Source: an uncultured Clostridia bacterium
GTDB taxonomy: Bacteria > Bacillota > Clostridia > Oscillospirales > Ruminococcaceae
DNA: 38,683 bases
Direction of reading: 5' to 3'
Assembly: GCA_945921635.1 (NCBI GenBank)
Contig: CAMEKZ010000003.1
Span: 1 to 38,683, forward strand
Of this stretch, positions 1 to 38,683 are shown in pieces (positions within the stretch are counted from its first letter, which is position 1; each line of letters begins with the position of its first letter). A program made the translations under genes and the position numbers. The notes beneath the pieces were generated by a model. That model saw nothing but the letters and a program-made list of their open reading frames with translations. It was not told the origin of the DNA and made no database searches.

Positions 1-53
1 AAACCGTCACGCAGTACACTATGGGCACGTGAGAGCGGCTCGGACTGCTCAAA

Positions 54-1955
54 ATGGACTTTCTCGGACTGCGCTACCTCACCGTCATACAGGACTGCTG
101 TAAGGCGGTGCAAAGGCAATGTCCCGACTTTGAGATAGAAAAAATCCCCGAGGACGATGAAGTGACCTACAGGATGATGTCGGAGGGCGGCACGCTCGGG
201 ATATTCCAATTTGAAAGCGGGGGCATGACGGCTCTGCTGTCGCGCATGAAGCCGCGCTCAATCGAGGATCTGACCGCGGCGCTGTCGCTGTACCGGCCGG
301 GACCGATGGACTCGATACCTCAGTATCTTGAAAACCGCCGCCACCCCGAAAAAATAAAATACAAGCACCCGCTGCTTAAAGATATACTTAATGTCACCTA
401 CGGCTGTATAGTGTATCAGGAACAGGTAATGACTATATGCAGAAAGCTTGCGGGGTATTCTTACGGCAGGGCGGATATTGTGCGCCGTGCTATGTCCAAG
501 AAAAAGCAGGACGTGATGATAAAGGAGCGTGAGACCTTTGTCAGCGGCGCGGAGAATTTTGTTTTAAAGAAGAAGACAGCAAACGAGATTTTTGACGATA
601 TGCTGAGCTTTGCGTCCTACGCGTTCAATAAGTCGCACGCGGCGGCATATTCCGTACTCGCCTACCGCACGGCATATCTGAGGTGTCACCACTACAAGGA
701 ATATATGGTAGCCCTGCTCACAAGCGTGATAGGTCAGAGCGGAAAGACCGCAGAGTATATAAACGATTTGTCGGAGCATGGCATAAAGCTGCTCCCGCCT
801 AATGTAAACAAGAGCATGACCGCCTTTTCTTCGGAGAGCGGCGGGGTGCGCTTCGGCCTGCTCGCGATAAAAAATCTCGGTGAAAACGTGATAACGGGGA
901 TAATTGAAGAGCGCGACGAAAAGCCGTTTTCCAGCCTGTATGATTTTTGCGACAGGATGGCAAAGCGCGGAATAAACAAGCGCGCGGTAGAGTCGCTTAT
1001 AAAAAGCGGTGCGCTCGACTGCACGGGAAGTAACCGCCGCGAGATGATGCTGTCGTTTGAGATGATGCTCGACAGCCTTTCACAGCGGAGGGATATAGAG
1101 GGTCAGCTCGACTTTTTTTCTGATGACGAGGGCGAAAATGACAGCCTTGCGGATTATAAAATGCAAAAAGCGGACGAGTACCCCAAGCAGCAGCTTCTTA
1201 TGATGGAAAAGGAAATGCTCGGAATATATATTTCGGGTCACCCGACCGATGGGTATAAAAAGGTCATACGCGAGCTGTCCTGCACGTTTGTGGCAAACGC
1301 TATCGCTGAGCGGCGGGAGAACGTAAAGGTGAAAATAATCGCGATGCTCTCCTCAAAGCGTATCTATGTCACAAAGCAGAACAAGACAATGTGCTTTCTT
1401 GTGATAGAGGACATAAGCGGCGAGATGGAAGCGATTTTATTTGCGAGCGGGTATGAGACCTACGCTGCAAAGCTTGTCGAGGGCGGTATTTTTCTGTTTG
1501 AGGGAACGCTGTCAAGTGAGGACGACAAGGACGCAAAGCTGCTGATAAACAGTATTTCGGACGTCCCCGAAAAATCGGACGGGAAAGGAGTGCCAGCGGC
1601 ACACGCAGCGCCAGCGGCACACGCAGCGCCTGCGGCGCACGCAGTACACGCTGTACCCGCAGTGCCCGCGGCACCCGCAGTACACGCTGTACCCGCAGTG
1701 CCCGCGGCACCCGCAAAAACCGATGATAAGGGCGGGCAGACGCTGTATATAAAATTTGCGGACAGGCAGGACGAGAAAATCCCTCGGGTAAAACAGCTTT
1801 TAAAGCAGAACAGGGGCGGCACGGCTGTCAAAATCTGCTTTGAAAAAAGCAGGGAAACAATACCGCTTCCGCCGCAGAGTTTTGTTAAGCTTTCACAGGA
1901 ATTTATCACAATCCTAAGTGAAATCTGCGGAAATAGCAATATAATTTTAAAATAA
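54..1955 (+). CDS. dnaE: DNA polymerase III alpha subunit (DnaE), C-terminal part; the reading frame continues to the left window edge but is interrupted by TGA at 30-32
   Basis: KMDFLGLR, GIFQFES, LYRPGPMDSIPQY, VYQEQVM, RRAMSKKK and FNKSHAAAYS motifs; upstream in-frame TVTQYTMGT*ERLGLLKMDFLGL. Confidence 0.95.
   Translation: MDFLGLRYLTVIQDCCKAVQRQCPDFEIEKIPEDDEVTYRMMSEGGTLGIFQFESGGMTALLSRMKPRSIEDLTAALSLYRPGPMDSIPQYLENRRHPEKIKYKHPLLKDILNVTYGCIVYQEQVMTICRKLAGYSYGRADIVRRAMSKKKQDVMIKERETFVSGAENFVLKKKTANEIFDDMLSFASYAFNKSHAAAYSVLAYRTAYLRCHHYKEYMVALLTSVIGQSGKTAEYINDLSEHGIKLLPPNVNKSMTAFSSESGGVRFGLLAIKNLGENVITGIIEERDEKPFSSLYDFCDRMAKRGINKRAVESLIKSGALDCTGSNRREMMLSFEMMLDSLSQRRDIEGQLDFFSDDEGENDSLADYKMQKADEYPKQQLLMMEKEMLGIYISGHPTDGYKKVIRELSCTFVANAIAERRENVKVKIIAMLSSKRIYVTKQNKTMCFLVIEDISGEMEAILFASGYETYAAKLVEGGIFLFEGTLSSEDDKDAKLLINSISDVPEKSDGKGVPAAHAAPAAHAAPAAHAVHAVPAVPAAPAVHAVPAVPAAPAKTDDKGGQTLYIKFADRQDEKIPRVKQLLKQNRGGTAVKICFEKSRETIPLPPQSFVKLSQEFITILSEICGNSNIILK
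1591..1716 (+). repeat. In-frame GC-rich minisatellite encoding a PAAHA/VPAVPA/VHAVPA tract inside dnaE
   Basis: 18-bp repeats (CCAGCGGCACACGCAGCG at 1593 and 1611) followed by a 36-bp unit repeated at 1641 and 1677. Confidence 0.9.
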
Positions 1956-2059
1956 ATCGAATTTTGTGAATTTTCCCCTTGACTTAATTGCGTTTTAGGA
2001 GTAAACTGAAAGATGTGTAAATAATCTAGGGGTATCCCCAAGGAAGGATGTACGATAAT

Positions 2060-3019
2060 ATGAAAAAAATAGGTGTTTTGACAAGCGGCGGCGACGCTCC
2101 GGGAATGAATGCCGTAATCCGTGCCGTAACAAGAGCAGGTATCTCAAAGGGCATGGATGTAGTTGGCATCCGCAGAGGCTATAACGGCCTTATCAACGGA
2201 GATATTGTCGAGCTTAATGTGAGAAGCGTTTCAGACATTATCCAGCGCGGCGGCACAATGCTTTATACTGCAAGATGCGCCGAGTTCAGATACGAAGAGG
2301 GCCTCCAGAAGGCAAAGCAGACCTGTATTGAAAACGGTATCGAGGGTATTGTAGTTATAGGCGGCGACGGCTCGTTCAGAGGTGCGGCTGACCTTTCTGC
2401 AAGAGGTATTCTCTGCGTAGGCGTACCCGGCACTATCGACAACGATATTTCAATGACAGAATATACCATAGGCTATGACACAGCGATGAACACAGCTATG
2501 GAGATGGTTGACAAGCTGAGAGATACCGCGCAGTCGCACGACAGATGCTCGGTAGTTGAGGTTATGGGCAGAAATGCCGGCTATATCGCGCTGAACACAG
2601 GTATCGCCTGCGGCGCGACATATATCATCACAAAGGAAGAGCCCTACACCATGAATGACGTAATCAACAAGATTATCGCGGGTCAGAAGACGGGCAAGCA
2701 CCACTTTATTATAGTTGTTGCTGAAGGTATCGGAAATTCCGAGCAGATTGCCAAGGAAATCGAGCAGGCAACGGGCGTTGAGAGCCGCGCTACAATTCTC
2801 GGTCACGTTCAGAGAGGCGGCAGCCCGACGGTACGCGACAGAGTAGAGGCAAGCCAGCTCGGCTATTATGCGGTTGAGCTTCTGTCAAACGGCATAGGAA
2901 ACCGCGTTGTAGGTCTCCAGAACAACAAGGTTGTAGACTATGACATTCAGGAAGCGCTGAAGATGACAAAGTCGTTCGACCACAAGCTGTATGAAATTGC
3001 TAACGAAATCAGCTTCTGA
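2060..3019 (+). CDS. pfkA: ATP-dependent 6-phosphofructokinase
   Basis: MKKIGVLTSGGDAPGMNAVIR, GGDGSFRGA, PGTIDNDI, EVMGRNAGYIA; start moved from 2048 to 2060 to fit the AAGGAAGG Shine-Dalgarno and N-terminus. Confidence 0.95.
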   Translation: MKKIGVLTSGGDAPGMNAVIRAVTRAGISKGMDVVGIRRGYNGLINGDIVELNVRSVSDIIQRGGTMLYTARCAEFRYEEGLQKAKQTCIENGIEGIVVIGGDGSFRGAADLSARGILCVGVPGTIDNDISMTEYTIGYDTAMNTAMEMVDKLRDTAQSHDRCSVVEVMGRNAGYIALNTGIACGATYIITKEEPYTMNDVINKIIAGQKTGKHHFIIVVAEGIGNSEQIAKEIEQATGVESRATILGHVQRGGSPTVRDRVEASQLGYYAVELLSNGIGNRVVGLQNNKVVDYDIQEALKMTKSFDHKLYEIANEISF

Positions 3020-3163
3020 TTTAATTGCAGCTTATAGACAGCCGTACGACGCATTTTGATGCGTCTGACGGTCTTAAAAACATTTTATTTTGTTATCTAT
3101 ATAATAGATATACAGCGGCGCGGATTTCCGCTCCGCACAGAGCATCTGCTCTGTATTTACTGT

Positions 3164-3260
3164 ACAGAGTAGGATAATGCGCGTAAAGTGCCCGAGGGAC
3201 GGGGAGTTGTCCTCGGGACGAACACCACACGGTGGCGGTGCATTGTCCGCATCTCGCTGT
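3164..3260 (+). ncRNA. Tetrahydrofolate (THF) riboswitch aptamer, class I-like
   Basis: Matches the known THF aptamer layout: ACAG-AGTAG...CTCG-CTGT (P1), GGATAATGC/GCATTGTCC (P2, one G-U), core CGCGTAAAGTG, CCCGAGG/CCTCGGG hairpin (P3), ACGAA, CACC-ACAC-GGTG hairpin, GCGGTG; upstream of a folate-type ECF S component. Confidence 0.85.
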
Positions 3261-3309
3261 TGCATAAAAAGAGATAACGCCATATTTATCCCGAGTTATG
3301 CGATTGCGT

Positions 3310-3410
3310 AATACTATTTATTTCTAACTTAAAAAAGCTCCATAGAGCTTTTTTAAGAGTTCTGCCTACGGCAGAACCGATGGGACTTTGTCCTATCGAG
3401 AAATAGTATT
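3310..3410 (+). repeat. Multi-hairpin (cloverleaf-like) module: outer 10-bp stem enclosing three hairpins
   Basis: Outer AATACTATTT (3310-3319)/AAATAGTATT (3401-3410); inside TTAAAAAAGCTC-CATA-GAGCTTTTTTAA (3329-3356), GTTCTGCC-TAC-GGCAGAAC (3359-3377), CGATGGGAC-TTT-GTCCTATCG (3378-3398). Confidence 0.8.
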
Positions 3411-3415
3411 GTACA

Positions 3416-3493
3416 TCATTTCAGCCGCCTGCGGCGGCATATTCGGCTTTGCCGAATCCTTAAAAAGGTTAGCACCTTTTTAAGATGAAATGA
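3416..3493 (+). repeat. Second multi-hairpin module: outer 8-bp stem enclosing three hairpins
   Basis: Outer TCATTTCA (3416-3423)/TGAAATGA (3486-3493); inside GCCGCC-TGC-GGCGGC (3424-3438), ATTCGGC-TTT-GCCGAAT (3441-3457), CTTAAAAAGGT-TAGC-ACCTTTTTAAG (3459-3484). Confidence 0.8.
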
Positions 3494-3525
3494 GTATAAA
3501 TCATCGTAGATTTAAGGAGGTAAAT

Positions 3526-4158
3526 ATGGCATTTTTTCTTAATTTCAAAAAATCGTTTGAGGAGCTGAAGTCGGTACGCTGTCTTACGGTGACGGCTCTG
3601 CTTATCGGCGTGTCCATCGCGCTGAAATTTTTGCTTATTCAGCCGTCGGAGACGCTGAAAATAAGCTTTTCGTTTGTGGGGCTTGCCGCTATAGGTATGC
3701 TCTACGGTCCGACAGTTGCGGGTCTTGCGGGAATAGTCACCGATGTGCTCGGCTTTTTAGTAAAGCCAACCGGCGCGTTTTCACCGATATTCACGGTGGT
3801 GGAGCTTACGGGCGGCATAATATACGGAATATTCCTGTATAAGCTGAACCCCGCAAAGCTCGACTTTTCAAGCGGCTCGGCATTTTTGTCGGGACTTAAA
3901 ACAAACAGCTTACAGGTGCTGAGGATAGTGGGCGCAAAATTCACGATAAACCTTGTCTGCAACGTGTTTATGAACACTGCGGCTATGGTTATCATGGGCT
4001 ATTTTGCACCCGAGGTATTCTGGGTAAAGATATGGGAGCGCATAATCAAGAACGCGGTTATGCTGCCTATCGAGGTATTCATCCTACTGCTTGTCCTCTA
4101 CCCTGTTATGATAGCCTACCGCGCAGCGTTCAGACACACGCGCAGTATCGCGAAATAG
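3526..4158 (+). CDS. folT: Folate-family (FolT-like) ECF transporter S component
   Basis: Small multi-TM protein MAFFLNFKKSFEELKSVRCLTVTALLIGVSIAL... with ECF S-component character; SD AGGAGG upstream; THF riboswitch in leader. Confidence 0.8.
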   Translation: MAFFLNFKKSFEELKSVRCLTVTALLIGVSIALKFLLIQPSETLKISFSFVGLAAIGMLYGPTVAGLAGIVTDVLGFLVKPTGAFSPIFTVVELTGGIIYGIFLYKLNPAKLDFSSGSAFLSGLKTNSLQVLRIVGAKFTINLVCNVFMNTAAMVIMGYFAPEVFWVKIWERIIKNAVMLPIEVFILLLVLYPVMIAYRAAFRHTRSIAK

Positions 4159-4182
4159 ACTGACTGTAGAAAGGTTTTTACT

Positions 4183-4977
4183 ATGACCAGACTTGGCTTT
4201 TTAGGCGCGGGAAATATGGGAAGCGCCATCATGAAGGGTATCAGCGGCGCAGACATCGCCGAAATATACGCATACGACAAGGACGGCGGCAAGCTTGCGG
4301 CGCTGTCGGACATCGGGATTAAGCCGTGCGAAAGCGAAAACGAGCTCGTCCGTACCTGCGAGTATATCCTGCTTGCGGTAAAGCCGCAGGTTTTACCCGC
4401 GGTGCTTGACACCGTTGCAAAGGACATAACCGCGGATAAAATCATTATATCAATCTGCGCGGGCATCTCCGAGGACTTTATCCGCAGCAGGACTAACCCC
4501 GCTGCAAAGGTTATCCTTGTTATGCCTAACACCCCTATGATGCTGGGTCTCGGCGCGAGCGCGATTTCAAAGACCGACAACGTAAGCGAGACTGAATTTG
4601 CCTTTGCAAAGTCGGTTATCGAGAGCTGCGGCATAGCGCAGGAGATACCTATAGACAAGATGAAGGAGATAATCGCGGTAAACGGCAGCTCCCCCGCCTT
4701 TATCTATCTCTTTGCAAAGGGATTTATCGACTATGCGGAGTCAGTAGGTATTGACGCTGACGCGGCGCTTAGACTGTTCGCGCAGTCGCTTATCGGCTCG
4801 GCAAAGATGCTGACCGATTCGGGTATGGCGGTAGCCGAGCTTATAAAGCAGGTATCAAGCCCCGGCGGCACTACGATAGCGGGTCTTGACAGGCTCTATG
4901 CCGGAAAGCTCACCGAGGTTGTCGAGGACTGCTGTAAGGCTTGTACAAACAGAGCGTATGAGCTTGCCGCTAAGTAA
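4183..4977 (+). CDS. proC: Pyrroline-5-carboxylate reductase
   Basis: LGFLGAGNMGSAIMKG, LLAVKPQ, VMPNTPMMLGLG, VNGSSPAFIYLF, KQVSSPGGTTIAGL. Confidence 0.95.
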   Translation: MTRLGFLGAGNMGSAIMKGISGADIAEIYAYDKDGGKLAALSDIGIKPCESENELVRTCEYILLAVKPQVLPAVLDTVAKDITADKIIISICAGISEDFIRSRTNPAAKVILVMPNTPMMLGLGASAISKTDNVSETEFAFAKSVIESCGIAQEIPIDKMKEIIAVNGSSPAFIYLFAKGFIDYAESVGIDADAALRLFAQSLIGSAKMLTDSGMAVAELIKQVSSPGGTTIAGLDRLYAGKLTEVVEDCCKACTNRAYELAAK

Positions 4978-5003
4978 TTATTTGGAATAAAAACACTATT
5001 TGC

Positions 5004-5044
5004 AATCCGTACCGGGCAGAAACGCTCCGGCACGGATTTTTTTA
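5004..5044 (+). terminator. Rho-independent terminator after proC
   Basis: AATCCGTACCGG...CCGGCACGGATT followed by T-run. Confidence 0.75.
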
Positions 5045-5061
5045 TTTATTTGTCTGTAGGC

Positions 5062-5090
5062 TTGACATTTGCGGCTTAAAATGGTACAAT
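5062..5090 (+). promoter_or_regulatory. Sigma-A type promoter
   Basis: TTGACA (5062-5067), 17-bp spacer, TACAAT (5085-5090). Confidence 0.7.
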
Positions 5091-5140
5091 ATTCCTCACA
5101 GCGTCATGCGGCGCAAATAAAATGAAAAGGAATTATTATT

Positions 5141-5593
5141 ATGAGAAACATGAAGAAAATATTCGTGCTGTTTTTGGCTTTAATCTGCCTTTCGGTTGCC
5201 GCGTGTACGGTAAACACGAGTATGTCATACACCTACAATGTAGAAACCGGTGACGCGATTACCGTAAAGCTGAACACCGCGGACGGCTACAGCATAACCT
5301 CCGAGCTTCCGTTTACCGTTACAAAGGGCGGGGAGACTGTCGGACAGGGTTATTTTATCACCGAGGAGACATATCAGACATACGTCAGCTCGCTTTCCGG
5401 CATGGAGGGCGCAAAAGTAATCGGCACGGGCGAAAGGGCGGATATAGAGTATATTTTCTGGTGCTATAACGACACCGAGTATAATTACGCCGTGCTTGTA
5501 AAGGGTTCAAAGACGGGCGCGGTAGTGGGAAACAATATCTCGCAGGCGTCGGCTGAGGAGTGTATGGGAAGGCTGACGTTCAGTAAGGAATAA
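5141..5593 (+). CDS. Small secreted lipoprotein, unknown function
   Basis: Signal peptide with lipobox-like VAAC; own promoter and terminator. Confidence 0.7.
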   Translation: MRNMKKIFVLFLALICLSVAACTVNTSMSYTYNVETGDAITVKLNTADGYSITSELPFTVTKGGETVGQGYFITEETYQTYVSSLSGMEGAKVIGTGERADIEYIFWCYNDTEYNYAVLVKGSKTGAVVGNNISQASAEECMGRLTFSKE

Positions 5594-5607
5594 GCGTAAA
5601 ATGAAAT

Positions 5608-5640
5608 ACCGCCGGCGGCTTTTGGCTGTCGGCGGTTTTT
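5608..5640. terminator. Probable terminator between convergent genes
   Basis: ACCGCCGGCGGC-TTTTG-GCTGTCGGCGGT then TTTTT. Confidence 0.6.
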
Positions 5641-5653
5641 GTGTTAGGTTTTC

Positions 5654-6409
5654 TTAAATCATCGCTCCGATAACCGACATACCCGCGTAGACGCTGATTT
5701 GTGCCGGTGCGGGGCTGTCCTCTGCCGCCGAAGCGGTGCTTTCCTGCTCCGGATTTTCGGTGCTTTCGTTGCTTTCGTTATTCGCGGCGTTCTCGCTGCT
5801 CTTGCTTTCATTCGTGTCACCGCCGCCGAAAAGGCTGTTCAGCAGTTCAAACAGCGCAAACTTTACCTCTATATCCGCGCTGTTTTCGATATTCTTGCTC
5901 TGCTCCTCGGTGAAAAACTCCCCCGCGGCGGGCAGACAGAGCGGCGGGAACATCACGCACCACCAGTTTTTCCCCTCCGCTTCGCCGATAAGAAAGCGAA
6001 CGGCGGTATAGTTCCCCGCGGGGAGGGTGTAATTCTCATACCGGCGCGTGGTAAAATAAGTATCTGCTATCTCGCACTCAACCGTGTAGTCATGGCCTTG
6101 TGATATAATAAACTTCTGTGCCTTTTCCTGCATCTCGGCTTTGTGCTCTTCTGCCGCTTCTATAGCTTCGTCAAGGTTTCCGCACCCGCCGAACACCTCG
6201 CCAAACTCGGTCAGCATATAATCCCTGAGCCTGTATTTCAGCGCCTGATCCTCCTCGCTGTCAGAGTTTGCGAGGATATGAAGGCGTAAAACCTCGTCGG
6301 GGATATGCTCGCAGTCCTCGGCAAACGCGGAAAAGCCGCTGAATATGATGGCGGCTACCGCGCCGATTATCATAGCTATGTTAGTGATATTATGCTTAAA
6401 CCCTGTCAT
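5654..6409 (-). CDS. spoIIR: Stage II sporulation protein R
   Basis: VLRLHILANSDSEEDQALKYRLRD and NWWCVMFPPLCL motifs. Confidence 0.93.
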   Translation of the reverse strand: MTGFKHNITNIAMIIGAVAAIIFSGFSAFAEDCEHIPDEVLRLHILANSDSEEDQALKYRLRDYMLTEFGEVFGGCGNLDEAIEAAEEHKAEMQEKAQKFIISQGHDYTVECEIADTYFTTRRYENYTLPAGNYTAVRFLIGEAEGKNWWCVMFPPLCLPAAGEFFTEEQSKNIENSADIEVKFALFELLNSLFGGGDTNESKSSENAANNESNESTENPEQESTASAAEDSPAPAQISVYAGMSVIGAMI

Positions 6410-6455
6410 AATTACAATCCTTTCGTGTCACATCGTGATGTCTGTAAGGTAATTA

Positions 6456-6595
6456 ATGTCTGCTCATCAACTTCCGATAGGCTTTATAATAATAAAAAAA
6501 GCCTATCGGAAGTTGCTAAAGTGCGAGGATTTTCATAAATATTCAAGAAATCCTTGCACTTTAGTTCGTCCCTTTGGACGAAATGAGCTTGACAT
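6456..6595. repeat. Multi-hairpin module: outer interrupted 11-bp stem enclosing three hairpins
   Basis: Outer ATGTC-T-GCTCAT (6456-6467)/ATGAGC-TT-GACAT (6583-6595); inside 17-bp stem AACTTCCGATAGGCTTT (6469-6485)/(6498-6514), 17-bp stem CTAAAGTGCGAGGATTT (6516-6532)/(6548-6564, one G-U), TTCGTCC-CTTT-GGACGAA (6565-6582). Confidence 0.8.
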
Positions 6596-6599
6596 CGAG

Positions 6600-6710
6600 T
6601 AGTGTGTGCGGTGCAAAAGCGCACACAGTGTGATTTTGTGCCAACTCAAAGCCTGCTTTTCGGGCTTTGAGTGAATAACTGTCCTGCGGACAGTTATTCA
6701 GTACACACTA
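6600..6710. repeat. Adjacent multi-hairpin module: outer 8-bp stem enclosing three hairpins
   Basis: Outer TAGTGTGT (6600-6607)/ACACACTA (6703-6710); inside GGTGCAAAA/TTTTGTGCC (6610-6642), ACTCAAAGCC/GGCTTTGAGT (6644-6672), GAATAACTGTCC-TGC-GGACAGTTATTC (6673-6699). Confidence 0.78.
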
Positions 6711-6739
6711 ATTATTGACAGGGTTTCAGGTATTATACG

Positions 6740-8641
6740 TTATTTCAGATTTTCTATTTCATCAAGCCACAGAGCCGCCGAAGCATCGCTCGGCATTCTC
6801 CAGTCGCCGCGCGGCGAGAGCGTGACCGAGCCGACCTTAGGTCCGTCGGGCAGGCAGGAGCGCTTGAACTGCTGTGAAAAGAACCTGCGGTAGAAGGTTT
6901 TCAGCCATTTCAGCACCGTTTCGCGGTCGTATACGTCTTTAAACGCATACAGCGCAAGGCGGAACACCTTCTGCGGCGAAAAGCCCCAGCGTATGCCGTT
7001 GTAGAGGAAAAAGTCGTGCAGCTCGTACGGACCTACCAAGTCCTCGGTTTTCTGCGAGATTTCTTCGCCGTCTGCGGGCAGAAGCTCGGGACTTACGGGG
7101 GTGTCGAGTATATCGCAGAGCGCTTCTTTAAGCTGACTGTTTTCCGATATATTGCTGTAGTATTTTACAAGGTGGCGGATAAGCGTCTTAGGTACCGAGC
7201 AGTTTACGCCGTACATCGACATATGGTCACCGTTGTAGGTTGCCCAGCCGAGCGCAAGCTCGGACAAATCTCCCGTGCCGATTACAAGGCCGCCGGTCTG
7301 GTTTGCGATATTCATAAGCACCTTTGTGCGCTCACGCGCCTGACCGTTTTCAAACACAACATTGAGGTTGTCTATATCGTGGCCGATGTCCTTAAAATGC
7401 TGTTTTACGCTGTCGGTTATGTCAATCTCGCGGAACGTGACACCAATAGCCTCGCACATCTTCTGCGCGTTGGATTTCGTCCGCTTTGTAGTGCCAAAGC
7501 ACGGCATAGTGACCGCGACTATATCGGTCATGGGTCTGCCGAGCAGCTTCATTGCGTCCGCCGCGACAAGAAGCGCAAGACAGCTGTCGAGACCGCCCGA
7601 TATGCCGACTACCGCGGTCTTTGCATTAGTATGCTTTAACCGCTTTTTCAGTCCGTTGCTCTGCATGGCGAGGATAAGCTCGCAGCGCTTGTCCTTTTCG
7701 CTGTCGGAATAGGGAATAAACGGCGTGCGTGATACAAAGCGGGTAAGCTTTGTATCGGACAGAGGCATGGAAAACTCTATCTCATATATGCCGCCGTCGG
7801 GACAAAACGAGGTGTTTTTCCTGCGCTCGAAGGCAAGCTTTGACACATCTATCTCGCTTATCGCGCTGTCTCCCGAAAACAGCTCGCTCTGTGCTAACAT
7901 CGTGCCGTTTTCTGCAATAATATTGTGAGCCGAGAAAACCAGATCCTGCGTGGACTCGCCCTCGCCCGCCGAGGCGTACACATACCCCGCGATAAGGCGC
8001 GCCGACTGATTTTTTATAAGGTCGCGGCGGTACTCCGCCTTGCCCGTCATCTCGTTGCTTGCCGAGAGGTTTACTATGATATTCGCGCCGCCCTGTGCAA
8101 GCGCGCCCGACGGCGGGCACGGCGCCCACAAGTCCTCGCAGATTTCCACACCGAATGCAAAATCCGCAATGTCCGCACATCTGAAAATATATCCCGCGCC
8201 AAAGGGTATCTCCCCGCGCACCGCCGCGCCGTCACACGCGTCCCACGCGGCAAAGTGGCGCATCTCGTAAAACTCGTTGTAATTCGGCAGATACTGCTTT
8301 GGCACAAAGCCGAGGACTTTTCCTTTATACAGTACCGCCGCGCAGTTGTACAGCTTTCCCGCAAAGCGCAGCGGCAGGCCTACCACCGTTATCATATCGA
8401 GGTCGGCAAGCGCGGCGCATATATCATCAAGCGTCTTTTCTGCGGCATTTATCAGCGTGTCCTGAAAAAACAAGTCCTGGCAGGTGTACCCCGTTATGCA
8501 AAGCTCGGGGAAAACCGCAAGCCGCACCCCGCCGCCGGAAAGCTTTTTCGCAAGCGCGATTATGCTGTTTTTGTTGTATTCGCAGTCAGCGACCTTTATT
8601 TCGGGGGTAGCCGCCGCGACTTTAATAAATCCGTCTTTCAT
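6740..8641 (-). CDS. nadE: Glutamine-dependent NAD+ synthase (nitrilase domain plus NAD synthetase domain)
   Basis: LAVFPELCITGYTCQDLF, CEDLWAP, GISGGLDSCLALLVA, GTGDLSELALGWATYNGDHMSMYGVN. Confidence 0.95.
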   Translation of the reverse strand: MKDGFIKVAAATPEIKVADCEYNKNSIIALAKKLSGGGVRLAVFPELCITGYTCQDLFFQDTLINAAEKTLDDICAALADLDMITVVGLPLRFAGKLYNCAAVLYKGKVLGFVPKQYLPNYNEFYEMRHFAAWDACDGAAVRGEIPFGAGYIFRCADIADFAFGVEICEDLWAPCPPSGALAQGGANIIVNLSASNEMTGKAEYRRDLIKNQSARLIAGYVYASAGEGESTQDLVFSAHNIIAENGTMLAQSELFSGDSAISEIDVSKLAFERRKNTSFCPDGGIYEIEFSMPLSDTKLTRFVSRTPFIPYSDSEKDKRCELILAMQSNGLKKRLKHTNAKTAVVGISGGLDSCLALLVAADAMKLLGRPMTDIVAVTMPCFGTTKRTKSNAQKMCEAIGVTFREIDITDSVKQHFKDIGHDIDNLNVVFENGQARERTKVLMNIANQTGGLVIGTGDLSELALGWATYNGDHMSMYGVNCSVPKTLIRHLVKYYSNISENSQLKEALCDILDTPVSPELLPADGEEISQKTEDLVGPYELHDFFLYNGIRWGFSPQKVFRLALYAFKDVYDRETVLKWLKTFYRRFFSQQFKRSCLPDGPKVGSVTLSPRGDWRMPSDASAALWLDEIENLK

Positions 8642-8665
8642 AAAAAATCTCCTGTAGCGTATCCG

Positions 8666-9622
8666 TCAAAATTCGTAGTTGCCCGTGCGTCCGTTCTTTT
8701 TGCGCTGTATCCATATAAGCAAGTCATCGTAAACTATCTCCTTCATGGTCTCGTTTATAAGCTCGTGGCGCGCACCCGGATACAGCTTTATATCCACGTT
8801 GCAGCCCGCGTTTATAAGCCGCTCGTAGACGTTCAGCACGCCCTTGCCGTAGCCGCCGACGGGGTCTGCGGTGCCCGAGGCTATCAGAATGGGGAGCTTT
8901 TTCGGTACATTCTTCACCCACTCGTCTGAGGACACGCGGCGCAGCAGCGTAGTCAGGTCAACAAAGCCGGACGCGGTGAAGATGAAGTTGCTCTTCTCAT
9001 CGTCCATATATTTTTTTACGACCTCTCTGTCATGGGTAAGCCAGTCGAATACCGTCTGCTTGTCCTCTATCCTGTCGTTGTACACGCCGAAAATAAGTGT
9101 GTTCAGCTTGGTACTGCGGAAGCGCTCGCCTTTAAGCGTTGCTACCGAGCGGGTCGCACGCACGCCGATTTCGGACAGCGCCTTGTCATCACCGGTACCT
9201 AAAATTATCGCGCCGTTAAGCTCGTTCGGAAAGCGGGTAATATAGAGCCTTGCGACAAAGCTGCCCATGCTGTGTCCGAGCAGAAAATACGGCAGGGATT
9301 TGTACTTGTTTTTCATTATAAGCGTAAAGCGGTGCAGGTCGTTTACGAGGTGGCTCCAGCCGTCCTTTTCGGCAAAATAGCCGAGGTCATCGTTTGTCGC
9401 GGCGCTCTTGCCGTGGCCGAGGTGGTCGTTTCCGCAGACAATATAGCCGCGGTTTACGAAAAACTCGGCAAAATGCTCGTATCTCTCTATATATTCGCAC
9501 ATACCGTGAGATATCTGTATAATGCCCTTGTACGGCTCAATCTGCGGGGTGTAGATGCAGTATGCGCACTTATCCACGCCGTTCGACGAATTGAAATGTC
9601 CGCTGTACTTCATATATGCCAT
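8666..9622 (-). CDS. Alpha/beta hydrolase (monoacylglycerol lipase/lysophospholipase-like)
   Basis: ISHGMCEYIERYEHFAEFF, GNDHLGHGKS, LLGHSMGSFVAR, GARHELINE. Confidence 0.88.
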   Translation of the reverse strand: MAYMKYSGHFNSSNGVDKCAYCIYTPQIEPYKGIIQISHGMCEYIERYEHFAEFFVNRGYIVCGNDHLGHGKSAATNDDLGYFAEKDGWSHLVNDLHRFTLIMKNKYKSLPYFLLGHSMGSFVARLYITRFPNELNGAIILGTGDDKALSEIGVRATRSVATLKGERFRSTKLNTLIFGVYNDRIEDKQTVFDWLTHDREVVKKYMDDEKSNFIFTASGFVDLTTLLRRVSSDEWVKNVPKKLPILIASGTADPVGGYGKGVLNVYERLINAGCNVDIKLYPGARHELINETMKEIVYDDLLIWIQRKKNGRTGNYEF

Positions 9623-9698
9623 AAGGTCAACCTTCTTTCGCGGTAATGTTTATAATGTTATTAGTATACCAAATTTTTTACCAAAATTCAAGATTTGG

Positions 9699-9727
9699 TT
9701 GCATTTTGCGCGGGATAGTGGTATAAT
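9699..9727 (+). promoter_or_regulatory. Probable promoter of the Mrp-family gene
   Basis: TTGCAT, 17-bp spacer, TATAAT (9722-9727). Confidence 0.5.
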
Positions 9728-9808
9728 ATTCAACAGCGCTTATATCCGCGCTTGCTAACAACAAATATCCCGGCTTATCCATAAGCCGTAAAATAAAGGA
9801 GTCTTATC

Positions 9809-10636
9809 ATGAGTGAATGTACACACGACTGCTCAAGCTGCTCGCAGAGCTGTTCCGACCGGACACAGCCGCAGAGCTTTCTCGAAAAGCCGCATGAGCT
9901 GTCACATATCAAAAAAGTAATCGGTGTTGTCAGCGGAAAGGGCGGCGTAGGAAAATCAATGGTCACCTCGCTTCTCGCTGTAGCCATGCAGAGAAAGGGC
10001 TATCAGACCGCCGTACTCGACGCGGATATAACCGGCCCGTCTATCCCGAAGGCGTTCGGACTTAAACAAAAGGCGATGGGTGACAACAACGGTATCTATC
10101 CCGTAAAGACAAACACCGGTATTGAAGTAATGTCGGTAAACCTGCTGCTCCCCGACGAGACCGACCCCGTAGTATGGCGCGGCCCTGTCATAGCAAACAC
10201 GGTAAAGCAGTTCTGGACGGACGTAATCTGGAACGATGTGGACTATATGTTTGTTGATATGCCCCCGGGAACAGGAGATGTGCCGCTGACCGTATTCCAG
10301 TCGCTCCCCGTAGACGGTATTATCGTGGTTACCTCTCCGCAGGAGCTGGTATCGATGATAGTCGGCAAGGCGGTAAAGATGGCGGAAATGATGGATATTT
10401 CGGTGCTGGGTATTGTCGAGAATATGTCGTATTTTGAGTGCCCCGACTGCAAGGGCAGACACACCGTTTTCGGAGAGAGCCATATCGACGAGGTTGCCGC
10501 TAAGTACGGTATAAAGAATATCGCAAAAATGCCGATAAACCCCAAGCTGTCCGCAGGCTGCGACAAGGGTCTTATTGAGCTTTACGACGGAGACTGGCTG
10601 GACGGCATGACTGATATGCTGGAAAAGCTGGATTAA
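9809..10636 (+). CDS. Mrp/NBP35-family P-loop Fe-S carrier ATPase
   Basis: N-terminal CxxxCSSCSQSC Cys motif, GVVSGKGGVGKSMVT, VDMPPGTGDVPLTVFQSLP, CPDC. Confidence 0.93.
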   Translation: MSECTHDCSSCSQSCSDRTQPQSFLEKPHELSHIKKVIGVVSGKGGVGKSMVTSLLAVAMQRKGYQTAVLDADITGPSIPKAFGLKQKAMGDNNGIYPVKTNTGIEVMSVNLLLPDETDPVVWRGPVIANTVKQFWTDVIWNDVDYMFVDMPPGTGDVPLTVFQSLPVDGIIVVTSPQELVSMIVGKAVKMAEMMDISVLGIVENMSYFECPDCKGRHTVFGESHIDEVAAKYGIKNIAKMPINPKLSAGCDKGLIELYDGDWLDGMTDMLEKLD

Positions 10637-10693
10637 GGATTAAAGCTTTGCCGTACAAAGCCGCGTGTTTTGTACGGCGTTATTACGCAGAAA

Positions 10694-10725
10694 TTGTCAA
10701 CTATATTTTAAATATCGGTTGACAA
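10694..10725. promoter_or_regulatory. Candidate BirA operator upstream of birA
   Basis: TTGTCAAC-N16-GTTGACAA, perfect inverted repeat directly upstream of the birA SD; resembles the biotin-operator layout. Confidence 0.65.
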
Positions 10726-10740
10726 TAACAGGAGAAGAAA

Positions 10741-11706
10741 ATGAAGGTAAAAGAACAGGTACTGCTTATACTTCGGTCAAATGCGGGCGAATATATTTCG
10801 GGCGAGGAGATGGCGAACAGGCTTTTCGTCAGCCGCAACGCGGTGTGGAAAGCGATACAGAGCCTGCGGCGTGACGGCTTTATTATAGACGCTGTGACAA
10901 ACAAGGGCTATTGCATAAACGACTGCGGCTTTAATCAGTACAGGATAAATACAATGCTGAGCGGAGCGGCGCAGGACTGCAAAATCAGCTGTTATGACAC
11001 GGTAGGCTCGACAAACACGGTGCTGCGTGCCCTTGCTGAGGAGGGTGCGGAGGAAATGACCGTCTGCATAGCCAATCACCAGACCGAGGGCAGAGGCAGG
11101 CACGGGCGGAAGTTCTATTCCCCGCCGGACAGCGGAATATATATGTCTATTCTGCTCCGCCCCGATTTCGGTGCGGAAAACGCCGCGTATATCACCGCCG
11201 CCGCGGCGGTCGCGGCGGTAAGGGCTATCAGGAAAACGACAGGTCAGCCCGCACAGATAAAGTGGGTAAACGATATTCTCTGCGGCGGCAAGAAGATATG
11301 CGGCATACTCACCGAGGCGGTGAGCGACTGCGAGAGCGGCACGCTCCAATACGCGGTAGTCGGACTGGGAATAAACGTCACGCGGCCTAAGGGTGGCTTT
11401 CCGTCCGAGCTTCGGGATATAGCAAGCGCGCTGTACAGCGATGAGGCAGTGCTCAACGACGCACGGTGCGCTATCGCCGCCGAGGTGCTTAACGCGTTTT
11501 TCGATATTTACTCGAAAAGGGATATAATACAGCTAATGGCAGAATACAAGAGCTATTCCGCTGTTATCGGAAAGCGGATAAGGATAATAGCAGGCGGCAA
11601 GGAAATACCCGCGACGGCTATTGATATTGACGAGCGCGCCCGCCTTATTGCCCGCTCCGACAACGGCAAGCTCTACACCCTCTCCTCCGGCGAAATAACC
11701 CTCTAG
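10741..11706 (+). CDS. birA: Bifunctional biotin ligase / biotin operon repressor
   Basis: N-terminal HTH (ISGEEMANRLFVSRNAVWKAIQSLR), GSTNTVLRALA, QTEGRGRHGRKFYSP, KWVNDIL. Confidence 0.93.
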   Translation: MKVKEQVLLILRSNAGEYISGEEMANRLFVSRNAVWKAIQSLRRDGFIIDAVTNKGYCINDCGFNQYRINTMLSGAAQDCKISCYDTVGSTNTVLRALAEEGAEEMTVCIANHQTEGRGRHGRKFYSPPDSGIYMSILLRPDFGAENAAYITAAAAVAAVRAIRKTTGQPAQIKWVNDILCGGKKICGILTEAVSDCESGTLQYAVVGLGINVTRPKGGFPSELRDIASALYSDEAVLNDARCAIAAEVLNAFFDIYSKRDIIQLMAEYKSYSAVIGKRIRIIAGGKEIPATAIDIDERARLIARSDNGKLYTLSSGEITL

Positions 11707-11817
11707 CAGCCTGCGACTGCGGGCAAAGCCGCATTATAATATCTTTTCGATATTTGCCACCTTGCAAAACGGCAGATATGGCAGATAGTCAGGAATTATC
11801 CATAGAATAACAAAATA

Positions 11818-12098
11818 GCAACGGGTATACCCGTCTCAGACTGTCGATAAACCCACGCACCGCAAAAACGCAGTTTTTTATAATAAATGAGATTGTTTTT
11901 ATAGTTCGCTATTTTTTGTAAGTTTCGGAGAGCCTCAAATCGGCTCTCCGAAAGCGTTTTTGCTTACTTCGTCAAAAGCCGCCTACCGTACCTTTGTACG
12001 CCTACGGCGGCTTTTTCCTCGTCTGCGCGTGTTTCTCGAAGTCTGACAGCTTGTCGAAAAATCACTTTTTCGACAAGCTGCAACGGGTATACCCGTCT
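11818..12098. repeat. Nested hairpin region flanked by 19-bp direct repeats that each contain a 14-bp palindrome
   Basis: GCAACGGGTATACCCGTCT at 11818-11836 and 12080-12098; inside an outer imperfect stem (11836-11859/12024-12046), TTTCGGAGAGCC/GGCTCTCCGAAA, AAAAGCCGCC/GGCGGCTTTT, and a 15-bp stem CAGCTTGTCGAAAAA (12047-12061/12066-12080). Confidence 0.75.
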
Positions 12099-12099
12099 T

Positions 12100-13101
12100 T
12101 TATCTTAGTTGCTTTTTCGCCATCATAAAATATACGCAGATTTTATACCCCGCATAGCCATACAGCCTGTCAAGACCGGTGTAGGTGTAGCTTAAATACC
12201 CATCTGTCATGCCCGCATCGCGCAGGTGCTTTGTACCGAGCAGGGCGAGATTTGACGCGATGTGCCGTCCTCTGTAGCCGGTTCTGACCGCAGTACAGCC
12301 TATACTGCCGATCGAGTGCCTCGACACGCAGCCGCGTGCCGGAGTTTCCTCTTTTTGAGCGTTTTTCTCTCGCGATGTAAGTTCATTATAAATATTTACG
12401 TCCGGTTCGTTTTCGGAATCGGTGCTGACTATCAGCGCGCCCACGACGGTATCGTTATCCGCGGCTATAAGTACCCGCTCGTCACCATACGGCTGATACA
12501 GGCTGTCATCTCTGTACCAGCGGGTAAACTCCGTGCAAGCGTTGTCGGTGCAGTCGAACACCGCTTTTCTGTCGGACGGCTCCGCCCATCTGTAGACTAT
12601 GCCGTCTATTCTGTCGCCTATATCATGCCCTTTATCGTCAAAATCGCGCAACTTAAACCGCATATCAAAGCAGTCGCAGTCACGGTCGTGGATATAGCCG
12701 CGCTTTGTGAAAAAGTCGCTTGCTGATGCGTCAAGACAATCATAAAGCTCTTCTCCCTGCGCTTCGAAATACCGCCTGCTTGTAGGCACACCGGGCATCA
12801 GATAATCGGTGTCGGAGCTGCCCGTGCCGGCGGTTATTTCGCTGTAGCCGTTCTCCATTACCGCAGTCTCCGAGCGTGACAGAAGCCGCGAGCCGATACC
12901 GCGGTTGCGGTACGGATTATCCACGCAGAGCATAAGTATCGTACCGTTGTTTATCACAGACGCGCCGATAAGCTTGCCGCCGGAGTTATGCTCCTTGAGG
13001 ATTATGTTGTTCTTGTGGCTCAGGATTTCGGTCGCGGTAGCTTTGTCCCGCACTATAAAAGGAAAATTCCTCTCAAACAGTCCGTATAATTCTTCGGTCA
13101 T
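12100..13101 (-). CDS. GNAT-family N-acetyltransferase (two GNAT-like halves)
   Basis: NPYRNRGIGSRLLSRSE (acetyl-CoA loop) and VRTGYRGRHIASNLALLGTKHLRD. Confidence 0.8.
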   Translation of the reverse strand: MTEELYGLFERNFPFIVRDKATATEILSHKNNIILKEHNSGGKLIGASVINNGTILMLCVDNPYRNRGIGSRLLSRSETAVMENGYSEITAGTGSSDTDYLMPGVPTSRRYFEAQGEELYDCLDASASDFFTKRGYIHDRDCDCFDMRFKLRDFDDKGHDIGDRIDGIVYRWAEPSDRKAVFDCTDNACTEFTRWYRDDSLYQPYGDERVLIAADNDTVVGALIVSTDSENEPDVNIYNELTSREKNAQKEETPARGCVSRHSIGSIGCTAVRTGYRGRHIASNLALLGTKHLRDAGMTDGYLSYTYTGLDRLYGYAGYKICVYFMMAKKQLR

Positions 13102-13180
13102 AATTTCTCCGTTTTTCTGATTTTATTGTCGTCTATTATACTTAACGTTATATATATACTTAATATTCCGTAAAGTAATC

Positions 13181-13566
13181 AAAAGGTGGAACTGCCTGCA
13201 GGTGCAACCTGCCCGCCGTTTCACTATGTGCAAAATATTTCCAAGTTGTAAAAAGGCGGAACTGCCTGCAGGTGCAACCTGCCCGCCGTTTCACGATGTG
13301 CAAAATATTTCAAAATTGTAAAAAGGCGGAACTGCCTGCAGGTGCAACCTGCCCCGCCGTCACACAAACATTTATATCTTGCAAAGATATTAAAAGGCGG
13401 AACTGCCTGCAGTCGCAGACTGCCCCGCCGTTTCACTATGTGCAAAATATTTCTAAGTTGTAAAAAGGCGGCTCCGCTCGCAGGTGCAACCTGCCCCGCC
13501 GTCACACAAACATTTATATCTTGCAAAGATATTAAAAGGCGGAACTGCCTGCAGTCGCAGACTGCC
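13181..13566. repeat. Six-unit tandem repeat, 70/71-bp period, hairpin plus two alternating spacer types
   Basis: AAAAGGYGG unit starts at 13181, 13251, 13321, 13392, 13463, 13534; hairpin core GCAGGT-GCA-ACCTGC or GCAGTC-GCA-GACTGC. Confidence 0.92.
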
Positions 13567-14126
13567 TATTTGTAGAGGATTTTTTGTTTGTCGAATTTCT
13601 GGGTGTAGCCGAAATAAAAGCCGAGGTGGGTGGCTACGGGGATAAGCGCGTAGCAGAGCATAAAGATAACCGGTACGAACACCGCCATGCTGTCTATATT
13701 GCTGTCGGGCACAAGGATAAGCGAGAGCGAGTACACCATACCGTCTATAATACGATAAACCATAGTCATGTCAAAATACCAGCCGCAGAGCTTGTTCAAA
13801 AGCAGCATAACCGATGGTATAAACATAATCAGCATAAGCAGTACACCTATCTTCACCCACTTGTATTCGTTCGGCGGCTCTGCCTTGTGCAGACGCACAT
13901 ACTTCTGTTCCCTGTCACCGTCCTTGTAGCCGGCGGTAAACATAAGCGAGTAGAAGATTGCCAGCGCGAGAATGAACACGATGACCTTTACAAACACAGG
14001 CTCAATAAACGGCGCTGTCGAGATAGTCATAATCGTGCACAGCAGATTTCCGCACACCATATATACAAGTCCGGACAAAAACAGCTTGTACAAGGGCTGT
14101 CTGCCCGATTTTTCAAAATAATCCAT
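13566..14126 (-). CDS. Hypothetical multi-TM membrane protein
   Basis: Several hydrophobic segments; operon-like spacing with the next two genes. Confidence 0.7.
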   Translation of the reverse strand: MDYFEKSGRQPLYKLFLSGLVYMVCGNLLCTIMTISTAPFIEPVFVKVIVFILALAIFYSLMFTAGYKDGDREQKYVRLHKAEPPNEYKWVKIGVLLMLIMFIPSVMLLLNKLCGWYFDMTMVYRIIDGMVYSLSLILVPDSNIDSMAVFVPVIFMLCYALIPVATHLGFYFGYTQKFDKQKILYK

Positions 14127-14145
14127 AGATATATCCTCCGCAGTT

Positions 14146-14937
14146 TTATTCTTCGGTCTTGATTTCGTGCAGTCGGTTTCCGCTTATGATATTGTTGAAT
14201 ACCTCCTGCGCGCGCTCGTTGTTTTTGAGCGAATTTTCGCTGTAGCTTATCATGCCCTCTTCCTCGCGCCGCACGCACAGTCCGAGTACCTCGGGGCAGG
14301 AGCTTTCCCACTTTGCCTCTGCCGCAAGCGCGGTATCCTTCAGCTTTATCATGTACTGCCCGCTGTACTGCCCGTCACCGGTTATTTTTCCGACATCGAT
14401 GAACATATTCTCAAAATTTTCCTTGGCGGTCTTGTCATCCCCGCCGTTTGCGAAAATCTTGTCATCGCAGATAAACAGCTCGGCTACGCCGCGCTCTATC
14501 TCACCGTAGAACTTTGCGTCATTCGACATCGTATACTGCGTGTCACCGCCGGTCTTGGTAAGGTCGATAAAATACACCGCGACGTGTATGTTTCCGTTGT
14601 TGTCATAGTCGGGGCAATACTGCTCGAGAGCCAGCTCAAGGTCGTGCTGCTTCTGGTAAAAATTCGGTGTGTTTTCGGTGTTGGAGGTTACCAGCATCAC
14701 GGTCAAATCCGCCGCCTCGCGGCTGAAGGTCTGATAAATCAGGAATACGCCTACGGCTATAAAAAACACCGCCATGAAAAAATACCACTTGTTGCGGTAC
14801 ATAAAATCCTCTATCCGTTTAAAGCCGCGCGGCTTTTCAATAACCTCGTGCTTGTTTTCCTCGATAATGTCGCTTTCCTCAATAAGCCCCTGCTTTAATT
14901 TGAGCAGCTCTCTTTTTTCGTCACTTTGCCTTGACAT
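14146..14937 (-). CDS. Hypothetical single-TM protein, paralog of 15001-15675
   Basis: Shared N-terminal KRELLKLKQGLIEESDIIEE, one TM segment, extracytoplasmic domain. Confidence 0.75.
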   Translation of the reverse strand: MSRQSDEKRELLKLKQGLIEESDIIEENKHEVIEKPRGFKRIEDFMYRNKWYFFMAVFFIAVGVFLIYQTFSREAADLTVMLVTSNTENTPNFYQKQHDLELALEQYCPDYDNNGNIHVAVYFIDLTKTGGDTQYTMSNDAKFYGEIERGVAELFICDDKIFANGGDDKTAKENFENMFIDVGKITGDGQYSGQYMIKLKDTALAAEAKWESSCPEVLGLCVRREEEGMISYSENSLKNNERAQEVFNNIISGNRLHEIKTEE

Positions 14938-15000
14938 TAAAATTTATCCTTTCTGTTGCTTTAAGCCTGTCTTAACAAAACTTGTCAAAAAGACAGACTC

Positions 15001-15675
15001 TCATATATAATTTTTTCCGGAAATAAGATTGCCGACAAATTCTTCAGCGTGCCGCTGACTCTCGTCATCTGTCCTTCTGACAGCAATAAATATCTCGGTG
15101 CTGAATATCTGCGCGTTCTTGCCGAAGGAGGTTTCTCTGATATCGACCGCATATCCGTCCGTGCCGGTAAACGTGCCGAGGTCGGCAAACAAAGCCTCTC
15201 CGGTCGCGCTTTTCACATCGTCATAAAGCGCGGTCAGCTGTTCTTTTGTACCTATAAAAATCTGGGAGTGACCGTTCATCACTTCCTCGTACAAATCGGT
15301 ATTTCCGAGCATCTCGTCCTTTACCGACTGCTCTATCCCAATCACCGTCTCGCCGTCGCTGTCAAAATCCGGACAGTAGTTTTTCATAGTGTTTTCAAGC
15401 ATGGTACGCATCGTCATAGTATAATTGCCTGCCGAGTAAATTGTCATATCCGGCTTTGACCCCGCGAAAAAGGCAAAATATATCACTATGCCGACGCCAA
15501 TCAGCAAAACGGCAAGCACGATAAGTCCGGTGTGGTACCACATCCAGTTTTTCGCCTTTTCGCCTGCGGTAGACGGCATATTTACGTCATAGCCGGTTTC
15601 GTCTATGGCATCGCTTTTATCTATTATTCCCTGCCTGAGCTTTAACAGCTCGCGCTTGTCGTTATCCTGTGACAT
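15001..15675 (-). CDS. Hypothetical single-TM protein, paralog of 14146-14937
   Basis: MSQDNDKRELLKLRQGIIDKSDAIDE followed by one TM segment; start set at residue 18 of the given ORF. Confidence 0.75.
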   Translation of the reverse strand: MSQDNDKRELLKLRQGIIDKSDAIDETGYDVNMPSTAGEKAKNWMWYHTGLIVLAVLLIGVGIVIYFAFFAGSKPDMTIYSAGNYTMTMRTMLENTMKNYCPDFDSDGETVIGIEQSVKDEMLGNTDLYEEVMNGHSQIFIGTKEQLTALYDDVKSATGEALFADLGTFTGTDGYAVDIRETSFGKNAQIFSTEIFIAVRRTDDESQRHAEEFVGNLISGKNYI

Positions 15676-16001
15676 GGCGCACTCCATTCTTTTTGCGGTT
15701 TTGCCGAAATACCGGCGCTTGCTCAAAATTTATACTATCTTAACTCAAAAATATGAAGATAATTTAAACAATCGCGGCTTTCCGCCCTCTTCCTTTGGGC
15801 GTCCATGTATATTATACTGTTTAGTCCTGATATTGTCAAATAGCTTTTTTCATCTGCCGGATCGGCGTGTGCATTTTTCTGTTAAGCGCAAGTTTTGATA
15901 ACCAATATTTAGTAAAGTGTCTAAATCTATTCAAATTGCATACTAATTTCATAGTTTTTTGTTCAATAATAACAGTTTTCTTTTGATATGCAGCGCTTAG
16001 A

Positions 16002-16030
16002 TTGACAAAAAAGCGAAACTGTGATACAAT
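16002..16030 (+). promoter_or_regulatory. Consensus sigma-A promoter
   Basis: TTGACA (16002-16007), 17-bp spacer, TACAAT (16025-16030). Confidence 0.75.
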
Positions 16031-16071
16031 TACATTATATTTTGTGTTTAGCTATTTCAAAGGTGATAAAT

Positions 16072-17211
16072 GTGAACGATAGAAGCAAAAAAAATATAAT
16101 AAAAACGCTGTGCGCGGCGGCTGCCGTTATCGCGGCGGTCACGCTTGCCGTATGCTGTAAAAGCGATGTCTTACGCACCGCTACCGACAGTCCTGACGGT
16201 ATTTCTACCCCCAAGGCGGCTTCATCGTCAAGCAGTACGCCTGCGGCACAAGACAGCGAAAACTCTGACCTCTCCTCATCCGGCGAGAGCACAATAACCG
16301 AAGCTACGGCCGAAACAACAGCCGTAACAACAGCCGTAACCACAGCAGAAACCACAGCAGAAACCACAGCGGTATCAACTGCCGCAACTACAGCAGCTTC
16401 ATCTGCCGAAGCAACGACAGCCGCAACAACCGCCGCTGCCGTTCAGAGCACGCAGGCTTCCGCCGCTACCACGGCTCCAAAGCCTCTCTGGACTGAGACG
16501 AAGTATAAAAAACAGCTGTACATAACTGTAGACTGCTATTCCAGAAAAGAGGCTCTGATAGGCTCTGAGGCGGTAAAGCTGATGAAATTCGGCGAAAAGG
16601 TAAACACGGTCGCAATAACCGACACCGGCTATTATAAGCTTGAGGACGGTTCTTTTGTGCACGGTGATTATCTCAGCGAGACAAAGCCTGTTGTTACCAC
16701 GGCGGCAACAACAAAAGCACCGTCAACCACGCTAAAGCCGGCATCTGCTACTCCTAAGCCCGCAGTGACGAATCCCCCGTCGGGAAACAGCGGCACTTCG
16801 CAGACACTGTCAAACGCGTCTGAATATGAGCAGGAAGTATTCAGGCTTATAAACGAGATAAGGCGCGACTACGGCCTTGCCGAGTTCAAATGGGATGACG
16901 CGGCATACAGAGTTGCCACAACCCGCGCGGGTGAAATAGTGCATAGCTTCGGGCACACGCGTCCGGACGGAAGCAGTCCCTATTCGCTTTACGGTGTAAG
17001 CAGTATGTGGGATGTATTTTCTTCGGTCGGAGAGAATATCGCGGCAGGACAAAAAACTCCCGCCGAGGTTGTTGATTCGTGGATGAGCTCCACAAAGGGT
17101 CACAGAGAAAACATCTTAAATCCGAATTTTGAAAACCTTGCTGTTGCCTTTTTGCAGGGCGGCGGCAAGTACGGCACCTATTGGGTGCAGGAATTTAACA
17201 CCTATCGCTGA
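16072..17211 (+). CDS. Secreted/anchored CAP (SCP/PR1-like) domain protein with Thr/Ala-rich linker
   Basis: C-terminal EVFRLINEIRRDYGLAEFKWDDAAYRVATTRAGEIV..FGHTRPDG..GENIAAG..SWMSSTKGHRENILNPNF; GTG start at 16072 after AAAGGTGAT. Confidence 0.88.
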   Translation: MNDRSKKNIIKTLCAAAAVIAAVTLAVCCKSDVLRTATDSPDGISTPKAASSSSSTPAAQDSENSDLSSSGESTITEATAETTAVTTAVTTAETTAETTAVSTAATTAASSAEATTAATTAAAVQSTQASAATTAPKPLWTETKYKKQLYITVDCYSRKEALIGSEAVKLMKFGEKVNTVAITDTGYYKLEDGSFVHGDYLSETKPVVTTAATTKAPSTTLKPASATPKPAVTNPPSGNSGTSQTLSNASEYEQEVFRLINEIRRDYGLAEFKWDDAAYRVATTRAGEIVHSFGHTRPDGSSPYSLYGVSSMWDVFSSVGENIAAGQKTPAEVVDSWMSSTKGHRENILNPNFENLAVAFLQGGGKYGTYWVQEFNTYR

Positions 17212-17312
17212 TTGCGCCGAGCCATTACAGGTCATAATGTAACAAACCTGACAGAATTATAGAATTTTGACATATCGGCACTCGGAATAAAAAAAGTACG
17301 GAGGATTTTGCC

Positions 17313-17669
17313 ATGACGTTGACAGATTGCTATAGTTTATTCGGTGGAGACTTTAAAGAGGTATCCGACAGACTGCAAAGTGACGCGCTGATACAGAAAT
17401 ATCTGATAAAATTTGCCGATCTGAATGAGTTTGACACTCTGCGCGATGCGCTGAAGCAAGAGGACTACGGCAAAGCGGCTTTAACCGCGTATTCAATCAT
17501 GGCGTCAAGCCTTCATCTCGGATTTCCTCTGCTGCAAAAGTCCGCTGGACAGCTGTGTGCGGCGCTAGACAGCCATAATATTAAAGATATTGAGCCTCTT
17601 ATGGGCAAGGCACAGGCAGAATATGACACTGTCTGCGACGCGATAAGGCAGTATGCGGTGTCGCTGTAA
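17313..17669 (+). CDS. Hpt (histidine phosphotransfer)-like protein lacking the phospho-acceptor histidine
   Basis: AYSIMASSLHLGFPLLQKSAGQLCAAL aligns without gaps to the Hpt AHxLKGxxxNLGFxxLxxxSxxLxxAL motif. Confidence 0.75.
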   Translation: MTLTDCYSLFGGDFKEVSDRLQSDALIQKYLIKFADLNEFDTLRDALKQEDYGKAALTAYSIMASSLHLGFPLLQKSAGQLCAALDSHNIKDIEPLMGKAQAEYDTVCDAIRQYAVSL

Positions 17670-17704
17670 ATGCTGTAAATAATGATACGAATAATGAAAA
17701 AACA

Positions 17705-17735
17705 AACCGAGCGGGAGACCGCTCGGTTAATTTTT
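17705..17735. terminator. Bidirectional terminator between convergent genes
   Basis: AACCGAGCGG-GAGA-CCGCTCGGTT followed by T-run. Confidence 0.8.
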
Positions 17736-18575
17736 TTCGGGAAAATAGCCTTCAAGCAAGCTCATTGCGTACCGCTCCGCTTCTGCCGGATAAGCATATC
17801 CGCACGCCCTCGCGCCGTCCTTTGCAAGCACCCCAAAAAGCTCTGCCGTTGCGAAAAGCGCCGAGATAAGCTCGTCCTTGTCATAGTGTGCAAAGCACTT
17901 TTTAAGCGCGGCAACGGTGTCAGCGTCCGCCCATCTCTCAAAAAATCTGCCGCAGTGCCATACGTCCTTATTATGTAACGCGTGTTCGTACAGCTCGGTT
18001 ATTTTCAGCAGGTGATTTTTGAGATATGCGTCTATACATTGCTTTGCTACCCACAGCTCGCCGCGCAGGATTTTCTTTGCCGCCCAGACGGTATGGAACC
18101 AGAAATCGTTTACCGTGTTTATAAACTCGCCATCGCTGATATAAAAGGCGGGCACTTCTACCGTTACGTTTTCGTCAAGCAGCTGCGTTATTCCCATATC
18201 GTCATAAAGCACTGCGTAGCCGCGGTTCATGACCTCGCAGGCAGTTTTGTCGCATATCAGCTCAGAAAGCCTTTCGGGGGTGAACACGATTAAATCTACA
18301 TCGAGCGAGCCGTCAAATAATATCCTGCGCTCGGTGCCGCCGCCGAGGGTCGGCTCGGCAAACGAGATTTTTACCTCGCCGAGCCTATCCGGCATATCGC
18401 CGTACAGCCACTTATCCGGGCTTTCGCAGGCAAGCACCAGATCTATGTCGGAATATTCATCACTCGATGAATAGCCGCGTGCGGTCGAGCCTATGGCTAT
18501 AACTGCGTGCAAGCCTTCGCCGCTGTGTGCTATAGCCAAAAGGTTTTCCTTTATCTTTGCATATCTGTCCGTCAT
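17727..18575 (-). CDS. ANT(6)-like (AadE-type) nucleotidyltransferase
   Basis: AVIAIGSTARGYSSSDEYSDIDLVL and GSLDVDLIVF; C-terminal AadE-like helical region. Confidence 0.8.
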   Translation of the reverse strand: MTDRYAKIKENLLAIAHSGEGLHAVIAIGSTARGYSSSDEYSDIDLVLACESPDKWLYGDMPDRLGEVKISFAEPTLGGGTERRILFDGSLDVDLIVFTPERLSELICDKTACEVMNRGYAVLYDDMGITQLLDENVTVEVPAFYISDGEFINTVNDFWFHTVWAAKKILRGELWVAKQCIDAYLKNHLLKITELYEHALHNKDVWHCGRFFERWADADTVAALKKCFAHYDKDELISALFATAELFGVLAKDGARACGYAYPAEAERYAMSLLEGYFPEKN

Positions 18576-18619
18576 AAAACCCCTCCGTCCGTACTTCTCT
18601 TTTTTCCTATAATCTGCTT

Positions 18620-21001
18620 TTAACCGATAACCTGCTTTGCGATGTCTACGGTTTCCTTTGCGTCCTTTGCGTAAAAGTCCGCGCCGATTTTCTCGGCGTA
18701 CTCGGGGGTCAGCACCGCGCCGCCTACCACTATCTTGCAGTCGAGATTGTTTTCGCGGATAAGCTTTATCGTTTCTTCCATTGATTTAAGCGTGGTAGTC
18801 ATAAGGGCGCTAAGTCCCACCAGCTTTACCTTGTGCTTTTTCGCCGCGTCCACTACCGCCTGATACTCCACGTCCTTGCCAAGATCTATCACCGTGTAGC
18901 CGTAGTTTTCAAGCAACACTTTAACTATATTCTTTCCTATATCGTGTATGTCGCCCTTTACGGTAGCGAGCACGATTTTTCCCTTGCTTACGGGGGCGGT
19001 GTCGGTCTTTGCAAGCTTTTGTCTTATTACCTCAAAGCAGCTCTGCGCCACGCCAGCAGATAAAATCAGCTGCGGCAGGAAGATTTTGCCCTGCTCAAAC
19101 AGCGTGCCGGTTTTGTCAAGCGCGGGGATAAGGCGGGTATTTATTATCTCCATCGGCTCCTGCTCGGATAAAAGCTGCTCGGTGATTTTACCCGCCTCGG
19201 CTTTTAGTCCGTTGTCTATTGCGTATTCGAGCGTCACGGAGTGGTCGGCGGGCTTTGGCGTATTTGCGGTATTTGCCGCATTGTCCGAGCCGTACGCCGC
19301 GATAAACTCCGTCGAGTTTACATCAATATTCGCAAGCAGCTTGTAGGCTCTGACTGTTCCGGTCATAGCCGCGATATTCGGGTTTATTATCGGTAAATCA
19401 AGTCCGTTTTCAAGCGCCATGCTGAGGAAAATATGGTTTAAAAGCTCTCTGCTGGGCAGGCCGAACGAGATATTCGACACGCCGAGGACGGTTTTTGCGC
19501 CGAGCCGCTCTTTTACCATTCTGACTGCTTTCAGCGTTTCCTTTACCGCCACCTGTTCAGCCGATGCGGTAAGGGGCAGGCAGTCGAGATACACGTCCTC
19601 GCGGGGTATGCCGATTTCTTCTGCGCGCTTTATTATCTTTTCGGCTATCGCAAAGCGCTGTTCGGCCTTGGGCGGGATTCCGTCCTTGTCGAGGGTCAGA
19701 CCTACCACCGCCGCGCCGTATTTTTTTACAAGCGGGAGGATTTTTTGCAGACTCTCCTCCTCGCCGTTTACCGAGTTTACTATCGGCTTACCGTCATACA
19801 CGCGCAAAGCCGTTTCAAGCACCTCGGGGATAGTCGAATCTATCTGTAAGGGCGCGTCGGTAATGCCCTGTATGCGCTTTAGTACCCTTACCATCATCGA
19901 CTTTTCGTCTATGCCGGGCATACCCACGTTTACATCGAGTATATCCGCGCCCGCGTTTACCTGCTCTATCGCCTGATTTAAGATATAATCTATATCATCG
20001 TTTAACAGCGCCTGCTTGAACAGCTTTTTGCCGGTCGGGTTTATGCGCTCTCCAATTATACGCGGCTGATTTATCTCGCATACCCGCGTGCCGCTGCATA
20101 CGGCGCTTATCGGCTTTATATCGCGCTGTACGCGCTTTTTGCCGCTGAGCTTCTTTACTACCGCCGCGATAAACTCCGGTGTAGTGCCGCAGCATCCGCC
20201 GAAGATGCTGACGCCCATGTCAGCCATCTGTACTATATAGTCCGAGAACTCGTCCGCGGTTATGGTATAGCCGCCTGTCTCGGGGTCGGGCAGTCCCGCG
20301 TTCGGCATAACGATAACGGGGAGCTTTGAGATATTGCAGATTTCCTCTACGATAGGCATAAGCTCCTTAGGTCCGAGCGAGCAGTTTACACCCGCCGCGT
20401 CCACTCCCAGTCCCGCGCAGAGCATAAGCTCCGCCGCTACCGGACAGCCGGTAAAGGTACGGCGGTTTTCCTCATAGCTCATACTGCATATAACCGGCAG
20501 GTCGGAATTTTCCTTTGCCGCCAATATAGCCGCTTTCAGCTCGTAGAGATTTGTCATGGTTTCTATTATGATAAGGTCTGCGCCCGCAGATACACCCGCG
20601 ACTATTTCCTCGCGGAAGATGTCGTACGCGTCCTCGAATTTCAGGCTGCCGGTAGGCTCTAAAAGCTGCCCGATAGGGCCTATATCAAGCGCGGCGTAAA
20701 CCGCTTTTCCGCTTTCTTTTATAGCGTCTTTGAGGTTTTTTATTCCTGCCGTGATTATTTCGTTAACGCTGTGACCGCAGTGCTCCAGCTTATAGCGGTT
20801 TGCTCCGAAGGTGTTTGCCGATACCACGTCCGCGCCCGCGTCAATGTACGAGTGGTGTATTTCCTTTAACAGCTCCGGCTCGGTCAGGTTTAAAAGCTCG
20901 GGGGTCTCGCCTGTTTTCAGTCCCTTTGCCTGTAGCTCGGTGCCCATCGCGCCGTCAAATATAATAAATTCTTTTTTGTCAAATAGAGCTTTAAGTTCCA
21001 C
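18620..21001 (-). CDS. metH: Cobalamin-dependent methionine synthase lacking the activation domain
   Basis: DGAMGTELQAKGL, GGCCGTTPEFI, pterin-binding GERINPTGKKLFK, B12-binding VKGDIHDIGKNIV; GTG start at 21001 preceded by GGAGGT. Confidence 0.93.
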   Translation of the reverse strand: MELKALFDKKEFIIFDGAMGTELQAKGLKTGETPELLNLTEPELLKEIHHSYIDAGADVVSANTFGANRYKLEHCGHSVNEIITAGIKNLKDAIKESGKAVYAALDIGPIGQLLEPTGSLKFEDAYDIFREEIVAGVSAGADLIIIETMTNLYELKAAILAAKENSDLPVICSMSYEENRRTFTGCPVAAELMLCAGLGVDAAGVNCSLGPKELMPIVEEICNISKLPVIVMPNAGLPDPETGGYTITADEFSDYIVQMADMGVSIFGGCCGTTPEFIAAVVKKLSGKKRVQRDIKPISAVCSGTRVCEINQPRIIGERINPTGKKLFKQALLNDDIDYILNQAIEQVNAGADILDVNVGMPGIDEKSMMVRVLKRIQGITDAPLQIDSTIPEVLETALRVYDGKPIVNSVNGEEESLQKILPLVKKYGAAVVGLTLDKDGIPPKAEQRFAIAEKIIKRAEEIGIPREDVYLDCLPLTASAEQVAVKETLKAVRMVKERLGAKTVLGVSNISFGLPSRELLNHIFLSMALENGLDLPIINPNIAAMTGTVRAYKLLANIDVNSTEFIAAYGSDNAANTANTPKPADHSVTLEYAIDNGLKAEAGKITEQLLSEQEPMEIINTRLIPALDKTGTLFEQGKIFLPQLILSAGVAQSCFEVIRQKLAKTDTAPVSKGKIVLATVKGDIHDIGKNIVKVLLENYGYTVIDLGKDVEYQAVVDAAKKHKVKLVGLSALMTTTLKSMEETIKLIRENNLDCKIVVGGAVLTPEYAEKIGADFYAKDAKETVDIAKQVIG

Positions 21002-21651
21002 AATGACCTCCGTTTTTTCTGAAATTGCAGACATCCTTCATGCTGCAGCATTCACAGCCGCGGCTTTTTCTGTTTACCTCGCCGTCCGACAGTCCGATAA
21101 ATGCCGTGATCGACTTTTTCGGAGTAAGCAGCTGATTGTCGGTGGCGCACAACCCGATTTTTTTCGGCGCGTCAAGCAGTAAAACGAGCGCCTTTTGTAT
21201 ATCGAGCGGTAAATCCCCGTACCCGGGAGAAAACCGCCATGTGTGCGTATTGTATGACAGCGTGCTTAGTATCTCCTCCTGCGCCCTATCGCAAACCTGC
21301 TCGACAGCTACGCTTGCAAGGCTGTCGGTGATGACCGCCGCTGCCATATCCGATACCTGAAGCTGCCGTATCAGATTGTCCGCGCCCTGTCCTATCGTGG
21401 CGCACATAAGCACAATGCGGCCGCACCCCTCTAAGTGCTGTGCCGCGTCGTTTCCTGTCAGTATGATGTCGCTGTCCGCCATCATCTTCCGGGGTTATTT
21501 CAAACACCCTGTAGAGATACTTCGGCGTAATCGCTTCGAGCAGCTGTTTTTCACATAAATCAAGCAATGCGGTAATCCGCTCGTCGGAGAGCTCACTCCG
21601 ACAGCCGAGATACCGCAACGCTTCGTTTTTATCAAGCCCCGTCAGTTTCAT
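20991..21651 (-). pseudogene. Split MetH activation-domain protein, apparently frameshifted near 21490-21500
   Basis: N-terminal half in frame of ORF 21286-21651 (MKLTGLDKNEALRYLGCRSELSDERITALLDLCEKQLLEAITPKYLYRVFEI), C-terminal half in frame of ORF 20991-21485 (DIILTGNDAAQHLEGCGRIVLMCATIGQGADNLIRQ...). Confidence 0.8.
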
Positions 21652-22508
21652 AGCAGCTTGCTTATTGCCTCATATATTTTTGTCGCAACATACGGATTGT
21701 TCATGGTGTAGAGGTGGATACCCTGAACATCGTTTGAGATAAGGTCTACTATCTGGTCTACCGCATAGGCAATTCCCGCGTCACGCAGCGCCTCGGGAGA
21801 GTTTTCGTACCGCTGGAGCATTTTTACGAACTTGTGCGGCAGGCTTGCTCCGCACATAGTCACCATGCGCTCTATCTGCTTTTTGTTGGTAACGGGCATA
21901 ATACCCGCCGCGATAGGCACGTCAATGCCCGCGATTCTTGCCTTTTGCTCAAAGTCATAATACGCGCTGTTGTCGAAAAAGAGCTGTGTGATAAGGTGTG
22001 ACGCGCCGCTGTCAACCTTCTTTTTGAGGTTTAAAATATCCTCTTTCTGGCTCGCCGCGTCAACGTGGGTCTCGGGATAGCACGCGCCGCCTATATCAAA
22101 GTCGCCCTTAGAGCTGATATATGCGCATAGGTCGCTTGCGTGGGGAAAGTCGTCCTTTGGCTCTTCGTCCGGCTTCAGGTCGCCGCGCAGAGCGAGTATG
22201 TTGTCTATGCCGTGCGCTTTAAAATCCTGCAGCATGAAGTCCCCATCATCACGGGTGCTGTTTATGCAGGTGAGGTGCGCCATCGCTTCAATCCCGCAGT
22301 CGTTTTTGATATGCGAGGCTATCTCGCAGGTGGAGCGGTTCGCGCGGTTTCCGCCTGCGCCGTAGGTCACGCTGAAATAGTCCGGCTTTATCTCGGACAG
22401 CTTATCGACGGCGGCATACACCGTGTCGATAGAGCAGGTTTTGTTAGGAGGGAATACCTCGAGCGAGAATACCACCCTGCCCTTGTTGTATAGGTCTTTA
22501 AGTTTCAT
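21648..22508 (-). CDS. metF: Methylenetetrahydrofolate reductase
   Basis: FSLEVFPPNKT, SVTYGAGG, HLTCINSTRDD, ALRGDLKPDE, QLFFDNSAYYDF. Confidence 0.94.
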   Translation of the reverse strand: MKLKDLYNKGRVVFSLEVFPPNKTCSIDTVYAAVDKLSEIKPDYFSVTYGAGGNRANRSTCEIASHIKNDCGIEAMAHLTCINSTRDDGDFMLQDFKAHGIDNILALRGDLKPDEEPKDDFPHASDLCAYISSKGDFDIGGACYPETHVDAASQKEDILNLKKKVDSGASHLITQLFFDNSAYYDFEQKARIAGIDVPIAAGIMPVTNKKQIERMVTMCGASLPHKFVKMLQRYENSPEALRDAGIAYAVDQIVDLISNDVQGIHLYTMNNPYVATKIYEAISKLL

Positions 22509-22535
22509 CTATCGTTTTCCTTTCGCGGCGCGGGC

Positions 22536-24464
22536 TTACCTTACAGGACTTCCGTTAGGTGGGTCCTTGTCAAGGCACACGACCTGAACCTTGCTTCCTG
22601 CGTCACACGCAAGCAGCATACCGTTGCTTTCCTCTCCGCAAAGCTTTGCGGGGGCAAGGTTAGCTACGAAAATTATCTTCTTTCCGACAAGCTCCTCGGG
22701 GGTGTAGTATTCGGCTATGCCCGATACTATCTGTCTGCCGCCGCGGCCGTCGTCTACCTGTATTTTAAGCAGTTTTTTGGACTTCTTTATCTTCTCGCAG
22801 GCGGTTATCTCACCGCTTCTGAGCTTTACCTTAGCAAAATCGTCTATCGTGATTATACCCGCCTTGTCAAGATCCTCGTCCTCTTTGATAACTACTGCCG
22901 GCTTCATCATCTCTTCAAGCGCCGCAATCTCGGTCTTGATGTCGATTCTCGGGAACAGCACCTCGCCCTTCTTTACCGTGACATCTGCGGGGAGTACGCC
23001 GAATTTATCCAGTGTGTCATAAGCGGTATCCTCAGCCGCTGCGCCTATCTGCTCCCATACCTTAGGCATTGTGAAGGGCATAAAGGGGTAAAGCAGAGAA
23101 GAGCATATTCTCACCGTTTCAAGCAGGTTGTAAAGTACAGCCGCAAGGCGGGGCTTGTTCGCCTCGTCCTTTGCAAGCACCCACGGAGCGGTCTCGTCAA
23201 TGTACTTGTTCGCACGGGAGATTACCTTGAATATCTCCTCGAGCGCCTTTGAAAGCTGTGCCTGCTCGATAAGCGGGGTTACTGTGCCGCAAAGCGACTG
23301 TGCCATGCCGACAAGCTGCTCGTCAAGCGCGTCTGCCGCCCTGTCTGCGGGGAGCGTGCCGCCAAAATATTTATCCACCATCGCGACGGTTCTTGAAACG
23401 AGGTTGCCCAGGTCGTTCGCGAGGTCTGCGTTTATCCTTGTCAGCATAAGCTCGTTTGTGAAATTGCAGTCGCTGCCGTAGGGCATATCGCGGAGTATCT
23501 GATAACGCACCGCGTCAACACCGTAGCGCTCGGAGAGTACAAACGGGTCTACTACATTTCCCTTTGATTTGCTCATCTTGTCGCCGTTGAAGTTTATCCA
23601 GCCGTGGCCGTAAAGGTGCTTAGGCAAAGGCAAATCAAGCATCATGAGGATAATAGGCCATACGATAGAGTGAAAGCGCACGATTTCCTTTGCGGTCATG
23701 TGCATATCGGCAGGCCAGTATTTGTCAAAATCGCTGTACTTATCATTTCCGTAGCCGAGCGCGCTGATATAGTTTGACAGCGCGTCAACCCATACATATA
23801 CAACGTGACCCTCGTCAAAATCAACCGGCACGCCCCATGTAAAGCTTGTACGCGATACGCACAGGTCTTCAAGTCCGGGCTTTATGAAGTTGTTTACCAT
23901 CTCGTTTACGCGGCTTTTCGGCTGAAGATAATCGGTCTCGGTGAGGAACTTTTCAACCTTGTCGGCAAAATCCGAAAGGCGGAGGAAGTACGCTTCTTCA
24001 TTGGCTTCGATTACCTCTCTGCCGCAGTCGGGGCACTTGCCGTCCACAAGCTGGCTCTCCGTCCAGAAGCTCTCGCACGGAGTACAGTATTTGCCCTTAT
24101 AGGTGCCCTTGTAGATATATCCCTTGTCGTACAGTGCGCGGAAAATCTTCTGCACTGTTTCTACATGATAATCATCCGTGGTTCTGATAAAGCGGTCGTA
24201 GCTTATACCCATAACCTCCCACAGACGCTTGAAGTTTGATACTATCTCGTCAACGTACTCCTTGGGGGTTACGCCCTTTTCCTTTGCTTTCAGCTCGATT
24301 TTCTGTCCGTGCTCATCGGTACCGGTCAGGAACATTACGTCATATCCCTGCATTCTTTTAAATCTTGCGATTGTGTCGCAGGCTACGGTCGTGTAGCAGT
24401 GACCTATGTGCGGATTTCCCGACGGATAATAAATAGGTGTGGTTATATAAAATGTCTTGCTCAT
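22536..24464 (-). CDS. metG: Methionyl-tRNA synthetase with C-terminal tRNA-binding domain
   Basis: TPIYYPSGNPHIGHCYT, GTDEHGQKIE, KMSKSKGNVVDP, C-terminal RSGEITACEKIKKSKKLLKIQVD. Confidence 0.96.
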   Translation of the reverse strand: MSKTFYITTPIYYPSGNPHIGHCYTTVACDTIARFKRMQGYDVMFLTGTDEHGQKIELKAKEKGVTPKEYVDEIVSNFKRLWEVMGISYDRFIRTTDDYHVETVQKIFRALYDKGYIYKGTYKGKYCTPCESFWTESQLVDGKCPDCGREVIEANEEAYFLRLSDFADKVEKFLTETDYLQPKSRVNEMVNNFIKPGLEDLCVSRTSFTWGVPVDFDEGHVVYVWVDALSNYISALGYGNDKYSDFDKYWPADMHMTAKEIVRFHSIVWPIILMMLDLPLPKHLYGHGWINFNGDKMSKSKGNVVDPFVLSERYGVDAVRYQILRDMPYGSDCNFTNELMLTRINADLANDLGNLVSRTVAMVDKYFGGTLPADRAADALDEQLVGMAQSLCGTVTPLIEQAQLSKALEEIFKVISRANKYIDETAPWVLAKDEANKPRLAAVLYNLLETVRICSSLLYPFMPFTMPKVWEQIGAAAEDTAYDTLDKFGVLPADVTVKKGEVLFPRIDIKTEIAALEEMMKPAVVIKEDEDLDKAGIITIDDFAKVKLRSGEITACEKIKKSKKLLKIQVDDGRGGRQIVSGIAEYYTPEELVGKKIIFVANLAPAKLCGEESNGMLLACDAGSKVQVVCLDKDPPNGSPVR

Positions 24465-24629
24465 AGCATTTGTTCTCCCTTAATATAATTATAGTAAACG
24501 GCGTGAGCCGAGTGTTTTGTCCGGATAAGCCTTACATTCGTGCAGGACTGCACATTCGTCCGTATATGTACTTTACCTTAAATTTTGTCTCAATTTTCAT
24601 CCAGCAATCAGTCCTTCCGAATTATGTTA

Positions 24630-24643
24630 TGCAAACGCTTGCA
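24630..24643. promoter_or_regulatory. Candidate LacI/CcpA-family operator (cre-like)
   Basis: TGCAAACGCTTGCA, near-palindrome resembling TGNAANCGNTNNCA. Confidence 0.4.
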
Positions 24644-24960
24644 TACTTTTTTAGTATACCACTTTCTCTCCTTTTTTGCAACAAATCAAAAAAATTTCAA
24701 GTAATTTTTACATTTTGTCTAAAAAACTCTTGATTTTTTTCGATTTTTCTAGTAAAATATATTTGGTGTATTATTTTCAGACATCATACGGCAAAATACA
24801 GACCCGCCTTTCGCGGCTGTTTATGCCCGATTTCCGAACCGAACCGTAAACCCGCGCTTTTTATTCGGACATCCCTATGTCAGAAAAAGCCGCAAAACAA
24901 CCGGATTTTATCCCCGTACATAATCGGGATAACAACAACGATAACAAAAGAGGTAAGAAA

Positions 24961-26046
24961 ATGTCAAACAGATTATTTCAGGGCGTAGTTCATCAGATGA
25001 GAGATACTATCGGACGTGTTATCGGCGTAATCGACGAGAACTCGACGATTGTCGCTTGCAGTGAGCTTTCCAGAATCGGTACAAACAGTGACTTTTTCAC
25101 CATTGACTTAGGCGACTCACACGATGTATTTATCCGTGACGGCTACACATACAAGCCTTTCGGCGTTCATGTAAAGCCGGACTACGCGGTATTCATCGAG
25201 GGTACGGACGACCAGGCGGCAAAGTACGCCGCATTGCTCGCCATTTCGCTGTCAAGCATAAAGCAGTACTATGACGAGAAGTACGACAGAAACAATTTTG
25301 TCAAGAATATCATCCTCGACAACGTGCTCCCCGGCGACATCACGATAAAGGCGAGAGAGCTGCACTTCAACAGCGAAATCAGCCGTGTTGTATTCCTCAT
25401 AAGCATAGTTTCGTCAAACGACGTGTCGGCTTATGACGTAATACAGAACCTCTTTCCGGATAAAAACAAGGACTTTGTGTTCAATATCACCGAGTCCGAG
25501 ATAGTTCTGGTTAAGGAAATCAAGAGCAACATTGACAACAAGGATCTCGAAAAGCTTGCGCGCTCTATCTCCGACACACTGTCGGGAGAGTTCTTCACCC
25601 GCGTAAACGTAGGTATCGGTACGCCCGTAACAGGTATAAAGGATCTCGCGCGCTCGTTTAAAGAGGCGCAGATAGCGATTGAGGTAGGAAAGGTATTCGA
25701 CACCGACAAGACCATAGTAAGCTATGACAACCTCGGTATCGCAAGACTTATCTACCACCTGCCGACTACGCTGTGCGAGACGTTCTTAAAGGAAGTGTTC
25801 AAGAAGGGCTCGATAGAGTCGCTCGACCACGAAACTCTGTTTACCATTCAGAGATTCTTTGAAAACAACCTCAACGTTTCGGAGACCTCGAGAAAGCTTT
25901 TCGTACACAGAAATACACTCGTATACAGATTAGATAAAATCAAAAAGCTGACAGGACTTGACCTGAGAGAATTTGACCATGCGATTATCTTCAAAATTGC
26001 GCTTATGGTTAAAAAGTACCTCTCGGCAGACCCTGCCAAGTTCTGA
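24961..26046 (+). CDS. PucR/CdaR-like transcriptional regulator with C-terminal HTH
   Basis: C-terminal FFENNLNVSETSRKLFVHRNTLVYRLDKIKKLTGLDLREFDHAIIFKIALMV; ATG at 24961 preceded by GAGGT. Confidence 0.85.
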   Translation: MSNRLFQGVVHQMRDTIGRVIGVIDENSTIVACSELSRIGTNSDFFTIDLGDSHDVFIRDGYTYKPFGVHVKPDYAVFIEGTDDQAAKYAALLAISLSSIKQYYDEKYDRNNFVKNIILDNVLPGDITIKARELHFNSEISRVVFLISIVSSNDVSAYDVIQNLFPDKNKDFVFNITESEIVLVKEIKSNIDNKDLEKLARSISDTLSGEFFTRVNVGIGTPVTGIKDLARSFKEAQIAIEVGKVFDTDKTIVSYDNLGIARLIYHLPTTLCETFLKEVFKKGSIESLDHETLFTIQRFFENNLNVSETSRKLFVHRNTLVYRLDKIKKLTGLDLREFDHAIIFKIALMVKKYLSADPAKF

Positions 26047-26171
26047 TTAAAGAAGCTGTAATCACGGATATATTTTATCCTGTCAGTACGACTTCTGAAA
26101 AGGCACATTCAGGGATAGTGAAATTTATTGAAGCAAAAATTGATTGTTGAGTTTTCGCCATGAAAACATTT

Positions 26172-26262
26172 TGCAAGGTGGGTGCAATACCGCGCGGCGG
26201 TATATCGGCTGATTTTCAGACGGACTTGCACTGTTTTGCACCGCCGGAGGATTCCTCCGGCG
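26172..26262 (+). ncRNA. Candidate structured 5' leader of ftsE
   Basis: TGCAAG (26172-26177)/CTTGCA (26225-26230) enclosing ATACCGC-GCG-GCGGTAT and CTGA-TTT-TCAG, followed by CGCCGGAGG-ATT-CCTCCGGCG (26242-26262). Confidence 0.4.
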
Positions 26263-26292
26263 ACGCATAAATCAGGAAGGAATGGTTACTTA

Positions 26293-26985
26293 GTGGTAGA
26301 ACTTAAAAATGTCGATGTCCATTTTAAGGACGGAGGCGGAGTAGACGCACTGAACGGCGTCAATATACGGATAGAGGACGGAGAATTTGTATTTATAGTA
26401 GGCGACAGCGGCGCGGGAAAGTCCACGCTGCTGAAGCTTCTCACGCGCGAAATCGCACCGACCTCGGGACGCGTATTCGTAAACGGCTATAACTTAGCAA
26501 AGATAAAGAGCAAGAAGATACCTTATTTCAGACGTTCGATAGGTATGATATTTCAGGATTTCCGCCTGATACCAGACCTCAACGTCTACGACAACGTGGC
26601 TTTTGTTCTGCGTGTCACAAACAAACCGAAAAGAACGATACGGCACAGGGTTCCTTATGTGCTTAATCTCGTCAAGCTCACAGACAGGGCGAAGGCGTAC
26701 CCCGACAAGCTGTCGGGCGGTGAAAAGCAGCGTGTGGCTATCGCACGCGCGTTTGCCAGCGACCCCGGACTTATCATAGCTGACGAGCCTACGGCAAATA
26801 TCGACCCTGCGCTTTCCTATGATATAGTAAAGCTGCTGAAGGAAATAAACAAGTGCGGCACAACGGTAATCATGGTTACTCACGAGCATAGCCTTGTAGA
26901 ATACTTCGGTGGCAGAATTATCAGCCTCAAATCCGGCGAGGTGGTTTTTGACGACTACATAGGAGGTGCCGGCGAGGATGAATAA
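26293..26985 (+). CDS. ftsE: Cell division ATP-binding protein FtsE
   Basis: [79 protein letters not shown] start. Confidence 0.93.
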
Positions 26986-27865
26986 TATCAGCTATCTCAT
27001 AAAGCAGGGCATAGCCTCGGTGTGGAAGAACCGCTTCATGTCGTTTGCGAGCCTGTGCATACTGACCGTGAGCCTGCTGCTGGTCGGACTTTCGGCGCTT
27101 GTCATGCTCGACTGTGGAATCATTCTCGACAGCGTGTCCGACAAGAACGAAATCAGCGTCTACATGGAGGACGGCGCGGATATTGAGCATATAAAGGACG
27201 TGCTTAATTCCAACACGCTTGTGGAAAGCATCTCCTACATATCCCCCGAGGAGGGTCTGGCGGAAATGATGGAGCAGTACAAGGAGCAGAGCTCGCTTTT
27301 TGAGAGCCTGCCGTACAACCCCGTCCCGCCGACCTATATGGTGACAATAAACGACCTTGACAAGATAGATACCGCGGTGGAGCAGTTTTCCGCGATTGAG
27401 GGCGTGTATAAGGTAAACGCGCCGATGGATTTTGCGGGCTTTATCCGCGACATACGCACGACCTTTACCGTTATCGGTATCGTGCTTATAGCTGCGCTCG
27501 GCACGGTAAGCATAATAATCATATCAAACACGACAAGGCTCAGCGTTTTCGCAAGGCGCAAGGAAATAAGCATTATGCGTATAGTAGGTGCGACAAACGC
27601 TTTTATCAAGACGCCGTTTTTTGTAGAGGGTATGTTTATCGGACTGCTCTCGGGAGTATTTTCATGGCTTCTTACAAAGTTTATATATGAAGGCCTTTTC
27701 TCGGTATTTTCCGAAAATCTCGGTATGTGGAGTGCGCTCGGCATGAGCAGCATTTTACAGTTCTCGGATTTCTGCTGGTACGCGCTTGCGGCATACTGCG
27801 TTGCGGGTGCGTTTCTCGGCGCGATAGGCACCGTGTTCAGCACAGGAAAATATCTCAAGGTTTAA
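26978..27865 (+). CDS. ftsX: Cell division permease-like protein FtsX
   Basis: [72 protein letters not shown]; overlaps ftsE stop. Confidence 0.93.
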   Translation: MNNISYLIKQGIASVWKNRFMSFASLCILTVSLLLVGLSALVMLDCGIILDSVSDKNEISVYMEDGADIEHIKDVLNSNTLVESISYISPEEGLAEMMEQYKEQSSLFESLPYNPVPPTYMVTINDLDKIDTAVEQFSAIEGVYKVNAPMDFAGFIRDIRTTFTVIGIVLIAALGTVSIIIISNTTRLSVFARRKEISIMRIVGATNAFIKTPFFVEGMFIGLLSGVFSWLLTKFIYEGLFSVFSENLGMWSALGMSSILQFSDFCWYALAAYCVAGAFLGAIGTVFSTGKYLKV

Positions 27866-27887
27866 CACTTACGGGAAAGGAGCGTAT

Positions 27888-29195
27888 ATGCACTTTAAAA
27901 AATTTTTGCGCAGAGCGGCGGCATTCGTCACGGTTTGCGCGTTAAATACAGGTATAATAATGTCATACTCCCCTATCGGCGCGGAGGATCTGACGGTTGA
28001 CGAGATAAAGGACAAGATTTCTCAGATACAGGAGGAAAACGCGGCAAGGCGCGAGGAGATAGAGCGCATTGACGGAGATATTTCCGAGCAGAAGGAAAAC
28101 CTTGAAAAGGTAAACGCCCTGCTCGGCGAGCAAAAGCAGCTTGTAGACTACTACAACAACCTTGTTTATTATAAAAAACAGGATATAACAGAGGTCGAGG
28201 GCAAAATCGCAGACCTTGAGCTTGATATAGACGAGCTTGACAGTCAGATAAAGACCGCCGAGAAGGATATAGAGGAGCTTGAGGCGCAGAATGCCGACAA
28301 CCTCGAAAAGTTTGCGCAGATAATCCGTACCATGTACACCACCGGAAATACGGATATGTTCGGCGTGCTTGCCGGCTCAACGGATTTTTACCAGCTCATG
28401 GTAAGCAGCGAGGTAATCGGAAATATCACCGAGAAGAACCTCGAATTTATGAATGCGCTTAAAAAGGATATAGAAAAGCTCAGCTCCGACAAAAAGCAGC
28501 TCGAAACCGACAAAGCGAATTTGCAGGCAAGCGTAGAAAAGCTTGACAGCGAAAAGCAGACCCTGCTTGACGAGCAGACCGAGCTTGAGGGGCTGCTGTA
28601 CGACAGCGCGTCAGCCGCCGATAGCTACAAGCAGGACTATGACAAATACCAGTCGGCGATAGACAGCCTTGAAAATCAGCAGAGCGACTTAAGCTATCTG
28701 ATAAGCGTAAGCGAGGCGGATATCGATGCTTATGAAGAGCAAATAAAAGAGATAATCAAACAGCAGACCAACCCTGACAAGGTTTATCAGGAGGGCGACT
28801 GGATATGGCCTGTGCCCGGACGCTCGTATATCTCCTGCTATTTCGGCTGGGACTATGAGCTCGGCAGATGGCACAAGGGCGTCGATATAGGTGACGCGGG
28901 AATTTACGGCGATTACATACGCGCGTCAAAGGCAGGCACGGTAATAGTGGCGGAAAGCTCATACATACCCGGCTACAGCTACGGAATGTATGTCGTGGTT
29001 GACCACGGCGGCGGATATACCTCTACCTACGCGCACATGAGCGCGGTAAACGTATATGTCGGCCAGGAGGTAGCACAGGGTGATGTGCTCGGCTGTGTAG
29101 GAAATACAGGCTATTCCACCGGACCGCATCTGCACTTTGAAATAAGACTTAACGGCGAGCCGCAGGACCCGTTCGGTTATGTGGAAATAGCATAA
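27888..29195 (+). CDS. Murein hydrolase activator / M23 peptidase with coiled coil (PcsB/EnvC-like)
   Basis: Signal peptide, coiled coil, C-terminal M23 motifs RWHKGVDIGD, VVVDHGGGYTSTYAHMS, STGPHLHFEIRLNGEPQDP. Confidence 0.92.
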   Translation: MHFKKFLRRAAAFVTVCALNTGIIMSYSPIGAEDLTVDEIKDKISQIQEENAARREEIERIDGDISEQKENLEKVNALLGEQKQLVDYYNNLVYYKKQDITEVEGKIADLELDIDELDSQIKTAEKDIEELEAQNADNLEKFAQIIRTMYTTGNTDMFGVLAGSTDFYQLMVSSEVIGNITEKNLEFMNALKKDIEKLSSDKKQLETDKANLQASVEKLDSEKQTLLDEQTELEGLLYDSASAADSYKQDYDKYQSAIDSLENQQSDLSYLISVSEADIDAYEEQIKEIIKQQTNPDKVYQEGDWIWPVPGRSYISCYFGWDYELGRWHKGVDIGDAGIYGDYIRASKAGTVIVAESSYIPGYSYGMYVVVDHGGGYTSTYAHMSAVNVYVGQEVAQGDVLGCVGNTGYSTGPHLHFEIRLNGEPQDPFGYVEIA

Positions 29196-29304
29196 TTATC
29201 CGTTCGGATAAAACGGCGGTGCGGCTCGGAGTATACGGCTGTTCGCCGTATGCTTTTGCAGAAACTTTTTTCGGGGTTTGACAGACGGAAGGAACAACAT
29301 CCAG

Positions 29305-30495
29305 ATGAATAAAAAAGTATCACTCGGCGTTACGATAAGCCTTGTGGCGGTTGCCTGTGCAATCACCTTTGTGCTTACAATGACCGTATCGCTGAATATG
29401 TAGGATTCGATGTTCGCTGGCGTACAGGAGCGCGAGACTATCAACGCAAAGATAAAGGAGATTGACTCCTTTGTCCGCAGCTCTTCAATATACGAGCTTG
29501 ACGAGTCGGATATACTAATCGGAATCATGAACGGCTATATCAGCGGTGTTGATGACAAGTACGCGAAATATTACACCGCGGACGAATACTACAAGCAACA
29601 GCAGATAGAAAGCGGCGTGATAATAGGCACGGGTGTAGAAACCGAAATAAAAGGTGACTATCTCGAAATCACCAAGGTATACAGCGGCTCGTCCGCAGAG
29701 GTAGCCGGGCTTTCAAAGGGCTATATAATAACCGCGGTCGATAAAAAGAACGTCCTTGAAATCGGTGCTGAAAAGGCACAGGCTATGCTTGACGGCGAGG
29801 AGGGAACGAAAATCTCCCTCACCGTAAAAGCTCCGGACGACAGCGAAAAAAGCGTGACGCTTGTGCGCCAGCAGATAAAGCTTCAGTCCGCTGTCGGCAA
29901 GCTTGTTGACGGATATGCGTATATTAAAATCTATACGTTCAATAATACCACAGGCGAGCAGTTTACACAGCTTATTGATAATTTTGAGTCGCAGTCGGTG
30001 CTGGGCTACATTTTCGATGTAAGAGATGCTTCTGACGGCATCACCGCACCGCTCACCGCTATGCTGAACCGCGTACTGCCGAAGGCGGTGGTTGCTACCT
30101 CAAAGGGCAACGACGGAGTAGAACAGACCCTTGTCGAGACGGACGGCACTACAGTGATTGAAAAACCGATAGCAGTAATCACAAACAACGGCACGGCGTG
30201 CGTTGCAGAGCTTTTTGCGGCGGGTATGCGCGACTTTGCGGGCGCGTCAGTTGTAGGCTCGGTTACATCGGGAAAGGCGGAGCTTCAGACTACGAGGAGC
30301 TTTAAGGACGGAAGCGCTGTTTCCATTTCGACTGCACGCGCTTATCCCACGCAGTCCGAAAGCTTTGACAATGTCGGAATCACGCCGGACTATACCGTTG
30401 ACATTACCGCACAGCAGGCAGAAAACATAAAATTTGCCGACGCGGAGAGCGACCCGCAGCTGCAAAAGGCGCTTGAAGCGGTTGCGGCAAAGTAA
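29305..30495 (+). pseudogene. S41-family C-terminal processing peptidase-like protein, interrupted by in-frame TAG at 29401-29403
   Basis: MNKKVSLGVTISLVAVACAITFVLTMTVSLNM*DSMFAGVQERE...; PDZ and S41 domain downstream; one continuous frame apart from TAG. Confidence 0.82.
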
Positions 30496-30582
30496 CTTAA
30501 CCGTCATAACAGCCGATTTTCGGCAATAACATAATATCATAATATACCGCGCAAGCGGAAAACACGGAGGTAACAGATAATT

Positions 30583-31059
30583 ATGGCAACTAAACAGACA
30601 GTTTTAACGAAGGAAGGCTTGAAAAGCCTCGAGGACGAGCTTGAACACTTAAAAACCGTCACAAGACGCGAAATAGCGGATAAAATCAAGGTAGCGCTTT
30701 CTTTCGGCGACCTTTCGGAAAACTCGGAGTATGACGAGGCGAAGAACGAACAGGGTATCGTAGAGGCGAGAATTGCAGAAATCGAGGCAACCTTAAAGAA
30801 CGTAAAAGTCCTTGACGCAGACGAGCTTTCGACAGAGCACGTCAGCATCGGTAACAAGGTGGTTTTAGAGGCGGTAGAGGACGGCAGACAGCTCAACCTG
30901 CTGCTTGTAGGCTCTAAGGAGGTCGATGTAAAGAACGGCAAGATTTCCGATGAGTCGCCTATCGGCAAGGCGTGTCTGGGCAGAAAGCTGGGCGAGACTA
31001 TTGAAGTCGAAGCACCCGCCGGCATAAAGAAATATATCATCAAGGAAATCAACAAGTAA
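30583..31059 (+). CDS. greA: Transcription elongation factor GreA
   Basis: LTKEGLKSLEDELEHLKTVTRREIADKIK, FGDLSENSEYDEAKNEQG, SPIGKACLGRKLGE. Confidence 0.95.
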   Translation: MATKQTVLTKEGLKSLEDELEHLKTVTRREIADKIKVALSFGDLSENSEYDEAKNEQGIVEARIAEIEATLKNVKVLDADELSTEHVSIGNKVVLEAVEDGRQLNLLLVGSKEVDVKNGKISDESPIGKACLGRKLGETIEVEAPAGIKKYIIKEINK

Positions 31060-31153
31060 TTTTTCGGCACGCTTTACGCGGGGCGGCTATTTCGGATTAC
31101 CCCGCGGCAAAACGCGCTGTGGTTATGCGACAAAATGGGAAGGACGAAAACAA

Positions 31154-32662
31154 ATGGAAAACAACGCACAGCAGGACGCTATGCTTACAGACGAGGAGCT
31201 GCTCGCGCAGCTTGACGAACAGCACCGTATAAGAATTGAAAAGCTGAACGAACTTAAAGCATCGGGAAAGAACCCCTACGAAACCACCAAGTTCGACGTT
31301 ACACACAAGGCGGAGGAAATAAGAGAGAATTTTGACGCGCTTGAAAACAGCGACGTGACGATTGCCGGCAGAATCACGAGCTGGCGCGACATGGGCAAGG
31401 CCAATTTTATCGACATACGCGACGGCAGCGGAAGAATGCAGGTGTATGTAAGGATTGACGATGTCGGAGAGGAAGCGTTCAAGGAGTTCAAGAAGTGGGA
31501 TTTAGGCGATATTGTAGGTATCACGGGCTTTGTATTCAGGACGAGGCGCGGCGAAATCTCGGTACACGCAAAGAGCATAAAGCTGCTGTCTAAGTCGCTT
31601 CTTCCCCTCCCTGAAAAATGGCACGGACTGAAGGACAAGGAGGAGCGCTACAGAAAGCGTTATCTTGACCTTATCGCAAACCCCGAGATAAAGGACACAT
31701 TTGTAAAGCGCTCGATGATTATACGCGAGATACGCAGCTTCCTTGACAGCAAGGGCTATATCGAGGTTGACACCCCCGTTCTGCACACGCTTGAAATCGG
31801 CGCGGCGGCAAGGCCGTTTGTTACGCACCACAACGCGCTTGACATTGATATGTATCTGCGTATCGAGACCGAGCTTTACTTAAAGCGCCTTATCGTGGGC
31901 GGATTTGACCGCGTATACGAGGTAGGACGAATATTCAGAAACGAGGGCATGGACTCGACCCACAACCCCGAGTTCACATCGATAGAAATGTACCAGGCGT
32001 ACACGGATTATTACGGCATGATGGATCTTATCGAGGAGCTTTACCGCACGGTAGCGATAAAGGTATGCGGCACCGACACGGTTATGTATCAGGGCAAAGA
32101 GATTGCGATAGGCAAGCCGTGGGAGCGCATGACTATGATTGACGCGGTGAAGAAGTACGCGGGCGCGGACTACAACGAATGGGCGGACGACGCGGCGGCG
32201 CGCGCTGTCGCAAAGGAGAAGCACGTCGAGATAAAGGACAACGCAACCAAGGGAGATGTGCTTATCGCGCTGTTTGAGGAGTTTGTAGAGGGTGAGCTGA
32301 TTCAGCCGACCATTATTTACGACTACCCCGTTGAGAACTCTCCGCTTGCAAAGAGAAAGCCCTCCGACCCCGCTTTTACAGAGCGTTTTGAGTACTTTAT
32401 AAACGCCTGCGAGTTCGGCAACGCGTTCTCGGAGCTTAACGACCCGATAGACCAGCGCGAGCGCTTTGCAAAGCAGGTCGAGGAAAAGAGAAAGCAGGGC
32501 GCAAACGCAGAAATCGACGAGGACTTCATCACCGCGCTGGAGTACGGCTTACCTCCTACGGGCGGACTCGGAATGGGTCTGGACAGATTTGTTATGCTGC
32601 TGACGGATAGCGCTAGTATAAGAGATGTGCTGTTGTTCCCGACGATGAAGCCGGAGAAGTAA
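31154..32662 (+). CDS. lysS: Lysyl-tRNA synthetase, class II
   Basis: RYLDLIANPE, EVDTPVLHTLEIGAAARPFVTHHNALD, GRIFRNEGMDSTHNPEFTSIEMYQAY, GLPPTGGLGMGLDRFVMLLT. Confidence 0.97.
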   Translation: MENNAQQDAMLTDEELLAQLDEQHRIRIEKLNELKASGKNPYETTKFDVTHKAEEIRENFDALENSDVTIAGRITSWRDMGKANFIDIRDGSGRMQVYVRIDDVGEEAFKEFKKWDLGDIVGITGFVFRTRRGEISVHAKSIKLLSKSLLPLPEKWHGLKDKEERYRKRYLDLIANPEIKDTFVKRSMIIREIRSFLDSKGYIEVDTPVLHTLEIGAAARPFVTHHNALDIDMYLRIETELYLKRLIVGGFDRVYEVGRIFRNEGMDSTHNPEFTSIEMYQAYTDYYGMMDLIEELYRTVAIKVCGTDTVMYQGKEIAIGKPWERMTMIDAVKKYAGADYNEWADDAAARAVAKEKHVEIKDNATKGDVLIALFEEFVEGELIQPTIIYDYPVENSPLAKRKPSDPAFTERFEYFINACEFGNAFSELNDPIDQRERFAKQVEEKRKQGANAEIDEDFITALEYGLPPTGGLGMGLDRFVMLLTDSASIRDVLLFPTMKPEK

Positions 32663-32743
32663 AAACGGCTTTGTGAAGCGGTTTTCGTGGCGCAGAGGGC
32701 AGAATTTACGACCGATTTACGACCGAATACAGATGTTTAAGAC

Positions 32744-32782
32744 AGAACCTTGGACTTGTGTAGTCCGGGGTTCTTTTTTTTG
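32744..32782 (+). terminator. Terminator downstream of lysS
   Basis: AGAACCTTGGACT-TGTGT-AGTCCGGGGTTCT then T-run. Confidence 0.7.
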
Positions 32783-32899
32783 CATATTTGAAGCAGGAAG
32801 CGATTATGGATATACTGTAATCGAATGGAGGGACTACAAATGAAGAAGTATTATATCAATCTGACCGAGCAGGAACGCTCTCAAATCATACATTCGCTT

Positions 32900-33061
32900 C
32901 AAGTCGGAGCAAAGCGTGATAAGCTCGCTTAATCACGCCGCGACGGCTGCAACCGCGCAGCGGAGCTTTGCTCCGACGGGTTTCAGTGGGGGATTATTGT
33001 CCCCCATTGAAAGACGTATATGTCCTCTGCCGCCTAAGAGGCGGAGGAGATCTGCGCTTTG
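32900..33061. mobile_element. Candidate non-coding hairpin insertion element (162 bp)
   Basis: 13-bp stem GTCGGAGCAAAGC (32903-32915)/GCTTTGCTCCGAC (32965-32977) enclosing smaller hairpins; then TTTCAGTGGGGG/CCCCCATTGAAA and CTCTGCCGCCT-AAG-AGGCGGAGGAG; TT on both sides; removal restores ORF. Confidence 0.6.
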
Positions 33062-33135
33062 TTATAGATAAGAATAACGCACTTATGGCTAAAAGCAGAT
33101 ACACCGACGCTGTTGATGAAGTCATCTTAAAATCC

Positions 33136-33164
33136 TTGACAATAAAATATATAAATGTTACAAT
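33136..33164 (+). promoter_or_regulatory. Consensus sigma-A promoter upstream of the response regulator fragment
   Basis: TTGACA (33136-33141), 17-bp spacer, TACAAT (33159-33164). Confidence 0.7.
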
Positions 33165-33221
33165 TTAATCATCGGATCATTATGCTTATTGCGTGATACG
33201 AATTTTAAAGGGCGATGATAT

Positions 33222-33440
33222 ATGAAAATAGCAATATGCGATGATGAGCGGATATTTACGGATATTTTCCGTGAAAAGCTTGAAATGACCGCCGAAAAAT
33301 GCGGTATAGAATGTACTGTTTCAGCTTTCTTAAATGGTGCTGAAATGATAAGTATGCGTATACAACCTCGACCGCACTCGGCACTGCAACAGCTACAAAC
33401 ACCTACACCTGCGGCGACAGCAACTGGAAAGACAAGCTGA
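33222..33440 (+). pseudogene. Truncated LytTR/AgrA-type response regulator receiver fragment
   Basis: MKIAICDDERIFTDIFREKLEMTAEKCGIECTVSAFLNGAEMIS is receiver-like; from about 33350 the DNA is RHS-derived and read out of frame. Confidence 0.8.
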
Positions 33441-34561
33441 CCGCTTACAACGGTACTGCGATCACCTATGACAGCATAGGCAATCCGCTCAGCTACCGCA
33501 ATGGTATGAGCTTTACATGGAAGAACGGCAGACAGCTTGCGTCGTTTGAAAATTCTTCGAACTGGATTGACTATACCTATAACGCCGATGGCGTGCGCAT
33601 AGGCAAAAGCGGTACGAAAAATATCACCTATGAGGTATCGGGAACGCAGATACTCAGCGAGAAAAACGGTACAAACACTACCTACTATCTCTATGATGAA
33701 AGCGGCTCGCCGGTAGGACTTACCTACAAAGGTACTACATATTACTACCGCAAGAACCTGCAGGGCGATATTATCGCAATACTCAACAGCTCGGGAACGG
33801 AAGTTGTAAACTACTCCTACAATGCGTGGGGCAGATTGGTATCAATGACCGGAAATATGGAGCTGGGCGGTAATAACCCTTTCAGATACAGAGGGTACTA
33901 TTACGATACCGAAAGCGGACTTTATTATCTGAATAGCAGATATTATGACCCGGTGACGGGTAGGTTTATAAATGCGGACGGATATGTTTCTACCGGTCAA
34001 GGTATCGTTGGAAATAATATGTTTGCGTATTGCGGAAACGACCCGGTTAATAAAATCGATAATAATGGGCATCAATCGCAGCGCATTTACGATATTGCAA
34101 ATTCAATTATTACAGTTAGCAAAAATATCATTACTAATATATGTAATGAAATCAAGATAAAGAATACAACAGGGCTATACTTAGATAGTCTTCCTAAGAC
34201 TGGTCAACCAAATTCAAAAGGTACTTTGTACAATCCTGATGGAACAATAAAACAGAAGCGTTGGTATGGTCCAGATGGTGTTGCTGTAAGAGACAGAGAT
34301 TATAATCATCCGGGAAATATGGAATTTCCACATGACCATCAATGGACTGACGGCAAAAGAGGAACAGACCATCTACCACCTTCGCCTGAATTTGAATTCA
34401 GGTGGGAACCTATAGTAGGTGTAGGGTTATCTTCTGCTTGTGTGATAGGAATAATAATTGTTGCGGCAGATGATATTACAGTTTTTGGAATTTCTGATGA
34501 TTTTCTGTTTGGTCCACTTGCTGGTGGTTTTAGTGGTGGATTAACTTTGATTATGGGTTAA
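33350..34561 (+). CDS. RHS-repeat C-terminal fragment with unique tip domain (candidate polymorphic toxin, copy 1)
   Basis: RHS repeats and core NPFRYRGYYYDTESGLYYLNSRYYDPVTGRFINADGYVSTGQ; divergent tip with YGPDGVAVRDRDYNHPGNMEFPHDHQWTDGKRGTDH; no convincing start codon, first ATG 33506. Confidence 0.8.
   Translation, partial: KYAYTTSTALGTATATNTYTCGDSNWKDKLTAYNGTAITYDSIGNPLSYRNGMSFTWKNGRQLASFENSSNWIDYTYNADGVRIGKSGTKNITYEVSGTQILSEKNGTNTTYYLYDESGSPVGLTYKGTTYYYRKNLQGDIIAILNSSGTEVVNYSYNAWGRLVSMTGNMELGGNNPFRYRGYYYDTESGLYYLNSRYYDPVTGRFINADGYVSTGQGIVGNNMFAYCGNDPVNKIDNNGHQSQRIYDIANSIITVSKNIITNICNEIKIKNTTGLYLDSLPKTGQPNSKGTLYNPDGTIKQKRWYGPDGVAVRDRDYNHPGNMEFPHDHQWTDGKRGTDHLPPSPEFEFRWEPIVGVGLSSACVIGIIIVAADDITVFGISDDFLFGPLAGGFSGGLTLIMG
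33412..33869 (+). repeat. 458-bp exact direct repeat, copy 1
   Basis: Identical to 35167-35624 by eye, constant offset 1755. Confidence 0.93.
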
Positions 34562-34598
34562 TTATAATAAGATAAACTGGTTTAGAAAGGAAATAAAT

Positions 34599-35039
34599 AT
34601 GTGGAATGAAATTAATAATGAAAATGACTTGAACGATTTTTTGAATATGCTTTACTTTTTTCATGACAGTTGTATAAAAGAATTGAAATACACAAGCGGG
34701 GCGTATGTAGAAGAAACATTAGCAATGTATCCTGTAAATGATGTCAGAAAATTAAATCTGTTAATACAGCGGCAATTTGAGGATAACTCTGTTATAGAGA
34801 TGGAGTTCAGCAGACTGAAATATATGAAATTGCTTCCGGCTGATGATAATTATACCTGTGAGATATTGGACGCAACTATGATTTTGAAATCGGACTGCAT
34901 CTACTGGTGCGACTGCGGCGGTCTGACCGAAGAAGACATCGATAAATACAACGGTACTGTTATCTGTGCGGAAAAGGTCAGATGGCGCCCGGTTGAAAAC
35001 TGCCTGGGAGAAAAGGAAGTATACGGCTTGAGGTTATGA
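34599..35039 (+). CDS. Probable immunity protein for RHS tip 1
   Basis: FHDSCIKELKYTSGAYVEETLAMYPVND...CEILDATMILKSDCIYWCD; small cytosolic acidic protein 37 nt downstream of the toxin tip. Confidence 0.65.
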   Translation: MWNEINNENDLNDFLNMLYFFHDSCIKELKYTSGAYVEETLAMYPVNDVRKLNLLIQRQFEDNSVIEMEFSRLKYMKLLPADDNYTCEILDATMILKSDCIYWCDCGGLTEEDIDKYNGTVICAEKVRWRPVENCLGEKEVYGLRL

Positions 35040-35047
35040 GATTATGA

Positions 35048-35953
35048 TTTGACTTTACCTATGTATATGCTTATAACAAAGGCGGAAACATAACCGCTGT
35101 CAAGGAGTATGCGTATACTACCTCGTCAACGCTCGGCGATGTAATAAAGACCACAAGCTATACCTACGGCGACAGCAACTGGAAAGACAAGCTGACCGCT
35201 TACAACGGTACTGCGATCACCTATGACAGCATAGGCAATCCGCTCAGCTACCGCAATGGTATGAGCTTTACATGGAAGAACGGCAGACAGCTTGCGTCGT
35301 TTGAAAATTCTTCGAACTGGATTGACTATACCTATAACGCCGATGGCGTGCGCATAGGCAAAAGCGGTACGAAAAATATCACCTATGAGGTATCGGGAAC
35401 GCAGATACTCAGCGAGAAAAACGGTACAAACACTACCTACTATCTCTATGATGAAAGCGGCTCGCCGGTAGGACTTACCTACAAAGGTACTACATATTAC
35501 TACCGCAAGAACCTGCAGGGCGATATTATCGCAATACTCAACAGCTCGGGAACGGAAGTTGTAAACTACTCCTACAATGCGTGGGGCAGATTGGTATCAA
35601 TGACCGGAAATATGGAGCTGGGCGCGAATAACCCTTTCAGATACAGAGGGTATTATTACGATACCTAAAGCGGATTGTATTATCTGAATAGTAGGTATTA
35701 TGACCCGGTGACGGGTAGGTTTATTAGCCCTGAACCAAATGTTGATACGGCAAAGTTTGATGAGGGTGCCGGATTAAATGGATACAATGTGTTTGCTTAC
35801 TGTGCTAATAATCCGGTCATGTTCAAAGATGATAGCGGAGAATTTGTTATTTCTATATCTATAGGAATTGGCTCGCTTCTTACATGAGCAGCTTATGGTA
35901 TTGCTACAGCGGTTGGTGTTGGTGCAGGTGTTGCGAAAGGAAATTTATTATGA
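35048..35953 (+). pseudogene. RHS C-terminal fragment copy 2, with in-frame stops at 35666 (TAA) and 35885 (TGA)
   Basis: FTYVYAYNKGGNITAVKEYAYTT... then the same core as copy 1; DT*S versus DTES in copy 1; LLT*AAYGIATAVGVGAGVAKGNLL*. Confidence 0.85.
35167..35624 (+). repeat. 458-bp exact direct repeat, copy 2
   Basis: Identical to 33412-33869 by eye. Confidence 0.93.
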
Positions 35954-36354
35954 AAAAAATAGTTAAAGTAACAGTTGCCATTTTTATGTTAATCGCATTA
36001 ACGGTTAATGCTTATGCTGCATCAACAATTACTAAGGACGGTTACTGCGGTAAAGTTGATTCTACAATATACGCAACATCCCAATATTCAAGGACTTTTA
36101 AAACAAGAACAACAACTCTTAAAGCTATTGATATTGACAATATAAATACCGGTATAGCACTGGCCGAAACATCAAGTGGCATAACCCTTGAAGATTGGCT
36201 GATTAAAGGTTATAGTACAAGAGAAGTTATTGCTGAATCCCATCTTTCGTATTCATCTCCTATAAATGCTGTTACGGTTTATGGCTCGCATAGTGCATAT
36301 CATAATAACGTATGTGAATTCTATCAGTTCACAAATAGACAGTTTAACTGGTAA
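35950..36354 (+). CDS. Small secreted protein of unknown function
   Basis: MKKIVKVTVAIFMLIALTVNAYAASTITKDGYCG...; signal peptide; AAAGGA upstream; ATG overlaps the terminal RHS stop. Confidence 0.65.
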   Translation: MKKIVKVTVAIFMLIALTVNAYAASTITKDGYCGKVDSTIYATSQYSRTFKTRTTTLKAIDIDNINTGIALAETSSGITLEDWLIKGYSTREVIAESHLSYSSPINAVTVYGSHSAYHNNVCEFYQFTNRQFNW

Positions 36355-36383
36355 ATATAACAAAGCGGAGCAACAGTAGTCCA

Positions 36384-36428
36384 AGTAGCACCGTTGAGCA
36401 AGCTTGGCGGTGCTACTATATTTTTCGG
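36384..36428 (+). terminator. Terminator-like hairpin
   Basis: AGTAGCACCG (36384-36393)/CGGTGCTACT (36408-36417) followed by ATATTTTTC. Confidence 0.6.
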
Positions 36429-36436
36429 AGGTAATC

Positions 36437-38617
36437 ATGAAAACTAAATTCCAAAAAGTACTTGCCATTTCACTTATCGCAATAATGCTTTGTTCCTGTG
36501 CAACAAAAGAAAAAGATAATTTTGACAGTGCTTCAAACCCATTTGATACAAGCGCACAGGAGAATATGCCGCCGGATTCCGATAATGCAAAAGAGGTTTA
36601 TGAAAGGTATCAGACAGGCGGTGCAAGTGTGGATTTTTCCAAAATGGACGGCAAAGATACTTTAGAATATAACGGCAGTCCGATTGAAATAACCTTTTCA
36701 TTTGATACAAGCGAAAATGAGTATGATATGACTGAGGGATTTGTGGCGTTTATTTGCGGCGTGCCGCAGATGATTTCGGCTGACGGCGGAGAAACTTCCG
36801 AAATGGCTAAGGTTACATACGAAAAGAAAACAACCACCGAAACCACATTAACCGTCAATCCGAGAATCACCGAGGATTTGAAGGGACAGGACGAGCTTAC
36901 GCTTATGATAGCAAGTTTGCACAGCGTTGATTATGTGCCTCAGGGAAAATATGCCGGATATGGATTTAACAACATTCATTCAAGCAGTCCTCTTTGCTAT
37001 TATAAGCTGAAGATAAATGCTCAGCCTGAGATTATAAACCTTGACGGCAAGATCGAATTTGAGAATGTAAATGCTTCCGATAAGTCACTTGAAAACTATA
37101 ATCTTAAAAATGCAGGGGAAATCGGTGACGACTGCATGATGAAAATGTACAGTGTAGAAAACCAATCTCCGCGCCTTGTCCTTGACGGCAGTAAGCAGAG
37201 CTTAGATCTGGTTTTTAACGGTATGAACGCCGACAGGTTCTATGTATATTTGTATGTAAATATGCAGCGTGTAAAATTTGACGGTTCGGATTATGCGGTT
37301 GTTAATTCAAAATCGGGTTTTGTTCCGAAATTAACCGTGACACTTGATAATCTCAGTTCAAGAGATGTGATATATGCAATAGCTGTTTCGCCTGATTCTG
37401 AAAGTAAATTTCCGGCATACACAAAGACTATGAGCAGTTTGTGTTTTGCTCCGGATGATGAGATCCTTTCAGCAGGAAGCAACAGTGCAGGTGAGCAGAC
37501 CGAAGCAGTGACTACCGATATATCAAAACCTGGCGACGCTCCCGATAATACCTCAACAGCGGTTTCGGACAACCCGATTTATAAATTTAAGCCCCTCGGA
37601 TATCTGGACGATGACCAAAACCTTCTGCTGATGTATATTGATAATGACTTTAAAGTTTACGGCGAAGACAACGGTACATATTTTACTGTTTATGATGTAA
37701 AGGCAAAAGAATTTATAAGCGGAAAATTTTTGCCTTATCAGCAGACTTTCACTGTTACTTACGGACAGGGCTGTTTTACGGTAATTGAAGGTAAAGCGTC
37801 TGAAGACAATCGCAGCCTTGCCGAGTGTATGGCAGTTACTTATAATGAAAAATTCGAAGAAATTCAGCGGGCGCATAATATGCCGATGTATTCAGGCGGT
37901 AATCAGTCTATATACAGTGCTTATTACTGCAAGGATATCGACAAATATCTCTGTGCTTATAAAGAAGAAATCAGCTCTTCTGAATATCTGACGGTACTGC
38001 TTAATACAGACGGCTCGGTTTACAAAGTGATTAACACAGACAGCGAAACAAGCGTATACAGCTTTTCTGTTGACGATGATAAAATCATATTGGGACGAAG
38101 ATATGACGACTACCGCACAAAGATTCAGGTTATGGATTTTGACGGAAATATAATCGATGAAAAAACTATGTCAGCGGAATATGCAAATCTTGATGTAAAC
38201 CGTTTCGGAAAATATATCGCTTTTCTTTCGTTAAAAAGATACGGTGAAGATGAAAATCCGGGTTCGGACAGCTTTGCGGTTCTTTATGATACAGAAACTG
38301 ACAAACTTATGGAATTTACGCCTGAAACCGCTGACGAGGCAGGATGTATGGGTATTTCGCCTGACGGCAAAATTGCGGTAACTATGGATTATGAGGAAGT
38401 TGATGACGATGGTATTGTAACAGGTCAGAAACAAACTCTGAGATATTATGATATCGAAAGCGGTAAAGTAATCAAAACCGTAAACGCCGATGACAAGCCG
38501 ACTTTGAATAATTTTGTAGTATATGATGATGGCATTATTCAGACGGTACCGGGCTACAATAAGGAAAAGAATGAAAGAACGGAAACAGTTGTATTCTTTG
38601 ACCGATTTGACGATTAA
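36437..38617 (+). CDS. Large lipoprotein, possibly with a beta-propeller-like C-terminal half
   Basis: Signal peptide with lipobox LCSC; repeated short beta segments such as FDGNIIDEKTMSAE, MGISPDGKIAVTMDYEE, RYYDIESGKVIKTV. Confidence 0.65.
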   Translation: MKTKFQKVLAISLIAIMLCSCATKEKDNFDSASNPFDTSAQENMPPDSDNAKEVYERYQTGGASVDFSKMDGKDTLEYNGSPIEITFSFDTSENEYDMTEGFVAFICGVPQMISADGGETSEMAKVTYEKKTTTETTLTVNPRITEDLKGQDELTLMIASLHSVDYVPQGKYAGYGFNNIHSSSPLCYYKLKINAQPEIINLDGKIEFENVNASDKSLENYNLKNAGEIGDDCMMKMYSVENQSPRLVLDGSKQSLDLVFNGMNADRFYVYLYVNMQRVKFDGSDYAVVNSKSGFVPKLTVTLDNLSSRDVIYAIAVSPDSESKFPAYTKTMSSLCFAPDDEILSAGSNSAGEQTEAVTTDISKPGDAPDNTSTAVSDNPIYKFKPLGYLDDDQNLLLMYIDNDFKVYGEDNGTYFTVYDVKAKEFISGKFLPYQQTFTVTYGQGCFTVIEGKASEDNRSLAECMAVTYNEKFEEIQRAHNMPMYSGGNQSIYSAYYCKDIDKYLCAYKEEISSSEYLTVLLNTDGSVYKVINTDSETSVYSFSVDDDKIILGRRYDDYRTKIQVMDFDGNIIDEKTMSAEYANLDVNRFGKYIAFLSLKRYGEDENPGSDSFAVLYDTETDKLMEFTPETADEAGCMGISPDGKIAVTMDYEEVDDDGIVTGQKQTLRYYDIESGKVIKTVNADDKPTLNNFVVYDDGIIQTVPGYNKEKNERTETVVFFDRFDD

Positions 38618-38626
38618 GGTGGAAAA

Positions 38627-38683
38627 ATGAAACTTGAAATCAATCAACTCACAAAATCCTACTCAAAAGGCAAAAAAGCCCTC
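38627..38683 (+). CDS. ABC transporter ATP-binding protein, N-terminus only (truncated by window)
   Basis: MKLEINQLTKSYSKGKKAL after AGGTGG; typical ABC ATPase N-terminus. Confidence 0.6.
   Translation, partial: MKLEINQLTKSYSKGKKAL

Follow-up and report, generated by a model that had tools for sequence, protein, structure and literature searches.

Has the hairpin-dense DNA that splits one small open reading frame (ORF) of an uncultured Clostridia bacterium (genome G000) moved there, and if so, by what means? The 38,683-nt stretch that was analysed (the window) contains the ATG of this small gene at 32840, and 32840-32899 is translated into MKKYYINLTEQERSQIIHSL. The hairpin-dense insert follows at 32900-33061 (162 nt), then TT at 33062-33063 and then ATAGATAAG... 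Taken as 32900-33061 plus TT or as 32898-33061, it is one insertion in two registers, and the 164-nt insert has no coding capacity. The interrupted locus consists of these parts:

32840-32899, plus strand: 20 codons forming the 5′ half of the split gene, 93-96% identical at the DNA level to its uninterrupted counterpart in four congeners (G019, G025, G029 and G031).
32898-33061, minus strand: 164-nt element in an IS200/IS605-style cut register, CAAAGCGCAG...GACTTGAA, with an empty site in four relatives, seven further copies in G000 and a covariance-model match of 151.8 bits at 32898-33066.
33062-33066, minus strand: target pentanucleotide TATAA (TTATA on the plus strand), already in the empty site.
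33064-33168, plus strand: 3′ half of the gene; homology to the relatives ends at ~33131, with unrelated sequence beyond.

The joined protein was searched against 71 genomes of the same genus. Uninterrupted homologues at 85% identity were found in G019, G025 and G029, and the 5′ part only in G031. At the DNA level, the empty site CATTCGCTTATAGATAAG is uninterrupted in all four congeners, where CATTCGCTT and ATAGATAAG are contiguous. Identity is 93-96% on the left side, and on the right half of the gene it is 94-96% over 70 nt in three relatives and 96% over 24 nt in G031. The intact homologues are 58-aa proteins, MKKYYINLTEQERSQIIHSLIDKKNALMAQGRYTDAVDEVILKMMKAKKKAFIVRT(F/V)S with M or L following ILK, and the junction is read through in three congeners. 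The four uninterrupted sites and the three intact homologues across the junction thus indicate that the window carries an exact 164-nt insertion breaking one small gene, which bears out the initial annotation of a non-coding, hairpin-dense insert within a single small ORF.

The initial annotation also held that exact removal restores the frame. Removal of 164 nt does produce a 54-aa ORF, but its last 11 residues (SLTIKYINVTI) have no homology to the relatives. Because homology ends at ~33131, these residues do not belong to the original protein and the window gene has lost its 3′ end too, so that removing the insert restores the frame, not the full protein. Past ~33131 (33131-33168), promoter-like sequence TTGACAATAAAATATATAAATGTTACAAT replaces the gene homology. 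The G031 gene (L045) diverges after about codon 26, so that breakage of the gene has occurred more than once. The small protein belongs to a multi-copy family of ~50-60 aa (LTxxER...GRYTDAVDEV) for which no Pfam assignment was found; paralogues with 42-49% identity lie in the same genomes, at G000:C67:26-169 (L049), G019:C53 (L048) and G019:C9 (L050).

The element is not confined to this site. BLAST with the 162-nt query finds eight near-complete copies in G000, the seven beyond the window copy being 79-92% identical to it. A covariance model built from 43 copies was run on the 71 congener genomes and gave 9 matches in G000, at least 39 in G019, 21 in G061, 18 in G084 and 8 in G029, with one or two in each of eight other congeners, making 13 of 71 genomes with the element. 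Mean identity is 97% among the 19 G019 copies compared. Other copies and an uninterrupted site, as expected of a mobile element in the initial annotation, are therefore both at hand. In a pattern scan of GTDB (one genome per species), at least 120 stretches matched, mostly in Clostridia, mainly uncultured Clostridia and Oscillospiraceae including Ruminococcus, with some chance matches outside. Two viral contigs (L103, L104) carry the element or its left part, and the phage and plasmid collections searched gave no match.

Copies are ~75-247 nt long, mostly 137-178 nt, too short for a transposase, and no element-borne ORF was found among those inspected. No Rfam match reaches the gathering score, and no description of an equivalent element in Clostridia was found in the open-access literature. 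The family is uncatalogued, widespread in Clostridia, mobile and gene-free. Our preferred reading, with a probability of about 0.6, is a mobile element of the type of the palindrome-associated transposable elements (PATEs), non-autonomous and without a transposase of its own, as an ends-only relative of the IS200/IS605 family.

Some copies adjoin other repeats. Six G029 copies (L351-L356) are nested in a second repeat of 350-400 bp (CTGTAGAAAAAGG ... TTTTTCGACAAGCTG) and were multiplied together with it; for this reason the G029 copies with identical flanks were rejected as a bigger autonomous element. At L007 (G000:C59), the right end of a copy adjoins a ~178-bp repeat (TTAAGGCAATACCGCACAAAG ... 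CTTTGTGCGGTGTTGCCTTAA) that has many genus-wide matches and looks like an ordinary MITE with terminal inverted repeats (TIRs).

The insert had also been taken as evidence that the hairpin-rich intergenic modules of the window can move. The insert is mobile, but the covariance model matches the window only at 32898-33066, so that the other modules are not copies of it. Elsewhere in the window, a tandem array of 70/71-bp palindromic units (AAGGCGGAACTGCCTGCAGGTGCAACCTGCCCGCCGTTTCAC...) at 13173-13565 is unrelated to the element, and an inverted-repeat pair around ACGGGTATACCCGT, 214 nt apart, occupies 11821-12096. A THF riboswitch (3163-3261, 93 bits) precedes the gene of a membrane protein at 3490, and 18-nt repeats at 1571-1714 encode an Ala/His/Val/Pro-rich stretch (AHAVHAVPAVPA) within the long ORF 54-1955. 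At 33222-33650, a response-regulator-like ORF opens (MKIAICDDE...) and passes directly into RHS-type sequence, 300 nt of which are repeated at 94% identity 1755 nt downstream (35106-35405); this join is a recombination or assembly joint.

How the element is built was read from the copies on the minus strand, where the order is the TATAA target, a linker, bulged hairpin 1, hairpin 2, a third hairpin region and the right end TTNAA. The left part of the consensus is TATAA / CC-linker-P1 left / hairpin 1 (CCCCCGCC...GGCGG-C-GGG, bulged) / hairpin 2 (CAGTGGGAG...CTCCCACTG), and after hairpin 2 come GGAGC..GCTCC / P1 right / GGTTGCAATC.TCGCA / right hairpin / GCTCCGATTTAA. The window copy contains the following parts:

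33052-33056, minus strand: P1 left strand CGCAG, pairing with 32956-32960, with compensatory changes in 5 of 6 P1 pair columns over 43 copies.
33023-33048, minus strand: hairpin 1, CCTCCGCC TCTTA GGCGG-C-AGAGG, with a bulged base; supported by covariation, and similar to the hairpin at the left end of IS605-type elements from one TnpA clade.
32981-33012, minus strand: hairpin 2, TTTCAATGGGGG...CCCCCACTGAAA, with 16 pairs in the family, 9 of them changed on both sides.
32961-32975, minus strand: hairpin CGGAGC-AAA-GCTCCG, whose CGGAGC arm pairs here or with the right-end GCTCCG.
32956-32960, minus strand: P1 right strand CTGCG, supported by covariation across 43 copies.
32914-32938, minus strand: inner hairpin GCGTGATTAAGCGAGCTTATCACGC near the right end, from folding and copy alignments.
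32903-32915, minus strand: right-end arm GCTTTGCTCCGAC, the alternative 13-bp partner of 32965-32977.
32898-32902, minus strand: right terminus TTGAA (family consensus TTNAA), from copy alignments.

P1 is a long-range stem that joins the left linker to the centre, and its double-sided changes support it. Over the 30 pairs scored, 91.7% of cells pair, compared with 83.2% after shuffling and 38-50% after sliding. Double changes occur in 16 pairs and 101 cells, the shuffled means being 9.4 and 29.4, and none of 500 shuffles reaches the observed covariation values. Hairpins are present near both ends: hairpin 1 on the left is supported by covariation, and that on the right, GCGTGATTAAGCGAGCTTATCACGC or GGGGCAAGCCCC, is seen in alignments, outside the covariation scoring. 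The 13-bp stem of GTCGGAGCAAAGC (32903-32915) with GCTTTGCTCCGAC (32965-32977) and the local CGGAGC-TTT-GCTCCG fold, pointed out in the initial annotation as mutually exclusive, are both present in the window copy. The same choice recurs across the family, where the GGAGC arm has two possible partners, the adjacent arm and the right-end GCTCC. Compared with shuffled sequences, the element folds with a z of -6.0 as DNA and -6.8 as RNA, and no shuffle is equally stable.

Such a fold could be more than packaging for the ends. It may be a working device in which P1 and the partner choice of GGAGC switch the exposure of the right end in single-stranded DNA or RNA, the element spreading without Y1 or TnpB through a non-standard borrowed enzyme and not by the IS200/IS605 route; we consider this possible but unlikely. 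Quite doubtful, too, is a mobile structured RNA, in which the fold would act as a guide or scaffold like that of TnpB or IscB, or in a ribozyme-like way, with mobility dependent on the fold. The strong covariation of the multi-branched fold and its stability as RNA are in line with this, and guide RNAs of IS605/TnpB elements overlap the right ends. However, paired columns on the minus strand contain 47 A-C and only 24 G-T cells. Selection for G-U pairs in an RNA of this strand is thus not apparent, and the counts fit pairing as DNA or an RNA read from the other strand. The absence of an Rfam match and of ORFs in the inspected copies also speaks against the RNA reading.

The preferred PATE-type reading calls for an enzyme acting in trans, for which the initial annotation had also suggested a search. 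Neither Y1 (PF01797) nor TnpB (PF07282) has a match in G000 (83% complete) or G061 (76% complete), or a match over the cut-off in G084 or G029; for G000, this is to be read against its 83% completeness. A search that started from TnpA of the only IS605 in G019 gave close relatives in G293, G351, G422 and G132. The first ~45 nt of the element were then compared, using a tuned local alignment, with ~70 loci fetched for Y1 transposases. The top scores fall in this one TnpA clade (G351 59, G132 42, G422 38, G019 38), whereas the shuffled maximum is 29 and the best other locus scores 33, and the matching left ends sit upstream of tnpA. When G019 copies of the element are used, 5 of 5 clade left ends beat 2000 shuffles each. 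With the window copy as query, G351 is the one left end of the five to match clearly, scoring 38 where the best shuffle reaches 29.

The layout is alike too, TTTAAC-linker-hairpin in the IS605 clade (in four of its five members) and TATAAC-linker-hairpin in the element, as in TTTTAACCTAAATGGGCAAGAAGTCCCCCGCCTCTAAGGCGGGGGG of G351 and TATAACTTAGGCAAGATGTCCCCCGCCTCTAAGGCGGCGGG of a G019 element copy. An A/T-rich pentanucleotide ending in AA, then C, is common to both, as is a hairpin of the form GTCCCC(C/T)(G/A)CCTCTAAGG(C/T)GG-GGG. The clade differs in carrying tnpA (and tnpB where seen) and in its flanking pentamer, TTTAA instead of TATAA. The G019 IS605 appears to end in ...GGGAGTATGTCAC, a different hairpin ending in GTCAC, unlike the TTNAA right end of the element. 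No transposase-bearing element with both ends matching was found. Thus, the alignments support kinship with one TnpA clade at the left end but not at the right end, and this clade is a candidate source of the enzyme through left-end similarity only.

Y1 elements of the genus mostly differ from the element at their ends. The Y1 elements of G025, G019, G031 and G008 have no end similarity by short-word BLAST; the left-end likeness of G019 is below the sensitivity of single-copy BLAST and emerged with the tuned alignment. Different ends exclude the multi-copy IS200 of G014, with its relatives in G009, G025 and G035, and the IS605 of G095 (L255, L262). A tblastn search for TnpA near the scanned copies matched only an unrelated ORF from the query set, and no transposase was seen when ORFs were read in copies without a nearby right end as possible autonomous versions.

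Domesticated RAYT (TnpA-REP) transposases, which would move the element as a REP/REPIN-type sequence, have little probability as the source. Like the element, REP/REPIN sequences are dispersed, hairpin-forming and largely intergenic, with Y1-type enzymology proposed (PMC6006769), and Y1 proteins of RAYT length (~250-280 aa) are encoded in some copy-bearing genomes (G096, G097, G100). These RAYT-like loci, however, have no element copies within ~1.5 kb, and most copy-bearing genomes tested have no Y1 protein of this length. REP/REPIN units are shorter, with a GTAG-type guide and a RAYT that is usually REP-flanked (PMC6006769), none of which was seen for the element; the latter is ~140-175 nt long, with asymmetric, defined ends and a fixed TATAA target.

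The ends also bear on whether target bases are duplicated. The initial annotation had suggested a 2-bp duplication and inverted CAA(A)G/CTTTG ends. If so, the element might be a classical MITE mobilized by a TT/AA-duplicating DDE transposase, as the 162-nt core is flanked by a 2-nt direct repeat and TIR-bearing repeats, such as the 178-bp repeat beside L007, do exist in the genus. But the ends are asymmetric, and alignments of the G000 copies and of 43-44 diverse copies reveal no TIR in any. The left flank is TATAA in 7 of 8 G000 copies (once AATAA) and in 20 of 20 G019 copies, 27 of 28 combined, the two sets having been chosen independently of this pattern; it is also TATAA in 11 of 20 further covariance-model matches, mostly from other congeners. 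Right ends in G000 are TTAAA, TTGAA or TTTAA. Those in G019 are likewise TTNAA, with A, C, G or T beyond them, and such variable bases, opposite a fixed left flank, are at odds with a DDE-type duplication.

The empty target already holds TATAA (CTATAAGCG), as judged from one insertion and four empty alleles. The AA common to the left TATAA and the right TTNAA is found in nearly every copy, so a duplication is not one of random target bases. The TT/AA repeat is better read as these shared bases, as in IS200/IS605 elements, and duplication appears unneeded; the DDE reading is largely refuted by the lack of TIRs and we leave it a very small chance. In four G019 copies (L298, L306, L312, L313), the right-end unit TGACGGGGCAAGCCCCTTATTGAA is repeated in tandem with small variants, and the second unit follows the TTGAA of the first without a gap, which points to TTGAA as a cleavage site. 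The demonstrated empty allele is that of the window copy only. No clean one was found for the 20 G019 sites in G025, G029 or G031, where flanks are too diverged, or for the seven other G000 copies, where flanks are too diverged or matches end at the junction.

Although the genome is a fragmented 201-contig draft and the stop of homology at ~33131 points to other rearrangements at the locus, loss of the element from the relatives or a chimeric contig is scarcely credible, since the eight G000 copies share their ends although they lie at unrelated loci, and four relatives have the identical, exact empty site, in three cases within an intact ORF.

The element is inserted on the 3′ side of a fixed pentanucleotide, has hairpins near its two ends and shows neither TIR nor duplication. 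This fits the rules of IS200/IS605 elements and PATEs, in which a tetra- or pentanucleotide lies 5′ of the insertion and near-terminal hairpins occur without TIR or duplication (PMC7290912, PMC6006769, PMC3119063). PATEs were described in Haloquadratum walsbyi (PMC3119063), and a PATE-like sequence in Halanaerobium (PMC7290912). The present element resembles them in its lack of TIR and target duplication, its near-terminal palindromes, non-coding length and 4-5 nt 5′ target, as well as in having shortened variants and outnumbering transposase-bearing elements (PMC3119063, PMC7290912). It differs in being bacterial (Clostridia) and spread over many genomes, and in its covarying long-range stem, two exclusive folds and IS605 kinship at the left end only. 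The IS605 of Sulfolobus islandicus, with a TTTAA insertion site and an reRNA ending in UUCAC (PMC11043419), is like the G019 IS605 in its TTTAA-type insertion motif and TCAC right end; it is archaeal and TnpB-encoding, whereas the Clostridia element ends in TTNAA. The family itself is new, as are its reach in Clostridia, its long-range fold with covariation and its partial connection with one clade of TnpA.

Under the PATE-type reading, a Y1 (HUH) TnpA supplied in trans would bind the terminal hairpins on single-stranded DNA and cut the left end just behind TATAA and the right end just behind TTNAA. The element would leave as a single-stranded circle and be joined to DNA again 3′ of a different TATAA, a route that would create no true target duplication. 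The covarying P1 and the two exclusive right-side folds may serve to draw the two ends together or to set when they are exposed. In the window, the element landed within a small gene, which it disrupted.

A covariance model of the element would keep such repeats from being annotated as terminators, RNA genes or small ORFs. If the preferred reading is right, the element offers a compact system (~140-175 nt, with exact ends and a fixed TATAA target) for studies of transposition in trans through single strands, in which the covarying fold allows a direct test of how both ends of such elements meet. A common, uncatalogued class of mobile DNA would then be shaping intergenic regions and breaking small genes in gut and rumen Clostridia.
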